The notes under the pieces were generated by a model. It saw nothing but the letters and a program-made list of their open reading frames with translations. It searched no databases and had not been told where the DNA came from. Source: Paludibaculum fermentans (GTDB lineage: Bacteria; Acidobacteriota; Terriglobia; Bryobacterales; Bryobacteraceae). From it: 64,000 bases of DNA. Location of the stretch: assembly GCF_015277775.1 (NCBI RefSeq), contig NZ_CP063849.1, positions 5,037,501-5,101,500 on the forward strand, in the 5' to 3' direction. The translations under genes were made by a program, and so were the position numbers. Below are positions 1 to 64,000 of this stretch, piece by piece (the stretch's first letter is position 1; each line of letters opens with the position of its first letter).

Positions 1-582
1 GATCTGGTCGTTGAGTTGCCAGTCCAGTGCGACACGGCGGAAGTATTTCAGCAGCAGGGACACGGGCAGACCGCGGTTGACCTCAATCTGGAGGTATTTG
101 CCCTGACGCGCTTTTTCGACGACGTGGGAGGTGAGGTCGGTGCCAAGAATCTGAACATTCCACCCGCCGAAGCCCTCCTCCATCAGGAGTAGCGCGAGGC
201 TGTAGGCCTCCTGGCCGGTGGATGAAGCCGCGGACCAGCAGTTCAACTTGCGCGTGGCGTGGCGCAGCTCCTTCACTTCCGGCAGCAGGACGCGGGTAAT
301 GGCGTCGTACTGGCCGGGTTCCCGGAAGAAGTAGGTCTCATTGGTGGTCATCGCCTCGATGACCTGTTTGCGGACCTCGTCTCCTCCGGTTGCCCTGATG
401 AGCGAACAGAGGTCATTGATCGACTGCAAGCCGCGGGCGCGGGCGACAGGAGACAGGCGCGACTCGAACAGGTAGTGCTTCTCGTGATCCAGGACAATGC
501 CGGACCCGCGATACACGACGTCCTGGAGGAAGTTGTAGTTGCCCGGATCTATGCTGCCCAGGGCGGACGTTAATGTGGCCAT
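1..582 (-). CDS. cheR: CheR chemotaxis methyltransferase, C-terminus beyond window
   Basis: SAM-dependent methyltransferase that methylates receptor glutamates during adaptation. The 194 visible codons begin MATLTSALGSIDPGNYNFL and stay open to the window edge. Residues about 1-75 form the all-alpha N-terminal domain. The family signature TTNETYFFRE follows, then a SAM-binding segment around CWSAASSTGQEAYSLAL, where Ala-Ser-Ser replaces the usual Ala-Gly-Cys/Ala. The start at 582 overlaps the end of cheB by 13 bp, which indicates translational coupling. It is the last visible gene of the minus-strand chemotaxis operon. The family call is very secure; only the C-terminal third is missing. Confidence 0.95.
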   Translation of the reverse strand, partial: MATLTSALGSIDPGNYNFLQDVVYRGSGIVLDHEKHYLFESRLSPVARARGLQSINDLCSLIRATGGDEVRKQVIEAMTTNETYFFREPGQYDAITRVLLPEVKELRHATRKLNCWSAASSTGQEAYSLALLLMEEGFGGWNVQILGTDLTSHVVEKARQGKYLQIEVNRGLPVSLLLKYFRRVALDWQLNDQI

Positions 583-1739
583 GGGGCCTCCGATGGAGAA
601 ATCTGATTCTGGGCCGCCAAAGGGCGGCCGGTACGGGCGGTATGGGTAACCATTGCCTTGGGGATGAAGTCGAGCGGCAGAGTCTCATTGGCGAGACCGG
701 CGTTGACCACTGCCCCGGCCATGCCCCAGACCACGCTGGTGGCCTCGTCCTGAGCGAGGATACACGCCCCCTTGGACCGTAGCGCGCGAGATCCGTTCAA
801 GCCGTCCTGGCCCATGCCGGTGAGCATCACAGCCAGCACGCCGGCGCCGAAGACCGTGGCCATGGATTCAAAGAGCGCGTCGACGGACGGGCGGCAGGAG
901 TTGAGAGGCGGTTCCTGATCCAGCCGGATCATGGCTCCCTGGCGGTGCGCTTCCACGCGCATGTGGTAGTTGCCGGGTGCGATCAGAACCTTGGGCTGGT
1001 CGAGCGGCTCTCCGTCGGACGCCTCACGAACCTCGAGCGGACACAGCGTGTTGAGACGTTCGGAAAGCAGATGTGTAAACAGCGGCGGCATGTGCTGCAC
1101 GATGAGAATCGGGACGCCGAATCCGGCGGGAATGGCTGCCAAAACCTGAGCCAGGGCGGAAGGCCCGCCGGTGGAGACGCCGATGCCGACGATGCTGGAT
1201 GTGGACGAAGAGAGCCGGACAGGTGAGTCCGGCCTGCCGGAGATAGAGGACCGGGCTACCACAGGAGGAGGCAACAGCCTGGCCGGCTGCGGCACCGGGG
1301 CGAAAAACTGCCGGATCTTGGGGATGAGTTCATCGCGCAGGCTGGCCAGCGAGCGGTCGAGACCGCCGGCATTGGAGGCCTTCGCCACATAGTCGTCGGC
1401 GCCCAGGGAGAGAGCCTCCAGAGTGGTGGCGCCGCCGCGCTCCGTGAGGGTGCTGAACATCACGACGCGCACCTGCGGATACTGGCGGCGGATGACACGC
1501 AACGCATCCAGGCCGTTCATTTCCGGCATTTCGATATCGAGCGTGACGACGTCGGGTTGGGTTTCCTGCACCTTCTCAATGGCGGCACGGCCGTTGGCGG
1601 CCACGCCGACGATCACCATATCCGCCGCCTCTTCCAGCACATGCGAGACCAGCCGCCGGATGACTACGGAGTCATCGACGATCAGGACCCGGATCTGCTG
1701 TCCCGGACGTAGCGTCTTGCGTAAAAGCGTCGACATCAT
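570..1739 (-). CDS. cheB: CheB protein-glutamate methylesterase/deamidase
   Basis: Response-regulator enzyme that removes methyl groups from receptors when phosphorylated by CheA. The 389-residue protein has a receiver domain at about 15-135 (VDDSVVIRR; phospho-acceptor Asp68 in TLDIEMPEMNG), a proline- and serine-rich linker, and a catalytic domain at about 183-370. The catalytic triad is visible as Ser189 (GVSTGGPSA), His216 (QHMPP) and Asp312 (GMGQDG). It starts ATGATG at 1739, 4 bp after the preceding cheY stop, and its 3' end overlaps cheR, so the adaptation pair is co-translated. The length is normal for the family. Confidence 0.97.
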   Translation of the reverse strand: MMSTLLRKTLRPGQQIRVLIVDDSVVIRRLVSHVLEEAADMVIVGVAANGRAAIEKVQETQPDVVTLDIEMPEMNGLDALRVIRRQYPQVRVVMFSTLTERGGATTLEALSLGADDYVAKASNAGGLDRSLASLRDELIPKIRQFFAPVPQPARLLPPPVVARSSISGRPDSPVRLSSSTSSIVGIGVSTGGPSALAQVLAAIPAGFGVPILIVQHMPPLFTHLLSERLNTLCPLEVREASDGEPLDQPKVLIAPGNYHMRVEAHRQGAMIRLDQEPPLNSCRPSVDALFESMATVFGAGVLAVMLTGMGQDGLNGSRALRSKGACILAQDEATSVVWGMAGAVVNAGLANETLPLDFIPKAMVTHTARTGRPLAAQNQISPSEAPWPH

Positions 1740-1743
1740 GCCC

Positions 1744-2118
1744 CTACATCTGTATTCCGGCCAGGCGTAGTTTGTCGCGCAGCACGTCGGTGGTGAAGGG
1801 CTTCATCACGTACTCGTTCGCGCCGGCCTGTACGGCGGCGGCGACGTGCTCCATCTCGGTTTCCGTGGTGACCATGACGATGGGCAGCGAGTCGTAGCGG
1901 CGGTCCGCGCGGAGCCGCAGCAGAAGGTCCATACCGTTCATGCCTGGCATGTTCCAATCCACCAGGGCCAAATTGAAGTCGCTGGGCTGGCTATCCAGGA
2001 TCGCCAACGCCTGGTTGCCGTCGCCGGCTTCCTGTACGTCGTAGCCCAACTGTCCCAAAGTACGTCCGAGGATCATTCGGATCGCCCGGGAATCATCCAC
2101 GATTAAGGCCTTGCTCAC
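1744..2118 (-). CDS. CheY-like single-domain response regulator
   Basis: Stand-alone receiver of 124 residues. VDDSRAIRM supplies the acidic pair, ALVDWNMPGMNG the phospho-acceptor Asp, VTTE the switch Thr and MKPF the conserved Lys. I chose the GTG at 2118 because AGGAGAGG lies just upstream and the receiver fold begins immediately after it; the open frame continues 24 codons further without family similarity. It lies between the large receptor gene and cheB. It is one of two CheY proteins in the operon, the other being at 12680-13045. It is likely either an output to the motor or a phosphate sink; the sequence does not decide which. Confidence 0.93.
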   Translation of the reverse strand: MSKALIVDDSRAIRMILGRTLGQLGYDVQEAGDGNQALAILDSQPSDFNLALVDWNMPGMNGMDLLLRLRADRRYDSLPIVMVTTETEMEHVAAAVQAGANEYVMKPFTTDVLRDKLRLAGIQM

Positions 2119-2196
2119 GTTGCCACCTCTCCTTAAGCTTCCTGTGCTTTGGCGGAGGCCCGGCTGGGGATGCCGGCCGAGCCTCCACACCCGGTG

Positions 2197-5100
2197 TTAG
2201 AACCGGTATTTGCTGACCACGCCTTGCAGCTGCGCCGCCATCCGGCTGAGTTCCGCCGCGGCGCGCTGAGTCTCGGTGGCACCCTTCGTCGTGCTCTTGG
2301 CAGCTTCGGCGACCCCCGAGATGTTGCTGGCGATGGCGTTGGTGCCCTTGGCGGCTTCGTTCACGCTACGGCCAATCTCATTCGTGGTCACTGTCTGCTC
2401 CTCGACGGCGGAGGCGATGCTGTTCGAGATGTCGTTGATCTGGTTGATGATGGCGCCGATGTCACCAATGGCCTTGACGGCTTCCTTGGTGTCGGTCTGG
2501 ATTGCCTCGATCTTGCCGCCGATCTCCTCGGTGGCCTTGGCAGTCTGCTTGGCGAGTTCCTTCACCTCGTTGGCGACCACCGCGAAGCCCTTGCCGGCTT
2601 CTCCGGCGCGGGCGGCCTCGATGGTGGCGTTGAGCGCCAGGAGGTTGGTCTGCTGAGCGATGGAGGTGATGACCTTGATCACCTTGCCGATCTCCTGGCT
2701 GGAGTCGCCCAGCTTGTTGACGGTCTCATTGGTTGTCTGCGCCGCACTGACTGCGTTGCGGGCCACGCGGGCGGCTTCGTTGGCGTTCTTGGCGATTTCC
2801 CGGATGGACGCCTGCATCTGCTCGGCTCCGGCTGCCACCGCTGTGACGTTGCGCGAGACTTCGTCGCTGGCGCTGGCCACGACGTTGGCCTGTGTGGCGG
2901 TCTCTTCGGCATTGCCGGCCATTTGATGGCTGACCGCCGTGAGCTCTTCGGCAGAGGAAGCCATGCTCTGGGTATTCTGCGAGAAGCTGCGGATGCTGTC
3001 GTGCAGATCCTGGGCCATTCGGCCGATGTCGTCCTTGAGACGCGCATGGTCGCCGCGGTAGTTGCCCTGGACGCGAGCGGTGAGATCGCTTTGGGCGATC
3101 TTGGCCAGCACGGCCGAGGACTCCTGCATGGGGGCGATGATCGCATCCAGCGTCTGGTTGACGCCTTCCACGATCTTGCGGAAGTCACCCTGATGGCGGG
3201 TGGCGTCGGCGCGGACGCTGAGTTCGCCAGCCACGGCGGCGGTCACCAGTTTGGTGCTGTCGTCCGTCACGGCCCGGATGGCATCGACCATCAAGGTGAG
3301 GCTGTCGTTGATCTTGGCGAACTGGGCCTTGGCTTCCGCGGTGAATTCGTCCGCATCCGCCAGCTTCATGTTCACTTCCATGTTGCCCTTGGCGATTTGC
3401 ACCAGGTTGGAAGCCACGCGAACTACTTCGGTGTTGGTGTAGTCCTTGGCCTTGACGATGCCGGTGAGGTCCTGGACGACTTCCACGAAGCCGATATGCT
3501 CGCCCTTGCCGTTGGTCAGCCTGGACGATTGCTGCTTGCACTTCTGCCCGTTCCAGTCAAAGTATGTCTCGCCGACACCCTTGGAGAGCTGAACGAGGCC
3601 GCAGTTGTCGGTGTTGCAGATGTTGGCCCTGGCCGAGGAACAAGGCATGCCCGGCGCGTCCGCCCTGCTACGGATGATGTTGTTCTGCACCATCAGGACT
3701 TCAAACGCCTTGTTGAGGAAGACCCACTTCATGTTCTTGTCGATGACGTGAATGGGCGACGGCACAGCGTCGATGATGGCCTGATACCAGTTGACCTTGT
3801 CCACGACGACATCGAGTGTTGCATTGACACCTTCGACCACCTTCCGGAAGTCGCCGCGGTGTTTGCCTGCGTCGGCGCGGGTGTCAAACTTGCCATCCTC
3901 CGCCGCTTTCACGAGCATGCCGGCATCGGCGACCATAGCCTTGATGTTGTCGATGCAATTGTTGAGGTTGAGCTTGATCTCGTTGAAGTCGCCGCGGTAG
4001 TCGTCGGTAATCTTCGGCGGGATGTCGCCCTTCGAGATGCGGTCGACATATTCGGCCGCGACGTTGAGCGGACCGATGACGGCATCGAGGGTCTTGTTGA
4101 CGCCCTGCACCACGCGGCGGTAGTCGCCCTGGTGCCTGGAGGCATCGGCGCGGGTGGCGAGACGGCCGTCGATGGCTGCCTCGACCAGCATGCCGGCGTC
4201 GTTGACCAGCGCCTTGATGTTGTCGATGCAGTTGTTGAGATTGAGCTTGATCTCGTTGAAGTCGCCGTTATAGCTGTCGGTGATCTTGGGCGGCATGTCG
4301 CCCTTCGAGATACGGTCCACGTATTCAGCAGCGACGTTGAGCGGCCCGATGACGGCATCGAGAGTCTGGTTGACACCTTCGACGATGCGGCGGTAGTCGC
4401 CCTGGTGCCTGGAGGCATCGGCGCGGGTGGCGAGACGGCCGTCGATGGCGGCCTCGACCAACATGCCGGCGTCGTTGACCAACGCCTTGATGTTGTCGAT
4501 GCAGTTATTGAGGTTGTTCTTGATCTCGTTGAAGTCGCCGTTATAGCTGTCGGTGATCTTGGGCGGGATGTCGCCCTTCGAGATGCGATCCATGTACTCG
4601 GCCGAGACATTCAGCGGCCCGATCACGGCATCAAGAGTCTGGTTCACTCCGGCGACGATTTGCCGGTATCCACCCTGGAACTGTTCCGCGTTGCCGCGTG
4701 TGGCCAGTTGGCCCGCGATGGCGGCCTTGGCCAGCGAGTCGGCCTCGGCGATCAGCCGGCGGAGAGCGTCCACTACCTGAATGAAGCTCTTGCCGAGCAA
4801 GTCCTTATCTGAGCGGGCCGTCACCTCGACCGACACGTTGCCGGCGGCGATCTGTTGAGCCAGTTCGGCTCGCTCTTTCGTCACGGCGGCCATGGTGCGG
4901 AACGACCGCGCCAAGGCGCCCATCTCGTCATTGGTGTCCAAGTCGATGTGGACATCGACATCACCCGCGGCGAGCTGCTCGGCTGCATGCTGCATGGCCA
5001 TCAGGGGCGTGCCGATGACACGAGAGAGGATCCAGCCCAGGAAGAGAGCAATCGCGATGCCTAGGATCACGATCCCCAACATCTTTTTCGTGGCGGCGGA

Positions 5101-5658
5101 TGCGGCGGCCGTGGCCGCCTTCTGCTCTTTCTCTCCAATCTGGGCGTTGATATCGATGAGCTTCCGCAGCAACTTGCGGGTCTCAATCTGCGCGGGCTGC
5201 ACCGGTCCCTTGAGGACCTCCCAGGCCTGGGCGTCCTGACCGGCGAGAGCGTGCTCGATGACCCGGGATCGCAACTTGACATACGTCGCGTAGCTGGACA
5301 GCATCAGGGGCAGCGTTTCCTGCTCTTCCTGCACCAGGACCGTCTTGGCATAGCCTTCCAGGTAGGATTCGATTTTCTTAGTTTCCGTCTCGATGACCGC
5401 GGCATGCTCACGGCGTTGGGCCTTGTCGGTTGTCCCCAACATCTGCCAGAGTTCCGTGCGGGTCAGCAGGAACGACGCGTTCGCGTACCCGAGGTCGCGG
5501 ATGGGGACCAGCCGGTCCGCGTAAATTGTTTCGCTGCGGGCTTCAATCTCTTTCAGGCCTGAGTAACCGACCCAGCCGATAAGACCTGCGATGGCCGCGA
5601 CGATCACGAAGCTGATCATGAGCTTCGTGCGAACGTGTTTATCATTGAGCCATTTCAT
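2197..5658 (-). CDS. Membrane chemoreceptor (MCP) with poly-HAMP repeats and a Cys-containing PAS domain
   Basis: A 1153-residue methyl-accepting chemotaxis protein. TM1 is at about 12-32, followed by a periplasmic helical sensor (about 33-190), TM2 (about 195-215) and a canonical HAMP. Then come at least three 91-residue HAMP-like units built on [14 protein letters not shown] and [17 protein letters not shown] domain follows ([14 protein letters not shown]) with clustered cysteines ([13 protein letters not shown]), then another HAMP-like unit. The C-terminal signalling hairpin has the tip [19 protein letters not shown]. There is no C-terminal pentapeptide tether; the protein ends KYRF. The RBS-like AGGGAAGGTG precedes ATG 5658. 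Its signalling domain is almost the same as that of the soluble receptor at 6837-8936, which points to duplication. The ligand is unknown. Confidence 0.96.
3915..4640 (-). repeat. Tandem 273-bp coding repeats inside the chemoreceptor gene
   Basis: The receptor gene carries highly similar direct repeats with a period of 273 bp (91 codons). For example, the segment reading gcagttgttgag recurs at about 3955 (as gcaattgttgag), 4228 and 4501 (as gcagttattgag) with the same flanks. Each unit encodes a HAMP-like helical pair. The near identity in bases, not only in protein, suggests recent duplication or ongoing conversion between units. Confidence 0.85.
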
Positions 5659-6002
5659 AGAACACCTTCCCTAACCCACCGAAACTTTCTCCACGGACGC
5701 ACCCGCGTCCGTCCTTGTCAAATCGCGCAGCCGCCCACCGGCCGCGCCAGCCGTCGCTGAACCTCGCGCTCAGCTACTTCCGCCATCTGGGGGCGATGAC
5801 GCAGGCCCAGCTCTCCAAATCCGATCGGACCATGGCACCGTTGCCGGCAATGCCCCCGGGACACCGGGCCGCACCGGGGTTCCGGTGGCGGTGTACTGCA
5901 GCGCCTGGAGCTGAACATATTGCCCGGGCCCTCCGCGGGGCCCTTTGCACACAAAACTCGAATCACGTTTCCGTGCTGCGCGGCATGAGGCAGACCGGCG
6001 GA
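5659..6002. other. 344-bp gap between short cheR and the poly-HAMP receptor
   Basis: No recognisable gene. On the minus strand the part nearest the receptor gene holds a TTGACA at 5714-5719 (no good -10 at the usual spacing) and a perfect 8-bp hairpin (5693-5712). A GGGCCC...GGGCCC inverted pair sits at 5926-5943. Short open frames of about 80 codons exist on the minus strand but have no convincing ribosome site or family likeness. Confidence 0.5.
5693..5712 (-). promoter_or_regulatory. Perfect hairpin just upstream of the poly-HAMP receptor gene
   Basis: ACGGACGC-ACCC-GCGTCCGT is a perfect 8-bp inverted repeat, 34 bp upstream of the receptor start codon. No T-run follows on the minus strand, so it is more likely a leader structure or operator than a terminator. 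Function unknown. Confidence 0.45.
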
Positions 6003-6617
6003 TCATGCGCAGCCTCCCCGCTTCTGGAACACGGGCCCATCCGGCGACACGCGCTCAAAGAGAGGCGCCAGTTCGGCGGGCATCTCCTGGGTCTGCTCAG
6101 TGGCGAGGAGACCACCCGGCGCCAGCGCGCGGTGAAACATCTTCAGCACTTCGATCCGCTCAGCGAGCTGGAAGTGCAGCAGCACGTTTTTGCAGAGCAC
6201 CACCGAGTAGCCCTGGCCGATCTCCTGGTAAGACAGAAGGTCGTGGTGCTGGAAGGTGATGCGGCGGCGCAGCTTCTCCGCGGCACGCAGCTGCCCGGGT
6301 TCCCCGCCCGGTTCAAAGTATTTCTCAAGGATCCCTGCCGGCAGGCGGGCGAGTTCGGCTTCGGGATAAAGCCCGGCCTGAACCGTCTGCGCAAACTGGC
6401 CGGTGGCCTCGCTGTCGGTGGCGTCGATGCGCAGGTTGCCGAAAGCGAAGTGCCCCATCTTCTCAGCGAACAGGATGGAGAGGGTGTAGGGCTCCTGTCC
6501 GGTCGCGGCGCCGGCATCCCAGATGCGGGGATGGCTGCGGCCGGCAATCCGGGGCAGGCTGTGCTCGACCAACTGGTTCAGCACGTGCAGATCGCGAAAG
6601 AAGAAAGTGAACGCCAT
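6003..6617 (-). CDS. Short CheR-type methyltransferase lacking the N-terminal domain
   Basis: A 204-residue protein that starts directly at the FFRD motif (MAFTFFFRDLHVLNQL), which in normal CheR lies after an N-terminal helical domain of about 70-90 residues. The SAM-binding region is present (IWDAGAATGQEPYTLSIL; then RIDATDSE, CKNVLLHF). The frame is open for 64 codons upstream, but that stretch is arginine- and serine-rich and unlike CheR, so ATG 6617 is preferred; AGGGAGCGGGG precedes it. It lies between two receptor genes. In CheR the missing domain contacts the substrate methylation region, so this protein may have altered specificity or rely on another partner. Alternatively it is a decayed duplicate of the gene at 1-582. 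Confidence 0.82.
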   Translation of the reverse strand: MAFTFFFRDLHVLNQLVEHSLPRIAGRSHPRIWDAGAATGQEPYTLSILFAEKMGHFAFGNLRIDATDSEATGQFAQTVQAGLYPEAELARLPAGILEKYFEPGGEPGQLRAAEKLRRRITFQHHDLLSYQEIGQGYSVVLCKNVLLHFQLAERIEVLKMFHRALAPGGLLATEQTQEMPAELAPLFERVSPDGPVFQKRGGCA

Positions 6618-6836
6618 GGTCAGTACCCCGCTCCCTGCCGAAGCGCCAGGAACAGGCGGTTGACCCGCCGTGACTCGCTGCCGGCGGCGAGGGCGCCCCG
6701 AAAGGGGAACCAGGCGCCCTTCAGCCCCCGCCAGCGATCGTGCCGTACTGCTGTTACTGCTTCGACGTTCACTGTCTTCACTTCTCTGTTCGGAACACCG
6801 GGCGTACACCCGGGATTTGGGTTGGCGCCGGCCGGA

Positions 6837-8936
6837 TTACAGCCGGTACTTACCGACGATGGACTGCAACTGCGCCGCCATGCGGCTGAGTTCCGCCGCC
6901 GCGCGCTGGGTCTCCGTGGCGCCCTTCGTGGTGCTCTTGGCCGCATTGGCGACCCCGGAGATGTTGCTGGCGATGGATTCGGTTCCGCTGGCGGCGACTC
7001 CGACGCTGCGGCCGATCTCATTGGTCGTGACGGTCTGCTCTTCCACGGCGGAGGCGATGCTGTTGGAGATGTCGTTGACCTGGTTGATGATCTCGCTGAT
7101 CACGCCGATGGCCTTGACGGCATCCCTGGTGCTGGTCTGGATGGCATCGATCTTGCCGCCGATTTCTTCCGTGGCCTTGGCGGTCTGCTTGGCCAGTTCC
7201 TTCACCTCGTTGGCGACAACCGCGAAACCCTTGCCGGCTTCTCCGGCGCGGGCCGCCTCGATGGTCGCGTTCAAAGCCAGCAGGTTGGTTTGCTGAGCTA
7301 TGGAGGTGATTACCTTAATTACCTTGCCGATCTCCTGGCTGGAGCCGCCCAGGCGGTTGACGGTGTCGTTTGTCGACTGTGCCACGTTCACGGCGTTTTT
7401 GGCGACGCGCGCGGCCTCGTTGGCGTTCTTGGCGATCTCGCGGATGGAAGCCTGCATCTGCTCGGCTCCGGCGGCCACGGCGCTGACGCTGCGCGACACT
7501 TCGCCGCTGGCTCCGGCGACGATCTCGGCCTGGGTTGCGGTCTCCTCGGCGTTGCCGGCCATCTGGTGGCTGACGGCGGTGAGTTCTTCCGACGAGGACG
7601 CCACGGTCTGCGTGCTCTGCGAGAAGCTGCGCATGTTCTGGTGCAGGTCCTGCGCCATGCGGTTGATGTCGTCCTTCAGGCGGGCGTAGTCGCCGCGATA
7701 GGCGCCTTCGACACGGGCGGTGAGGTCGTTCTGGGCGATGCGGGCCAGCACGGCCGAAGCTTCGTTGAGCGGTTCGATCACCGCGTCGAGCGTCTGGTTG
7801 AAGCCCTGCGCTACTTTCCGGAAATCGCCTTTGTGCTTGTCCACGTCGGCGCGTTTGCTCAGATGTCCCTGAACCGCGGCTTCGGCCAGTGCGAGCGAAT
7901 CCGCGATGAGGAGGTTCAGCGGAGTGACGATGGCGTCGAGCGTCGAGTTGAACCCGGTGACAATTTTGCGGAAGTCGCCGCGATGCACGCTGGCATCGGC
8001 GCGGACATCCAGCCGCAGGTTGGCGCCGGCGTCGGCGAGCTTGTCGACATCCACCATCAGCCGTTGGAGGTTGCGGCGAACTTCCTCAATGGTCTCGTTG
8101 ATGAACGCCTTTTTGCCGGGGAAGCGCTCCAGGGACGCCTCAAAGTTGCCCTTGCCGAATTCGGCGATACACGCCATGGCCTTCTTCTTGACGGCGATGT
8201 GGCCGCCGACCATTTCGTTGACGCCGCGGGCCATTTCCAGGTAGGCACCCGCGAACTGATCTTCCGGGATCGCCACGTCGATGTCGCCCTTAATGTGCTC
8301 TTCCGACATGTGCTTCATCTCCTTGATGAAGCGGAAGAGCGGCTGGGCAATGGCGTCGAGAATGGCATTGACGCCTTCGATGCGAAGGCGGGCGACTTCG
8401 GTCGCTCCAGCCAGGTTCGTGTCCAGGCGGGTGGAGAGCTCCGAGCGCTGCTGGGCAGCGGCCACCCGGGCTACCTCCTCGTGCACCACGAAATCTTCCT
8501 CGGCCGACGGGTCGAAGATCTGGCAAACGCCGACGACTTCACCCGACTCGTCGAACCACGGGACTGAATGCACCTTCAGATGGAGGGCCCTGCCTCTCAC
8601 CTGGGCGCAGGCGATGGTGGTCGCCGGCTGGCGGGTTCTCATCGCGTTTGAAGCGGAGCAGGTGCCCTGGCGGCAGGCGGGAATATCGAATAGATCCCAG
8701 ACCTTTAGGCCAGCGCACTCATCCACTCTCCGTCCGCCCAGCCGGGCCGCTTCCTGATTGATGATCTGGATCGTGTGGTATTTGTCCGCCATGACCAGCG
8801 GAAGCGGAAAGTTATCAAAGAACACTCGCTTCGCTGCGTCGGTGGCCGCCGCTTCCGGCCTGGTTAGTACCGCGGAACCCGTTTGGCCTCCAAACTGGTT
8901 GCCGAGACTTCTACTATCGTCAAATGCTCGTTCCAT
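6837..8936 (-). CDS. Soluble chemoreceptor (MCP) with N-terminal PAS and HAMP-like repeats
   Basis: A 699-residue receptor with no membrane segment, so probably a cytoplasmic sensor. A PAS domain occupies about 40-150 ([19 protein letters not shown]) and contains a Cys pair in PACRQGTCS. Several HAMP-like helical units follow ([26 protein letters not shown]). The signalling hairpin has the [19 protein letters not shown] tip and the protein ends KYRL. GGAGGAG is correctly spaced before ATG 8936. The last 300 residues are nearly the same as in the membrane receptor at 2197-5658. The gene sits between cheW and the short cheR. Confidence 0.96.
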
Positions 8937-9005
8937 TACCGCTCTCCTCCACTCCTACTTCGTGGCTTGCGACCTCGAACTGATTCTCCAAATCAGGGGC
9001 ACCGG

Positions 9006-9521
9006 CTATGTCAGCGCCTCAGAACTCCGTTTGTGCGGACCCATCACGGCCACGGGGCCGGATGCAATTTCCACCGTCTTCTCGGTGTCAAGGATCAGCA
9101 GAAGCCGGCCCTTGAGTTTGAACACACCCTGGATCAACTCCCGGGCCTCGGGGGCCAGGTTGTCAGGCGGTTTCTCATAGGCGGACTCTTCCACTTCCAG
9201 GACGTCGCCGATCTCGTCGACCAGCAGGCTGACCGCGCCTTCCTGGACGCGCACCACCATGTTCATGGCTGTCTGTTCATCGGCCCGCGAGGGCAGTCCC
9301 AGGCGCCCGCGCATGTCCACCGCCGTCACGATCTGGCCGCGCAGGTTGATCAACCCCTTGACGACTCCGGGGGCCAGCGGCACGCAGGTCAATTCCTGGT
9401 GGCGCAGCACCTCCTGCACATTCAGCACGTCAATGCCGAAGAACAGGCTGTCGACAAAGAAGGTTGCGAACTGTGTTCGGGTGAGCGTGCCCGCGGATGA
9501 ATTCGATGCTGTTTCGTGCAT
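9006..9521 (-). CDS. cheW: CheW coupling protein
   Basis: Adaptor linking receptors to CheA. It has 171 residues with a single CheW domain (about 20-160). Typical blocks are FFGIDVLNVQEV, CVPLAPGVVKGLINLRGQIV, AVDMRGRLGL and a late LLILDTEK strand. GAGGAGGT lies 5-6 bases before ATG 9521. It starts 4 bp after the cheA stop, so it is in the same operon. The length is slightly above the usual 150-165 residues because of short tails at both ends. Confidence 0.96.
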   Translation of the reverse strand: MHETASNSSAGTLTRTQFATFFVDSLFFGIDVLNVQEVLRHQELTCVPLAPGVVKGLINLRGQIVTAVDMRGRLGLPSRADEQTAMNMVVRVQEGAVSLLVDEIGDVLEVEESAYEKPPDNLAPEARELIQGVFKLKGRLLLILDTEKTVEIASGPVAVMGPHKRSSEALT

Positions 9522-9525
9522 GGAT

Positions 9526-12177
9526 CTACCTCCTCACTCCGGGCCCAACCTCTTCCAGTTCATTCAGTGCCGCCGCGAGCCGGGCCACGGACCGCACCAT
9601 CGAGGGGCTGTCGAACTTCTTCAGGCACTCCTCGAAGCCGCAGTTTCCATTGCCGCCGGCGGGCGGTTCGCCCGGGGTGAGGGAAAGGAAGGGCAGTGTT
9701 TCCAGCCCGGGCTTCTCGCGTACGGCCTGCAGGAGCGAGCGTCCGCCGGAGGGAGGCAGGTCCATGGAGGCCACAATCACGTCGATGCGGCGTTGATCCA
9801 GGGTGCGCAGCACGTCGTGCTCGTTTTCGGCCTCGACCACGCGATAGCCGGCCGACTCGAGGTCGGACCGCAACAGCGTGCGGGAGAAGGCTGAACCGTC
9901 GGCGAGCAGGACGATCGGCATGCTGGCGGAGGGCTTGCTCTCCTCGAACCAGTCGGAGCAGGTCAACTCCAGAATCGCGTGCAGGTCCAGGAAGTCGGTG
10001 ACGTTGTTGCCGACGACGGCCGAGCCCAACAGGCCCATGCGGCCGGCGCGATGCTGAATCACGGCCGAGTCCTCGACGATGTCGATGATCTGGTCGACGA
10101 CGACGCCGACACTGCGGTCCCTATCGGTGAAGACGATGGCTTGCACGGGATCGCGGGAAAGCGAGTCGTCGGGCATGCCGGGCTCCAGGATGGAGGCCAG
10201 CGAGACCAGCGGCAGAATGGAGTCGCGATATTGGATGACCTTGTGGCCGCCCGTATTCTCGAGGGCCGAGGCGCGGAACTCTTCCAGCCTGGCGACGAGA
10301 GTAAGGGGTACGGCGATGCGCTCCAGCGAGCCGGCTTTGAACAGGACGAGCCGCTTCAACTGGGAATCGGCGGCCGCCTGGCTCTTCTGGGATTCGCCGT
10401 GATTCTGTTCGGCGGAACCGGTGAGCACGCCGGACCGCTGGCCGATGCCGACGACATCCAGGATGAGGACGACTTTGCCGTCGCCCATGATGGTGGCTCC
10501 GGCGTAGGCGGTGAGCCCCTTGAGCTGTTTGCTCAGCGGCTTCACTACGATTTCCTGCGTGTCGCTGATGCCGTCCACCACCAGGCCGAACTGACGGTCT
10601 TCCGCCTGGAGCACGACGATGTTGACCGCCTCGGGGTTCTCCGGAGCACGCAGTTGGAGCACCTCGTTGAGATAGGCGATGGGCAGCAGTTGCTCGCGCC
10701 GCCGGTACACCATCGTTCCGTGGATTCTTTCGATCTGCTTGCCGCCGGCATCGCCCTCCAGCCGGATCAGTTCGAGCAGGTTGACCTGCGGAATCACAAA
10801 GCGTTCGCCGCCGCTGGTGATGACAAGCCCCGGGATGATGGCCAGGGTGAGCGGGATCTTCAGGCGGACGGTGGTGCCGAAGCCCACGCGGCTGGTGACA
10901 TCGACCAGGCCGCCGATCTTCTCAATATTGGAACGGACGACGTCCATGCCGACGCCGCGGCCGGAGACCTTGGTGACCTGCTCCGCCGTGGAGAAGCCGG
11001 GATGGAAGATCAGGTTCATCGCTTCGCGATCGCTGATCCTGTCCATCTGCTCCAGACGCAGGATGCCGCGCTCGACGGCTTTCTGCTTCAGGCGGTCCAG
11101 GTCGATGCCGGCGCCGTCGTCGCTGATTTCGATATTGACGTGCCCGCCTTCGTGATAGGCGCGCAGGAAGACGACTCCGGCCGGTTTCTTGCCGGCGGCC
11201 ACGCGTACGGCGGGTGACTCCACTCCGTGGTCGCAGCAGTTCCGCACCAGATGGGTGAGAGGATCCTTGATCGCCTCGATGATGGTCTTGTCCAGCTCAG
11301 TGGAGGTTCCGTCCATCTCCAGCCGGATCTGCTTGCCGAGGGAATAGGCGATGTCGCGGACGACACGCGGGAGTTTGTTCCAGACCACGCCGATGGGTTG
11401 CATGCGGGTCTTCATGACGCCTTCCTGCAACTCGGTCGTGATCAGGTTCAGCCGCTGGGAGGTCGAATTCAGGGACGCGTCGTCGTTCTGCGTGTTGTAT
11501 TGCAGAACCTGGTTCCGGGCGAGCACCAGTTCGCCCACGAGATTCATGAGCTTGTCGAGCAGGACGACATCGACGCGGATGGCGGAGTCGGCCACGGACG
11601 AGGAGTGCTCCTGCTGATCGGTGGTGGCGGCAGGCTCCATCTGCTCCGGCGCACTGTCCGCGTAGGACGGGGGTGCTGCCGGCATGGCCTCGGCGCTGGC
11701 CGGAGCTGCCTCGGGTGCTTTCTGCTGAGGAAGGGGCGGCGGCGGTGCTGCCACGGCAACCGGTGCTTTCGCTCCGTTCTGGGACGGCTCCTGCTGCTGG
11801 TAGACCTTCTTGAGTCTTTCAGTCAGGTCGGAATAGAGACAGTCGTTTTCTTCGCCGGTGACCTCGATGGCCGTCAGGATGGCCCGTACGGCGTCAATGA
11901 CTTCCAGGATGAGCGAGATGATGTGGCCATTGGCATCGAGTTCGCCGGCGCGCAGTTTGCTCAGGAGGCTTTCGGCCGCATGCGTTACGGTTTCCAGATG
12001 TGCGAACCCGAGGAAGCTGCACGTCCCTTTGATTGTGTGAAACGTGCGAAAAATGCTGCCGAGCAGCTCCACATCCTTAGGCCTGCGCTCCAACTCGACG
12101 ATCTCGTTGTCGAGCCTTGCCAGATTCTCGTTGCTCTCAATGAGAAACTCGCGAATCACTTCCTGGTCTTCCATCAT
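9526..12177 (-). CDS. cheA: CheA histidine kinase with two CheW-like domains and a degenerate receiver
   Basis: An 883-residue hybrid kinase. The HPt domain carries phospho-His47 (FRTFHTIKGTC). A Pro/Ala-rich linker follows (about 130-195), then P3 dimerisation (about 200-265) and an ATPase domain with N box RNCCDHGVE, ISDDGAGID and GRGVGMDVV. Two consecutive CheW-like P5 domains lie at about 440-585 and 605-740. The C-terminal receiver (about 753-870) has Ser804 where the phospho-acceptor Asp is expected (IVASMDLP), Ala759 for one acidic-pair residue, and keeps the Lys (CLKKF). That receiver is therefore unlikely to be phosphorylated. It starts just after the cheX-like gene, with GGGGGGAT before the ATG. 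Confidence 0.96.
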   Translation of the reverse strand: MMEDQEVIREFLIESNENLARLDNEIVELERRPKDVELLGSIFRTFHTIKGTCSFLGFAHLETVTHAAESLLSKLRAGELDANGHIISLILEVIDAVRAILTAIEVTGEENDCLYSDLTERLKKVYQQQEPSQNGAKAPVAVAAPPPPLPQQKAPEAAPASAEAMPAAPPSYADSAPEQMEPAATTDQQEHSSSVADSAIRVDVVLLDKLMNLVGELVLARNQVLQYNTQNDDASLNSTSQRLNLITTELQEGVMKTRMQPIGVVWNKLPRVVRDIAYSLGKQIRLEMDGTSTELDKTIIEAIKDPLTHLVRNCCDHGVESPAVRVAAGKKPAGVVFLRAYHEGGHVNIEISDDGAGIDLDRLKQKAVERGILRLEQMDRISDREAMNLIFHPGFSTAEQVTKVSGRGVGMDVVRSNIEKIGGLVDVTSRVGFGTTVRLKIPLTLAIIPGLVITSGGERFVIPQVNLLELIRLEGDAGGKQIERIHGTMVYRRREQLLPIAYLNEVLQLRAPENPEAVNIVVLQAEDRQFGLVVDGISDTQEIVVKPLSKQLKGLTAYAGATIMGDGKVVLILDVVGIGQRSGVLTGSAEQNHGESQKSQAAADSQLKRLVLFKAGSLERIAVPLTLVARLEEFRASALENTGGHKVIQYRDSILPLVSLASILEPGMPDDSLSRDPVQAIVFTDRDRSVGVVVDQIIDIVEDSAVIQHRAGRMGLLGSAVVGNNVTDFLDLHAILELTCSDWFEESKPSASMPIVLLADGSAFSRTLLRSDLESAGYRVVEAENEHDVLRTLDQRRIDVIVASMDLPPSGGRSLLQAVREKPGLETLPFLSLTPGEPPAGGNGNCGFEECLKKFDSPSMVRSVARLAAALNELEEVGPGVRR

Positions 12178-12188
12178 CGGATCCCCCC

Positions 12189-12683
12189 CTATCCTTGGAC
12201 TGGTTTGCCCAACATCAGAGTCAGGCGCCCCGCTGCGTACCCGGTAATGTCCGCCGAAACGTCGAAACGGAGAAGCGGAGCCTTCATCATCTGAAGGACA
12301 TCGGCGGGTACGGAATTAAGGTCACTACACACTTCCGCGAGCACCACGCGGGCCTCGTCGTGGAAGCAGCGCGAACAGATGTTCAGGATTTCCCTGATCG
12401 TCTCCATGAGGTCGTTGTCCAGCTTCCCGGCCCGGATCGCAGTGGCGACGGCATAGGGCGGGAAGACCAGCATGGCGCCGGCGGCGTTGGCGGCGAACAC
12501 GAGGTCGACGACACAGAGACAGATACGGCCGGTGGCGGCCTCGCGGTAGACGCCGAAGACTTTCGCCACTTTGGGTCCGAGGTCAAGGGGTGGCGCCTTG
12601 GCGACCACGACCTTCCTGCCCAGAATACCGGACAAAAGAGTCCCAATTACAGTCACATCCGGGAGTTTGGGTAGCGCACTCAT
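12189..12683 (-). CDS. CheX/CheC-like CheY-P phosphatase
   Basis: A 164-residue protein resembling the CheC/CheX/FliY phosphatase fold. The region LMETIREILNICSR carries the E-x-x-N catalytic pattern in an amphipathic helix, and a C-terminal beta-region precedes LTLMLGKPVQG. Only one E-x-x-N motif is clear, as in CheX. The start ATG 12683 overlaps the preceding cheY stop in an ATGA arrangement, linking a CheY directly to its likely phosphatase. The open frame continues upstream as an antisense-like shadow of cheY, which is why that longer start was rejected. Family membership is by motif and context, so moderate confidence. Confidence 0.75.
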   Translation of the reverse strand: MSALPKLPDVTVIGTLLSGILGRKVVVAKAPPLDLGPKVAKVFGVYREAATGRICLCVVDLVFAANAAGAMLVFPPYAVATAIRAGKLDNDLMETIREILNICSRCFHDEARVVLAEVCSDLNSVPADVLQMMKAPLLRFDVSADITGYAAGRLTLMLGKPVQG

Positions 12684-13045
12684 GGCTTGAGCACCGTATT
12701 CAGGGCAATCTGGAAGTGTTCCGCGGTGAACGGCTTGCTGATCAGGTAGTCTGCGCCGGCATCCGCGGCTTCGAGCCTCATTTCGTTCGTGCATTCCGTG
12801 GTGACGAAGACGAACGGCAAGTACCTGCCTAGTTCGCGAATGCTGCGCAGGAGCTCGATTCCGGACATGCCCGGCATATTCCAATCGCAGAGCATCAGGT
12901 CTGGAACACTGCCTTTGACCATCTCGAGAGCTTCATGACCTGTTGAAGCTTCCAACACATTCTCACTGCCGTAACCGATCTGACGCAGGGTCCGGCGCAC
13001 GATCATGCGCATCGCCTTGCTGTCATCAACAACCAAGATGTTCAT
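12680..13045 (-). CDS. cheY: CheY response regulator, first gene of the chemotaxis operon
   Basis: A 121-residue receiver with VVDDSKAMRM (acidic pair), LCDWNMPGMSG (phospho-acceptor Asp), FVTTE (switch Thr) and ISKPF (conserved Lys). GAGGATAG precedes ATG 13045. It heads the minus-strand cluster and is translationally coupled to the CheX-like phosphatase. It faces motAB across a 412-bp gap, so it is the better candidate for the motor-binding CheY of the two in this cluster. Confidence 0.96.
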   Translation of the reverse strand: MNILVVDDSKAMRMIVRRTLRQIGYGSENVLEASTGHEALEMVKGSVPDLMLCDWNMPGMSGIELLRSIRELGRYLPFVFVTTECTNEMRLEAADAGADYLISKPFTAEHFQIALNTVLKP

Positions 13046-13457
13046 CTTCTATCCTCATCCGCACTTGGTGAAGCGTGCGCGCGCTCCTACCCTGGGACTA
13101 TCACTTGCCGGGCACTGGGTAGGTAAGTACCCCGATGCCATTTATTCGGCGCTCTCTGCAAATCTCATTAGGGTGGAACCGATAAATGTAGATTTTCTCA
13201 TACACCAGCTCAGCAACTATACCGTATTGTCCTGATTGGTTTGCGCCTTATCTGTTGACTAGCTTGACTTTATGCAGAACGAGCTACCTCAGGCCATCTG
13301 TAGCCGGCATTACCTTTCAGGCTCGCCGCCCTAATGAAAACTCCTAGCGGTGCCGATCATATGACTTCAAGTCTCGAGGCAAGAAACGGCGCGTGCCGTC
13401 CTAAAGCGTCGCGGGCATATCGAGATGCCTGGCGAATACTATACGTGAAGGTATTCT
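13046..13457. other. 412-bp divergent regulatory gap between cheY and motA
   Basis: No gene is supported. It is richer in A+T than its neighbours, as expected of a divergent promoter region. Near the che side, CTACCC (13086-13091) pairs with GGGTAG (13116-13121) and could fold in the che leader. Nearer motA there is a possible sigma-28-like element, listed separately. A TATAGT occurs on the minus strand near 13215 without a good -35. Confidence 0.5.
13332..13359 (+). promoter_or_regulatory. Possible sigma-28 (FliA)-type promoter upstream of motA
   Basis: TAAT-N16-GCCGATCA resembles the motility consensus TAAA-N15-GCCGATAA. The -10-like half matches 7 of 8 positions, while the -35-like half and spacer are each off by one. 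It lies about 100 bp before motA, the kind of gene FliA controls. Tentative. Confidence 0.35.
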
Positions 13458-14330
13458 ATGTTTGTGATTATCGGCATCATTGTTGTATTTGGCTGCATAG
13501 GCGGGGGTTACTTTTTAGAAAAAGGTAATTTCATGGTTCTGCTGCAGCCGGCTGAACTCCTGATTATTGGTGGGGCGGCCGTGGGGTCGGTACTGATTGC
13601 CAATCCGTTGAGCATCTTAAAGAAGTTGGTAAGCAGCGGCCTGCAGGTCTTCAAAGGATCGCGCTACACCGCGACGGTATACCTGGACACGTTGCGTTTC
13701 CTGAGTGAGTTCTTCGACGCGGCGACGCGGCGCGGCCTGGTCAGCCTGGAGGACGACGTGGTGGATCCTTCGAAGAGTGCCCTCTTCCAGAAGCACCCCA
13801 CGATTACCAAGAACCCCGAGGCGCTCTACTTCTTCTGCGACACGATGCGCAGTGTCCTGATTGGCGGCATCGCGCCGCATGACATCGACCACATCATGGA
13901 AGCGGACCTTGAGATTCTGCAGAAGAAGAGCAAGGCGCCGGCGGCGGCGCTCTCGACGATGGCCGACAGCCTGCCCGGGTTGGGCATTGTCGCGGCGGTG
14001 CTGGGTGTCGTCATCACCATGGGCGCCCTGGGCGGACCGCCCGAAGAGATCGGCCACAAGGTGGCGGCGGCGCTGGTTGGCACGTTTCTGGGCATCCTAC
14101 TTTGTTACGGATTTGTGGGACCGATTTCGCAGAACATCAAGAAGCAGGTGGACGACCAGAGCGAGTATTTCTCGTGCCTGCGGATGGCCCTGCTCTGCTA
14201 TGTGAAGGACATTCCGCCGGCTCTTGCGCTGGAGGCGGCGCGGCGCTCGATTCCGCACAACGTGCGTCCGACCTATGAGGCGATGGATAAGGCCTGCCGT
14301 GCGGCCAGGGGTGCGGGAGTCGCAGCATGA
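13458..14330 (+). CDS. motA: MotA flagellar motor stator protein
   Basis: Inner-membrane stator subunit that forms the ion channel with MotB and pushes on the flagellar rotor. It has 290 residues and four membrane segments: about 2-20, 32-52, 160-185 and 195-220. The conserved block [19 protein letters not shown] holds the channel proline, and a charged cytoplasmic loop lies between TM2 and TM3. The ATG at 13458 is preceded by GAAGG. The last codon overlaps the motB start (ATGA), giving coupled translation. No other flagellar genes are in the window. Confidence 0.96.
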
Positions 14331-15169
14331 GTGGCCATGGCAAAGATCAGCCGATCATCATTATTCACAAGCATGCCGAGCATGACGAAGAACATGGCGG
14401 CGCCTGGAAGGTGGCTTACGCCGATTTCGTGACGGCCATGATGGCGCTCTTCATCGTGCTGTGGCTGCTGAGCTCCAGCGAGAGCGTGAAGAAGGCGGTG
14501 GGCGGGTATTTCCTGGATCCGACGGGCAAGGGCAAGCAGGTTGGCTCCAGCAATGTCGGCGCCGGTGAAGTGGCACGGTTGAACCGCAACGACATGCATC
14601 AACTGAAGGACAAACTGGAGCAGGCGATGAAGCAGACTCCAGCCTTCGAGAAAATGGAAAAGCAGGTAAGGATTACACAAGGCGCGGAGGGGTTGCGGAT
14701 CGACCTATTGGAGACGCAGAGAGGCGTCTTCTTCCTGACGGGATCGCCCAGTCCGACCAAGGAGGGAGTGGAACTCGTCCAGATGCTCGCCTCCGAGCTC
14801 AAGAAATTGCCTCACAAAGTTGCGATTGAGGGTCACAGCGACTCGGCGCCGTTCGGGGAAGGCGAGTATTCCAACTGGGAGTTGTCCTCCGACCGCGCGA
14901 ACGCCGCCCGGCGTATTCTGAGCGCCAACGGAATTTCGGACGACCGGTTCAGCCAGGTGCGTGGCTTTGCCGACCGCAGGCTGCTGCTGAAGAACGAGCC
15001 GATGAATCCGACCAACCGGCGCATCTCCATCATTGTCCGCAACATCGGACTGGATGAGATGGAGGAGATGGGGCGCGAGGTTCCACTCTCCGGCGCTGGA
15101 GCGGCCGTGGGTGAGAAGAAAGAGGCGGAAGGCGCCAAGAAAGAACCGGAAGCCGCGAGCCATCATTGA
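14327..15169 (+). CDS. motB: MotB flagellar motor stator/peptidoglycan anchor
   Basis: Partner of MotA, with 280 residues. It has a short cytoplasmic N-terminus and a single TM at about 31-48 containing the essential proton-binding Asp33 (YADFVTAMMALF). A plug/linker precedes an OmpA-like peptidoglycan-binding domain at about 140-245 (IEGHSDSAPFGEG, ELSSDRANAARR, NRRISIIV). The Lys/Glu/Ala-rich tail is disordered. The Asp in a TM without sodium-type features suggests proton drive, but this is inference. It starts inside the motA stop codon. Confidence 0.96.
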   Translation: MSGHGKDQPIIIIHKHAEHDEEHGGAWKVAYADFVTAMMALFIVLWLLSSSESVKKAVGGYFLDPTGKGKQVGSSNVGAGEVARLNRNDMHQLKDKLEQAMKQTPAFEKMEKQVRITQGAEGLRIDLLETQRGVFFLTGSPSPTKEGVELVQMLASELKKLPHKVAIEGHSDSAPFGEGEYSNWELSSDRANAARRILSANGISDDRFSQVRGFADRRLLLKNEPMNPTNRRISIIVRNIGLDEMEEMGREVPLSGAGAAVGEKKEAEGAKKEPEAASHH

Positions 15170-15202
15170 CCGGGGCCCGGCCGGGCCATCGAGACCTGTA
15201 AG

Positions 15203-16078
15203 ATGATCTTGATTCCCATGCCTCCGCGGTCTCTGTTCCTCGCTTCTCTCCCGCTCGTTTCCGTGCTGTTGGGCGGAACGGCCTTCGGCGCTCAACCGGG
15301 TGTGCCGGGCTACGACCGGCTGTATGTCTTTGGCGACAGCTACTCCGACTCGGGGGCGGGCTATATCGACGGCGATGGGCCGACCGCGGTGGTCTATCTG
15401 GCCCGGCACCTGGGCCTGAACCTGGTACCGGCCCCCAGCCGCGAGAATCCTCAATCCAGCCTGAATTTCGCGGTCAGCGGGGCGCGGACAGACCGCGGCG
15501 CGGGCCACCGGATCGAGGGAGCCCTGCTCGGCTACGGCATGCGCAACCAGATCGAGGACTTTGAGGCCGGAGTCCGAGCACACAGGATCGAGTTCAACCC
15601 GGGGCGCGCGCTATTCTTCATCGCCGGGGGGCTGAACGACTCGCGCCTGGCGACCACCACAACGATCGAGAACCTGAAGGAGGAGATCAGAATTCTCCAC
15701 TCCGTGGGCGCGCGCCGCTTTATGCTGGCGCTGCTGCCCATGTCCCTGCCGAACTTCAGCCAGGTGGGGCGGCGCCTCAACCCGGACCTGGCGCGGATCC
15801 CGCAGGAGATCCGGACGGAGTTCCCGGACGTACAGATCGCACTGAGCAGTTGGGGCCTATTCATGGACTACGTGATGCGCGATGCAGTGGACTACGGCAT
15901 CGAGAACACCACGTCGGCCTGTGCCGGCCGGGCGATCTTCCATGAAGACGCTACCCCCTGCCAGCAGCCGTCGACCTATTTCTACTACCACGCCGGGCAT
16001 CCGTCGACCGCCGTCCACCGCATCGTGGGCGGCCAGTTGTACGAGGAACTGCTCAGCGCGGGGCCGAAACCGGAGTAG
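15203..16078 (+). CDS. Secreted GDSL/SGNH-family lipase/esterase
   Basis: A 291-residue protein with a signal peptide (about 1-30, ending GGTAFGA). The catalytic motif YVFGDSYSDSG places Ser46 as nucleophile. GGLNDS supplies the block III Asn, and block V is YYHAGHPSTAVH with His266. The Asp usually found three residues before the catalytic His (D-x-x-H) is His263 here. The start is ATG 15203 or, five codons later, ATG 15218; neither has a strong Shine-Dalgarno. It lies 33 bp after motB but probably belongs to a different function, hydrolysis of an exported ester. The substrate is unknown. Confidence 0.85.
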   Translation: MILIPMPPRSLFLASLPLVSVLLGGTAFGAQPGVPGYDRLYVFGDSYSDSGAGYIDGDGPTAVVYLARHLGLNLVPAPSRENPQSSLNFAVSGARTDRGAGHRIEGALLGYGMRNQIEDFEAGVRAHRIEFNPGRALFFIAGGLNDSRLATTTTIENLKEEIRILHSVGARRFMLALLPMSLPNFSQVGRRLNPDLARIPQEIRTEFPDVQIALSSWGLFMDYVMRDAVDYGIENTTSACAGRAIFHEDATPCQQPSTYFYYHAGHPSTAVHRIVGGQLYEELLSAGPKPE

Positions 16079-16204
16079 GCGGACGTTTGGGGGCCGGGCG
16101 GTAGCCAGCCGATCCACCATGGATTAGCCCCGCATTACAGCTGTATATCACATGTCACACCTGGTAATTCGAACTCAATGGCACCCGGCGGCTAGACTGA
16201 AATC

Positions 16205-16969
16205 GTGGTGGACCTTCACTCACATATCCTGTTCGGCATGGACGATGGGGCCCGCACGATCGACGACAGTCTTGCGATGGCGAAGATGGCGGTCGCGTGC
16301 GGAACTACCGACATCGTCGCCACTCCTCACGCCGACAGCCAGTACCGTTACGATCCAAAGCTGGTGGAGGAGCGGCTGGAGCAGGTCCAGAAACTCATCG
16401 GCACGTCCCTGCGGATGCACCGTGGCTGTGACTTTCACCTGAGCTACGAGAACATCCGCCTGGCGTTGGAGAAGCCGAATCGCTACTCCATCAACGGCCG
16501 CGGCTATCTGCTGGTGGAGTTCTCCGACACCCTGATTATGAGCTCCACGGAACAGATCTTCTCGGAACTCATGTCCGCCGGCCTGGTCCCGATCGTCACG
16601 CATCCTGAGCGCAATCCGCATCTGGTCAAGGACATAAAACGCCTCACCCGCTGGGTGGAGCGGGGCGCCTTCCTGCAGGTGACGGCGCAGAGCCTGCTGG
16701 GCAAGTTCGGGCCGGCCGCACACCGCTGCTGCGTCAGCCTGCTGGATGCCGGGCTGGTGCATTTTGTCGCCAGCGACGCCCATGATACCCAACGGCGGCC
16801 GCCGCGTCTGGATCTCGCCCGCAACTACCTGATGCAACGCTACGGCCCCGAGTACGCGGAACTCCTGCTGGAGATCAACCCGCGCAGCGTACTGGACGGC
16901 CGGGCGCTGGACCCGGGCCCCCTGGTCCTGCCGGAAGCGCCGAAACGCTGGTACCAGTTCTGGCGTTAG
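16205..16969 (+). CDS. CpsB/CapC (YwqE)-like PHP-type protein-tyrosine phosphatase
   Basis: A 254-residue PHP-fold phosphatase. The metal-binding motifs appear in order: DLHSHILFGMDDG at the N-terminus, ATPHAD, VTHPERN and ASDAHD. Proteins of this family dephosphorylate bacterial tyrosine kinases that control capsule synthesis. The natural target here is the Wzc-type kinase encoded at 47788-50349, and the separation of the pair by 31 kb is unusual. The GTG at 16205 (or GTG 16208) lacks a Shine-Dalgarno. TAGACT, six bases upstream of the GTG, would place a transcript start at or near the codon, so leaderless expression is possible. Confidence 0.88.
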   Translation: MVDLHSHILFGMDDGARTIDDSLAMAKMAVACGTTDIVATPHADSQYRYDPKLVEERLEQVQKLIGTSLRMHRGCDFHLSYENIRLALEKPNRYSINGRGYLLVEFSDTLIMSSTEQIFSELMSAGLVPIVTHPERNPHLVKDIKRLTRWVERGAFLQVTAQSLLGKFGPAAHRCCVSLLDAGLVHFVASDAHDTQRRPPRLDLARNYLMQRYGPEYAELLLEINPRSVLDGRALDPGPLVLPEAPKRWYQFWR

Positions 16970-17042
16970 ACCTTCGCGCGGAAGTCTTTCATTTGACGGA
17001 GCGGGCCTGTCTTACGCTCTCCCGTATGACATATGAAGGACA

Positions 17043-17078
17043 CTAAAGTCTTTAGAATCTGCAATTTATAGCTTGCAG
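17043..17078 (+). promoter_or_regulatory. Two adjacent inverted repeats upstream of the FecR-like gene
   Basis: CTAAAG-T-CTTTAG (17043-17055) is a perfect 13-base palindrome, and CTGCAA-N8-TTGCAG (17059-17064 with 17073-17078) follows four bases later. They lie 64-99 bp before the start at 17142, in an A+T-rich patch of a GC-rich region. They look like an operator or a leader structure; no regulator can be named. Confidence 0.45.
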
Positions 17079-17141
17079 CAACCCCTCTCTGAACGTAAGA
17101 TTGAGTCTGTTGTTGATTTCTTCTATAAGGAGGACGTGTCG

Positions 17142-17609
17142 ATGCGCAATTGGGCAGTACTGGTACTGCTATCGGCCGCTGCGGTGATCGCACAGGCGGC
17201 GGCTCCGGTCGCAACGGCGTCTAGCGGGGAAGATTTTTCGCTGAAAGGCGCGGCGGCTCCGGTCGCTGGTGTGCCTTCGTACCCTGTCATGGCAGGTGAT
17301 GAGATCCAGGCAGGCAGCGCTTCCACCGTATTGAAGTTCAAGGATGGCAGCACCGTCACGCTGGCTCCGCACGCCAGGGCTCGCGTGGAAGATGGCGGTT
17401 CACAAGTGGCTGTACGCCTCCTGTCCGGCGGCGGCACTTACTCATTCAGCCAGGCGGGTTTCGTACAGCTCTACGCCGGCAGCAAGTCCGTGCCGACACC
17501 TGGATCCACCGGGCAGTTCGCGCTGGAATCAGCGCGTGTTTCCACACCTTCGGCTCGCATCGCGGAACCCTCGTTGGTGACTCCGCCCGCCATCAGCCGT
17601 CGACGCTAG
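17142..17609 (+). CDS. Small secreted FecR-like domain protein
   Basis: A 155-residue exported protein with a signal peptide (about 1-23, ending AQAAA). The segment GDEIQAGSASTVLKFKDGST followed by VTLAPHARARVE matches the beta-repeat pattern of FecR-like domains (threshold-crossing 'potentially toxic/structural' surface domain). There is no transmembrane or anti-sigma N-terminus, so it is not a classical FecR regulator. ATG 17142 was chosen because AAGGAGGA lies seven to eight bases upstream; the frame is open further 5' but lacks a ribosome site. It precedes a PEP-CTERM gene, so a cell-envelope or matrix role is plausible. Confidence 0.7.
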   Translation: MRNWAVLVLLSAAAVIAQAAAPVATASSGEDFSLKGAAAPVAGVPSYPVMAGDEIQAGSASTVLKFKDGSTVTLAPHARARVEDGGSQVAVRLLSGGGTYSFSQAGFVQLYAGSKSVPTPGSTGQFALESARVSTPSARIAEPSLVTPPAISRRR

Positions 17610-17620
17610 TTCCCGTCGTT

Positions 17621-17644
17621 CGCCCGGCTTTCCCCAGCCGGGCG
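17621..17644 (+). terminator. Hairpin downstream of the FecR-like gene
   Basis: CGCCCGGCT-TTCCCC-AGCCGGGCG is a perfect 9-bp stem, 11 bp after the stop at 17609. It has no T-run, so it is either a weak terminator or an mRNA 3'-end stabiliser. Confidence 0.5.
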
Positions 17645-17808
17645 GCGGCCAACCCTTGAAGCGGCAATTACAAAACACAATCGCAGTTGGTCGAGAGCGT
17701 TAGACGGGCCCAAGGGACATCGAATCCCGGGGCAATCCAGTCGGCGGCCGGCCAACACAGCAACAAGCAATTGAGGCTTGGAGATTTCTGATCGGGAGGA
17801 GTGAATTC

Positions 17809-18636
17809 ATGATTCGTTTCGCTTTGGCGTTCCTGCTTGCCCCCATGGCCATGATGGCCGCAACCATTTCCGTGAACGTCTACGCTGCGCTGGGCCCGAG
17901 CCCTTACCCCGGCGAATCGCCCTCGTATGGCACCGCTTATCCGCAGGCCGGCACCTATGCCACCACGGTACAGGACGCATTGCAGGCGGGCGGAACCGAC
18001 AGCGGAGACATCAACACGTCACCGACGGCGTTCAACAAAGTCACTTCGGTGAATGCGTCGGAGATTCTGACCAGTGCCGGCGCTTACAACATGTGGCGCG
18101 GCAACCTGAATCCCACCGGCAATTTCGCGAACGAGACGGGCACCTTCCTGTTCTTCCCGTTTTCGATCACCGTAACGGGCGGCCAGGTAGCGCTCTCGGA
18201 TATTACGTTTACGCAGACCTTCAGCAACCCGACGCTGCAGGCGGCTTACGGAGTGAATTACGTCTACTCCGCCGCCGATATTTACTCGTTTGAAGAGATG
18301 GGCTTCGTGAACCCCAGCACGTACTTGACCGGCGGTGAGGGCGCCAGCACACCGGTGGATGGCATCTTCAATACCGGCGGATTCTTCGCTTTCGCATATA
18401 ACGCCACCGCCAACGGCGGCGTAACGCCCAATCAACAGGTCGCCAATACGCTGGCCGCCATCGCGGCCTTCGGCAACTACACGATCAAGACTTGCGTTTC
18501 CGTCGGCACCCAGGCTTCGAGCTGCGCGGAGGTCGCGGTCAACGCGCCGCCCCAGGCGATCCCGGAACCGGCCTCCTATGCGCTGATGGGCGCAGGACTG
18601 CTGAGCCTGCTCGCTTTCCGCCGCAAGCGCGCCTAG
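17809..18636 (+). CDS. PEP-CTERM sorting domain protein
   Basis: A 275-residue secreted protein of unknown function with a signal peptide (about 1-26, MIRFALAFLLAPMAMMAA). A low-complexity Gly/Thr/Asn-rich beta body has no recognised catalytic motif. The C-terminal sorting signal is PEPASYALMGAGLLSLLAF followed by RRKRA. PEP-CTERM tails are processed by exosortase/EpsH systems linked to exopolysaccharide; no exosortase gene is in this window. GGGAGGAG precedes ATG 17809. A strong terminator 125 bp downstream suggests a monocistronic message. Confidence 0.9.
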   Translation: MIRFALAFLLAPMAMMAATISVNVYAALGPSPYPGESPSYGTAYPQAGTYATTVQDALQAGGTDSGDINTSPTAFNKVTSVNASEILTSAGAYNMWRGNLNPTGNFANETGTFLFFPFSITVTGGQVALSDITFTQTFSNPTLQAAYGVNYVYSAADIYSFEEMGFVNPSTYLTGGEGASTPVDGIFNTGGFFAFAYNATANGGVTPNQQVANTLAAIAAFGNYTIKTCVSVGTQASSCAEVAVNAPPQAIPEPASYALMGAGLLSLLAFRRKRA

Positions 18637-18650
18637 CGGGCGGTTGCCGA

Positions 18651-18673
18651 CCGGAAGGGTCTTCACCTTCCGG
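18651..18673 (+). repeat. Hairpin after the PEP-CTERM gene
   Basis: CCGGAAGG-GTCTTCA-CCTTCCGG is a perfect 8-bp stem 14 bp after the stop codon and has no T-run. With the terminator at 18761 it gives the transcript two 3' structures. Confidence 0.5.
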
Positions 18674-18760
18674 ATGTCCGCCGGACGATCCCACCAAGGG
18701 GTGTCCACCGGCGGTGGCAAAGCGGCCTGGTCGATGCGAATCGATTCTCCCAAAAAGAAA

Positions 18761-18791
18761 GGGTCTGCCTTCCGGGGCAGACCCTTTTTTG
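18761..18791 (+). terminator. Rho-independent terminator
   Basis: GGGTCTGCC-TTCCGG-GGCAGACCC forms a perfect 9-bp GC-rich stem, immediately followed by TTTTTTG and preceded by an A-run. This is the clearest intrinsic terminator in the window. It ends the PEP-CTERM transcript and may act in both directions. Confidence 0.93.
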
Positions 18792-18860
18792 TACCCTGAG
18801 ATCGAGGGCGCGATCCCGCCCAGACTGTTACTTATTCCCTAAGACCCCGGAGGAGTCAGT

Positions 18861-19610
18861 TTGCCGCTCTGGACCCACAAGGTTCTGATAGTCCCCTTCC
18901 TGCCCCTCGGCTTCTGTTTCTGGACAGTCCTGCTGGGTCTCGTGCTCCGCCGGCGGTGGCTGGCCTGGATGGGCGCAGGGGTGCTTCTGCTGAGTTCGCT
19001 CGGCGTCGTGGGGGACCGACTGCTGGTCGCGCTGGAAGATTCCTACCCGCCGGTGAGTATCGCGAATTGCCCCGCGGCCGATGCCATTGTCGTGCTGGGC
19101 GGCATGGTGCGGCAGGAAGCTCCGGCCGGCGCCCTGGAGTGGAACGATTCGGCCGACCGGTTCGAGCGCGGGATCGAGCTCTTCCAGGCGGGCAAGGCCC
19201 CGGTGATCGCGTTTACTGCGGCCCGCATCGCGTGGCGGCCGGAGGTCACCGAGGGAGAGTTATTGCGCGGCGAGGCCTTGCGCCGCGGGTTGACCGCGGA
19301 GCAGGTCGCCGTCACCAGCGATCGGGTGGAGAATACGGCGGGCGAGGCTCGGGCGATCAAGTCGATGATGGGCCAACGCGGCTGGCGGCACGTCATCCTG
19401 GTCACCAGCGCCTTTCACATGCGCCGGTCGATGCAGCTGATGCGGAGCGCGGGCGTGGAGTGCACGCCCTTCCCTTCCGACTACCAGGCGCGGCGCCTGG
19501 CCCCGCCCGAGGCGGCGGATTTCCTGCCGCAAGCCGAGTCGCTGGCCAAGACGGAACGTGTGCTGCGGGAGTGGTTCGGGATCCTGTTCTACGCGGTACG
19601 CGGCAAATAG
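18861..19610 (+). CDS. YdcF/ElyC-family (DUF218) membrane-anchored protein
   Basis: A 249-residue protein with two N-terminal membrane helices (about 9-30 and 34-52) and a DUF218 domain. Diagnostic features are [34 protein letters not shown]-like [13 protein letters not shown], and [18 protein letters not shown]. Family members are linked to cell-envelope polysaccharide metabolism (ElyC affects peptidoglycan/lipid carrier). The enzymatic activity is not established. The TTG start is chosen because GGAGGAG lies six bases upstream. The 3' end overlaps convergent fcl by 22 bp. Placement beside a PEP-CTERM gene and a polysaccharide locus fits an envelope role. Confidence 0.85.
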
Positions 19611-20545
19611 CCGGCTTGCTCCAGCAGCCCCTGGTACCAGCCGTAGGTCTCACGCAGCCCCTGCTCCAGCCCGATCTTTGGCGCCCAGCCGAGTGAATGA
19701 AGTTTCGAGCTATCCAGCAGCTTACGTGGTGTCCCATCCGGCACGGAGGTGTCGAACCGGATGGGCGCCGCGCAGCCCACAACCTGCCGGACCATTTCAG
19801 CCAGGGCGCCGATGCCGATCTCCTGGCCGCTGCCGACGTTCACTGGTTCCTCGCCGTCGTAGCTTCTCATCAGGAAGAGACAGGCGCTGGCGAGGTCGTC
19901 GACATGCAGAAACTCGCGCTTGGGTGAGCCGGTACCCCACACGACGACCTCAGTGGCTCCAGCCAGCTTAGCTTCGTGGAATTTGCGGATGAGGGCCGGC
20001 AGCACGTGCGACGCCTGCAGGTCGAAGTTGTCTCCGGGGCCGTAGAGGTTCGTGGGCATGAGGCTGATGGCGTCGAAGCCATACTGCCGCCGGTAGGCCT
20101 GGCACATCTTGAGGCCGGCGATCTTGGCGATGGCATACCACTGGTTGGTGGGTTCCAGCGGACCGGTGAGCAGATGCTGCTCCTCAATCGGCTGCGGCGC
20201 CAGCTTGGGATAGATGCAGCTGGAGCCCAGAAACAGGAGCTTCTTCACGCCATGCCGGCGCGCCGCCTCAATGACGTTCGTCTGGATCTGTAGATTCTCG
20301 GTCAGGAACTCGGCCGGGCGGGTATTGTTCGCCATGATGCCGCCCACGCGGGCGGCGGCCAGAAAGACGTACGCGGGCTTGCGCGTCTCAAAGAACCGCT
20401 CCACCGCCTGCTGATTGCAGAGATCGGTCTCCTGCCGCGTGGCAGTCAGGAGATTGGAGTGTCCGGCCGCCTGCAGGGCCCTGACAATGGCCGACCCCAC
20501 CAGCCCGCGGTGCCCCGCGACAAAAATCGAATCAGTTGAGTTCAT
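19589..20545 (-). CDS. fcl: GDP-L-fucose synthase
   Basis: A 318-residue extended SDR enzyme, the bifunctional 3,5-epimerase/4-reductase that converts GDP-4-keto-6-deoxymannose to GDP-L-fucose. It has the NADP site [34 protein letters not shown], the catalytic Tyr-x3-Lys in WYAIAKIAG, and [19 protein letters not shown] 20545 is preferred: the longer open frame is antisense-like and the Rossmann fold begins right after this codon. It starts 11 bp after the gmd stop, forming the expected two-gene GDP-fucose module. Confidence 0.96.
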
Positions 20546-20556
20546 CTCTGTCCGCC

Positions 20557-21594
20557 CTATCCCAATACGGTCGCGCCCACATGGCCGGCCTGCCGAAGGG
20601 TCTCTTCGCGGCGGGCCAGTTCCAGGTCGTTGGAAGTCATCATCCGCACGAGTTCGCGGAAGTTCACGGCCGGTTTCCAGCCCAGGCGGGTGCGCGCCTT
20701 GGTGGAATCGCCGAGCAGGTAATCGACCTCGGCCGGGCGGAAGTAGCGCTGGTCGATCTCGACGACGGACTTCCAATCCATGTCCAGTTCCTCAGCCGCC
20801 GCGTCCAGGAATTCGCGGACCGAATAGGCTTCCCCGGTCGACACGACAAAATCGTCCGGCTGCGACTGCTGCAGCATCATCCACATCGCCTTCACATAGT
20901 CACCGGCGAAGCCCCAGTCGCGCCGGGCTTCCAGGTTGCCGAGAAACAGTTTCTCCTGCAGCCCCAGCTTGATGCGCGCCAGCGCCCTGGTGATTTTGCG
21001 CGTCACGAACGTCTCACCGCGGCGCGGCGACTCGTGATTGAACAGAATCCCGTTGCACACGAACATGCCGTACGACTCGCGGTAGTTCACGCCATACCAG
21101 TGGGCCGCCACCTTGGACACAGCGTAGGGGCTGCGTGGATGAAACGCCGTGCCCTCGCTTTGCGGAGGCGCCGCCGCGCCGAACATTTCGGATGAGCCCG
21201 CCTGGTAAAACCGTACGCGGCGCCCCGTATTCTCGCCGTAGTCGCGTACCGCCTCCAGCAGCCGCAGCGTGCCGGTGGCCACGACATCGGCGGAGTACTC
21301 GGCCTGATCGAAGCTCACACGGACGTGGGACTGGGCCGCCAGGTTATAGATCTCGTCGGGCATCGACGCCTCGAGTACGCGGCGCAATCCGGTGCCATCC
21401 GTCACATCACCGTAGTGCAGCTTGAGCCTCGAGCCGCCGTCGTGCGGATCTGAGTAGATGTGGTCCAGCCGCCCCGTGTTGAAGGTCGACGCCCGCCGGA
21501 TCAAGCCCGAAACGTGATATCCGGCGCTGAGCAGAAACTCGGTCAGATACGATCCGTCCTGCCCCGTGATGCCCGTAATCAATGCTCTCTTCAA
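20557..21594 (-). CDS. gmd: GDP-mannose 4,6-dehydratase
   Basis: A 345-residue SDR enzyme that makes GDP-4-keto-6-deoxymannose, the substrate of the next gene. The NADP motif is [12 protein letters not shown]. Other hallmarks are the RRAS(T)FNT loop, [32 protein letters not shown] (Tyr-x3-Lys) and [17 protein letters not shown]. The start codon is TTG 21594, with GAGGAG six bases upstream. The length is normal. The GDP-mannose supply genes (manA/B/C) are not in this window. Confidence 0.97.
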
Positions 21595-21638
21595 GTCGAT
21601 CTCCTCAATGAGTTAGTGTCGAAGAACATCCAGCCTTC

Positions 21639-22997
21639 TCAAGAAGCTGTTCCTGGCCGGGAACGCAGGCCGGGGCTGGCCGCCAAACCGCACAGCCACC
21701 CCGCGACCAGAGCGTTCGCCGGAATGTACATATTGAAATCCACCAGGCTGTGCAGCAGCAGTGTGCTCAGTGCGCCGGCCAGGCCCACCGCCAGTTCCCA
21801 GTGGGTGGAGCCCGGTTCCAGCACGACCACCCGCACAAGGCCTGTCGCGATCCACAGCAGCAGTGCCGCTCCGATCGCGACGCCCACGGCGCCCAGTTCG
21901 GCGGTCGCCTGTAAATAGTCGTTATGCGCGAAGTCCACGGTCTGCATGGGCGCCACCTGCTTGTACCGCAGGAACGCCGTTTCGTAGGTACCCAGCCCGC
22001 TGCCGGTCACCGGGTAGGCCGCGATGAGGGTCCGGGTATCCCGCCATATTTCGCGCCGCGTGTCCTTGGAGATCTCATCCGTCTCGGCGAAGCTGGCGAA
22101 CCGGCGGATCAACTCGTCCGTGGGCAGATAGACCGCCGCCAGCGCCGTACCCAGGCTCACAATGACGACAGGCGCCACCCAGCGCAGGCTGCGCTTCCGG
22201 CCGTACCCGGGCTCGGCGCTTGTACCCAGCACCAGCACGCCGGCCAGCAACAGGCCCATCAGGGAGGCCATGAAGCCCATGCGCGAGAGCGAAAACACCA
22301 CCCCCACCAGCAGGCACGCCGCGACGCCAAGCAAGCCGCAGGCCGCCAGCGCCGGACCGGCCGGCCGCTCATGCCGCGTCTGTCCCCTGCGCCACACCGA
22401 CAGGGCCCACAACGCGGCCAGGGGCAGCGCCATCTCCAGCAGCCCCGCGAAGTGATTGCGGTTGACATACGTCCCTACGGACGAATCCGCCACGCCGGTT
22501 TCGCCTCGCCCGATCGACCACTGCGCCAGCCCCAGGACGCTCTCCAACCAAGCCACCCCGATCACGGGTGCGGCCGCCAGCCACATCCGGTCTCTCCACT
22601 GCCAGCCCAACTCCCTGGCCAGGACAAAGGCGGCCAGGGCGGGCAGCATGTTCAGCAGCCACTCCCAGGTAGCCCGCGGAGCCACGCTCAACGGCAGCCA
22701 GCCCGTCACGCCCGCAGCCCGGGCGGTTTCCAACCGGGCGGGACTTAGGGCTCCGACAAAGCCGGGGGGCAGCGGGAGGATCTGGAATACCATCCAGCCC
22801 GCCAGCGCAGCGGAGAGGGCCAGAATGACTCCGCCGCCGGGCGCCAGGTCTCTTCGCGGGGTTGCCAGCAGGTAGACAGTGGAGAGTACGCCCATCGCGG
22901 CCGCACACCAGATCCACTGCGCCGGCCACACTCCGCCCTGCAGAAACACACCGGCCGCCAGCACTGCGGTCAACCCGATCAGCAGGACCAAGCGCAT
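21639..22997 (-). CDS. O-antigen ligase/polymerase-family membrane protein (Wzy_C type)
   Basis: A 452-residue integral membrane protein with about ten to eleven hydrophobic segments. The large periplasmic loop carries the family signature: RREIWRDTRTLI, then GSGLGTYETAFLRY, then DFAHNDYLQATAELG, typical of WaaL/Wzy_C proteins. ATG 22997 was chosen because AGGGAG is correctly spaced; an upstream in-frame start at 23060 lacks one. Sequence alone does not distinguish ligase from polymerase. A second, unrelated Wzy candidate lies at 34321-35685, so this one may do ligation or act on another glycan. Confidence 0.85.
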   Translation of the reverse strand: MRLVLLIGLTAVLAAGVFLQGGVWPAQWIWCAAAMGVLSTVYLLATPRRDLAPGGGVILALSAALAGWMVFQILPLPPGFVGALSPARLETARAAGVTGWLPLSVAPRATWEWLLNMLPALAAFVLARELGWQWRDRMWLAAAPVIGVAWLESVLGLAQWSIGRGETGVADSSVGTYVNRNHFAGLLEMALPLAALWALSVWRRGQTRHERPAGPALAACGLLGVAACLLVGVVFSLSRMGFMASLMGLLLAGVLVLGTSAEPGYGRKRSLRWVAPVVIVSLGTALAAVYLPTDELIRRFASFAETDEISKDTRREIWRDTRTLIAAYPVTGSGLGTYETAFLRYKQVAPMQTVDFAHNDYLQATAELGAVGVAIGAALLLWIATGLVRVVVLEPGSTHWELAVGLAGALSTLLLHSLVDFNMYIPANALVAGWLCGLAASPGLRSRPGTAS

Positions 22998-23097
22998 ACA
23001 CGCTCCCTTGCTCCAGCTTGAGCCCAATACGAAAAGGGCCCTCCCGGCGGGAAAGCCCATCGTAACAGGTCAGAACTTGCGTGGAATTCCGCCGACA

Positions 23098-24573
23098 TCA
23101 GTCCGCGGCGATCTCGTCAATGCCGCCGACCACCGCCGCGCGAGCCCGGTGTTTGCCGGCCTCTACCAGCACCCGCACCCCTGGCCATTCGCCCACGGGG
23201 AACTGCCCCAGGGTGCTCCAGAGCACCTCGGCGAAGGGCGCCAGCAGTTGCACGGTCTTATCCGATCCATAGCCGTGCCAGATCTTCACCTCTCCTCGCT
23301 CACCCAGCGGCACCGTCACCCACCAACCCGGCTGATGGTCGACGTCGCTCATAAACTCCTGCCCATCGACGCGCAGGCAACTACCCTGGAAACCCATTTC
23401 CAGGCAGCTCGCCTCCAGTGCGACCCAGTACTCTCCGGCTGAGCGCGCGGACTCCAGCCGCAGCCGGGCCGACCGCAGCGCCAGTTCCGCATTCAGCACA
23501 CGCCGGAACGAGCCACGAAACAGCAGGCGGCTGGCCATGTTCAGCTCGACGTAACCCAGGCTCTGGATGCCGACCCACGCCACGGCGCAGAACAGCACCA
23601 GCACCAGGCCGGCGAAAGGATTCGTACTGGTGCTGCCGATCAGGGCGCAGCCCGCACCGACGCCCGCCGCGCCATAGAGCACCAGGACCGCCCGGCGGGT
23701 CGTCATACCCATGTCCAACAATTTGTGGTGAATATGCCCGCGGTCTGCGCCGAATATCGGCTGATTTCTCAGGAATCGTCTGACAATCGCCAGACTCGTG
23801 TCCAACAACGGCACGGCGAAGGCCATCAGCGGAGCCGTGATCCCCAGGATGGTGGCCGCCTTCTGGCTCCACAGAATGCCGTAGCAGCCCAGCAGGAACC
23901 CGATGGTGTAGCTGCCGCTGTCACCCAGGAAGATCGAAGCCGGGTTGAAGTTGTAGCGCAGGAAGCCCGCCAGAGCGCCGGCCAGCGGTACCGTGGCCAG
24001 CACGAGGGCGTAGTTGCCCTGCATCAATCCGGCCGCCAGCGTGGTGAGGGTCGCGAACAGACCCACGCCGGTGGCCAACCCGTCCACACCGTCGATCAGG
24101 TTGAACGCGTTCGTGCAGAACACCAGCCAGAAGAGCGTCACCGGGATGCTCCACCACCAGGTATCCAGCCCCCGTCCGTGCAGCGCCATCACGCGCACAC
24201 CGCCCCAGAAGGCGAGGCCCGCCGCCGCGAATTGCAGTGCGAACTTCGGCCACGGCTTCATGCCGCGCAGGTCGTCGTACAAACCAACGGCGAAGATCAA
24301 CCCCGCCGCCGGCAGCAGCCGGATCACCTGCCACAGCTCGTTCCAGACGATGGCCCCTCCGTGGAACCGCAGCAGCAGAAGCGCGGAAAAGGCGACCAGG
24401 TAACCGAAGGCGATCGCGATGCCGCCTACCCTTGGAATGGCCTCTGTATGGATCTTGCGCCCACCCGTGGGCGAGTCCACCATGCCATTGCGCCGGAAGA
24501 CGTCCCGCACCACCGGAGTGGTGAGCAGCGCAACGAGAAACGACACGACTGCCAGAAAAAGGATGGAGTACAT
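23098..24573 (-). CDS. WecA/MraY-family undecaprenyl-phosphate sugar-1-phosphate transferase with C-terminal extension
   Basis: A 491-residue polytopic enzyme that loads the first sugar-1-phosphate onto undecaprenyl phosphate to initiate the repeat unit. Active-site blocks are GLYDDLRG (Asp100/101), NAFNLIDGVDGLATG, FLGDSGSYTIGFLLG and ADRGHIHHKLLDMG. The core ends near residue 345. The remaining 145 residues form a soluble extension of unknown role that is not part of standard WecA. ATG 24573 is preferred over an upstream TTG at 24639, where AGGGA abuts the codon. The sugar (HexNAc or other) cannot be told. Confidence 0.92.
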   Translation of the reverse strand: MYSILFLAVVSFLVALLTTPVVRDVFRRNGMVDSPTGGRKIHTEAIPRVGGIAIAFGYLVAFSALLLLRFHGGAIVWNELWQVIRLLPAAGLIFAVGLYDDLRGMKPWPKFALQFAAAGLAFWGGVRVMALHGRGLDTWWWSIPVTLFWLVFCTNAFNLIDGVDGLATGVGLFATLTTLAAGLMQGNYALVLATVPLAGALAGFLRYNFNPASIFLGDSGSYTIGFLLGCYGILWSQKAATILGITAPLMAFAVPLLDTSLAIVRRFLRNQPIFGADRGHIHHKLLDMGMTTRRAVLVLYGAAGVGAGCALIGSTSTNPFAGLVLVLFCAVAWVGIQSLGYVELNMASRLLFRGSFRRVLNAELALRSARLRLESARSAGEYWVALEASCLEMGFQGSCLRVDGQEFMSDVDHQPGWWVTVPLGERGEVKIWHGYGSDKTVQLLAPFAEVLWSTLGQFPVGEWPGVRVLVEAGKHRARAAVVGGIDEIAAD

Positions 24574-24827
24574 TTTCTTGAAGAACCGCCGCCTGAGAAG
24601 TACCGCGCGGGTCTCCTCCGAGGCGCGGCTGCCGGGCAATCCCTAAAGAAACTATAACCTGAAAATCTTTAAATGAACCTAGTAAATCGAAGTAACCGGC
24701 ACCGTATTTCACATTAATTCAGAGGCTCGTCTGTCACCTGCGTGACGCTCGTCATGCCGCCGTTCAAGTAGGCGGAAAGTCACACGGCGCAGGACAGGGA
24801 TTCTCCCAACTGTGACACGCCGTACAT
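24574..24827. other. 254-bp gap between wecA-like and glycosyltransferase genes
   Basis: It holds a candidate minus-strand -10 (TATAGT, 24651-24656) without a good -35, the inverted repeat GTCAC-CTGC-GTGAC (24733-24746), and ACGGCG/CGCCGT (24784-24789 with 24818-24823). An internal promoter or processing site for the wecA-wzy-gmd-fcl segment is possible. No gene is seen. Confidence 0.45.
24733..24746. repeat. Small inverted repeat GTCAC-N4-GTGAC
   Basis: A perfect 5-bp dyad separated by CTGC, about 160 bp upstream of the wecA-like start. It resembles a regulator half-site pair, but the assignment is unproven. Confidence 0.35.
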
Positions 24828-26075
24828 CTAAACGAGCTCTTCCGGCTCCGTCACGGCGCTGATCAACTTTCGCCGTTCCGCTTCGGCCCGGATTTCCGCC
24901 TTCACGGGCAGCCCCAGGTAGTCCAGGACTCGCGTCACGCCGATGGGCAGGTCATAGTTGCGCTCGAATACCGCCCGGGCACGCCGGCCCGACGCTTCGA
25001 CTTCCTCGGGATGCGCCTGCAGCCAGGCCAGCAACGCGGCCAGCGACGCGGCATCGCCCGGCTCCACCTGCCAGCCCACACGGTGCTCGGCAATGATCCG
25101 CGCGGGTGTCGCCGCCGCGGGCCCCACAAAGAGCACAGGCCGGCCGGCCGCCAGAATTCCGTAGGTTTTGCTGGGCACCACCGTCCCGCATGTCTCCGGG
25201 ATCTGCGTCACCAGCCCGACATCGCTGGCGCCGAATGCAGTGGCCAGGTCGCCGCGCGCCGCATAGCCGCCGAACTGCACATTCGCGAATCGCCCTTGCG
25301 CCCAGTTGCGCAGCGCGCCCATGCGCGGGCCGCCGCCGCTGAAGCGAAAGCGGTACCGCTGCGGGAAATCGTCCTGCTCGCCGGCCATTCGCTCTACCGC
25401 CCGCTGGAAGGTGTCGAAATCGTGGGCCAGGCCGGCATTGCCGGAGTAGAACACCTTCAGCCGGCCGTCGCGCGCAAACTCCATCGGCCGGATCTCCGCG
25501 CCGTCGGCCCAGTTGTCCGCCTCAAACATCAGCGCCCGTGGAATCCCACGCGCCGCCAGCCGGTCCGTCATGCACGGGCCCAGCACCAGGATTCCGTCAG
25601 CCCGCCGCCGCGGGCCATCGGCGAACCAGCCCACCATGCGGTCGAACGCGCCGCCGGACCGGAACAACCCGAGGGAGGTCGCCACGTCAGGATAGACGTC
25701 CATCTCCCAGAGGAAGTGCCGCGAACCGCGCAGCCGTTGGGCCGCCCACCCGATGAGCCCCAGCAGCGGAGGCGTCGTCATCGTGATCACCACATCGGCG
25801 CGTGGACCGGACAGGATCCGCCAGGCGGCGCCGGCATAGAACCCGGCATAGCTGGCCAGCTTCTGCAGCTTGCCGTGGCCAAACCGCGAGGTGCCGACAC
25901 GGACCACGTCGACACCCTCCGGCGGCAACCCTCGAGCTCCGCCATCGGGTGTGTAGCCGCCGGCCGCGCAGACGACGGAGACCCGGCCATCGACGGCCCG
26001 CACCAGATCCGTCAGAATCTGGCTCGTCGCTGCCTCATCCGGCCAGAAGAACTGATTCGCAAATCGGATATTCAC
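24828..26075 (-). CDS. WbuB-like glycosyltransferase family 4
   Basis: A 415-residue GT-B glycosyltransferase. The N-terminal domain begins with FANQFFWPDEAATSQILTD, typical of WbuB-type enzymes that add an amino sugar such as FucNAc or related. The donor-binding C-terminal domain has VFYSGNAGLAHDFDTF, RFRFSGGGP and GTVVPSKTYGILAAGRPVL. The start is GTG 26075, with GGGATCG upstream. It is one of at least seven sugar transferases in the locus. Donor and acceptor are not predictable here. Confidence 0.9.
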   Translation of the reverse strand: MNIRFANQFFWPDEAATSQILTDLVRAVDGRVSVVCAAGGYTPDGGARGLPPEGVDVVRVGTSRFGHGKLQKLASYAGFYAGAAWRILSGPRADVVITMTTPPLLGLIGWAAQRLRGSRHFLWEMDVYPDVATSLGLFRSGGAFDRMVGWFADGPRRRADGILVLGPCMTDRLAARGIPRALMFEADNWADGAEIRPMEFARDGRLKVFYSGNAGLAHDFDTFQRAVERMAGEQDDFPQRYRFRFSGGGPRMGALRNWAQGRFANVQFGGYAARGDLATAFGASDVGLVTQIPETCGTVVPSKTYGILAAGRPVLFVGPAAATPARIIAEHRVGWQVEPGDAASLAALLAWLQAHPEEVEASGRRARAVFERNYDLPIGVTRVLDYLGLPVKAEIRAEAERRKLISAVTEPEELV

Positions 26076-26120
26076 TGTTTCGATCCCGCATCACGCCACC
26101 CGGCTGGACGGCGCAGGCGC

Positions 26121-26741
26121 TCACTTCTCGAACACAACGATGCTGGTCTCCTGCGCAAAGAACGATCCGGCGGCGTAACCGGGAAAGCGGAATACTCTCG
26201 CGTCCGGCAGCTTGTCCAGATCGCGGTCGACCTCCAGCAGATCGCCGCCATGCCGGTCCTTGTCCGTGTTGTCGATGATGGCGATCAAGCCCGGCCGCCG
26301 GCGCTCGAGCAGTTGCCGGTAGCAGGCCAGCCGGTGACGCCCGTCGACCGTGATGATGTCGAAGTAGTCCTTCTCGAACGCCCCGATCTTCTGGACGTAA
26401 TCCTGGCCGGAGAGATGATAGAGGGAACCGCGCCGCAGCTTCTTCCTGACGATGTCCGCCCATTGCGCGTTGTCTTCGACCGCGTGCACCTCGAAGCCCT
26501 GCTGGTCATACCAGAGGGTGGACATCCCGCTGCCCCATTCAAACACCCTCATCCCGGGCCGGACCTGCTTCTTCAGGAACCGGAAGGCATCGCTCGTAAT
26601 CCATGGCCGCACCAGCAGGTGCGAACAGACGACCCGGCTGATCGCCGTGCCCAGCGCGAACCCGGCATCGGTGACACCGCGCACCGACTGCACTCCGCAC
26701 TGCCCTTTTTCGTCAAAGATCCGCCTGCGCAGATTCAGCAT
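26121..26741 (-). CDS. Class I SAM-methyltransferase-like protein
   Basis: A 206-residue protein. The GxGxS-type SAM loop (MRVFEWGSGMSTLWY), AVEDNAQWADIVRKKL and YFDIITVDGRHR match class I methyltransferase folds associated with polysaccharide loci. Compared with typical enzymes it is short and lacks an obvious substrate-binding insertion. GGAGGAAC precedes ATG 26741. It sits between a glycosyltransferase and a sugar epimerase, so methylation of a glycan residue is a reasonable inference, but no substrate is shown. Confidence 0.78.
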   Translation of the reverse strand: MLNLRRRIFDEKGQCGVQSVRGVTDAGFALGTAISRVVCSHLLVRPWITSDAFRFLKKQVRPGMRVFEWGSGMSTLWYDQQGFEVHAVEDNAQWADIVRKKLRRGSLYHLSGQDYVQKIGAFEKDYFDIITVDGRHRLACYRQLLERRRPGLIAIIDNTDKDRHGGDLLEVDRDLDKLPDARVFRFPGYAAGSFFAQETSIVVFEK

Positions 26742-26795
26742 AGTTCCTCCATTTCCACTCCGTCTCGTCGACCCTCTTCGCCAAAGCAGACAACC

Positions 26796-27839
26796 CTACT
26801 TCGGGCAGCCCTTGCGGACCGGAACGCTGGCGGCGGACTGCCCGCACTGGTCCGCCAACGCCCAAATGTCCGCGGCACTGTCTTCCGACTCGATCTTCCA
26901 TTGCCGGTACCACTCGACCGTGCGCCGGATCCCTTCGCCAAAACGCACCTTTGGCCGGTAGCCCAACATGGATTCCGATTTCCTCAGGTCGGCGTAGGTG
27001 ATCGGAACGTCACCGGCCGGAACCTCCATCCGCTTGAGCTTCGCCCGCTTGCCCGTAGCCTTCTCGATCTCCGCCACCATCTCGTTCAACGTCACCGGGG
27101 AGGAATTGCCGAGATTGAAAACCTCGAAGCTGCACTCCAGTGAAACCGCGGCGCGAATGCCGTCCACCGTATCGGAGACGTACGTGTAGTCGCGGCCCAT
27201 CGTGCCGTCGCCGAAGATCGGGATCTCCCCGCCCTCTTCCACCAGTTGGATGAACTTGCGAATCGCCAGGTCCGGACGCTGCCTGGGTCCGTACACCGTG
27301 AAGAACCGCAGGCACACCAACTGCATTCCATAAAGATGGGCGTAGACGTACGCCAGCTTTTCACTCGCCAGCTTCGTCCCCGCATAGGGCGAGATCGGCC
27401 GCAGGTCCGGATCGTCCTCCTGGAACGGGACGCGCTCTGTCACGCCATACACGGAACTGGACGAGGCCAGCACGAACTTCCGCGTACCCGCCCTCTTCGC
27501 GGCTTCCAGCAGCAGGACCGTCCCTGCGCAGTTCACTTCCGTATACAGCACGGCCTGCTCCAGCGAGGGACGCACGCCGGCGCGCGCCGCCAGGTGCACC
27601 ACCGCTTCAGGCCGGAACTCCTCAAAGGCCCGTCCCACCAGCGCCGCGTCGCGGATATCCCCGCGGTACACGGCCGCATTGCCACTCCTCTGCACGATCG
27701 CCAGGTTTTGTTCCTTGAGGCGGGGATCGTAGTATTCGTTCAGGTCATCCAGAATGGCCACTTCCTGCCCTTCCTTCAGCAGGCGTTCAGCGACGTGCGA
27801 CCCGATAAATCCCGCTCCACCAGTAATGAGAATTCGCAT
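26796..27839 (-). CDS. UDP-glucuronate 4-epimerase-like NAD-dependent epimerase
   Basis: A 347-residue extended SDR enzyme with the NAD site ITGGAGFIGSHVAERLL. The segment LNEYYDPRLKEQNLA resembles the loop found in UDP-glucuronate 4-epimerases (CapI type). Catalytic residues are in SSSSVYGV and SPYAGTKLASEK, and the substrate-binding block is RFFTVYGPRQRPDLAI. ATG 27839 starts the Rossmann fold; a 24-codon upstream extension was rejected. GAGG lies only three bases before the ATG. UDP-galacturonate from UDP-glucuronate is the likely reaction, and UDP-glucose/GlcNAc epimerisation is the alternative. Confidence 0.82.
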   Translation of the reverse strand: MRILITGGAGFIGSHVAERLLKEGQEVAILDDLNEYYDPRLKEQNLAIVQRSGNAAVYRGDIRDAALVGRAFEEFRPEAVVHLAARAGVRPSLEQAVLYTEVNCAGTVLLLEAAKRAGTRKFVLASSSSVYGVTERVPFQEDDPDLRPISPYAGTKLASEKLAYVYAHLYGMQLVCLRFFTVYGPRQRPDLAIRKFIQLVEEGGEIPIFGDGTMGRDYTYVSDTVDGIRAAVSLECSFEVFNLGNSSPVTLNEMVAEIEKATGKRAKLKRMEVPAGDVPITYADLRKSESMLGYRPKVRFGEGIRRTVEWYRQWKIESEDSAADIWALADQCGQSAASVPVRKGCPK

Positions 27840-27998
27840 GGTCCTCAGCTTTGTTTTGATTTGAATGTCATCAACAACAGCGCACTTCTCACCGCATCTC
27901 CGCGTCCCCAAAACGCTGAGGTCAACAACTTCCTCCTCCGAGTACCCCGTCCCTCCTTCGTACCGCCCGTCTCCGAAGCCGCCCCGGCCCCAACCACC

Positions 27999-28019
27999 GG
28001 CGCAACGACCAATTGCGCC
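27999..28019 (-). terminator. Hairpin downstream of a glycosyltransferase gene
   Basis: GGCGCAA-CGACCAA-TTGCGCC is a perfect 7-bp stem about 20 bp after the stop of the gene at 28039-28965 on the minus strand. There is no T-run; it may attenuate or stabilise rather than terminate. The remaining bases of the 199-bp gap (27840-28038) show nothing else. Confidence 0.4.
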
Positions 28020-28038
28020 TGCTGACCGCCGCCGCCCG

Positions 28039-28965
28039 CTACCGTGCGCCGCCGGCCCTCAACTGCAGCTCATACAACTTCGCTCGTGCTTCCCGGATGT
28101 AGTTCGCCCGCAACTGGCTGGCGATCAGGCCGCGCCGGCCTTCCAGAAAACCCAACCGCACCACATAGTGATAGAGGAACCACATGGCCCCTTCGCCCGG
28201 CATGCGGATCACCAGCGACTTCACAAACCGCCGGAACTCCTGCGCGTTGCCGGTCGCCCGAGCCGCAATCGCCTGATGCCCCCAGCGGCCGGACTGCAGA
28301 TACTGGTGCCGCACGGCCGCCTCCCAACTGGCGTAGTGCGCGTGCTTGAGCGAGTAGGCATCCAAGCCCTTGAAATCCTCGTGAATCAGGGGCGTGTGAA
28401 ACCGGCCCACCGCGCCCTGCACGATCAGCCGCTCGTGCACCTCCATGTCCTGCGCCTTCGGCGGATTCGAGAGCAGATCCTCAAAACGCGCCTGCCCTCG
28501 CCTGAACAGCAGAACCGCCGAGTGGGAGAATCCGCCAAACCGGAAGCGCCGCCCCAGGAAGTGGAACTCCTTCTTCGCGAGGTAAGCCGTGGCCGGCGCC
28601 GCGGAGTTCATGGCCGCTCGAACCTCGGCCCACAGGGCCGGCGGCATCACTTCATCCGCATCTACCAGCAGCACCCACGGAGTCTGGATCCTGTCCTGAT
28701 CCAGCACCCACTGCCGCTTCTTGGGATAACCGCCCGGATACTGAAACTGCACCACCTCGGCGCCCATCGCGGCCGCAATCCTCGCGGTGCCGTCGGTGCT
28801 GTTCGAATCCACCACCACGACATGCGCCGCCGGCGCCAGCGCTTCCAGGCAGCGGCGCAGGTTCGCCTCTTCGTTGCGCACGGCGATCAGCGCCGTCACC
28901 GGCAACTTGTCCGCCGCCAGCGAGCCCGCGCTGCTCTTCACTGCTTCAGTCCAGGTCATCTTCAT
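28039..28965 (-). CDS. Glycosyltransferase family 2 (LgtF/WaaE-like)
   Basis: A 308-residue GT-A enzyme. The nucleotide-binding motif TALIAVRNEEANLRRCLEAL and VVVDSNSTDGTARIA are followed by the metal-binding DADEV (DxD-type). The Lys/Arg-rich block GGYPKKRQWVLDQ and a long C-terminal helix region are typical of WaaE/KdtX-like transferases. The start ATG 28965 (or 28959) lies inside the end of the acetyltransferase gene, a 20-bp overlap. The sugar donor is unknown. Confidence 0.9.
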   Translation of the reverse strand: MKMTWTEAVKSSAGSLAADKLPVTALIAVRNEEANLRRCLEALAPAAHVVVVDSNSTDGTARIAAAMGAEVVQFQYPGGYPKKRQWVLDQDRIQTPWVLLVDADEVMPPALWAEVRAAMNSAAPATAYLAKKEFHFLGRRFRFGGFSHSAVLLFRRGQARFEDLLSNPPKAQDMEVHERLIVQGAVGRFHTPLIHEDFKGLDAYSLKHAHYASWEAAVRHQYLQSGRWGHQAIAARATGNAQEFRRFVKSLVIRMPGEGAMWFLYHYVVRLGFLEGRRGLIASQLRANYIREARAKLYELQLRAGGAR

Positions 28966-29545
28966 ACGCCCTCGCCTTGATCACGCGCGCCGGATTCCCG
29001 GCCGCCACCACCCACGGCGGCACATCCTTGTAGACCGACGACCGTGCCCCCACCACCGCGCCTTCGCCCACCTTGATCCCCGCCGTGATGAAGACATCCG
29101 CCGCCACCCAGGCACGGGCCCCGATCTCAATCGCGGCCGGCCGCAACGGCATCGATGATTTCGTGTGGTCGTGCGTAGCTCCGCACAGGTAGCTGTATTG
29201 CGACACGGTGGCGTATGCCCCGATGCGGATGCCGCCCACGTTGTAGCAGTCGACCGACGGCCCCAGGCAGGCATGTGGGCCCATCTCCAGCAGCCACGGC
29301 GCCCATACTTTGGCGGTGGGATAGACGTGCACCCCCGGCCCCAGCTTCGCGCCGAAGCAGCACAACACAAAACGCCGCCACCCATGCAGGATCTTCGGCG
29401 TCGGCCGGACCAGCAGGTGCCAGGCGACGCCCCACACCGCCCGCATCACCTTGTTCCGCAGGCCATGAGGACTCGGAAAGGGATCCTTCCCCGCCGTCCG
29501 CTCCATCTGTGGTGCAGCGCTGCGCACTGAGATTCCCTGCGGCAC
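28946..29545 (-). CDS. WcaF-like hexapeptide O-acetyltransferase
   Basis: A 199-residue left-handed beta-helix acyltransferase. Imperfect hexapeptide repeats run through VHVYPTAKVWAPWLLEMG and IEIGARAWVAADVFITAG, and then KVGEGAVVGARSSVYKDVP. The ending VVAAGNPARVIKAR is typical of the WcaF/maltose-acetyltransferase group. It would add acetyl groups to a sugar of the repeat unit. The GTG at 29545 immediately follows the preceding stop; ATG 29506 is an alternative, and neither has a clear ribosome site. The 3' end overlaps the next gene. Confidence 0.88.
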   Translation of the reverse strand: MPQGISVRSAAPQMERTAGKDPFPSPHGLRNKVMRAVWGVAWHLLVRPTPKILHGWRRFVLCCFGAKLGPGVHVYPTAKVWAPWLLEMGPHACLGPSVDCYNVGGIRIGAYATVSQYSYLCGATHDHTKSSMPLRPAAIEIGARAWVAADVFITAGIKVGEGAVVGARSSVYKDVPPWVVAAGNPARVIKARAYEDDLD

Positions 29546-30709
29546 TTATGCGTCCATCACACACGCGGGCCGCGGGGCACGGCCCAGAATCCACTCATAG
29601 ACACCCACCATCTCCCGCGCCACGCGCTGCCACGTGAAGCGCTGCTCCACCAGCACCCGGCCGCGCGCGCCCATCTGCGACCGCGACTCGTCGCTCATCT
29701 CCAGCAGTTGCTTCAGCCCTTCGCCTTCCGTGGTGATGCGCACGGCCGCGCCGGTTTCGAAGCCTTCCGTCAGGTTGCATTCGTCCGTCATGGCCACGGG
29801 CACACCGTACGACCAGGCCTCCAGCACAGCCACAGGCAGGCCCTCGCTGAACGACGGCAGTACAAATGCATCCGCGTTGCGGAAGGCCGCTGCCTTGGCC
29901 GCACCGAACGTCGGCCCCGCGAATGACACCCGGTCCGCTATGCCCAGCGACTCGCTCAACCGCCGCAACTCCGCCTCGTGCCCGTTCTGATCCCAGCCCG
30001 CCACCACCAACCGCCAGCCCGCCGGCCGTTCCCGCCCCCACATGCGCAGCAGGCCCGGCAGTCCCTTCTTCGCATGCAGGCGCCCCAGGAACAGGCAGGT
30101 CCGGTCGCCGCTGCCGTGCCTCGCCCCAGCAGTCGCTTCCACTTCCGCGGGGCTGCCCTCTTCCGGAGCATCGACCCCATTCGGAATGACGCATACCGGG
30201 TTCTTCAAACCGAACGACCGCATCGCGGCGGCCTCCTGCAGATTCAGGGCTCGCAGGCAGGTGGCATTCTCCAGGTGCTTCCGCTCGTAAAGCAGGGACA
30301 CCAGTTGCTTCTTCCACCCCGAGTTCCTCACCGCCCACGGGTCCAGCATGCCGTGGGTCGAGATCACATAGGGCCGCCTCGTCCTCCGGTGCCACGTCAG
30401 GGCAGCCACAGACGGATACATCCATATCCCGTGGACATGCAGCAGGTCCGGATGCCAATCCTCCAGCCGCTGCTCCCACCCCGGGCTGTAGCCGAAAGAC
30501 TTCGGCCCCTTCAGGTCGCTGGTAGCCACCGGAATCGTCGACCAGGCGGAGGAGTCCTCGCGCGAGAACTCGTCGGCCGTCGCCAGCACCAGCGTCTGCC
30601 ACGGCTCCGGTGCGGCATGTACATACTCGGTCAGCCGCCTCACTGAGTGGTGCAGCCCCCCCGCGTTCCTCGAAATCGACGCAGTCAGTACCCCAATTTT
30701 TCGGCGCAT
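29546..30709 (-). CDS. Glycosyltransferase family 4
   Basis: A 387-residue GT-B enzyme. The acceptor domain begins IGVLTASISRNAGGLHHSVR (a Gly-Gly loop), followed by DLLHVHGIWMYPS. The donor domain has CLFLGRLHAKKGLPGLL, and the E-x7-E motif lies in SFSEGLPVAVLEAWSYGVPV. ATG 30709 was selected because it starts the fold; the 38 upstream codons overlap the preceding gene. The start overlaps that gene by 25 bp, so translation is coupled. The linkage it makes is not predictable. Confidence 0.92.
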   Translation of the reverse strand: MRRKIGVLTASISRNAGGLHHSVRRLTEYVHAAPEPWQTLVLATADEFSREDSSAWSTIPVATSDLKGPKSFGYSPGWEQRLEDWHPDLLHVHGIWMYPSVAALTWHRRTRRPYVISTHGMLDPWAVRNSGWKKQLVSLLYERKHLENATCLRALNLQEAAAMRSFGLKNPVCVIPNGVDAPEEGSPAEVEATAGARHGSGDRTCLFLGRLHAKKGLPGLLRMWGRERPAGWRLVVAGWDQNGHEAELRRLSESLGIADRVSFAGPTFGAAKAAAFRNADAFVLPSFSEGLPVAVLEAWSYGVPVAMTDECNLTEGFETGAAVRITTEGEGLKQLLEMSDESRSQMGARGRVLVEQRFTWQRVAREMVGVYEWILGRAPRPACVMDA

Positions 30710-31821
30710 ATCAGCTTCGAAACCTCTTCCGCAAAGTGATCCGGCGTGAACTCCGCAATAATCTCCCTCGACCTCTGACCCATGGCGGCCCGCTCTTCCG
30801 GTGACAACTGCGTCACCGCCCACAACTGCTCAGTCAGGGCCTGTACATCCTCGGGGTTAAAGAGCCAGCCATTCCCGCCGGGCTCCACCAGGTCGTCCAC
30901 ACAGCCGCAGCGGTCCGACACGATCACGGGCAACCCGGCGGCCATGGCCTCGTTCACCACCAGGCCCCAGGGCTCGCTCATGCTGGGCAGCACGAAGCAC
31001 TGCGCCCATGCGTAGCAGGGCAGCAGGTCGGCAGCCGGACGCGGGCCGAGGAAATGGACCGCATCGGCAACTTCCGACTGCTCCACCCCTTCGTGCAGGG
31101 ATTTCGCATCCGGACCGCCGCCGACAATCACCAGCTCCCACTGCCCGCCGCCCAACCGGTACCGGGCAAACGCCGCCAGCAGCCGGATGAGATTCTTCTC
31201 CTTCGACAGCCGGCCGACGTAGAGAAAGTAGTCTTGCGGCAAGCCCTGCCCAGCCCGATCGCCCAGCCGCCGGATCCGCTCGCACCCGCTGGCGAAGAAG
31301 TCGTTGTCGACAACGTCATAGCGGTAACACATCTTGAAACCCGCACCGGCCAGGGTCCGGACATAGGCGGCGGCTCGCTTGCCGGCCACAAATCCGCCCG
31401 CGAACAACGCACGGACGATCGCGCCTTTCACACTCTCTTTCCAGCCCTCACGCCCCCGGTCCACTTCGGTGGAGTCGCTCATCAGCACCGCCGCCGCGCC
31501 GTTGCGTTTGGCCCACACTGCCGCCGTCAGGGCCGCCGCGTTTGAGTAGCCCGGCACCAGCACCACTTCGGGCCTCGCTTCGGAAAGCGCGCGCCACACG
31601 CCGGCCACCACGCCGCGGGCCACTCCGCCTTCCGCCACTCCGGGAAACACCGTCCGCACCGGAAGCCCCTCGGGCTGTACCTGCCCCTGCCATCCGCGCA
31701 GGCTCTCGCGATCGTAGAGTTGAATCGCGCTCAGCTCGAACACCCGGTTCAACGCCCACAAGCGGGCCACGTGGTAGGGACCGAACGTGCTCCACAACAC
31801 GGCCAGCCGCCGCTTACCCAA
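30685..31821 (-). CDS. Glycosyltransferase family 4
   Basis: A 378-residue GT-B transferase. The C-terminal donor domain shows YFLYVGRLSKEKNLIRLLAA, VIVGGGPDAKSL, VLPSMSEPWGLVVNEAMAAG (E-x7-E) and VIVSDRCGCVDDLV. The N-terminus (LWSTFGPYHVARLWAL) is typical of capsule-type transferases that take a lipid-linked acceptor. The TTG start at 31821 is supported by GGAGG about eight bases upstream, and it overlaps the end of the previous gene by 8 bp. It belongs to the run of four consecutive overlapping or closely spaced transferase genes. Confidence 0.92.
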   Translation of the reverse strand: MGKRRLAVLWSTFGPYHVARLWALNRVFELSAIQLYDRESLRGWQGQVQPEGLPVRTVFPGVAEGGVARGVVAGVWRALSEARPEVVLVPGYSNAAALTAAVWAKRNGAAAVLMSDSTEVDRGREGWKESVKGAIVRALFAGGFVAGKRAAAYVRTLAGAGFKMCYRYDVVDNDFFASGCERIRRLGDRAGQGLPQDYFLYVGRLSKEKNLIRLLAAFARYRLGGGQWELVIVGGGPDAKSLHEGVEQSEVADAVHFLGPRPAADLLPCYAWAQCFVLPSMSEPWGLVVNEAMAAGLPVIVSDRCGCVDDLVEPGGNGWLFNPEDVQALTEQLWAVTQLSPEERAAMGQRSREIIAEFTPDHFAEEVSKLICAEKLGY

Positions 31822-33082
31822 GCAGGGCCTCCGTCAGCCGTTCTCCATATTTCGCCACCGTAAAACTCTGCGCCCGCAGCAGGGCCTGCTTCGACATCGA
31901 TTCCAGCAATCCGTCATGCTTCATGAACTTCTCCAGCCGCCCCGCTATGGCGTTGCCATCGCGCACAGGCACCACAAACCCGTCCACCCCATCCCGCACC
32001 ACGCTGCCCGCGTTCGGCGTGGTGATCACCGGCAGCCCCGCGCCCAGCGCTTCATAGCAAACCGTGGCCGACCCCTCGCACAGGCTTGGCAGCACAAAGA
32101 CATCGGCCCAATCCCAATGCCGCTTCATCTCCGCCCGTGGCACGGAACCCAGCACCTGCACGTGCCCCGGCAGGCCGGCAAGACGGTCGGCGCTGACATC
32201 GATGGAGCCAATCAAACGGAACTCGCAACTGTCCGCGCCAAACAGTTCGGCGGCGGCCAGCAGATAGGGGACTCCCTTCCTCAACCCGACGGTCCCCACG
32301 AAGAGCACACGCAGCGGGCCACGCGGCTTCTGCCGCACCCGGCCCGGCGGGCAATCCACACCGTAAGGCACAACTACGCACTTCTCCCACGGGCCGCCCG
32401 CTTCGCGGATCCCTTCCCTGACAAATTCGGAGCCGCACACAATCACCTGGGCGGCGTTCCATTCGGCGGCTTCCAGGGCGCCAAATTCCCGCAGCAGCCC
32501 GTTCTCCTCAAAGCCGCCGGAACCCCATTGACCGTGCCGTGTCCACTCTTCCCGCATGAGCCTCGCTTCCACTTCCGTCGGCGCAATCGTCTGCTCCATC
32601 ACGGCTCGCAGGCCGCGCTGCCGCGCCGACTCCAGCACGCTCAACCCAGCGGAGTTGAAGGTGTACACACCCCGGGCTTCACCCAGCCCCTGCCGCAGCA
32701 CCAGTTCGTTGAAACGCGCGCCGGCCCACAGGTGTGCGGCGGTCATCTGCTCCGCGCTTCGTGCCTGCCTGCGCTTCTGGACGTACTCCCAGCCAAAGCC
32801 GGTAAACGAGGTCAACTGCTCGTGCGGCACGCCGCGCGGAATCCGGCCCTTTAGCCTTCGGACGCCCGGCGGCAGCACGCCGTTCGGCAGCCATTTCAGT
32901 AGCCGCGGCCAGCCTTGCACCGCGCAAATGTCCGTGAATAGCCGCGCCAGTTGCCCTTCCGCCGCCAGGATGCGCGGCACCGCATAGTGCATCCTCGCAC
33001 CCAACTGGGCGACCACAAACGGAGCCCGCACCCTGCCCGCGCCTGCCGTCGCGCACGGCTCCGTACTCTGCGTTCGAATCAT
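31814..33082 (-). CDS. Glycosyltransferase family 4
   Basis: A 422-residue GT-B transferase, longer than its neighbours because of an extended N-terminal domain (about 1-230). The donor domain has LRVLFVGTVGLRKGVPYLL, VQVLGSVPRAEMKRHWDWAD and the E-x7-E block PSLCEGSATVCYEALGAG. ATG 33082 has GGGGAG about ten bases upstream. It is coupled by overlap to the next transferase. Substrates are unknown. Confidence 0.9.
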   Translation of the reverse strand: MIRTQSTEPCATAGAGRVRAPFVVAQLGARMHYAVPRILAAEGQLARLFTDICAVQGWPRLLKWLPNGVLPPGVRRLKGRIPRGVPHEQLTSFTGFGWEYVQKRRQARSAEQMTAAHLWAGARFNELVLRQGLGEARGVYTFNSAGLSVLESARQRGLRAVMEQTIAPTEVEARLMREEWTRHGQWGSGGFEENGLLREFGALEAAEWNAAQVIVCGSEFVREGIREAGGPWEKCVVVPYGVDCPPGRVRQKPRGPLRVLFVGTVGLRKGVPYLLAAAELFGADSCEFRLIGSIDVSADRLAGLPGHVQVLGSVPRAEMKRHWDWADVFVLPSLCEGSATVCYEALGAGLPVITTPNAGSVVRDGVDGFVVPVRDGNAIAGRLEKFMKHDGLLESMSKQALLRAQSFTVAKYGERLTEALLG

Positions 33083-33136
33083 CGCTACCAGATCTCCCCG
33101 AGACCAATCGCTGCGCCGCTATCCAGGCCGCTCCGC

Positions 33137-34324
33137 TTAGCCGTCCACCAACACGGCTCGCCCCTTCGCGATGCCCGGCGCCGGCTGCGTCAGGCGGGTC
33201 AACACCGCGTCGGCCTGTGCTTCATACGCCAGGTCGGTGCTGGCCACGTGCGCCAACCGAGCGCGCCGGGCCGCCATCTCCGCATCCGGCACCCCGCCGA
33301 TGCGCGTGATCCGCGACGCGATCTCCACCGGGCTGTAAGGATCCGCGACCTCACCCAATTGGTATTTCAGGGTGAGCAGTTCAAACCCCGGAAAATTGCT
33401 CGCGATCACCGCCAGCCCGCAGCGCAGATACTCTGTCAGCCGGCCTGGCGCCTGGTGAAAGTGCCCGATGCCGCTGTTGGGGTAGAGCAGCACACCGATG
33501 TCACTGGCCGCATAGAGCTTCAGCAACTCCTCAAAGGTCAGCTCCGGTAGCTGCAGGATCCGGCCCTCCAGCCCGATGCGCCGGGCGTGCTCAGCGCACT
33601 GCCGGCCCTCCCGGTCGTTCTCATCGCCTCCGCTGAAGATCACGCGATAGTTGAGCGGCATTCGAGCCAGGGCGTCCAACAATTCCGGAGACATCCGCCC
33701 CGGGCTGTACGGCCCGCCCGCCACAATCAACCGCGGCTGCTCCGCGCCGCGCAGGCCGGACTTCTCGATCAACTCCTGGCGGTAGGCTTCGTCCCGTTCG
33801 GGCACGGGCCACCAGCGGGGCAGCGCCGTCCGGATCACCTCGGTCATGCGGTTCAGCCGGAAGATGCTGGCCAGCGCCCGCCCGCGTCCGGGATCGTTGC
33901 TGATCACCCAGTCGCTGTTGCGCGCCATCAGCCGCTCGAACGTCTCATAGAACAGGTGCTGTCCCGGCCCGACGAAATCCTGCGTGTGATAGATGGTCGT
34001 CCGCTCGCCGTGCCCCAGCGCGAACCACAGCGCCATCGGTGTCTGCTGGGCGCCTTGCACATACAGGACAGCCGGCCGGAACTCCTTCAGCGCCCTCCGC
34101 ACAGCCGCCAGGTAGCGGGGGACCGCAAGCGGGCCGCCCTTCGGCACCAGTTCGTAGCGGATCCGCCCGTCCTGCAGGGCCCACTCCGGAACGCTTTCGC
34201 GGCCCCACTGCACACACAGTACTTCGTGACCGTTTCTGGCAAACCAGAGCGCGGCCATATGATGATGGGGCGCCCGCACCCCATCCAGGGAGTAACCAAG
34301 AAACAGGATCCGCATTGGCTTCAT
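33137..34324 (-). CDS. Glycosyltransferase (GT-B, family 1/4 type)
   Basis: A 395-residue transferase. MRILFLGYSLDGVRAPHHHM opens the N-terminal domain. The C-terminal half has LIVAGGPYSPGRM, VIFSGGDENDREG, YAASDIGVLLYPNSGIGH and LTEYLRCGLAVIASNFPG. The canonical E-x7-E is weak, so the fold is clear but the family is less certain. Its start overlaps the Wzy-like gene stop in an ATGA, consistent with co-translation with the polymerase candidate. Confidence 0.85.
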   Translation of the reverse strand: MKPMRILFLGYSLDGVRAPHHHMAALWFARNGHEVLCVQWGRESVPEWALQDGRIRYELVPKGGPLAVPRYLAAVRRALKEFRPAVLYVQGAQQTPMALWFALGHGERTTIYHTQDFVGPGQHLFYETFERLMARNSDWVISNDPGRGRALASIFRLNRMTEVIRTALPRWWPVPERDEAYRQELIEKSGLRGAEQPRLIVAGGPYSPGRMSPELLDALARMPLNYRVIFSGGDENDREGRQCAEHARRIGLEGRILQLPELTFEELLKLYAASDIGVLLYPNSGIGHFHQAPGRLTEYLRCGLAVIASNFPGFELLTLKYQLGEVADPYSPVEIASRITRIGGVPDAEMAARRARLAHVASTDLAYEAQADAVLTRLTQPAPGIAKGRAVLVDG

Positions 34325-35685
34325 GGGCGCACGGCACCCGCCAGCGCAGGACTGTGCAGCCCATTCGGCGGGTACAGATTCCTCGGCCGCCCCGCCCCTT
34401 CAGCCGGACGTACACGCCGCAGCGGACGCCGCACCGTGCAATAGCGGCAGGCCAGCCATAGGATGAGGAACTGCGGCACCTGCATCGCCAACCCCAGGAA
34501 GATCGCTCCATACGCAATGGCCGCCGGCACGGTCACCAGGAAGCACATGGCGATCACGGCCCGGCCGCTCTGCCGCTCGTTCGCCTGGTCTCGAATCCTC
34601 CGGAAGGCGGCACCCAGGCCGTACATCACCAGGAACCCCGCGAAGGAGAACTGCGAAAAGACGTCCGCATAGCCGTTCTTCGTCGTGTAGAACGTGACCG
34701 GGACTCCGTATACTTCCGCCACCCAGTCGTTGCTCACGCCATCGCCGATGCGCAGCTTGTCTTTCAAATCGTGGCCAATCAGCGATCCGGGCACGTAGAG
34801 TTCCACCAGGCTGTTGTAGATGGTCTCGTACCCCCACTCGTAGCGGCCGCGCTGATACCGCGCGCCGATCACCAGCATCGATTCCGCCACCTCCAGCACC
34901 TTGTCCTGCTTGCCGCTGAAGATCTCCTCGACAATCTCGCCCAGGGGCTTGTCGCTGATCGCCTGCGCCGCACCGCCCGCTTCGCTGAAGCGGTCCCTCC
35001 AGAAAGGGAATGCGTACACGACAACAAAACAGGCTGCCCCCGCCAGCACGAGCATGGAGCGCGGCGGCCGCACATGGCGGCGCTGCAGCATCCACGGAAC
35101 CACATAGATCAGCGGCAGGACGATGGTGGCGGAACGGCGTCCGGCATTGATGATGGAGAGAAAAGGAAACACAGAGGCGCACAGCGCCATGACCAGTTGA
35201 TAAGGACGCCGCGACCGCACAAACGAGATCACCATCAGGCTGATGCCCGGCAGCGCAATGGTCGACAACGTGTACCAGTAGACGGGCCAGCCGCGCCACT
35301 CCTTGATGTCGCCCATCCGGTAAAGCTGGAAGGATCCCAGCGATCCGGTGGCTCCGCACGCAAACCCGAGCCAGAACAGGCGGCGGTCCTTGATCTCCCA
35401 ATACCAGGGCATCTTGCGGGGCGCTTTCGTCTTGCCGCCGTACCCGTAGTAGAGCGCCAGCGAGCACAACAGCACCATCACGCTATGCACCCAGAAGGCG
35501 TCATCCGGCACCTTCGTCGGGTTCGCCGCCGTCACATACATCTGCGGGCACAGAATCAGCACCATGCCCGTCGCATACAGGAACGGCGCCTCGATGATTC
35601 TGCGGGTGTCGATCAGCCCCCAGATGATGCCCCATGCGGCGAGTCCGCAAATCAGCACCAGCCAGGCGAGTCTGTCAGGTGGCAC
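34321..35685 (-). CDS. Wzy-like O-antigen/capsule polymerase candidate
   Basis: A 454-residue polytopic membrane protein with roughly ten hydrophobic helices and one long periplasmic loop (about 225-320, containing SEAGGAAQAISDKPLGEIVEE and GRYEWGYETIYNSLVELYVP). Wzy proteins share little sequence; this call rests on topology and position between the flippase gene and a glycosyltransferase. The GTG start at 35685 has GGAGG about ten bases upstream. The alternative is another envelope glycan membrane enzyme. It differs from the Wzy_C-type protein at 21639-22997. Confidence 0.7.
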   Translation of the reverse strand: MPPDRLAWLVLICGLAAWGIIWGLIDTRRIIEAPFLYATGMVLILCPQMYVTAANPTKVPDDAFWVHSVMVLLCSLALYYGYGGKTKAPRKMPWYWEIKDRRLFWLGFACGATGSLGSFQLYRMGDIKEWRGWPVYWYTLSTIALPGISLMVISFVRSRRPYQLVMALCASVFPFLSIINAGRRSATIVLPLIYVVPWMLQRRHVRPPRSMLVLAGAACFVVVYAFPFWRDRFSEAGGAAQAISDKPLGEIVEEIFSGKQDKVLEVAESMLVIGARYQRGRYEWGYETIYNSLVELYVPGSLIGHDLKDKLRIGDGVSNDWVAEVYGVPVTFYTTKNGYADVFSQFSFAGFLVMYGLGAAFRRIRDQANERQSGRAVIAMCFLVTVPAAIAYGAIFLGLAMQVPQFLILWLACRYCTVRRPLRRVRPAEGAGRPRNLYPPNGLHSPALAGAVRP

Positions 35686-35732
35686 GGCGGCACGCCTCCA
35701 GGGTTGGAATCCACGTCATGGAAATCTCGCAA

Positions 35733-37130
35733 TTACGCATTGGTCGGCTTCGCGGAAAGGCGCCGGGTGGCCCGCCCGACCTGATTCTGAACATCCCGCA
35801 GAAAACTGCGGCCATCCACCCACTGGCTCAGGTAGTCGGCAAAGCGATGCTGAAACCGCGAACAGGTGATCGCCGCCAGCATCGCGGCCGTGCAGCATTC
35901 CCAGGCCACAACGCCCAGTGCGGCGCCTGTCAGGCCGCCGATGCGGCCGCCCAGTCCCACCGCGGCCACCGAGACCAGCGCAGTGCCGATCAGGGGCAGT
36001 ATCGCGAAGTGGATCTGATTGCCGGCCTGCAGCAGAACCGCGAAGGAGGCGCCCACCACATAGGGCAGCAGCGATGCCAGCAGGATCGCGATCACCGCCG
36101 CATCGTAGGGAGCATTCGGCCCCAGCCACCAGCGGAAGATCCGGCCGCCCTCCGCGCTCATGAAGAGAATGCCTGGAATCACGACTAGGAAGCCAATCTG
36201 TGTGTTGCGCACCAGGATCCGCTGGATCAGCTGGCTCTTCGCCTGTCCCAGCAGGGCGGGCACTTCCATGGCGATCGCCGTCGACAATTGCCCCAGGATG
36301 CTCTTGATCCCGTTCACCACCACGCGCATCGTCTGAAACGCGCCCACCGACGCGGAGCCCAGCACCACGCCCAGCACCAGCAGCACACCCTGGTTCTGCA
36401 GGGCGTTCACCAGCGGCATCCCCGCGTGCCCCAGTCCCGGGACGATATACGCCCGCACTCGCTGGAACGACACGCCATGCAGCGACAACGTGAACGCCGG
36501 CATCACGCGCCGGCTGTCGCGGCACAACACACAGAACCACAGGAACTGCGTTGCCAACTGGGTGAGCAGGCACTGCAGCGGCATCGCGCCAAACGTCAGG
36601 GCAGCGGCGCCCGCCGCCAGGCTGAGCGCCGAGCCGATGCTGACCATCAGGCTCCAGCGCGGATTCTGCCCGGCGCTGCGATAGATACCCGATAGCAGGA
36701 AGCCCTGCTGCGCCACGAAGATCTGCATGCACGACCAGCCGATGACGGCCGTTGCCGTCGCGTGCGGCAGCGTCTTGACGCCGAAGATGCGCCAATCCAC
36801 CAGCCACGCCACGCCCCAGCCGATGCCTACGAAAGTGCAGGCCGCGCAGAGCAGCACCAGCCACGAACTGCGGTAGAGGTACACGGCCTCCTGCTCGTCC
36901 CCTTGCGCGGTCAGGAACGCCATCCGGTTCACCACCGCGCCGGCCAGTCCAAAGTCAGGAGCCATCATGATGTACGCCGGAATGGCCGTCACAATCAGCC
37001 ACTCTCCATACACGGCCATCCCCCACGCGCGGATCATCAGGGGAACCACCACTAACGGACCAATCGAACCCACCACGCGGCCCAGGATGCCGCTGAGAAG
37101 ATTCCCGGTAATTGCCTTGGCGATCTGCAT
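35733..37130 (-). CDS. Wzx-type polysaccharide flippase
   Basis: A 465-residue MOP-superfamily exporter with 12 predicted helices (for example GRVVGSIGPLVVVPLMIRAW and, near the middle, LLVLGVVLGSASVGAFQTMR). It would flip undecaprenyl-PP-linked repeat units across the inner membrane for polymerisation. It begins ATG 37130 and is followed 47 bp later by the Wzy candidate. The gene order wzx-wzy-transferases is typical of Wzy-dependent loci. The C-terminus after the last helix is rich in Arg and Gln. Confidence 0.88.
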   Translation of the reverse strand: MQIAKAITGNLLSGILGRVVGSIGPLVVVPLMIRAWGMAVYGEWLIVTAIPAYIMMAPDFGLAGAVVNRMAFLTAQGDEQEAVYLYRSSWLVLLCAACTFVGIGWGVAWLVDWRIFGVKTLPHATATAVIGWSCMQIFVAQQGFLLSGIYRSAGQNPRWSLMVSIGSALSLAAGAAALTFGAMPLQCLLTQLATQFLWFCVLCRDSRRVMPAFTLSLHGVSFQRVRAYIVPGLGHAGMPLVNALQNQGVLLVLGVVLGSASVGAFQTMRVVVNGIKSILGQLSTAIAMEVPALLGQAKSQLIQRILVRNTQIGFLVVIPGILFMSAEGGRIFRWWLGPNAPYDAAVIAILLASLLPYVVGASFAVLLQAGNQIHFAILPLIGTALVSVAAVGLGGRIGGLTGAALGVVAWECCTAAMLAAITCSRFQHRFADYLSQWVDGRSFLRDVQNQVGRATRRLSAKPTNA

Positions 37131-37145
37131 CTCAGGGTTCGCCGG

Positions 37146-37958
37146 CTACAGGTAGTTGGGCAGCAGCCGCAGCGTTTCCTTGAACACGCTGCGGTCCTTC
37201 GCCGTTCTTCGCAGCATCCGCAGCAGGTAGAGGTACTTCGCGGTTTGGATGCTCAACGACTTATATCGCCCGAACAGCAGGTGCATCTCGCGGTAGTTGC
37301 GCAGGCCATCCGTATTCGCCGCCGTGCTCGACTCGGGCCACACCCGGAACGCACAGCCCACGTCCGGCAGCAGCGTGAACCCGAAGCGCATCTGGGCATC
37401 CATCGCGAACATGTAATCCCAGATGTAGTTCACGTTCGCGTTATAGGGTCCAACGGTCGCCCACACCCGCCGCGTGAACATCGTGCAGGTGGGCGCAATG
37501 GCGTCGACGATGTCATACTTCTGCCGCCAGGTGAGCTCGCGATCGGCGTTGGCGGTATAGCGCCCGCTCCACTGCAGTTCGCTGGTCTCCACAAACGCCT
37601 TGTCCCGGATGCGCAGGAACGGATGCCGCTCCAGCGCCGGAATGCAGCCCGCCACCAGACCGGGGTGCATCAGGTCGTCATCACACAGCGGCTTGATGAT
37701 GTCGCCCGACGCCCACTCCAACGCCTTGTTGAAGTTCATCGGCATCGACACCCGCTCGGCATTCCGCTTAAACTTCAGCCGCGGATCGTCAAATCTGGGC
37801 CGCAGCCGCTCTTCCAGCGGTATGGCGCTGGCGTTGTCCACCACCAGCACTTCAATGTCCGTGTGCGTCTGGTCCAGCGAACACCGGATCGACTCCGCCA
37901 GTTTTTCCAGCCTGATCTCTGAACTGCACAAAGTGGGAATGCAAATACTGACAAGCAT
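37146..37958 (-). CDS. Glycosyltransferase family 2
   Basis: A 270-residue GT-A enzyme. The N-terminal MLVSICIPTLCSSEIRLEKL, EVLVVDNAS and LCDDDLMHPG (DDD metal site) are standard GT2 motifs. A typical acceptor region follows (CTMFTRRVWATVGPYN; WDYMFAMDAQMRFGF). The length is normal. It starts 48 bp after the FAD oxidoreductase gene and ends 15 bp before wzx. The sugar is unknown; the adjacent dideoxyhexose pathway makes a CDP-sugar donor one possibility. Confidence 0.9.
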   Translation of the reverse strand: MLVSICIPTLCSSEIRLEKLAESIRCSLDQTHTDIEVLVVDNASAIPLEERLRPRFDDPRLKFKRNAERVSMPMNFNKALEWASGDIIKPLCDDDLMHPGLVAGCIPALERHPFLRIRDKAFVETSELQWSGRYTANADRELTWRQKYDIVDAIAPTCTMFTRRVWATVGPYNANVNYIWDYMFAMDAQMRFGFTLLPDVGCAFRVWPESSTAANTDGLRNYREMHLLFGRYKSLSIQTAKYLYLLRMLRRTAKDRSVFKETLRLLPNYL

Positions 37959-38006
37959 GGTTGGTTCCTGTCCGCTCCGCGGCTCTCTGTTCTCGTCGAC
38001 TCTTTG

Positions 38007-39386
38007 CTACTGAAAACGCCCGCTTCGCACCCCGGCGGCCAGCGCCTGCCCCCGCAGCACGCAATCGTCGCTCCAGTAGTACTTCCACTGGCCGAAGCGG
38101 CCCGCGAGGATCAGCTTTGCCTTGCCGGCGACCGGCCGCTCCTCAATGCTCCAATCGGAGAGAGGATGCAGGTCGTCCGGCTCCCGCTCCAGCCCATAGC
38201 GGGTCATCCACTCGAAGATCGTGTCTAGCGCGCCGCGCTGATTGTGGTCAAACAGCACGTTCGCCCATTCCACCCACTTGGTCGAGACGCGTACCTTCGG
38301 CACGGCCTCCTGCAGAATGAGGCCCATCTGCACCAGCTCCTGCAGCACCCGCTGCCGCATCTCCTCGATGCTGCAGTCCATCGCCTTGTACTTGCTGAAA
38401 TAGACCTCAACCTGAATACCCGTGCAGCCCTCGGGCGCGTTCTGGTCCGACATTCGTTCCGTGAAGTGCACGCGGGTCGTCAGCATGTCGCGGTCATAGA
38501 CATAGAGCCAGTTTTCGGGCCGCTGGGCCGGGTGGGGCACCTCGAAGCTCAGCAGTAGCAACTGCGTGCAGCACAACTGGCTGGCCGCGGCCGCTACCTC
38601 GTCGGGCACCTCGCCGCAGCGCCGCACGAACTCCGGCAGCGGCATCGTCGACACCAGCGTCGTGTACGGGAAAACTTCGCCGGTGTTGCACTCCACCGTC
38701 TGCTCGGCCAGGTTCACCCGCTCCACCTTCCGGCCGTACAGGATGTTCGCATCCTGGGCCAGCAGCTTCCCGAACCCTTGGTACCCGCCCGACCGCGGAT
38801 ACCGCACCTTCGTGATGTAGTGCGTCTTCTTCGGCAGCGGACCCACCGCGCCTTCCAGCACATCGGAAACGGCCGGACGAAAGACGCGGGAGCCCACCCA
38901 GTCCACCGACAGCACCTCCGGCTCCGCCGTCCAGTACTTCCTGGTGTATTGCGCCGCAAACTCCTCCGCGAAGACTGCGCCGAAGGCATTCGTGAGCCAC
39001 TCGGCGTAGTTCTCCGGATTCGCGCCATCGGCGTCCGCGCCGCGGCTCTTCAGGAACGCTTCGACGCACGCGCCGCGCAACGGCTCCGGCACCTGGTAGA
39101 GGTTCGACTGCGCCGGATGGTCGATCCACGCGCCCTGGTAGTAGTTCCCCACCAGTACCTCGTATTCACAGAAGGCCTGCCCCACGCTCTGCGCGAACAG
39201 GTCCCTGACGTACTGGTGTTTCGTGAACGAGACATGGGGGCCTTCATCCCACGTGTAGCCGCCTTCCATCACAGAGGCCACGTGGCCGAAGGCGTGGTCC
39301 TTCGCCTCCAGCAGGACGCACTGCTCGCGCCCCGCGTGATAGGAAACCGACAGGCCCGCCAGGCCCGCGCCAAGAATGACAATCAT
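38007..39386 (-). CDS. FAD-dependent oxidoreductase (protoporphyrinogen oxidase/UGM-like)
   Basis: A 459-residue flavoprotein. The ADP-binding motif is IVILGAGLAGLSVSYHAG, followed by VLLEAKDHAFGHVASVMEGG and, later, the FAD-binding GYQGFGKLLAQDANILYG and TLVSTMPLPEFVRR. Such proteins in capsule loci are related to amine oxidases and to UDP-galactopyranose mutase, but the mutase-specific residues cannot be confirmed here. ATG 39386 directly precedes the FAD motif and was preferred over an 18-codon longer frame. It lies between the dideoxyhexose genes and a GT2 gene, which suggests it acts on a sugar of the repeat unit. The reaction is unknown. Confidence 0.75.
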   Translation of the reverse strand: MIVILGAGLAGLSVSYHAGREQCVLLEAKDHAFGHVASVMEGGYTWDEGPHVSFTKHQYVRDLFAQSVGQAFCEYEVLVGNYYQGAWIDHPAQSNLYQVPEPLRGACVEAFLKSRGADADGANPENYAEWLTNAFGAVFAEEFAAQYTRKYWTAEPEVLSVDWVGSRVFRPAVSDVLEGAVGPLPKKTHYITKVRYPRSGGYQGFGKLLAQDANILYGRKVERVNLAEQTVECNTGEVFPYTTLVSTMPLPEFVRRCGEVPDEVAAAASQLCCTQLLLLSFEVPHPAQRPENWLYVYDRDMLTTRVHFTERMSDQNAPEGCTGIQVEVYFSKYKAMDCSIEEMRQRVLQELVQMGLILQEAVPKVRVSTKWVEWANVLFDHNQRGALDTIFEWMTRYGLEREPDDLHPLSDWSIEERPVAGKAKLILAGRFGQWKYYWSDDCVLRGQALAAGVRSGRFQ

Positions 39387-39447
39387 ACGTTCCGTCTGCT
39401 CCGGCTCAAGCGAATCACTCCCTCGCCACCCCGCGTCCATCCCCGCC

Positions 39448-40341
39448 TCATTGCGCCGCCGCGCAGACGGCGGCCTGAATGGTCTGGGTTAATCCGTCTT
39501 CGAGTCGGACCCTTGGACGCCACCCCAACTGCCGCAGGGCCGCGGTGTTGCTCTCGGAGCACATGAGCTCATCGCCCCGGTAGGGCACCGTGCCGAAGCG
39601 GAGCTCCGTTCTCGCCTGGCACAACCGGTGCACCAGTTTCACGACCTCCGCCAGGGCGGGCGCCTCGCCTGTACCCACCTCGAACTCTTCTTCCGCCATC
39701 TGCCCCTCCGCGAACCTTTCACCCAGCAGCAGGAAGGCGTCGACAACATCCTCGACATAGACGAAATCGCGTCTCTGCCGCCCTTCCGTCAGGTCGAGTG
39801 ACGCGGCGCCGCCCAGAAAGGCGCCGATCAGCCACGGGATGAACCGCGTTCCGTCGTCGCCAGGACCGTACAGATGCTCCAACTTCACGTTCACCAGCCG
39901 CGTCACACTATCCGCGGTCATGCGCCGGCCATACTCCAGGAACTGCTTCTTCGTCGTGGCGTAGTAGCTGAGCCCGCCCGGCAGCACCGTATCGGCGTTG
40001 AAGAACGCGCCCACCTGGAACTCGGCAGCCAACTCCAGCAGTTCCATCGGCAACAGCAGGTTCGTCCGCAGGATCTCGCTGGGCCGCTCACCCCGCCGCC
40101 CATACGACGTCGCCGTGTGAATGATGCTGTCCACTCTGTGTGCCTCGAAAATCGTCCTCAATGGAGCCCCATCCGCATCGTGGAGGGTGATTTCGGGGAG
40201 GAGTCCCCGGAGCCTCGCCAAATCTGACCCGGCCCGCTTGAGCACAACCACCCGCTGGCCGGCCCTGTTCAATGCCCTGGCCAGGTGGCTGCCCAGGAAT
40301 CCAGTGCCGCCGGTGACCAGGACAGTCCTCGCGGAGCTCAT
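39448..40341 (-). CDS. CDP-4-keto-3,6-dideoxyhexose reductase-like SDR (abequose/paratose synthase type)
   Basis: A 297-residue extended SDR. The NAD(P) motif is VLVTGGTGFLGSHLARAL; SYYATTKKQFLEYG supplies the Tyr-x3-Lys and YVEDVVDAFLLLGE follows. Its position directly after rfbG-type dehydratase, and upstream RfbH and RfbI homologues, points to the final 4-reduction that yields CDP-abequose, -paratose or a related sugar. The stereochemical outcome cannot be read from sequence. It begins at ATG 40341, 12 bp after the dehydratase stop. Confidence 0.82.
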   Translation of the reverse strand: MSSARTVLVTGGTGFLGSHLARALNRAGQRVVVLKRAGSDLARLRGLLPEITLHDADGAPLRTIFEAHRVDSIIHTATSYGRRGERPSEILRTNLLLPMELLELAAEFQVGAFFNADTVLPGGLSYYATTKKQFLEYGRRMTADSVTRLVNVKLEHLYGPGDDGTRFIPWLIGAFLGGAASLDLTEGRQRRDFVYVEDVVDAFLLLGERFAEGQMAEEEFEVGTGEAPALAEVVKLVHRLCQARTELRFGTVPYRGDELMCSESNTAALRQLGWRPRVRLEDGLTQTIQAAVCAAAQ

Positions 40342-40353
40342 GATCCCGCCTGC

Positions 40354-41517
40354 TTATACATGTTCGTGGACGGCCCCTGACAGACTGAGTTGCGGGCTGA
40401 ACTCGGCCAGGTCCGCCCTGACCAGGGCCCGCGCCGGCAGTCCGAGATGCGCGCTACGATACCACGCCGCCGTCCGGCCGACGGTCTCTTCAAAGCCCCA
40501 GCGGGGCGCCCACCCCAGCAGATGGAAGGCCTTGTCCCACACCAGGTTGAGCAACCCCGCCTCATGTGGCGCGCCGGGATTGTGTGAGTCTTCCCACTCG
40601 CCCGGCCAGTGCAGCAGCAGGGCGCGCACCAGGTCGGCCACGGGCCGGTTGGAGCTCAGCGCGGGTCCAAAATTGTAAGCCGAGCTGTAGCGCGACAGTC
40701 TCTCGGCGTCGCCAGCCGCCAGCGCTTCGAACTGCTTCATCCCCAGCAGCAGGTAGCCGCTCAAGGGCTCCAGCACGTGCTGCCACGGCCTCGTCGCCCG
40801 TGGGTTCCGCACCCGAATCACTTCCTCGCGGGAGAGATGCCGGATGCAGTCCGGCACGATCCGGTCCAGTGCCCAGTCTCCGCCGCCGATTACGTTGCCG
40901 GCGCGTGCCGAGGCGATGCCCACCCGGCTGGCGCCCCTCGCCCGCGCCGCCTGAAAGAACGACTGCCGGTAGGATGCGATCGCCAGTTCCGCCGCCGCTT
41001 TGCTCGAGCTGTAAGGATCGTGTCCGCCCAGCGGATCCTCTTCGCGATAGCCGTGCAGCCACTCCTTGTTCGCATAACACTTGTCCGTGGTGACCATCAC
41101 CGCCGAACACACCCGGCCCGGGCCGGCGGCGTACTCCCGGTTCAGCCGCTCCAGCGCCTCCAGCACATGGACTGTGCCCATGACGTTCGCCTCGTAGGTC
41201 CCCACGGGGTCGGCGTACGAAAGACGCACCAGCGGCTGCGCCGCCAGATGAAAAACATAGTCAGGCTGCACCGCCAGCATCAGGTCCAGGACGCCCCGCC
41301 GGTCCCGGATGTCCAGGACATGGTGCTCCAGCCGGCTCTCCAGGCCCAACTGATCGAACAGCGCGGGCTCTGTATTCGGCGGCAGGGCCGCCCCCACGAC
41401 TTCTGCTCCGAGCTCCAGCAGCCACTCCGACAGCCAGGCGCCTTTGAACCCCGTATGCCCGGTCACCAGCACCTTCCTGCCGCGGTAAGCCTGTGCCCAC
41501 AAGGGAGTCTGCATCAT
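40354..41517 (-). CDS. rfbG: CDP-glucose 4,6-dehydratase
   Basis: A 387-residue SDR enzyme that converts CDP-glucose to CDP-4-keto-6-deoxyglucose. It has VLVTGHTGFKGAWLSEWLL (NAD site), FHLAAQPLVRLSYADPVGTY, VTTDKCYANKEW, DPYSSSKAAAELAI (Tyr-x3-Lys) and RAGNVIGGGDWALDRIVPD, all typical of RfbG. ATG 41517 is preferred because GGGAG is eight bases upstream; an earlier in-frame GTG at 41532 overlaps the preceding gene. It is the second step of the dideoxyhexose pathway. Confidence 0.96.
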   Translation of the reverse strand: MMQTPLWAQAYRGRKVLVTGHTGFKGAWLSEWLLELGAEVVGAALPPNTEPALFDQLGLESRLEHHVLDIRDRRGVLDLMLAVQPDYVFHLAAQPLVRLSYADPVGTYEANVMGTVHVLEALERLNREYAAGPGRVCSAVMVTTDKCYANKEWLHGYREEDPLGGHDPYSSSKAAAELAIASYRQSFFQAARARGASRVGIASARAGNVIGGGDWALDRIVPDCIRHLSREEVIRVRNPRATRPWQHVLEPLSGYLLLGMKQFEALAAGDAERLSRYSSAYNFGPALSSNRPVADLVRALLLHWPGEWEDSHNPGAPHEAGLLNLVWDKAFHLLGWAPRWGFEETVGRTAAWYRSAHLGLPARALVRADLAEFSPQLSLSGAVHEHV

Positions 41518-41522
41518 CGTCT

Positions 41523-42254
41523 CTACTCCCACGCGTCGATCACCACCTGCGACGGCTCGGCCCGGAACTCCTCGATCAGCGTCCGCTGGAAGCTCTTGAT
41601 CATCGCCATCGGGCCGCTCAGGAAATACAACATTCCCTGGGCCCCGCCTGTCTCACGCACAATCTGCTCCACATTCAGCCGCCCGGTCCGCACGTCTCCG
41701 CCGCCGCCGCGCTCGGCCATCAGCTCCATCCGGAAGCCCGGCAGCTCCGCCGCGCACCGGCGCGCCAGTGCCTGGTAGATCAGCAGCTCCGGCGTCCGCG
41801 CCCCGTAGTAAAGCGTTACCTCTTTCAGCGGCAGCACCCGCTCGTGTAGCGCATCGTCCATAAAGGCGCAGAAGGGCGTAATCCCGGTCCCGCCCGCGAT
41901 CAGCACCGCCCGCTCGCTGCCGTTCCGTCCGTCGATGCTGAACTCGCCATACGGCCCCTTGCCCCACACCGTGCCGCCGGCGTGCACCTCGTCCAGAATC
42001 CGGCGCGTATAGCGACCCTGCCGGCTGATGGTCAACTCGAGCGTCCGCCGGTCCGCCACGGCGTTGGCCACCGAGAACACGCGGCTCTCCGGCCAGAAGC
42101 CTGACGGGTCGTACTCGTCCAGCGTCAGGTGAATGAACTGGCCGGGCGTGAACCGCGGCAGCCGCTTTTCAGAGATCAGCCGGAAGCTCGCCACATCCGC
42201 GTCGTGCTGCTCTACGCGGTCCACGACAGCCTTGAAGTGCACTGGTTGCGCCAT
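41523..42254 (-). CDS. CDP-6-deoxy-delta-3,4-glucoseen reductase-like FAD/NAD(P) module lacking the ferredoxin domain
   Basis: A 243-residue ferredoxin-NAD(P)H reductase-type protein. The FAD site appears in ESRVFSVAN and the NAD(P) site in AVLIAGGTGITPF, with LYYGARTPELLIYQA and FLSGPMAMIKSF further on. Position between RfbH and RfbG fits RfbI/AscD, which normally has about 330 residues including an N-terminal plant-type [2Fe-2S] domain. That domain is absent: the protein starts directly at the FAD fold (MAQPVHFKAVVDRVEQHDAD). The open frame upstream is a shadow of rfbH, so no hidden domain exists. The missing electron relay may be another ferredoxin or direct transfer to RfbH. Confidence 0.85.
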   Translation of the reverse strand: MAQPVHFKAVVDRVEQHDADVASFRLISEKRLPRFTPGQFIHLTLDEYDPSGFWPESRVFSVANAVADRRTLELTISRQGRYTRRILDEVHAGGTVWGKGPYGEFSIDGRNGSERAVLIAGGTGITPFCAFMDDALHERVLPLKEVTLYYGARTPELLIYQALARRCAAELPGFRMELMAERGGGGDVRTGRLNVEQIVRETGGAQGMLYFLSGPMAMIKSFQRTLIEEFRAEPSQVVIDAWE

Positions 42255-42262
42255 GGCTGTGT

Positions 42263-43597
42263 CTACCCCGCGACCCTCTGCATCACGTCCACCACGTGCG
42301 CGATCATCCCGGGCGTCAACCCTGGATACACACCCAGGAAGAAGGTGTTGCTGGTGATGACATCCGTGTTTGTGAGGGAGCCCGCCACCCGGTGCTGGAT
42401 GGCCTCGTACGCCGGATGGCGCAGCAGGTTGCCGCAGAAGAGGCTGCGCGTCTCGATCCGCTCCCCTTCCAGCGCGGCGACAACCGTGTTCCGTGTCAGG
42501 CCGCATTCGGGCCTGACCGTGATCACATAGCCGAACCACGACGGATCGGCGCCCTCTGGGCACGTGTGCAGGATCAGCTTCTCCTCCAGGTTGGCGAGGC
42601 CGGCGGCCAGCGAGGCGTGGTTGGCTTTCCGCTGTTCGATGAAGCGCGGCAGCTTGCGCAACTGCGCCGTGCCCACCGCCGCCTGCATGTCGGTGATCTT
42701 TAGGTTGTAGCCGATGTGGCTGTAGACATACTTGTGGTCGTAACCGAAGGGCAAGCTGCCAAACTGCTGGCTGAACCGCTTGCCGCACGTGTTGTTCTCG
42801 CCACCCGAGCAGTAGCAGTCCCGGCCCCAGTCGCGGAAGCTCCTCGCAATGCGTGCCAGGCCGTCATCGTTCGTGGCCACCGCGCCGCCTTCGCCCATCG
42901 TGATGTGATGCGCCGGATAGAAACTGAAAGTCGCGAGATCGCCGAACGTGCCCGTCAATTGCCCGTCATAGCGGCTGCCCAAGGCATCGCAGTTGTCTTC
43001 CACCAGCCACAGGCCTCGCCGTTCGCACAACTCCTTCAACTCGCGCAGCTCGAACGGCACACCCATCGTGTGCGCCATCATCACGGCCTTCGTGCGGGGT
43101 CCGATCGCCGCCTCAATCTTCTCCAACGCGGGCACATAGGTGCCCAGCTCCACATCCACAAAGACCGGCACGGCCTGGTTCTGGATGATGGGATTTACGG
43201 TCGTCGGAAACCCGGCCGCCACCGTGATCACCTCGTCGCCCGGCACAATCCGCCGGTCCTTCAGCGCAGGGCTCGTCAGCGTCGAGAACGCCACCAGGTT
43301 CGCGGATGAGCCGGAATTCACCGTGAGCACGTTCTCCACGCCCAGGAACTCGGCCAGGCCGCTCTCAAACGACTCGGTGTAGCGTCCGGCCGTCAGCCAG
43401 AAATCCAGCGACGAGTCCACCAGCGTGCGCAGTTCGTCGGCGTCGAATACCCGGCCCGCATAGTGGACCGTCGAATGCCCTGGTGCGAAACCAGCCCGGC
43501 CTGATTCGCTCGCCTCGTGGTACTCGCTGACCAGTTCGAGAATCTGCCGGCGGATGCCCGCCTTATCGCGTGTCTGTACGTTCACCAGATTTTCCAA
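42263..43597 (-). CDS. rfbH: CDP-4-dehydro-6-deoxyglucose 3-dehydrase (E1, PMP/[2Fe-2S])
   Basis: A 444-residue aminotransferase-fold dehydrase that removes the C3 hydroxyl. The usual PLP-lysine is replaced by histidine ([13 protein letters not shown], His230/231), the hallmark of E1. The four iron-sulfur cysteines have the exact E1 spacing C-X57-C-X1-C-X7-C at Cys203, 261, 263 and 271. Both cofactors are therefore expected to be present. The TTG start at 43597 overlaps rfbF by 16 bp; GAGG lies upstream. GTG 43585 is an alternative. This enzyme, with the reductase after it, commits the pathway to 3,6-dideoxyhexoses. Confidence 0.97.
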
Positions 43598-44352
43598 GGT
43601 GCCTCACCCTTCTGCCACAGCTCTTCCAGCAGCGTTTTGTCGCGTAGCGTGTCCATCGGTTGCCAGAATCCGTGATGGTCGTAGGCCATCAGTTGGCCCC
43701 GCGCCGCCAGTTCCGACAGCGGCTGCGCCTCCCAACTGATTCGGTCGCCTTCAATCAGCTCGATGCACTTCGGCGACAGCACGAAGAAGCCGCCATTGAT
43801 CACGCCGCCATCGCCCGCCGGCTTCTCCTGGAAGCCGTCCACGCCGTTTCCATTCAGCTTCAGCGCGCCATACCGGCCGGGGGGCCGCACGGCCGTCACC
43901 GTGGCCCACTTCCCATGCTGCCGGTGGAATTCAATTTCCGACCGGATGTCGACATCCGCCACGCCGTCACCGTAGGTGAAACAGAACGACTCCTCGTCCT
44001 GGACATAGTCACGAACCCGTTTCAGGCGTCCGCCCGTCAAGGTCTCCTCGCCCGTATCCACGAGAGTCACCTTCCACGGCTCCGCCTTTCGCCGGTGGAC
44101 CTCCATGGTGTTGTGCGCCATGTCGAACGTGACATCGGACATGTGCAGGAAGTAGTTGGCGAAATACTCTTTGATCAGGTAGCCCTTGTAGCCGCAGCAG
44201 ATGACGAAATCGTTGATGCCGTGGGCCGAATAGATCTTGAGGATGTGCCACAGAATCGGCCGTCCTCCAATCTCCACCATCGGCTTCGGCTTCAGGTGGG
44301 TCTCTTCTGAAATCCGGGTGCCCAACCCGCCGGCCAGGATAATGGCTTTCAT
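43582..44352 (-). CDS. rfbF: Glucose-1-phosphate cytidylyltransferase
   Basis: A 256-residue nucleotidyltransferase that makes CDP-glucose from CTP and glucose-1-phosphate. It opens [20 protein letters not shown], followed by [17 protein letters not shown] and YGDGVADVD. The C-terminal block [23 protein letters not shown] is typical of RfbF. Its 3' end overlaps rfbH. It opens the dideoxyhexose sub-operon, 104 bp after the acyltransferase gene, and no terminator is seen in that gap. Confidence 0.97.
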
Positions 44353-44456
44353 CGGCCGGCTACCACTTCGCGTTCAATTCTCGACATATGAGTCATCCCA
44401 ATCCCTCCCGGGCGCCTGCTGCGCTCTCCTCCGGCGGCGGTTCTGCGCCGCGCCAT

Positions 44457-45707
44457 TCAACTCGCAAGCTCGGCCCTGCGCTCCTGAACCCCGCTGCCCT
44501 TCACTGGCGCCATCGCCGGGAAGTGCCGTTTCAGGCGCAGGAAATGTTTCTCGATCAGATGCCACGACAGCAGCGCGATGCCGTAGGTGACCGCCACGCC
44601 CAGCGCCTTCGAGGCGCCCCACAACAGGACCTTGCCCTCCACCGGGAGCGGAACCGCCAACTCCATCAGCAGGCTGTTCTGCAGATTCGAAATTGGAAAA
44701 TGGAAGACGTACGCCGCATAGGAGTACATCCCCAGCGACATCAGGAACGGCCGCCGGAGCTGGGTGGAAATCCAACTGCTTGATCCGGATTCGACATAGG
44801 CATGAAACACCAGGCACGCGTAGAGAATGCCAAAGGCGGTGAACCCGGCTGTGCCCATGAGCGCGGTGTCGTGACTCGGATTCCTCGTGATCGCCAGGAC
44901 AGCCAGCAGCAGCGCGGCGCCGCCGGCCGCGATCTGCCCCAACCGGCGTTTCACCTTCGCCCGCCAGGCCTCGTTTCGAACCGCCAGCGCGGTCAATCCA
45001 CCCAAGGCAAGAGGCTCGAGCCGGAAAGGAGTGAACCCGTAGAGAACACCCGGGTGCGAGGCATTGAAGGGCACAAAGGCGATCCGTAATGCGAACGACA
45101 GTGTCATGACTCCGAGGCAGACGGCCCACATCCGCTCCCGCTTCACCAGGAAGACGACAGCCGGCCAGACCAGGTAATACTGCTCCTCGATGGCCAGCGA
45201 CCAGAGATGATTCAGCCCACTGTTATCTTTCCCGAGCGGGCCCAGCCAGTTCGCCGAATACAGCCAGTACCAAAGCTCGGCCGAACTGTCGGAGGTGAGC
45301 CACAGCCCCCGGCTGTGCGCCAGCGGCAGCACGAGGTGGAAATAGGCGAAGACGGCGATCAGGTACAGCGGGAAGATCCGCAGCGCCCGTCTGGCATAGA
45401 ACGACGAGAAGTAGTTGGTAGACCAGCGTGTATCCAGCAGAATCCCCGTGATCAGGAACCCAGAGAGAACAAAGAACAGGTCGACGCCCGACCAGCCCAA
45501 CGCGAACGGCCCGGTGAGGATCTTTGGAACACCTTCCGGCCGTGCTCCGAAATGCAGCAGCAGCACCATCAGGATGGCGATGCCACGAACCCCGTTCAGC
45601 TCCGGAACGATCCGTTCGCTGGCCCGGCCCGGTGCGCGCGGGGCGGCCTCTGCCTCGTTCGAACCCGATTGCCCTGCCGTCGTGGAGTTCAGAATTCTCG
45701 CCTGCAT
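44457..45707 (-). CDS. Acyltransferase family 3 (OafA/YrhL-like) O-acetyltransferase
   Basis: A 416-residue integral membrane enzyme with about ten helices that acylates glycans. The signature N-terminus is PELNGVRGIAILMVLLLHF, then GWSGVDLFFVLSGFLITGIL and RRALRIFPLY. SLAIEEQYYLVWP holds the conserved Glu-Glu-Gln-Tyr. The first 33 residues are a polar, non-membrane extension. In the direction of transcription it is the first polysaccharide gene after the terminase-like insertion. The promoter for it, if separate from the operon start, is not evident. Confidence 0.93.
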   Translation of the reverse strand: MQARILNSTTAGQSGSNEAEAAPRAPGRASERIVPELNGVRGIAILMVLLLHFGARPEGVPKILTGPFALGWSGVDLFFVLSGFLITGILLDTRWSTNYFSSFYARRALRIFPLYLIAVFAYFHLVLPLAHSRGLWLTSDSSAELWYWLYSANWLGPLGKDNSGLNHLWSLAIEEQYYLVWPAVVFLVKRERMWAVCLGVMTLSFALRIAFVPFNASHPGVLYGFTPFRLEPLALGGLTALAVRNEAWRAKVKRRLGQIAAGGAALLLAVLAITRNPSHDTALMGTAGFTAFGILYACLVFHAYVESGSSSWISTQLRRPFLMSLGMYSYAAYVFHFPISNLQNSLLMELAVPLPVEGKVLLWGASKALGVAVTYGIALLSWHLIEKHFLRLKRHFPAMAPVKGSGVQERRAELAS

Positions 45708-45907
45708 CCCGTGCCTGCCCTACTCCGCGCCGCCGTCCCCTGCCCTCGCCGGAAGGCCATTTGCCGGGCTCCGATTTGGCGGTCACCACAACTCAAAGTA
45801 TTTTTTCTCCCCGCAACTAACTGAAAAACAAGAACCTGCAAAATCCAGAGCCGCTTCCCTGAGCCGATCTTTCAAAACGTGGTCTACCGTTTCGAGCGAG
45901 GTGAAAC
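45708..45907. other. 200-bp divergent gap between acyltransferase and TerS-like genes
   Basis: The region is locally A+T-rich (a T-run near 45802 and an A-run near 45822), unlike the coding flanks. GAGGTGAA lies five bases before the plus-strand start at 45908. No clear sigma-70 pair was found on either strand. It may mark one edge of an insertion. Confidence 0.4.
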
Positions 45908-46630
45908 ATGTTGAAACTGACGAGATCCGAACAGGCTCGAATCAACGGGGCGCGGTCGCGCGGCCCTGTCACGGCGGAGGGCAAGTCTCGTTCCGCCCAC
46001 AACTCGTATAAGCACGGCCGCTACGCCAGGCCAGGGGCTGGAGCGGTCCACACGGTTCTGCTCGGCAACGAGGACGCAGGCGGGTTCAACGATCTCCTCG
46101 CCCGCCGCATGCAGGACCTGCTGCCGACCAGTTCCTTTGAGATCACTCTGGTCCGCGAACTCTGTGCCATCGAGTGGAAACTCGACCGCATGCAGGCGGT
46201 CGAAACCCGTGCGCTCAATCTGCAGATCACGGTCGAATCCGACGCCATCCGCAATGCCGCCGGCTCGCTCCGCGGAGTTGCTCCCATCGACACCATCTGC
46301 GCGGCCTATGCCGGGCTTCTTGGCTCTTCGCCCCTGCTCACGCACGCGGCCCGCGAGTTCACCCGCCTGCAGAAGGCGCGCCGCGATGCCCTGAATGCGT
46401 TCGTCTCGCTCAGGAAGCATCCGAAAATCTTCAAACAATCCCAGGAACCGTCTGTTTTTCAAGAACTTGACTTCTGGAACGAACCCGCCAATCAACAGCT
46501 CGAACCCACTGCGCAGCAGCCGGCTGCGGCGCCGGGCCCTCTCGAACCCGCGGCTGGAACCATGGCGGACACCCCGCCCGCGCGGAGCAGTGCTGAACCG
46601 GGGCGGATCGAAGGGAGCCCGGCCGCCTGA
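45908..46630 (+). CDS. Small-terminase-like 'GPxTxEGK...KHG' protein
   Basis: A 240-residue protein of unknown function. Residues 1-40 (NGARSRGPVTAEGKSRSAHN, then SYKHGRYA) match a motif common in paralogous proteins of Acidobacteria and Planctomycetes. The N-A/S-x-K-H-G core also occurs near the N-terminus of many phage terminase small subunits. A helical middle (ELCAIEWKLDRMQAVETRAL) is followed by a Pro/Ala-rich tail. The ribosome site GAGGTG precedes ATG 45908. Only 15 bp separate it from a terminase-type ATPase, so a DNA-packaging or related DNA-translocating pair is inferred from context. Confidence 0.7.
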   Translation: MLKLTRSEQARINGARSRGPVTAEGKSRSAHNSYKHGRYARPGAGAVHTVLLGNEDAGGFNDLLARRMQDLLPTSSFEITLVRELCAIEWKLDRMQAVETRALNLQITVESDAIRNAAGSLRGVAPIDTICAAYAGLLGSSPLLTHAAREFTRLQKARRDALNAFVSLRKHPKIFKQSQEPSVFQELDFWNEPANQQLEPTAQQPAAAPGPLEPAAGTMADTPPARSSAEPGRIEGSPAA

Positions 46631-46645
46631 CGCGGCCGCCTTGGC

Positions 46646-47536
46646 ATGCCCTCCTGGATACACCTGACGCAAAACGTGGAGACGGCCGGACAGGCCCGGG
46701 ATGCTGTCCTCAGGCGCTTCCACACCAGGCCGAAGCATGGCCGGAGTGTGTCTGCCGCCAACCCCGGCAGCCTCATCGTGCCGCCCGCCAGCCTGACGCA
46801 ATGGGCTACGGAATCGCTCGGCTTCCAACCCTTCCCGGCGCAGGCCGAGATCCTGGACTGCCGCGATTCGCACGTCATGCTCTGCTGCTCGCGCCAGTTC
46901 GGGAAGACCACGCTCACCGCGCTGAAGGTCGCGCACCACGCGCTCACCACACCCGGGACCAGCGTGGTCATTGGGTCGCCCAGCGAGCGGCAGTCCGTCC
47001 TGCTTGTGCGCAAGGCCGTGAACTTCCTCAAGACCGCGCAGGTCGCCACCAGGAGTGTAGGCGGCGGCACATACGGGGTCCGCCTGCCCAACGGCAGTTG
47101 CATCTTCGCCTTGCCGATGAAGGAGGTCACCACTCGTGGTTTCGACGCGGTCTCGCTGCTCATCTTCGAGGAAGCCGCCTATGTTCCGGATGTCTTTTAC
47201 CATATGGCGACGGCCTTTCAGGCCATCGTGCCCAATCGCATTCTTTGGCTTCTGTCCACGCCCGCGGGACAGTCCGGCTTCTTCTACGAGGAATGGGCAG
47301 ACCAGGCCCGTACCCATTGGCGCCGTTTTCTCGCCCCCGCCTCGCAATCGCCGCTGATTGACGCGGAGTTTCTCGCCAGGGAGCGCGTCCGCAAGGGCGA
47401 CGCGGTCTTCCGCCGCGAATATGAGTGCGAGTTTGTGGCCGACAGGTTACAGATCATTGGCCGGGAACTCTGGGATAGCGCGCTCGATCCGGACGACACA
47501 CCGTTCAATGGAGGTAGACCGCTGTGGCCCGACTGA
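46646..47536 (+). CDS. Terminase large subunit-like ATPase, C-terminal nuclease domain missing
   Basis: A 296-residue protein (or 263 if it starts at GTG 46748). The ATPase domain is clear: adenine-binding QPFPAQAEIL, Walker A CCSRQFGKTTLTA, Walker B LLIFEEAAY and the coupling motif ILWLLSTPAGQSGF. The protein stops near residue 296. Phage large terminases are usually 450-600 residues, with a nuclease domain (conserved Asp residues) in the second half; none is found here, and the following 250 bp do not encode one in any frame I read. It is therefore truncated or an ATPase-only form. No other phage genes are nearby. Confidence 0.78.
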   Translation: MPSWIHLTQNVETAGQARDAVLRRFHTRPKHGRSVSAANPGSLIVPPASLTQWATESLGFQPFPAQAEILDCRDSHVMLCCSRQFGKTTLTALKVAHHALTTPGTSVVIGSPSERQSVLLVRKAVNFLKTAQVATRSVGGGTYGVRLPNGSCIFALPMKEVTTRGFDAVSLLIFEEAAYVPDVFYHMATAFQAIVPNRILWLLSTPAGQSGFFYEEWADQARTHWRRFLAPASQSPLIDAEFLARERVRKGDAVFRREYECEFVADRLQIIGRELWDSALDPDDTPFNGGRPLWPD

Positions 47537-47787
47537 AGTGCGTCCGGCAGTCCGGGCCGGAATCCTGTTGCGCCATCCAGGCTGCACTTGGCCTGGCATG
47601 CGACCAGCCGCTGGTGCCGGCCGGTCTCGTTCAGCGCGCGCCGTCATGGTGCGAGAGGCACGGTCCATCGGGGACCGCCTCCTGCGCGCCTCGGCTACCT
47701 GGCCCTTGCGCCTGTTGCAGGCTGCCTCGCCGGAAACGTGCGGCGATGCCCTTACCGGGTCAGATCGGCAGCGCGCTATTGGCCTCT
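47537..47787. other. 251-bp gap between terminase-like gene and wzc
   Basis: No gene is supported. It is open in two plus-strand frames, but the translations are Arg/Pro/Cys-rich and show no nuclease motif. It may be the decayed remains of a terminase C-terminus or simply the insertion boundary. Confidence 0.4.
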
Positions 47788-50349
47788 CTACGCGCTCTCG
47801 CCCTCGGTCGTCGGCCCGTAGTAACGCTTGTAGTACTTGCCGTAGTGGCCGTCGTAGTAGCCGTAGTAGCCGCCCGGGGACTGCTTCGGATTCCAGTCGT
47901 TCAGCACCGTGCCCACGACATGGATACCGTCATCCCGCAGCCGGCCGCGCGCCGCAATCGCAGCGTCACGCGTCGTCTGGTTCGCGCGCACCACCAGCAC
48001 AACGCCGCTGGTCAGCCGCCCGATCACACGTGCATCCGGGATCTGCAGCATCGGAGGCGTGTCAATGAAGATCATGTCGAACTCGTCCTGCAGGTGCTCC
48101 AACAGCTCCGGCAGTTGCTGGGAGTACAGCAGGTTCGTCGCGCCGGCCACCCCAGGTCCGCTTGGCAGGACGTACAGCCCGTCCACCTTCGTCTCCACGA
48201 CCATCCCGCTCAGCAGGGTCGCGAGTTCGCTGCTCAACAGCGCCGGCTTGTGGCCGCCGGCTCCATTCAGGGACTGCTCATCGCCCGGCAACTCCGTGGC
48301 AACTTCCCTGTGCACTTCACCAGTGAAGGCGCTCGCCGCGACGCCATTGGTCCTGCCGTTGCCCCGCGAATCGCCATTCCGGTAGGGACGGCCATAACGC
48401 GACGCGGTGCCGTTATGGTTGTTGCCCCGCAGGATCGTGGTCAGGCCTCGCTCGTTCACCAGCCCGAAGATGGAATGGATACGCGGCTTCCTCGTATCGG
48501 CGTCGATCAGCAGCACCCGCTGCCCCGTCTCCGCCAGCGCGATCGCCAGGTTGGTCACCACCGTTGTCTTGCCTTCACCCGGCGAGGGGCTTGTCACCAC
48601 CAGCAGTTTCGGTCTCCGGCCATCCTGCCCCGTGAAGAGAATGCTGGTCAGCGTCGCCCGGAAGCTCTCCGCCAGCAGACTCGGCTTGCGCTGGTAGGTG
48701 ACCAGTTCCAGTCTCTGAATGTCCTCATCGCCCGTGTCGTCGGAGCTGTCGTCCTTCTTCTTGTCGCTCCGTCCGAAGTACTTCATCCGCTTACCCGTCA
48801 TCGACGATTCGGCCGGGATCATGCCCAACTCGGGGACGTTCAGGTAGTACGCGATGTCCGCCGGTTCAGTCAGGGTCCGGTTAGCCCGGTCCGTCATGAC
48901 GACGAAGGCCACGCCCAGAAACAGGCCGGTCACCAAGCCCAGTGCCGCGTTCGTCGCGAAGCTGGGCTTGTAGGGCTTGGTCGGGATCTTGGCCGGATCG
49001 ACCACGCGCACGTTGCTCGCCTTCAGGGCGCTCGAGATCGCGCTCTCCTTCACCCTCTGCAGCATCGAGTCGTAGAGCTGCCTGTTGGTGTCAGACTCAC
49101 GCTTCAGGATATTGTAGGTGATCGCCTTGTCGCCCTGGTCCGTCACCAGCCCCGCCTGCTGCCGGTAGTCCGCCTCCAGCAGCTTTTCGCGGCGCAGCGC
49201 CTCGTCGTACTCGTTCTTGATGCGCTTCAGGATGTCGGTGCGCTGCCGCTCCAACCGCCTGGTCACAGTGACGATCTGCGCTTCCACCCGCTTCACCTTT
49301 GGATTGTCCGAGGTGTACGTCTCCTCAAACTCGGCTTTTTGCCGCCGAAGGTCCGTCAGCCTCGTCTCATACTCCTGCAGGGTCTTGTCGTCCAGTACAT
49401 CGGGGAGTGTGTCCGATGGAGCAGTCGTCGCCATCTCCCACCGGCTCTGTTTTTGCACCCTGTCGGTCTGGGCTTTGGTCAGGGACTCCTGCACCTGCTT
49501 CAGCTTGTCGGTCGTGACGTTGGTCTTGTCGTCGGAGAACAGCAAGCCGTTCCGCCGCGCGTAGACCTGCAGCGCGTCCTCGCTGCGTTCCAGCTTGACC
49601 CTCATCTCGTCAATCTGCTTGGACAGGAACTCCCCGGTACGTTGCGACATCTTCCACCGGGCATCCATGTTCTGCTCGATGTACTCCTGGGTCAGCCTAT
49701 TGGCGAAATCGGTCGCCAGCCTGGGATCCGTCGAATCCACCAGAATCTCGACGATGCGCGTCTGCCCGCTGGCACGAACCTTCATGTCCCGCTGAGCCAT
49801 CTTGAGAGCCGCGGACTGGGCATCCGCCCCGCTGGGCTCCGGCAGGTTCAGGGCCCGGCGCCAAGCCGAGATCCGGCTCTTTCCGCGCCCCAGGTCAGAC
49901 ACTTCCTTTGCCTTGAACGACGCCACCACCCTGTCGAGCAGGCTCTCGCTTTGCAGGATCTTGATCTGCGTCTGGATGTCCGTCATCAGGTTCGACGTCC
50001 CGCCGTCGGCCACCTGCTGGACGTTCTTCATGTTCATGAAGTCCTGGTTCAGTTCCAGAATCTCCAGTGTCGTTTTGGCCTGGTAAACCGGCGTCTGCGG
50101 CAATGTCACCAATACCGCCAGCAGCAGCCCCAGCCCGGAGATCAGGATCAGAGTCCCTTTCCTCCGGCGCAGGATGCGCCAGTATTCGATCAGCCCTCCG
50201 TGGTCCGGCTCTTCCATCTCCGCCGGATAGCCAGTGTGTTGGAAACCCCGATCCCCCGCCGAATAGCCGGAGGCGTCGATTACCTGTTGTCTTGCGGGAA
50301 GGTTCATGCCACCCCGTCCTGTAGTGAATTCGCGATTCTGATCTTCCAT
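47788..50349 (-). CDS. wzc: Wzc-like polysaccharide co-polymerase with BY-kinase domain
   Basis: An 853-residue inner-membrane protein controlling chain length and export. The Wzz region has TM1 (about 66-83), a long periplasmic coiled-coil part and TM2 (about 467-485, ALGLVTGLFLGVAFVVM). The cytoplasmic kinase has Walker A TSPSPGEGKTT (586-596), Walker A' LLIDADTRKP and Walker B MIFIDTPPM. The tail contains nine tyrosines within residues 828-844, the autophosphorylation cluster. About 60 extra residues (642-700, Asn/Gly/Arg-rich) sit between Walker A' and B. A PHP phosphatase likely to reverse the modification is encoded at 16205-16969. It follows wza by 3 bp. Confidence 0.95.
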   Translation of the reverse strand: MEDQNREFTTGRGGMNLPARQQVIDASGYSAGDRGFQHTGYPAEMEEPDHGGLIEYWRILRRRKGTLILISGLGLLLAVLVTLPQTPVYQAKTTLEILELNQDFMNMKNVQQVADGGTSNLMTDIQTQIKILQSESLLDRVVASFKAKEVSDLGRGKSRISAWRRALNLPEPSGADAQSAALKMAQRDMKVRASGQTRIVEILVDSTDPRLATDFANRLTQEYIEQNMDARWKMSQRTGEFLSKQIDEMRVKLERSEDALQVYARRNGLLFSDDKTNVTTDKLKQVQESLTKAQTDRVQKQSRWEMATTAPSDTLPDVLDDKTLQEYETRLTDLRRQKAEFEETYTSDNPKVKRVEAQIVTVTRRLERQRTDILKRIKNEYDEALRREKLLEADYRQQAGLVTDQGDKAITYNILKRESDTNRQLYDSMLQRVKESAISSALKASNVRVVDPAKIPTKPYKPSFATNAALGLVTGLFLGVAFVVMTDRANRTLTEPADIAYYLNVPELGMIPAESSMTGKRMKYFGRSDKKKDDSSDDTGDEDIQRLELVTYQRKPSLLAESFRATLTSILFTGQDGRRPKLLVVTSPSPGEGKTTVVTNLAIALAETGQRVLLIDADTRKPRIHSIFGLVNERGLTTILRGNNHNGTASRYGRPYRNGDSRGNGRTNGVAASAFTGEVHREVATELPGDEQSLNGAGGHKPALLSSELATLLSGMVVETKVDGLYVLPSGPGVAGATNLLYSQQLPELLEHLQDEFDMIFIDTPPMLQIPDARVIGRLTSGVVLVVRANQTTRDAAIAARGRLRDDGIHVVGTVLNDWNPKQSPGGYYGYYDGHYGKYYKRYYGPTTEGESA

Positions 50350-50352
50350 CTG

Positions 50353-51288
50353 TTACCGCCGGTAGATTGCCAGGCCGGTGCCGATGCCGATTGCCGCTTC
50401 GGCCGACCGGGCCATCACTTTCTTCGTGCCGCTGACTGGGACAAACAGGATGTCATCCTGCTCCATGGCCACGTCTTTCTGCTTACCCTCCAGGATCTTG
50501 CCCAGGTCCAGGGCAATCTCCAGACGCTGATCCACCGTGTCGGTCTTGCGCAGGATCTTGGCGCCGCCCCGCTTGGCGAAGTTGTCGCACCCTTCCGCCA
50601 TCGAAAGCGCTTCCAGTACGGTGGTCTTCTCCTTTTCACCCAGGACAAAACCTCCGCTCTTCTTCACCGCGCCCATGACATAGACCATCTGCCCCTTGGG
50701 TACTGTCACCACATCCTGGGGCTTGACTGGAATGTTCTTCTCCGGCGAGCGGGCTTCCATGATCTCTTTCACCCCTACTTCCGCCACCCAGTATTGGCCC
50801 GTCTCGTCGAGCTTCGCGCCCGGCAGCGGGATGGGACCCCACTCCTTCCTGCGCGCGATCCTCACCGAGTAACCAGCCTCTGGCTGAAGTCCGCCGGCCA
50901 GGCTCAGCACTTCCAGCAGGCTCTTCTGTCCCTGCAACTGGTGGACACCGGGGTTGCGTACGGAACCCAGCACACTCACCGGCTGGCTCCGCATCTCATG
51001 CAGGGTTACCGACACGTCGGGCTGCTTGATGTAGGCTTTCAGCCGGCCGGAGATCGCCTCTTCCAGTTGCTCCACCGTCATGCCCTTGGCTTGAATCCGG
51101 CCCACCATCGGCAGGTTGACATTGCCGCGCATGTCGATCTGGAAGGCGTCCTTCGACATCTCTTCCATATCCAGCACGCGCACCAGAATCTGGTCGCCCG
51201 GGCCCAGCACGTAAGTGGAGCGCTCATCGATCTCCTGCTGGCCCCACAGCATGGCGGACAACAGCAGCAGCAGAATGACTCTCATCAC
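50353..51288 (-). CDS. Wza-like polysaccharide export protein
   Basis: A 311-residue periplasmic/outer-membrane export channel protein. A short signal peptide (MMRVILLLLLSAMLWG) has no lipobox Cys, unlike classical Wza. The Poly_export domain follows (YVLGPGDQILVRVLDMEEM), then two SLBB domains (VSVLGSVRNPGVHQLQGQ; VYVMGAVKKSGGFVLGE). A hydrophobic tail (SAEAAIGIGTGLAIYRR) could be a membrane anchor. GTG 51288 and ATG 51285 are both possible; the latter overlaps the upstream stop codon. It is directly upstream of wzc, as expected for a Wza-Wzc pair. Confidence 0.93.
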   Translation of the reverse strand: MMRVILLLLLSAMLWGQQEIDERSTYVLGPGDQILVRVLDMEEMSKDAFQIDMRGNVNLPMVGRIQAKGMTVEQLEEAISGRLKAYIKQPDVSVTLHEMRSQPVSVLGSVRNPGVHQLQGQKSLLEVLSLAGGLQPEAGYSVRIARRKEWGPIPLPGAKLDETGQYWVAEVGVKEIMEARSPEKNIPVKPQDVVTVPKGQMVYVMGAVKKSGGFVLGEKEKTTVLEALSMAEGCDNFAKRGGAKILRKTDTVDQRLEIALDLGKILEGKQKDVAMEQDDILFVPVSGTKKVMARSAEAAIGIGTGLAIYRR

Positions 51289-51542
51289 GTGCCTTCCACC
51301 ATCTGCGCCAGCCGGTCCAGGCGCGCCTGCAGACTCGTCAGTTTCTGGTCCAGTTGCTCGATTCGCGATTCCATCGGCGCATGTCCGTTGTGCGGCATGT
51401 CTACCAACCGGTGCATCGCCTCACGGGCCAAGTCGCTGATACTGCGCGCCCCCGTGGCCTCACACACTTCACGCAGCCGCCGGAATTCGTCGTCCGACAG
51501 CCGGATGCTCACCATCTTGCTTCGCTTGTTGAACAGGGTCAT
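51285..51542 (-). CDS. Ribbon-helix-helix (CopG/MetJ-type) regulator with coiled-coil tail
   Basis: An 85-residue protein. Residues 10-45 (MVSIRLSDDEFRRLREVCE and SISDLAREAMHRL) have the beta-strand plus two-helix pattern of RHH DNA-binding proteins. The C-terminal 30 residues (MESRIEQLDQKLTSLQARL) form a heptad coiled coil, suggesting a dimer or tetramer. It starts one base after the antiterminator stop (TAG-ATG) and its own stop overlaps the wza start. It is placed to autoregulate the polysaccharide operon. A palindrome in the operon leader (52085-52097) is a candidate site. The function is inferred. Confidence 0.75.
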   Translation of the reverse strand: MTLFNKRSKMVSIRLSDDEFRRLREVCEATGARSISDLAREAMHRLVDMPHNGHAPMESRIEQLDQKLTSLQARLDRLAQMVEGT

Positions 51543-52046
51543 CTACGTCAGGGCCTCAACACTTTCCGGGTCTATTTCAACCTCCACGCTCCTTTGCAGC
51601 ATGTGTACCGACAGCCTCAGCCGGTATTGGTTTTTGATCTCAATCAGCCGTCCCTCCACGCCTTTCATCGGCCCGCTCCGAATCCGGACCAGGGCGCCTT
51701 CCTTCAGGTATGGACAGGGCGACGCCGGCAGCTTGCTCTTCACCAATTGCCTCACCGCTTCAATCTCAGCCTCAGGAATTGGAGCGGGCGCGCCGTCGAA
51801 AGACACTACATGAACCACTCCAGGCGCACTAAGAACGGGCACCATTTGAGTGTCATCAAAACGACAAAAGACGTAGCCGTCGAACAAAGGCACATCGACC
51901 ACCTTCACCCGGTCGCTCCAGCGCCGCCGCACCTGGTAGAGAGGCAGGAATTCCTCCAGGCCGGTTGCGCTCAGGTATCTGGACACGACTTGCTCCTGTC
52001 TGGATCTGGTGCGAATGGCGAACCAGGAAATAGGAAGAATTGGCAT
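51543..52046 (-). CDS. NusG/RfaH/UpxY-like specialised transcription antiterminator
   Basis: A 167-residue NusG paralogue. The NGN domain occupies about 5-105 (WFAIRTRSRQEQVVSRYLSA; VPLFDGYVFCRFD). The C-terminal KOW motif is at about 115-150 (LKEGALVRIRSGPMKGVEGR). Paralogues that head long polysaccharide operons (RfaH, UpxY, LoaP) keep RNA polymerase from terminating in them. That role fits its place as the first gene of a roughly 32-kb minus-strand locus. No Shine-Dalgarno precedes ATG 52046. A perfect TATAAT at 52051-52056 ends five bases before the ATG, so a leaderless message is possible in addition to transcripts from the strong upstream promoter. Confidence 0.92.
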   Translation of the reverse strand: MPILPISWFAIRTRSRQEQVVSRYLSATGLEEFLPLYQVRRRWSDRVKVVDVPLFDGYVFCRFDDTQMVPVLSAPGVVHVVSFDGAPAPIPEAEIEAVRQLVKSKLPASPCPYLKEGALVRIRSGPMKGVEGRLIEIKNQYRLRLSVHMLQRSVEVEIDPESVEALT

Positions 52047-52217
52047 GCGGATTATAGGGCAGGCTTCGCCCCCTTCAGTCCCAATCTCAAATTGAGACAG
52101 GCGCGAAGCGCAAAGGGGAACTCAACGGGGGTTCGGTATATCGCCGCTCTGTTCATTGAGAGGTGATATCCACCGAAAGCTACAAGACGATGCTTGTTCT
52201 CTGATGCAAGAAACTTA
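52047..52217 (-). promoter_or_regulatory. Structured leader of the polysaccharide operon
   Basis: About 165 nt separate the predicted transcription start from the antiterminator ATG. Within it are GCGC-GAA-GCGC (52101-52111), the perfect palindrome TCTCAA-A-TTGAGA (52085-52097), and a GGGC/GCCC stem near 52057-52071. They could be an antiterminator loading/pausing site or a regulator operator. No JUMPstart/ops sequence was recognised. Confidence 0.5.
52051..52056 (-). promoter_or_regulatory. Perfect TATAAT -10 abutting the antiterminator start codon
   Basis: TATAAT-CCGC-ATG on the minus strand. A transcript beginning five to seven bases after this hexamer would start at the ATG, the architecture of leaderless genes. 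There is no convincing -35 and no Shine-Dalgarno. Confidence 0.5.
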
Positions 52218-52246
52218 ATAATGGACTAGTGTCAGGCGACTGTCAA
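52218..52246 (-). promoter_or_regulatory. Strong sigma-70-type promoter of the polysaccharide operon
   Basis: On the minus strand, TTGACA (52241-52246, perfect -35), a 17-bp spacer and CATTAT (52218-52223, 4 of 6 to TATAAT). This is the best sigma-70 promoter in the window and points into the antiterminator gene. On the plus strand the same bases contain AATAAT (52217-52222) with TTGTTC 17 bp upstream, a weaker divergent promoter toward the gene at 52280. Confidence 0.7.
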
Positions 52247-52279
52247 TCAAAAAATCGCCGTCAATTCGGTCAATCATCC

Positions 52280-53416
52280 ATGAATTCCACCTCTCCTTCG
52301 CGGCCATTTTCAGTTCGCCTTATAGTCCCTTCGATGCTCGTCATTACAGCGTCTGTAACGCTTCTGCAGGACCTCGGTAAACTGCCCCCTATTGCAGTAC
52401 TATGCGGAATTGGATTTTGCCGTGAGGACCAATCACATTCCGGGTTGTCATACACCGCCCTGGATCCCGCAAACCCCTACAAATGGGCAGCCTACGCCGA
52501 ATCGCTGGACAGTTCAGGCGACACTGGCGGCGCCTCAAAGGCCTTCGATCGGGCACTTGCGCTGGGGCCGGCCATTGCCCCCGTTCACATGCGCGCCTTC
52601 AACTTCCATCTCATTCATGAACACTCGGGGCAGGTCCTGGCTCTCGGCCATCGCATACTGGAGCTGACAACGGCCTACAACGACCTGATATTTGCCGATT
52701 TTATCGGCACTCCAACATTGGATATCCTGCGAATAGGAATCCCACCCCAGTCCGTACCCGCCTACCTTGCCTGGGCCCAGGGCGCGCGTCCGACTCGAGA
52801 ACTGCTGGAGATCTGGCGATGGATGAGGGAGCGCGGCCTTACCGGCGCCAGCAGCGCCAGCAGCCTCACCACCACGCTGTGCAGGCGCGGAGAGTATGCG
52901 GCCGCGGCCCGCCTCTGGGCGGACTGGCTGCCCGCGCAGCGGCGGGCCGGGTACCTGGAAGGGAACTTCCTCAGCAACCCGCGTTTCGCAGAGCCATTCA
53001 AGACACCGCTGGACTGGTCGCTGGACTCCGCGGGCGGCCTGGAGAGCCTTCAAAAAGAGGGCCTCATCGTAGCCTTCCCCGGAACAGACAACCTGGCATA
53101 CAGAAATGTCAGACAGCTGTCTTATGTAATTCCCGGGCGCTATATCTTCTCCGCCGTCATCGAAGGTGTCGGAATTACGACAAATGAAGGCCCATTCTTC
53201 CACGTGTTCGATGCGGACCATCCCGACCGGTTCGGAGTGGCCACGGAGCAGGTTCGCGGCACCTCGGCGCGGCGGACTGTCGAAGTCCGCTTCGTGATCC
53301 CTCCGGAGACCAGGGCCGTTGTCACGCAGTTGGAGCGCAACGTCTCCGACCGGCTCGACAACAAGATCGCGGGCACGCTCAAGGTGTATGAGGTATCGCT
53401 GCGGAAGGACAACTAG
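52280..53416 (+). CDS. Exported or membrane-anchored TPR-like protein of unknown function
   Basis: A 378-residue protein not recognised as a named family. One N-terminal hydrophobic helix (RLIVPSMLVITASVTLL) suggests a signal anchor. The next part is TPR-like (ALDPANPYKWAAYAESL; ASKAFDRALALGPAIAPVHM; RRGEYAAAARLWADWL). The C-terminal 130 residues look beta-rich, carbohydrate-binding-module-like (GRYIFSAVIEGVG; TRAVVTQLERNVSDRL). ATG 52280 was chosen over a 17-codon longer frame; no clear Shine-Dalgarno. It is divergent from the polysaccharide operon and shares its promoter region, so a role in that process is likely but unproven. Confidence 0.75.
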   Translation: MNSTSPSRPFSVRLIVPSMLVITASVTLLQDLGKLPPIAVLCGIGFCREDQSHSGLSYTALDPANPYKWAAYAESLDSSGDTGGASKAFDRALALGPAIAPVHMRAFNFHLIHEHSGQVLALGHRILELTTAYNDLIFADFIGTPTLDILRIGIPPQSVPAYLAWAQGARPTRELLEIWRWMRERGLTGASSASSLTTTLCRRGEYAAAARLWADWLPAQRRAGYLEGNFLSNPRFAEPFKTPLDWSLDSAGGLESLQKEGLIVAFPGTDNLAYRNVRQLSYVIPGRYIFSAVIEGVGITTNEGPFFHVFDADHPDRFGVATEQVRGTSARRTVEVRFVIPPETRAVVTQLERNVSDRLDNKIAGTLKVYEVSLRKDN

Positions 53417-54834
53417 GAGAACGACGCGGGCAATGTCGCGCAGAATACAGTTCCGGCCGGACTTGTAGCGTCCAGGCGCAGTTCGCCGTGGTGCATTCCG
53501 GCGATCCAGCGGGCGATGGACAATCCCAGGCCCGCGCCGCCGGAAGTTCCGGACGAGCGGCTTCTGGCGGTATCGGCGCGATAGAAGCGGTCGAAGATGA
53601 GTGGCTGGGCTTCGGCTGGGATACCCGGCCCCGTATCCTCGACGAAGATATCGTAAAGGTCCTCGCGGCGCTTCAGCCGGATCGTGACGCGGCCACCGGG
53701 CAAGGAGTACTTCACGGCGTTGTCCAAGAGGATCATCACCATCTGGCGCAGCAGCGATTCATCGGCGTGGCAGAGGGACTCCGCCATATGGTCTAGCTCC
53801 ACCCTCACAGAGAGTTTCTCGCCCAGCACGCGGGCGGCGGTGGCGGTGTCCGCCAGGAGTTCGTCCAGGTAGAACTTACTCAGCCGCAGGGGGACGGCGC
53901 CAGAGTCGGCCCGGGCCAGCAGGAACATATCCTCCACCACGCGTTTCAGGCGGCGCAACTGTCCATCGATGATCTGGAGGGCCTCCCGATACTCGGCCTC
54001 GGTGCGGTTCGGCTTCTCGAGAGTCACCTCCGTGGCGGTGTGGGCTACGGAGACGGGGGTCCGGAGTTCGTGCGAGGCATCGGCCATGAAGCGGCGCTGC
54101 TGGTCGAAGGCGTGCCCCAGGCGCTCCAGGAGGCGGTTGAAGGTCTGGGCGAGGAGCCCCAATTCGTCGCCGGGGTTCAGAATGGGGACGCGCCGGTCCA
54201 GGTTGCGCGAGGTGATGGACTCCACCGTCTGCGAGATCAGGACGACGGGGGCCAGGCTCTTGCGCGCGAGCCAGTAGCCGCCCAGCGCCGACAGGAAGAC
54301 CGCAATGGGTACGCCCAGAAGGAACGACTGCCGGAGTGTGGTGACTTCGCGCTCAGTATCCAGCTCCGATTCGCCGGAAACAAACAGGTACGCGCCGTGA
54401 TTCGGTAATGACAGCCGCAGCGCGGAGTAGCGCCAGCCATGGCCGGACCAGCGGGCCGGATTCGATTGGAGGGTAAGCCGGGCGGACTGCTGAACGGCAT
54501 CGGTGGCAACGGTGCGGGCCTCCGAATCGGGCTTCAATCCGACGATGCGATCGCCCTGCACGATCGTCACGGCTTGGGCCGGGAAGGTGAGCTGGTGGAT
54601 GCTGACCAGCACCGACCGGAAGGAGACTTCGCCGGGCTCCTTGCCCTCGTGTTCCTCGATCTCATGCTTCAGTGAGGCAGCCAACACTCGGCCGGCCAAC
54701 TCCAGACGTGAGTCCAGCCGCTGGTAGCGGCTTTCCACCAGCTGCGAAAAAACGGCGAAACCGGAGACGGCCAGAATGAGGCTGAAGACGGCGACGTACC
54801 AGAGGGTCAGGCGGGCGCGGATGGACTTAATCAT
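53413..54834 (-). CDS. Sensor histidine kinase (CusS/QseC-like)
   Basis: A 473-residue two-TM kinase. TM1 (about 10-32) and TM2 (about 170-192) flank a periplasmic sensor of about 140 residues. Then come HAMP, the H box FMADASHELRTPVSVAH, N box LLDNAVKYSLPGG, and G boxes VEDTGPGIP and GGAGLGLSIAR. ATG 54834 overlaps the response-regulator stop. It is encoded after a CzcCBA-type efflux operon, so periplasmic divalent metal is the probable signal. Its stop overlaps the convergent gene at 52280-53416 by 4 bp. Confidence 0.94.
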   Translation of the reverse strand: MIKSIRARLTLWYVAVFSLILAVSGFAVFSQLVESRYQRLDSRLELAGRVLAASLKHEIEEHEGKEPGEVSFRSVLVSIHQLTFPAQAVTIVQGDRIVGLKPDSEARTVATDAVQQSARLTLQSNPARWSGHGWRYSALRLSLPNHGAYLFVSGESELDTEREVTTLRQSFLLGVPIAVFLSALGGYWLARKSLAPVVLISQTVESITSRNLDRRVPILNPGDELGLLAQTFNRLLERLGHAFDQQRRFMADASHELRTPVSVAHTATEVTLEKPNRTEAEYREALQIIDGQLRRLKRVVEDMFLLARADSGAVPLRLSKFYLDELLADTATAARVLGEKLSVRVELDHMAESLCHADESLLRQMVMILLDNAVKYSLPGGRVTIRLKRREDLYDIFVEDTGPGIPAEAQPLIFDRFYRADTARSRSSGTSGGAGLGLSIARWIAGMHHGELRLDATSPAGTVFCATLPASFS

Positions 54835-55510
54835 CCTCGTCACGCCCCCCAATGCGGTAGCCCTCACCGCGGCGGGTGTGGATGAGCCTGGACTCTCCGG
54901 ATGTGTCGACCTTGCGCCGCAGGCGTTGAATATAGACCTCGATCAGGTTGGAGAAGGGATCGTAGGATTCGTCCCAGACGTGTTCAGAGATCTCGGGCCG
55001 GGTGACCACCTCACCCTGCCGTTTACTGAGGTACTCAAGCAGAGCGTATTCCTTGGCGGTGAAGTCGATACTACGGTCGCCTCGACGGACAGAGTGGTTG
55101 CGGGTGTCGAGGGTCAGGTTGGCGACACGGAGCACGGGGTCCTGCAGGGCGGGGCCGCGGCGCAGGAGGGCGCGTATGCGGGCCGACAGTTCCCCGAAAT
55201 CGAATGGCTTCGTCAGATAGTCATCGGCGCCGCTGTCCAGGCCTTCAATCCGGCTCCAAACCTGGTCCTGCGCGGTCAGCATGAGGACCGGAGCGACGGC
55301 ACCCATGCGGCGCATCTCGCGGCAGATCTCGAAACCATTCCGGCCGGGCAGCATGATGTCGAGGATGACCAGGTCGTAGGTGTTGACGGACAGCTTCTCG
55401 ATGGCGGCGTCGCCATCGAAGGCGATGTCCACGGCATAGGTTTGTTCCCGCAGGCCCTTTGCGAGCATGCGGGCCGCGTCCTGTTCATCCTCGACCAAAA
55501 GAAGCCGCAT
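54827..55510 (-). CDS. OmpR-family response regulator
   Basis: A 227-residue regulator with a receiver (MRLLLVEDEQDAARM; phospho-acceptor Asp in LVILDIMLPGRNG; KPFDF) and a winged-helix DNA-binding domain (about 125-225: FTAKEYALLEYLSKRQGEV, LIEVYIQRLRRKVD, RRGEGYRIGG). ATG 55510 begins the receiver strand; a TTG three codons upstream is possible. Partner of the adjacent kinase. It very probably controls the efflux genes that precede it in the same direction. CzcR/CusR-type targets are metal resistance promoters. Confidence 0.95.
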   Translation of the reverse strand: MRLLLVEDEQDAARMLAKGLREQTYAVDIAFDGDAAIEKLSVNTYDLVILDIMLPGRNGFEICREMRRMGAVAPVLMLTAQDQVWSRIEGLDSGADDYLTKPFDFGELSARIRALLRRGPALQDPVLRVANLTLDTRNHSVRRGDRSIDFTAKEYALLEYLSKRQGEVVTRPEISEHVWDESYDPFSNLIEVYIQRLRRKVDTSGESRLIHTRRGEGYRIGGRDEDD

Positions 55511-55528
55511 TGCCGCCAACTCCCCTCG

Positions 55529-58500
55529 TCATGATATTTCGACGGGCGCCATGGCAGCCACCGTTGCGTCAGCGGGCCTGGGTGGGGCAAACCAGGGGAA
55601 GACCACCGGGAGGACCAGCAGGGTGAGCATCGTCGCGGTGAACAGGCCGCCGATGACGACGGTGGCCAAGGGACGCTGAACTTCGGCGCCGGCGGATTGG
55701 GAGAGGGCCATGGGCATGAAGCCGAGGCTGGCGACCATGGCGGTCATCATGACCGGGCGCAGACGGGTGAGGGCGCCTTCCCGGATCGCGCGGTGCAAGG
55801 GCAAGCCGGCCTCCAGCATCTGGTTGATGCAGCTCACCATGACGATGCCGTTCAGCACGGCGACACCAAACAGGGCGATGAAGCCGACCATGGCCGAGAG
55901 GTTCAGGTTCAGCCCGCGAATCCAGAGCGCGGCGATGCCCCCGACCAGGGCGAAGGGGACCGCGCTGAAGATGAGCAGGGCCTGGCGCACCGATGAGAAT
56001 GTAGCGAAGAGAAGCCCGAAGATGATGGCGATGGAGAGGGGCAGGACGATCATGAGGCGGCGCACGGCTCGATCCTGGTTCTCGAATTGCCCGCCCCATT
56101 CGAGGGTGTAGCCGGATGGCAGCTTGAGGGCGCGGTTGAGATGTTGCTGCGCTTCACTGACGAAGCTGCCCAGATCACGGCCGCGAACGTTGCACTGCAC
56201 GACGATGCGGCGCCGGGCGCCTTCGCGGTTGATGACCTCGGGACCCTGTTCGACCGCGATGCGGGCGATCTGGTTGAGCCGCACGCGCTCACCGGCCGTG
56301 GACTGCAGTTGCAGGTTGCCCAACGCCTGGAGGTCATTGCGATAGGCCTGGGGCAGGCGGACGACAATCGGCACCTGCCGTTCGCCCTCGATCATTTCGG
56401 AGACCGTGGTTCCGCCGGTAGTCGAGTCCAGAAGGTCCCGGACATTGCGGACGTCCAAGCCATAGCGGGAGAGCCTGTCGCGGTCGACGGCGACGCGAAG
56501 CTCGGGCACGCCGGTGAGGATCTCGGCCTGCGAGTCGGCCGCCCCGGGGATGGCGCTGATGACCTTGAGGGCCCGATCGGCCAACTGCTCGAGTGTAGCC
56601 AGGTCGCTTCCAAAGATCTTCACCGCCACATCGGCTTTGATGCCGGAGACCACTTCGTCGAGGCGCATGGCCATGGGCTGCGTGAAGTTGCAGACCAAGC
56701 CGGGGATGCGCTCCATCCGTTTGGACATCTGGTCGACCAGCGCCTCTTTGTCGAGCCCCTTGCGCCATTGCTGGTGCGGCTTCAGCAGGACGTAAACGTC
56801 GGCTTCGTAGACGCCCATCGCCTCGGTGGCCAGGTCCGGGCGGCCCAATTTGCTCACCACGCCGCTGACCTCTGGAAACTCCATCACGGCCTTCTCGACG
56901 TGGCTGCTGATGGAGATGGACTCCGGCAGGCTGACGCCGGGCAGTTTGCGCGTCTGAATCAGGATGGAGCCTTCGTCCAGTTTCGGCATGAACTCGGTGC
57001 CGATGTACTTGAGAGAGCCGAGGGCCACAACCATGAGGAGGAGGGAGAACGCGACGATTGCCGTCCGGTGATGCATGGAGTAGTCGAGCACACGCGCATA
57101 GTGGTGCAGGATGACCTCGAACCAGCGGGCATGGCTCTCTTTGTCCGAAGCGCGCAGGCCGAACGTACTGGCCACCGGAACGACAGTTAAGGAGAGAACA
57201 AGTGCGCCCAGCAGAGCGGAGCAGACGGTGATGGCCATGGGCCGGAACATGCGGCCCTCCAGCCCTTCCAGGGTGAGGATGGGCAAGTAGACAGCGACGA
57301 TGATCGCCACGCCAAAGACGATGGGGCGGCTCACTTCGATGGCCGCGTCGCGCACGGTGCGGCGCACGGGCTGGCCGCCGGACTCGCCGATGCGGCGCAC
57401 TGAGTTCTCCACCATGACGACCGCGCCGTCGACGATCATGCCGAAGTCGATGGCGCCGAGGCTCATCAGGTTGGCCGAGACGCCAAAGGCCGCCATCCCG
57501 ATGAAGCCGAAGAGCATGGCGACGGGGATCACGCAGGCGACCAGAAGGGCTGCGCGGAGGTTGCCGAGAAATACAAGGAGGACCACGATGACGAGGATGC
57601 CAGCCTCAAGCAGGTTGCGCTCCACGGTGTGGATGGTGCCGTAGATCACTTCGCTCTGGTCGTAGAAGGGGACGACCTTCACGCCCTCGGGCAGGTGCAT
57701 CGCGGCAAGCTTCTGCTTGGACTTCTCGATGACATCCAGGCCGTTGGCGCCCTTGAGGGCGATGATCATGCCGGAGACGGTCTCCCCTTTTCCGTCGCGG
57801 AGCACCGCGCCCTGCCGGGGCATGGCTCCGGGGACGATATTCGCCACGTCGCTGAGGAGGACGGGGACGCCGGCGCGAGCCAGCAGGACGGTTTTGCCCA
57901 ATTCGCCGAGGGAGGTGGCCCGCCCCAAGCCGTAGACCGTATATTGCTGGTCGAGGTGCTGGATGAAGCCGCCGCCGAAGTTCTCGTTGTTGTCCTGGAC
58001 ACGGAGGAAGACATCACGGAGTGTCAGGCCATAGCGCTGCAGGGCATCCGGGTTGACCTCGATGACGTACTGCTTTGTGTCGCCGCCCCAACTGTTCACC
58101 TCGTTGACTCCTGGAATGGTGCGGAGCTGGAAGCGGAGGCTCCAGTCGTGGAGGGTCTTGCGGTCCATCAGGGAGAGGCCATTGCCATCGACGGTGTACT
58201 GGAGCACCTCGCCGAAGGCCGTGGCCACGGGCCCGAGAGTGGGCTCCAAGCCCTGGGGCAGACGGGAGCGGGCCTCCTGCACGCGCTCATTCACCAACTG
58301 CCGGGCGAAATAGGTGTTGACCTGATCTTCAAAGATGACGGTGGTCATGGACAGCCCGAGCTTGGAGGTGGAGCGGATCTCGAGTGTTTTGGGGAGTCCC
58401 ATGAGAGCGGTCTCGATGGGGAAGGTGACGCGGCTTTCGACCTCCAGCGGAGGCATGGCCGGGCACTCGGTGATCACGACGACCTGATTGTTGGTGAGAT

Positions 58501-58621
58501 CAGGGAAGGCGTCGATGGGCAGGCGGAGCATGACCACCAGACCCACGATAATGACCGCGGCCAGGAGCGCGGCGACCAGGAGCCGGTTGTTCAGCGCGGC
58601 GTCGATGATGCGATTGAGCAT
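55529..58621 (-). CDS. czcA: CzcA-type heavy-metal RND efflux pump
   Basis: A 1030-residue inner-membrane proton-driven pump that exports divalent metal from periplasm or cytoplasm through an RND tripartite complex. It has an N-terminal TM, large periplasmic loops and twelve helices. TM4 holds AIDFGMIVDGAVVMVEN, with the Asp-Asp-Glu relay of the CzcA/CnrA (Co/Zn/Ni/Cd) group; CusA-type copper pumps lack it. Start ATG 58621; 7 bp separate it from the adaptor gene. The exact metal cannot be fixed without binding-site residues. Confidence 0.95.
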   Translation of the reverse strand: MLNRIIDAALNNRLLVAALLAAVIIVGLVVMLRLPIDAFPDLTNNQVVVITECPAMPPLEVESRVTFPIETALMGLPKTLEIRSTSKLGLSMTTVIFEDQVNTYFARQLVNERVQEARSRLPQGLEPTLGPVATAFGEVLQYTVDGNGLSLMDRKTLHDWSLRFQLRTIPGVNEVNSWGGDTKQYVIEVNPDALQRYGLTLRDVFLRVQDNNENFGGGFIQHLDQQYTVYGLGRATSLGELGKTVLLARAGVPVLLSDVANIVPGAMPRQGAVLRDGKGETVSGMIIALKGANGLDVIEKSKQKLAAMHLPEGVKVVPFYDQSEVIYGTIHTVERNLLEAGILVIVVLLVFLGNLRAALLVACVIPVAMLFGFIGMAAFGVSANLMSLGAIDFGMIVDGAVVMVENSVRRIGESGGQPVRRTVRDAAIEVSRPIVFGVAIIVAVYLPILTLEGLEGRMFRPMAITVCSALLGALVLSLTVVPVASTFGLRASDKESHARWFEVILHHYARVLDYSMHHRTAIVAFSLLLMVVALGSLKYIGTEFMPKLDEGSILIQTRKLPGVSLPESISISSHVEKAVMEFPEVSGVVSKLGRPDLATEAMGVYEADVYVLLKPHQQWRKGLDKEALVDQMSKRMERIPGLVCNFTQPMAMRLDEVVSGIKADVAVKIFGSDLATLEQLADRALKVISAIPGAADSQAEILTGVPELRVAVDRDRLSRYGLDVRNVRDLLDSTTGGTTVSEMIEGERQVPIVVRLPQAYRNDLQALGNLQLQSTAGERVRLNQIARIAVEQGPEVINREGARRRIVVQCNVRGRDLGSFVSEAQQHLNRALKLPSGYTLEWGGQFENQDRAVRRLMIVLPLSIAIIFGLLFATFSSVRQALLIFSAVPFALVGGIAALWIRGLNLNLSAMVGFIALFGVAVLNGIVMVSCINQMLEAGLPLHRAIREGALTRLRPVMMTAMVASLGFMPMALSQSAGAEVQRPLATVVIGGLFTATMLTLLVLPVVFPWFAPPRPADATVAAMAPVEIS

Positions 58622-58628
58622 GACGCCG

Positions 58629-59891
58629 TTATTCCCCCTGCAGCGAGCTCTTGAGGAGTTCGCTCTTCAGGGCAAACGCTCCGCGAGTGACGACGCGTTC
58701 CCCCTCGCTGATGCCGCCCGTGACCTCCACCATGCCGTTTGTGGTGGCTCCGATCCTGAGAGTGCGCACCTGGAAGCTGTCGCCGCCTGTCTGCACGAAG
58801 GCCACCTTCTGGCCGTTGACGTCTTCGATGGCGGATTCGGGGATGTACAATGCCGCGCGGCTGGCACCCTGCTCCAGATCCACCTGGGCGAACATCTCCG
58901 GCTTCAGGTTGCCCTGCGCATTGGGCAGATTGATGCGGACTTTGAGGGTGCGGGTGGCGGGGTCGAGCTCTTCGCCCAACTGGAGGACCGTGCCGGCGAA
59001 GGTGCGCTCCGGGAAGGCGCGGACACTGATGCGGGCCTGCATGCCGGGGCGGACGGCCGCCAGGTCGGCTTCGTTCACGCCGGCAATCACCCAGAGGCTG
59101 TTGAGGTTTGAGATGGTGAAGGCTTCCTGTCCTACTGAGAGGACGCTACCGCTGCTGACGAGGCGGCGCAGGATGACCCCGGCATTCGGCGCTTTGATGG
59201 GGACGGCATCGGGATCTTCCGTGGCGTCTCCAGCGTGTTTGGCCCCGTGGGGATCGATCTCCAGGAACTCGGTCATGTGCTGGGTCTCTTTGTCGAGGTC
59301 GGCGCGGGCCTTGACGATGGCGGACTCGGAATTGCGCACGTCGTTGGCAGCCTGATCGGCCTGCTCCTGGGAGATGGCTTCGACTTTCAACAGGCGCTGG
59401 GCACGGTCCGCCACGCGGCGCGCCATCTCCTTGTGCGCGATGGCCCGGTCGAGTTCCGCCTGCGCCTGAATGAAAGCGGCGCGGGTCTCGTGGACGGTGT
59501 GGCTGTGCATCAGGGCCAGGACCTGGCCCTGTTTGACGTGATCGCCGATGTTGGCCAGCACCTGGGTCACCTTGCCTTCGGCGAGGGCGCCCACATGCCA
59601 GGTTTCGTTCTCGTTGACGGTGATCTGTCCATTGGCGCGGATGGTGTCCTTTTCCACGCTGCTGGCGGCGAGCACCATGCCGAGGTTGGCTTCCTTCTGG
59701 GCCTGCGGGTTGAGGTGAATCACTCCGGCCGGGGCTTTGCTGCCGGTGGTCTCAGTGGCGGCCGGCAGGGGAGGAGCCTCGCCTTTGCGCGCGAGGAGGA
59801 TATAAGCCGCCAAGGCGATCACCACGGCGGTGAGGGCTACGGCGAGCATCTGCAGGCGAGTTCTTTGCTCGACGAGCTCGTTTTCGGTCAT
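58629..59891 (-). CDS. czcB: CzcB/CusB-type RND periplasmic adaptor
   Basis: A 420-residue membrane-fusion protein. The N-terminal anchor is at about 14-34 (MLAVALTAVVIALAAYIL). Paired lipoyl-like half motifs (VTQVLANIGDHVKQGQVLALM; IKAPNAGVILRRLVSSGSVL) flank a coiled-coil hairpin, then a beta-barrel (VRPGMQARISVRAFPERTF) and a membrane-proximal domain. It bridges CzcA and CzcC. Its start overlaps the CzcC stop by an ATGA. No metal-binding His/Met-rich tail was seen. Confidence 0.95.
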   Translation of the reverse strand: MTENELVEQRTRLQMLAVALTAVVIALAAYILLARKGEAPPLPAATETTGSKAPAGVIHLNPQAQKEANLGMVLAASSVEKDTIRANGQITVNENETWHVGALAEGKVTQVLANIGDHVKQGQVLALMHSHTVHETRAAFIQAQAELDRAIAHKEMARRVADRAQRLLKVEAISQEQADQAANDVRNSESAIVKARADLDKETQHMTEFLEIDPHGAKHAGDATEDPDAVPIKAPNAGVILRRLVSSGSVLSVGQEAFTISNLNSLWVIAGVNEADLAAVRPGMQARISVRAFPERTFAGTVLQLGEELDPATRTLKVRINLPNAQGNLKPEMFAQVDLEQGASRAALYIPESAIEDVNGQKVAFVQTGGDSFQVRTLRIGATTNGMVEVTGGISEGERVVTRGAFALKSELLKSSLQGE

Positions 59892-61123
59892 GGGTTCGCT
59901 CCAGCGGCGACTTCGAGGGCTACGGCGCTCTGCTGGAAGTCGGCCAGCGAGCGGGTGTACATCAATTGGGTCTCGATGCGGATCCTTTCGGCGTCGAGCA
60001 GGCGGAGGACATCCACACCGCCCTCGCGAAACGCGAACTGGGCGATGCGGGCGGAGTCACGGGCGCGCTGGACCATGCTGGGCAGGTCGCCACTGACGAG
60101 TTTGCGTTTGAGCTCATAGTCGCGGAGGGCGGATTGAAGTTCCGCGGCAACCTGTGTTTCCACCGCGCGAGCGGTTTCCCGGGCGGCTCGCAACTCGGCT
60201 TCGGCGGTGGCGATGTTGCCCTGGTTGCGGTTTCGGACGGGCAGGTTGATCTGCACGCCGGCGATGACGGAATCGAAGCCGGCGGTGCGTTTGTAGCCGA
60301 AGAGGTAGTCCGGATCGGGCTTCGCGTTGGCCAGTTGCAGCTTCACCTGCGCTTCGGCCTGGGCGACGCCGCGGCGGGCGAGCACAACCTCGGGGCGGCG
60401 TTCGACCGCAGCGGCAGGCTCGGGAACGGGGACATCGCGTAGCGCCTCCAGTGCGTCACTGAACTCGACCAGCGGGGGCGGACCGACTCCGATCTCGCGA
60501 TAGAGCTCCAGGCGGCTGCGGTCAGCATCCTGCTGGGCGACGGCGAGAAGCGCATCGACGCGCTGGGACTCGAGTTGGATGCGCAGGAGATCGGCTCCGG
60601 CCGCTGCGCCCTCCTTGACCCTGGATTCGGTGTAGCGGACGACCTGGAGGAGGTTCTGGCGTTCCTCATTGAGGAGGGCGACGACGCGCACGGCTCCGGC
60701 GGCGGCCCAGTAGGCGGCGGCCACGCGGGCGGCGACGTGACGGCGCAGCAGAGCCTGATCGGCTTCGACGCGCGCGGTATTGGCGGCAGCGTATTCGACG
60801 CGTTTGGCGAGTTTGCCGCCGCTCTCGACGGTGTAGCCGGCGTAAGCAAAAGTATCGGTATCCCGCCAGTAGACGAGTCCGGGGCTTTGCCAGAGGCGGG
60901 CATTCTCCTGCTGGAGGTACAGGCGGGGGTTGGGTTTCAGTCCGGCCTGCTGCCGCAGGCCCTGGGCCGCGCCGATGCGCTCCTGCCCGGCGGAGAGGTA
61001 CGCGTTCTTATCGAGCGCCAGGCGGACGGCATCCTGCACGCCCAACCGAACCTGCGCCTCGGCCAACTGGCAGACAACTGCGGCGAGCAGGACGGGCAGG
61101 GTGAAGACTGGGGGCCATCGCAT
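59888..61123 (-). CDS. czcC: CzcC-type outer membrane efflux factor
   Basis: A 411-residue TolC-family protein. It has a signal peptide (MRWPPVFTLPVLLAAVVCQL, cleaved after about 23) without an evident lipobox, and two TolC repeats forming helical barrels (QAGLKPNPRLYLQQENARLW; IAGVQINLPVRNRNQGNIAT). It forms the exit duct of the efflux complex. It is the first gene of the operon; the gap upstream (61124-61225) contains TTATCT-like A+T bases that could be part of the promoter, but no good -35. Confidence 0.92.
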   Translation of the reverse strand: MRWPPVFTLPVLLAAVVCQLAEAQVRLGVQDAVRLALDKNAYLSAGQERIGAAQGLRQQAGLKPNPRLYLQQENARLWQSPGLVYWRDTDTFAYAGYTVESGGKLAKRVEYAAANTARVEADQALLRRHVAARVAAAYWAAAGAVRVVALLNEERQNLLQVVRYTESRVKEGAAAGADLLRIQLESQRVDALLAVAQQDADRSRLELYREIGVGPPPLVEFSDALEALRDVPVPEPAAAVERRPEVVLARRGVAQAEAQVKLQLANAKPDPDYLFGYKRTAGFDSVIAGVQINLPVRNRNQGNIATAEAELRAARETARAVETQVAAELQSALRDYELKRKLVSGDLPSMVQRARDSARIAQFAFREGGVDVLRLLDAERIRIETQLMYTRSLADFQQSAVALEVAAGANP

Positions 61124-61186
61124 GAGGTGACCCCAGGATAGTCAAAGCGAGTTAAACAGAAGATAAATGCCCGGGTGCGAGGACGG

Positions 61187-61208
61187 CCGGCAACCGTGTG
61201 ACTGCCGG
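61187..61208 (-). terminator. Hairpin between tyrosinase and czcC
   Basis: CCGGCA-N10-TGCCGG, a 6-bp perfect stem about 20 bp after the tyrosinase stop and 64 bp upstream of czcC. It lacks a T-run; it may end the tyrosinase message or sit in the czcC leader. Confidence 0.35.
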
Positions 61209-61225
61209 GGAAGAGCTGACGTCCT

Positions 61226-62617
61226 TCAAAGGATGCTGGAAGCGAAGCTGCTGTTGATCCGGAGGCTGGCTCCGATTAGGACGAGATCGGTCCATTTGGA
61301 GTTGGCGGGGGCGCCGGATGGCCGGTAGACGAGGCGCAGGGTTTTCCAGTCGAGCTTCAGTTCGGGTTGTGCGAAGGCGCGCAGGGTGGCGAGCTTGAAC
61401 GGGAGGGCGATTTGGAGGGTTTGCGGAGCGGAGTCCGCGCAGGCAAAGACTGAGAATGCGCCTAGGATGATCGGATCAGCGTTTCCATTCGCAGGCTTAA
61501 TTGCCACCTGATAGAGGAATCCCGGGTGGGCGTCGGGCACCTGCACAGTCACTTCCAAGGGAGACAAAGCCTCCAACCAGGCAGGTGGAATGGTTACCGT
61601 GTCGATCGAATTGGAGAGCACGCTGATTCCCGAGGCCGCCTGTGCGATGACCCTGGCGACAGCAGGGGGCAACTCAAGGGAGCCATCGGACACGCGAAGT
61701 TGCGTCACGACGCTCCGGAACAGGTCGAGCGAGGGAGGTTTGTAGGTATAGCCCAACTTCTCAGTGGAGAGAAAGTCTTTCGCCTTGACCCGGACGTGGT
61801 TGGCATTCTCGTCGTAAAAACCGAAGACCTGTTCATCCCAGTTCTTCTGGAGTGCGGGGTCTGGCTGACTCTGATAGAAACTCCGCCACTGCTCCCAAAG
61901 ACGGTCGACGTTTGCATGGTGGGCGAAGAAGAGGGGGTCGCGGGCCGCGGTTTCCAGATTGCCGAGATCGCCGCCCACCGCGGTGTGAATGCGGATATGA
62001 GGGCCATCAGCGGCCGCACCAGCGGTTTTCGGCCCGCCGCAGAACTCCGCGAAAGATGGGTTCCCTAACCAAGCCCTGACGCCGTCCCGATTGGCGGCTT
62101 CCTGAATCTTCGGGGGATCATTCCAATTCGCCTCTCCCCGCATGACTTGCGCTCCATTGGCGTATATGTCCGGAATCGTCTGGACGTTCTCCCAGTCCCA
62201 GACTGGAAGCCGGAAGTCCGGTTTCCCCAAGAGCTTCGCGAGGATACGTTCATGGAAGTGCAGGAATGCGCGATGCCATGGCAGGAAGGCCCAGTTGTCA
62301 TGAACACCGAGTATTTTGCACGCGTGCCCATGGAGGGCGGCGGTGGAACAGCGGCCGCGAGCGTCCTGGCAGTCGTGCCAGCGCTGGTAGGCAGTCCGAA
62401 GATCGGTCAGATACTGCTTGTCCTGATCGCCAAGCTCAGACGCGAGCCGGCGCTGAAGCACGGCGAGCTTAGGAGGCGACTTGTAGCTCCTGGCCCGGCC
62501 TTCCGGCGGAGACGGCGCCAGACCAGGTTCCAGGCACACCTCTGGCGGTTTCGCCGACAGGCGCACCTGCGCCGCGGACCATGCCGCGGCGCCGAGGAAG
62601 GCGCGCCGGCCGATCAC
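61226..62617 (-). CDS. Tat-exported tyrosinase/polyphenol oxidase (type-3 copper)
   Basis: A 463-residue copper oxidase that would hydroxylate or oxidise phenols. The N-terminus GRRAFLGAAAW is a Tat-like signal. CuA ligands are His96 (ALHGHAC), His106 and His115 (HDNWAFLPWHR), with Cys100 placed like the thioether Cys of plant polyphenol oxidases. CuB ligands are His207, His211 (PHIRIHT) and one of His233/234 (FFAHHANVDRLW). A C-terminal beta-domain (about 310-463) resembles the plant enzymes' shielding domain. Its start overlaps the upstream small gene by an ATGA, implying coupled synthesis. Confidence 0.93.
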   Translation of the reverse strand: MIGRRAFLGAAAWSAAQVRLSAKPPEVCLEPGLAPSPPEGRARSYKSPPKLAVLQRRLASELGDQDKQYLTDLRTAYQRWHDCQDARGRCSTAALHGHACKILGVHDNWAFLPWHRAFLHFHERILAKLLGKPDFRLPVWDWENVQTIPDIYANGAQVMRGEANWNDPPKIQEAANRDGVRAWLGNPSFAEFCGGPKTAGAAADGPHIRIHTAVGGDLGNLETAARDPLFFAHHANVDRLWEQWRSFYQSQPDPALQKNWDEQVFGFYDENANHVRVKAKDFLSTEKLGYTYKPPSLDLFRSVVTQLRVSDGSLELPPAVARVIAQAASGISVLSNSIDTVTIPPAWLEALSPLEVTVQVPDAHPGFLYQVAIKPANGNADPIILGAFSVFACADSAPQTLQIALPFKLATLRAFAQPELKLDWKTLRLVYRPSGAPANSKWTDLVLIGASLRINSSFASSIL

Positions 62618-62940
62618 GATGGAAGCTCCAAGGGCAAGCTATCCATGGCCTGGAGGATCAAATCGAGTTCTGCTCTCGAAGGGCAGGGGCCACCGCCATA
62701 GGGCCCCATCTCGGCAGCAAAAGCCTGCCGGATCGCCTGCGGATTGGTGTTCAGTTGTCCGTGGAAGATCAACTGGTTCCAGTTCACGCCGTTGGCCTCT
62801 GCCTCAGTGAGCGGTATGCGCGCCGCAACCGAATCCCTGATCTGGTCCGGTGTGGGCGCCGCGGATATAGACCGGCGCAGTTCTGAGTCGAATGCCAGCC
62901 CCATGGCGATGGCCAGGGCTTTGCCTTTGCTAAGTGCCAT
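62614..62940 (-). CDS. Small protein coupled to the tyrosinase (possible maturation partner)
   Basis: A 108-residue protein of unknown family (MALSKGKALAIAMGLAFDS start; NGVNWNQLIFHGQLN middle; PYGGGPCPSRAELDLILQAM end). There is no strong signal peptide. ATG 62940 is preferred because AAGAGGTGA is four to five bases upstream; GTG 62946 is the alternative. Its stop overlaps the tyrosinase start by four bases, the arrangement seen for Streptomyces MelC1, the caddie of the MelC2 tyrosinase. No sequence similarity to MelC1 can be shown, so the role is inferred from coupling alone. A copper-delivery or fold-assistance function is the hypothesis. Confidence 0.65.
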   Translation of the reverse strand: MALSKGKALAIAMGLAFDSELRRSISAAPTPDQIRDSVAARIPLTEAEANGVNWNQLIFHGQLNTNPQAIRQAFAAEMGPYGGGPCPSRAELDLILQAMDSLPLELPS

Positions 62941-62976
62941 ATTCACCTCTTGCGTTGTTGATTTTGAACGACGGAC

Positions 62977-64000
62977 TTAATCCCAGCGGGGCAGCGACGG
63001 TGCGGAGAGGCCGGTTTTGCCCCGATCACGGTCTAGAAACTCACGTGCCTGGCGCACGAAGGCGATTTCGTTGTGATCCGCGTGGAGCCAGTAGTAGGCG
63101 GGCGCCGCGGCGAGGGCGGCCACCCAGCGGCGGGCCAGTTCCAGGGCTCCGGCGCGTACGGCGATCCGTACGGCATTGGCGGGCCAGGTCCAATCCCAGG
63201 GGTCGCGCAGATTGCGGACCAGTTCGAGCGCGGCGGCGTGACTGCCGCGCGCGGAGAGGATCTCTGCCTGCAGGCAGTGGGACCGATAGAGAAACACCGG
63301 CCATTTGCCGCACTCCGGCCAGCGGGCGGCCAGGGGTGAGTCCGGCAGCGGATTCAGACAGGCCTGGGCCGCATCAGGATCGCCGGCCCGGGCGAGCACG
63401 GCGCCGAGTTCCATTCGCAATTGCTGTCCCGGCTGTTCGGCCAGGGCCTGGAGGCACAGACGGCGGGCCTCGCGGGCGTCGCCTTCAGAGAGTGACAACT
63501 CAGCCAGCTTGCGCGTTTTGCCCAGGGAGTCGTCCTGCGGACGGCCGGTGCGGCGGTCGAAGTCGAGGCCGTGCTGGAGTGCGGCGCGGGCGGACTGGAG
63601 GTCGCCTCGCTCCGCGTGGAAGCAGGCCTGGAGCGTGAAGGCCTTGCTCTGGAACTCCTCGGAGCCGGCGCTCATTCGAGCGAGCGCGGCTCGCAGGGCG
63701 GCTGCATCCTGCCGGGCGAAGGCGAGGGCCGAGGAGAGCTGATCGGTCCAATCGCGGTTGAGAATGCGGCTTCCTGCCTCATTGCCGCGCTGGGCCTCGG
63801 GGAGCCGGTTGAGGGCGAGGAGACAGATGCCGCGGCCGATCAGGTAGGCGTAGGAAGCGGGCTCGATTGCGAGGGCACGATCATAGGATTCGAGAGCCTG
63901 CGGCCTGCGGCCGAGGCGGCTGAGGGCGGCGGCGCGATAGTAGAGCGGCAGGGCGTCGTAGGGGAACTCGAGGGCGTAGCGATAGAAGGTGCGATCAGCG
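62977..64000 (-). CDS. TPR-repeat protein, N-terminus outside the window
   Basis: The frame is open from the window edge (codon 63997-63999) to the stop at 62977, giving at least 341 codons. The C-terminal part is a run of tetratricopeptide-like helices, such as YYRAAALSRLGRRPQALESY, AERGDLQSARAALQHGLDF and RARAGDPDAAQACLNPL-type repeats. Many proteins of this shape in Acidobacteria carry an N-terminal Ser/Thr kinase, but this part is not visible here. It is 36 bp upstream of the small tyrosinase-coupled gene and could share its transcript. Confidence 0.8.
   Translation of the reverse strand, partial: ADRTFYRYALEFPYDALPLYYRAAALSRLGRRPQALESYDRALAIEPASYAYLIGRGICLLALNRLPEAQRGNEAGSRILNRDWTDQLSSALAFARQDAAALRAALARMSAGSEEFQSKAFTLQACFHAERGDLQSARAALQHGLDFDRRTGRPQDDSLGKTRKLAELSLSEGDAREARRLCLQALAEQPGQQLRMELGAVLARAGDPDAAQACLNPLPDSPLAARWPECGKWPVFLYRSHCLQAEILSARGSHAAALELVRNLRDPWDWTWPANAVRIAVRAGALELARRWVAALAAAPAYYWLHADHNEIAFVRQAREFLDRDRGKTGLSAPSLPRWD

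Follow-up and report, generated by a model that had tools for sequence, protein, structure and literature searches.

A probable resident, capsid-less split-terminase cassette of Bryobacteraceae and its reduced copy in Paludibaculum fermentans

The large terminase subunit (TerL) of phages, as known from T4 gp17 and from the P74-26/G20c type (Terminase_6N), consists of an ATPase half and a RuvC-like nuclease half with conserved catalytic residues. In some tailed phages in IMG/VR (L117, L119, L120 and L123) the two halves are encoded by separate adjacent ORFs, which lie, as judged by eye, within an apparent virion (head) operon. Packaging genes of domesticated or parasitic character also reside in chromosomes, as gene transfer agents and phage satellites. 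An earlier survey of Acidobacteria counts terminases as virion-associated markers of prophages (PMC5900883); it gives Candidatus Solibacter usitatus two large terminases and Bryobacter aggregatus one, neither with a capsid or portal, and calls one prophage in each of them active (PMC5900883). Here we describe a unit of Bryobacteraceae that resembles phage TerL in having both halves with their catalytic residues conserved, and differs from it in being chromosomal, in being split mostly into two genes and in having no portal, capsid or tail gene alongside in the loci examined.

The window, by which we mean the whole analysed stretch of 64,000 nucleotides (positions 5,037,501-5,101,500 of the larger contig), comes from the 9.53-Mb genome (also given as 9.5 Mb) of P. 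fermentans. A preliminary description had pointed to two plus-strand genes interrupting a minus-strand polysaccharide locus, and this is indeed the arrangement: the neighbours, an Acyl_transf_3 protein gene (44457-45707) and a gene for a Wzz/GNVR/AAA_31 Wzc-type protein (47788-50349), both lie on the minus strand. The first gene of the pair, ORF1 (45908-46630, plus strand), encodes a protein of 240 residues with a basic N-terminal motif, a helical core and a proline-rich tail. The motif GPxTxEGK..N..KHG reported for it is present as GPVTAEGKSRSAHNSYKHG at residues 19-37 (45962..46018, plus strand), in columns conserved in both alignments of the family, which we refer to as KHG. ORF2 (46646-47536, plus strand) encodes 296 residues with a complete ATPase core and no fused nuclease. 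The extent of 45908-47787 originally assigned to the pair holds both genes, but its last ~250 bp are non-coding, since the 251 bp between the ATPase stop and the wzc stop (47537..47787), where a nuclease gene is missing, contain no detectable nuclease remnant (best blastn match to relatives' nuclease stretches, E 0.49).

That ORF2 is the ATPase half of a TerL is supported by matches to Terminase_6N in Pfam (PF03237, E 1.7e-7) and to large-terminase families in PHROG (E 9e-32 and 3e-28). The claim of a full terminase-type ATPase core lacking its nuclease half holds, as ORF2 has a Walker A motif (RQFGKT), a Walker-B-like motif (LLIFEE) and an ST coupling motif (S204 T205). Within RQFGKTT (46892..46912, plus strand) the residues R83, Q84, G86 and K87 are invariant in 22 aligned rows, as is the catalytic E176 within LLIFEE (47156..47173, plus strand), so that the window copy carries R83, Q84, G86, K87, E176, S204 and T205, the residues by which TerL is recognised as an ASCE ATPase. 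Against solved structures, the profile of the ATPases matches phage TerL 4zni (E 6e-19) and T4 gp17 (E 2e-14 to 3e-13), and that of the nucleases encoded by relatives matches the TerL nuclease 5m1f (E 2e-9). Walker A occurs in 87 of 87 ATPases, a count that is partly by design because one search pattern included it. Seven of 71 nucleases are gapped at a position of the Asp triad and stand outside the count; among the 64 that are ungapped there, 63 have the triad complete. This RuvC/RNase H-like nuclease with its Asp triad is absent from the window copy and present in relatives, mostly as a gene of its own.

The recurring unit consists of a KHG gene, a TerL ATPase gene and a separate TerL RuvC-like nuclease gene, and the window pair is a reduced copy of it. 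At E<=1e-10, 37 of 151 relatives have the ATPase, 36 of them belonging to the window's own family (91 genomes, G000-G090, with G000 the window genome), and an even draw of 297 genomes from the phylum gave five matches at E<=1e-30, one of them the window genome itself; the ATPase is thus rare outside the family. Across 84,980 species genomes, 355 relatives of the ATPase were detected, and the best 80 of these come from Acidobacteria-type records except for one titled Nevskia soli and one Verrucomicrobiales. We dropped 24 of the 80 loci, which had less than 1.6 kb on one side, and kept the 56 with at least 1.6 kb on both. Among these 56, drawn from the best 80 of 355, a nuclease lies downstream of the ATPase in 49 (36 as a separate ORF, 13 fused), and a KHG gene lies within 1.5 kb of the ATPase in 26 (16 on the same strand, 10 on the opposite one), against ~1.3% expected by chance, a rough figure that uses the KHG density of the window genome only and takes the loci as independent. 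A possible nuclease start within 10 bp of the ATPase stop, found in 20 of the 35 split loci measured, fits a coupled operon and not sequencing errors.

The association also appears at the level of whole genomes. At least one KHG gene was scored in all 37 ATPase-positive genomes and in 45 of the 114 ATPase-negative ones, and within the family in 36 of 36 positive and 38 of 55 negative genomes (Fisher p 7e-5); the number of KHG genes counted in any one genome is capped at 19 scored candidates. KHG is not obligatory, since 30 of the 56 loci have none within 1.5 kb. One locus of the window genome, L036, has ahead of its ATPase a gene that we call UP, a variant of 155-157 residues which lacks the KHG motif and whose profile matches KHG proteins. 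The expectation that the pair would turn up at many unrelated sites is supported by the 26 loci, in both orientations and with various flanks, and the contrary outcome, that the two genes never co-occur elsewhere, fails outright. Only the notion of a two-gene unit needs amending: the linkage of KHG and TerL stands, but a third gene belongs to the unit, the nuclease, which is present in the ortholog of the window copy and missing from the window copy itself. A literature search did not find such a cassette named in titles or abstract openings.

Comparison within the genome and between matching sites shows how the window copy departs from this plan. In the window genome the ATPase is matched four times and the nuclease three times; at the other three loci (L035, L036 and L037) the gene after the ATPase is a TerL nuclease of 208-220 residues with the motifs GLDLG..VDA(T/S)GVG..DDM, and the window copy is the only one of the four without it. 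In the same-genus genome G006, at L080, KHG, ATPase and nuclease (8361-8990) lie beside wzc, in the same place and orientation as in the window; G002 has other genes in the 1.5 kb that follow wzc. At a second site, beside an efflux operon, all three genes are present in the window genome and KHG alone in G006, with one flank in common. A third case comes from a single metagenome bin, in which L260 lacks the nuclease and L267 has it between ATPase and KHG. Matching sites therefore differ in completeness, with all three genes, KHG and ATPase, or KHG alone, and since the wzc site, the efflux site and L260/L267 each show one, reduced copies recur. Given that 49 of 56 relatives have the nuclease, the simpler reading is that reduced copies arose by loss rather than by gain. 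Differing repetitive stretches separate ATPase and nuclease at L080:8991-9591 and L035:7659-8208, and in a G006 cassette what appears by eye to be a transposase-like gene lies between the two (L082:10475-12181).

The KHG protein is harder to place. ORF1 has no match in Pfam, PHROGs or NCBIfam at E<=1. A set of 33 KHG proteins found no small-terminase (TerS) family in PHROGs, only four weak and unnamed hits of one member each (best E 7e-4), and a profile search of the PDB returned no TerS, its top matches being ribosomal uS19 and Bak at E 0.34 or worse. Two KHG proteins had no match in 50,697 phage records, nor one in IMG/VR. The identification of KHG as a small terminase by sequence was therefore rejected, and the profile search against small-terminase families proposed in the preliminary description came back empty in Pfam, PHROGs and NCBIfam. 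The AlphaFold2 model is all-helical, with a mean pLDDT of 94 over the core (residues 46-178; 46043..46441, plus strand), and Foldseek gave no match at E<=0.001 for the full model (PDB, BFVD) or for the core (PDB). The helical arrangement of the core may resemble that of the HK97 small terminase (6z6e, 8pop), which, among the PDB chains listed, aligns with the full model at Z 6.8 (rmsd 3.8, 91 residues) and with the core at Z 7.5 (rmsd 2.9, 86 residues), values level with those of unrelated helical proteins and thus within the noise for helical bundles. Unlike HK97 TerS, with which no sequence similarity was found, KHG has the GPxTxEGK..N..KHG N-terminus and a proline-rich C-terminal tail. The position of the gene, adjoining TerL in the window and within 1.5 kb of it in 26 of 56 loci, is that of a TerS gene, and together with the weak HK97-like fold match it suggests that KHG may be a small terminase.

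Upstream of the KHG genes of cassettes lies a conserved leader, and solo KHG genes have a related one. In the window the block is GGTCACCACAACTCAAAGTATTTTTT (45781..45806, plus strand), ~100-127 bp ahead of the KHG gene. The 26-nt pattern, allowing three mismatches or fewer, has five sites in the genome and none for a reversed control, and four of the five precede KHG genes. The fifth (L079; G000:C1:7431128) precedes, as judged by eye, an HU/IHF-like ORF and then a TIR-like one, with no KHG gene. A role as transposon end or pac site was considered and not upheld, because the leader also precedes this HU-like gene, which makes a promoter or operator equally likely.

KHG genes are not confined to cassettes. 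The family has 30 matches in the window genome and is present in 82 of 151 relatives; it is often solo, and abundant also in genomes without the ATPase. These KHG proteins of Acidobacteria belong to the same family as that of the window, but unlike it most of those in the window genome are solo, without a terminase, and Pfam has no family either for the window protein or for one solo protein. In the window genome (G000), 26 further KHG genes are scattered (L009-L034) with no terminase match adjoining; many have 80-90% DNA identity, a common leader (hairpin GCCGGC..GCCGGC) and common GAAACGAAGCC words after the stop. In L021, L029, L030, L031 and L034 the KHG gene follows a UP gene, called at 132-157 residues, so that the UP family is common to solo KHG loci and to L036, where it precedes the terminase ATPase. 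Repeats ~147 bp apart lie downstream of the solo genes of L029 and L030, and ORFs resembling, by eye, REP-associated (Y1) transposases adjoin those of L024 (338-694) and L025 (690-911), on the KHG strand. The solo proteins of L014 and L016 end in a CPCGSG..Y..CCG zinc motif, which we take to be SEC-C-like, and downstream of the KHG gene of L020 lie two further copies of its 3' part.

In a tree of the ATPase domain, built with the best 22 of 82 phage rows, one branch (SH-aLRT 96) separates 87 chromosomal from 22 phage rows. A second tree under a mixture model, from which 13 further rows, 11 from phages and 2 chromosomal, had been removed as long or near-duplicate and in which the chromosomal rows were thinned to 50, separates these from 11 phage rows with branch support of 98/93. 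The ATPases of the split-TerL phages, next to whose terminases no KHG gene was found, fall outside the chromosomal clade. As far as the sampled phages allow a judgement, the trees are consistent with the terminase having passed once from phage to chromosome and then spread. In the pairs tested, dN/dS was 0.13-0.28 for the ATPase (0.13 for the window copy against that of L080), 0.065-0.26 for the nuclease, 0.31-0.41 for KHG and 0.099 for wzc, several of these ratios being rough because synonymous divergence in those pairs is near or above 1. On these ratios, purifying selection acts on the gene pairs tested, and the low values together with the intact triad speak for working enzymes. The looser constraint on KHG may be that of a recognition part under changing demand.

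The reading that we favour, with a probability of roughly 0.58, is that of a resident, capsid-less split-terminase cassette of Bryobacteraceae that processes DNA and occasionally disperses. KHG, the probable small-terminase analogue, would bind DNA and load the ATPase ring onto it, the ATPase would translocate the DNA and the nuclease would cut it, much as at the start of phage packaging but minus portal and capsid, and copies of the cassette would occasionally disperse. The window copy might borrow the nuclease of the other three cassettes, or might merely bind and translocate. The weakest step concerns the role, which may be to process or destroy foreign DNA and be kept by selection; conflict with foreign DNA is put first because the enzymes are intact, the recognition part is the fastest-evolving and the copies are diverse. 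It is possible, and we put it forward tentatively, that KHG, a large and fast-evolving family, selects DNA for the split terminase to translocate and cut, and that this serves for restriction-like defence or drives the system's own dispersal, in which case solo KHG genes would be a recognition repertoire or non-autonomous offspring. The odds of the favoured reading overlap with those of the first three alternatives discussed below, because these differ in the role that they assign more than in the parts.

The occurrence of copies in unrelated flanks is explained no less well by self-mobilisation. Mu, Tn7 and IS21 rely for their movement on an ATPase paired with an RNase H transposase, and a terminase-powered element in which KHG marks its own DNA, and the ATPase and RNase H-fold nuclease copy or cut and paste the cassette, would fit both the parts list and the many unrelated sites. 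One metagenome bin has three contigs with the same 2.6-kb unit, KHG divergent from ATPase-nuclease, in unrelated flanks; the copies share 75-90% identity over their main pieces, and their similarity ends within ~30 bp inside the nuclease end on one side and, on the other, 17-75 bp beyond the stop of KHG. Two ATPase-nuclease copies of another bin (L227/L244) likewise lie in unrelated flanks. Over 1.5 kb, L099 of G002 and L036 have 87% identity, with no further similarity in the stretches compared, and 837 bp of L038 are common at 94% to the KHG part of L035; G002 and G006 have no KHG in the 1.5 kb before gltX, but the other flank differs. L036 and L082 have a neighbour in common. We excluded L201/L202 as evidence of ends because their similarity continues to the contig end. 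Allowing for possible errors of metagenome binning, such copies in unrelated flanks indicate that copies move or get copied, and to this extent the mobile cassette of the preliminary description stands, without the conserved flanking repeats looked for in the three copies. Against a mobile element proper, the three 2.6-kb copies have no terminal inverted repeats in common, their end alignments show by eye no target-site duplication, and no clean empty site was found, the compared flanks being too rearranged and L294 and L317/L318 having one matching flank each. The four copies of the window genome are judged old, the others being 43-72% identical to that of the window, some remain at matching sites in other species, and ATPase-only and KHG-only units persist. 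We regard such an element as somewhat unlikely.

Less likely again is an anti-phage packaging decoy, in which KHG and ATPase would jam or redirect the terminase of an infecting phage with no need for catalysis. Loci that are multi-copy, diverse and variable would suit a decoy, as would the existence of split-TerL phages, and the nuclease-less window ATPase is constrained (the ratio of 0.13 given above). Further nuclease-less KHG loci exist (L198, L204, L207 and L260), to which that ratio, being that of the window copy, does not extend. A decoy would have no need, however, of the nuclease triad kept in 63 of 64 sequences, and the two KHG proteins compared with phage records had no counterpart there. 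Defence genes do lie near some cassettes: among the matches listed, PADLOC found Cas1, Cas10, HsdM/HsdS, BrxB, a cyclase and DarG near KHG-positive cassettes and HsdM/HsdS, Cas6 and mad near KHG-negative ones, in tables that count members per family and not loci. The controls, 42 proteins from the window and 52 distal ones from cassette contigs, also match defence families (Cas1, Cas4, Cas5 and IetA among the matches listed), and we therefore dropped the defence neighbourhood as evidence of a role.

The surroundings of the cassette bear on helper-dependent packaging, in which host DNA or the cassette's own would be directed into the capsids of a co-resident phage or of a dispersed gene transfer agent. 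Each of the three components either belongs to the packaging machinery or occupies the position of such a component, and of eight cassette genomes searched for two virion families, Phage_capsid (PF05065) and Phage_portal (PF04860), G085 has both and G006 the capsid; the other six, that of the window included, lack both. In 23 loci, viewed by eye over up to 10 kb on each side, the matches listed are mostly host-type genes with few transposase- or integrase-like ones. A PHROG scan of up to five neighbour proteins per locus (119 of 138 and 138 of 174, 257 in all, from 56 loci) gave no portal, head (capsid) or tail family among the matches listed (25 of 74 and 25 of 99 families), with two members matching integrases in each of the two sets. 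Among 306 other proteins from the neighbourhoods of the 80 loci, clustering revealed six groups spanning 3-6 loci, which resemble common host proteins, and no recurrent integrase or regulatory/replication module of the kind found in a PICI-like satellite; nor did a virion gene recur beside the cassette among the neighbour matches listed. The cassette is thus like gene transfer agents and phage satellites in that packaging genes reside in the chromosome, but unlike them in that the window genome lacks the tested capsid and portal families and no integrase or replication module recurs, and helper-dependent packaging seems improbable to us. The non-phage setting first proposed for the pair is upheld in the loci examined, where the pair does not occur only inside complete prophages. 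Prophage relics, in which terminase genes, phage genes after all and prophage markers in the survey cited above, happened to survive last, were already disfavoured and are very improbable, given one chromosomal clade, mostly open frames, low dN/dS, linkage to a KHG family without a match in the phage records searched, and the copying of whole units.

For the family, a resident split-terminase cassette has a practical consequence. Terminase genes serve as evidence of prophages, and prophage counts in the window's family may be inflated, because many of its terminases form a separate chromosomal lineage with no virion genes found alongside. If the cassette does work free of a capsid, a DNA motor that ranks among the strongest known would have been repurposed, and its catalytic residues, together with the natural derivatives that lack the nuclease or retain KHG only, would make that repurposing directly testable.
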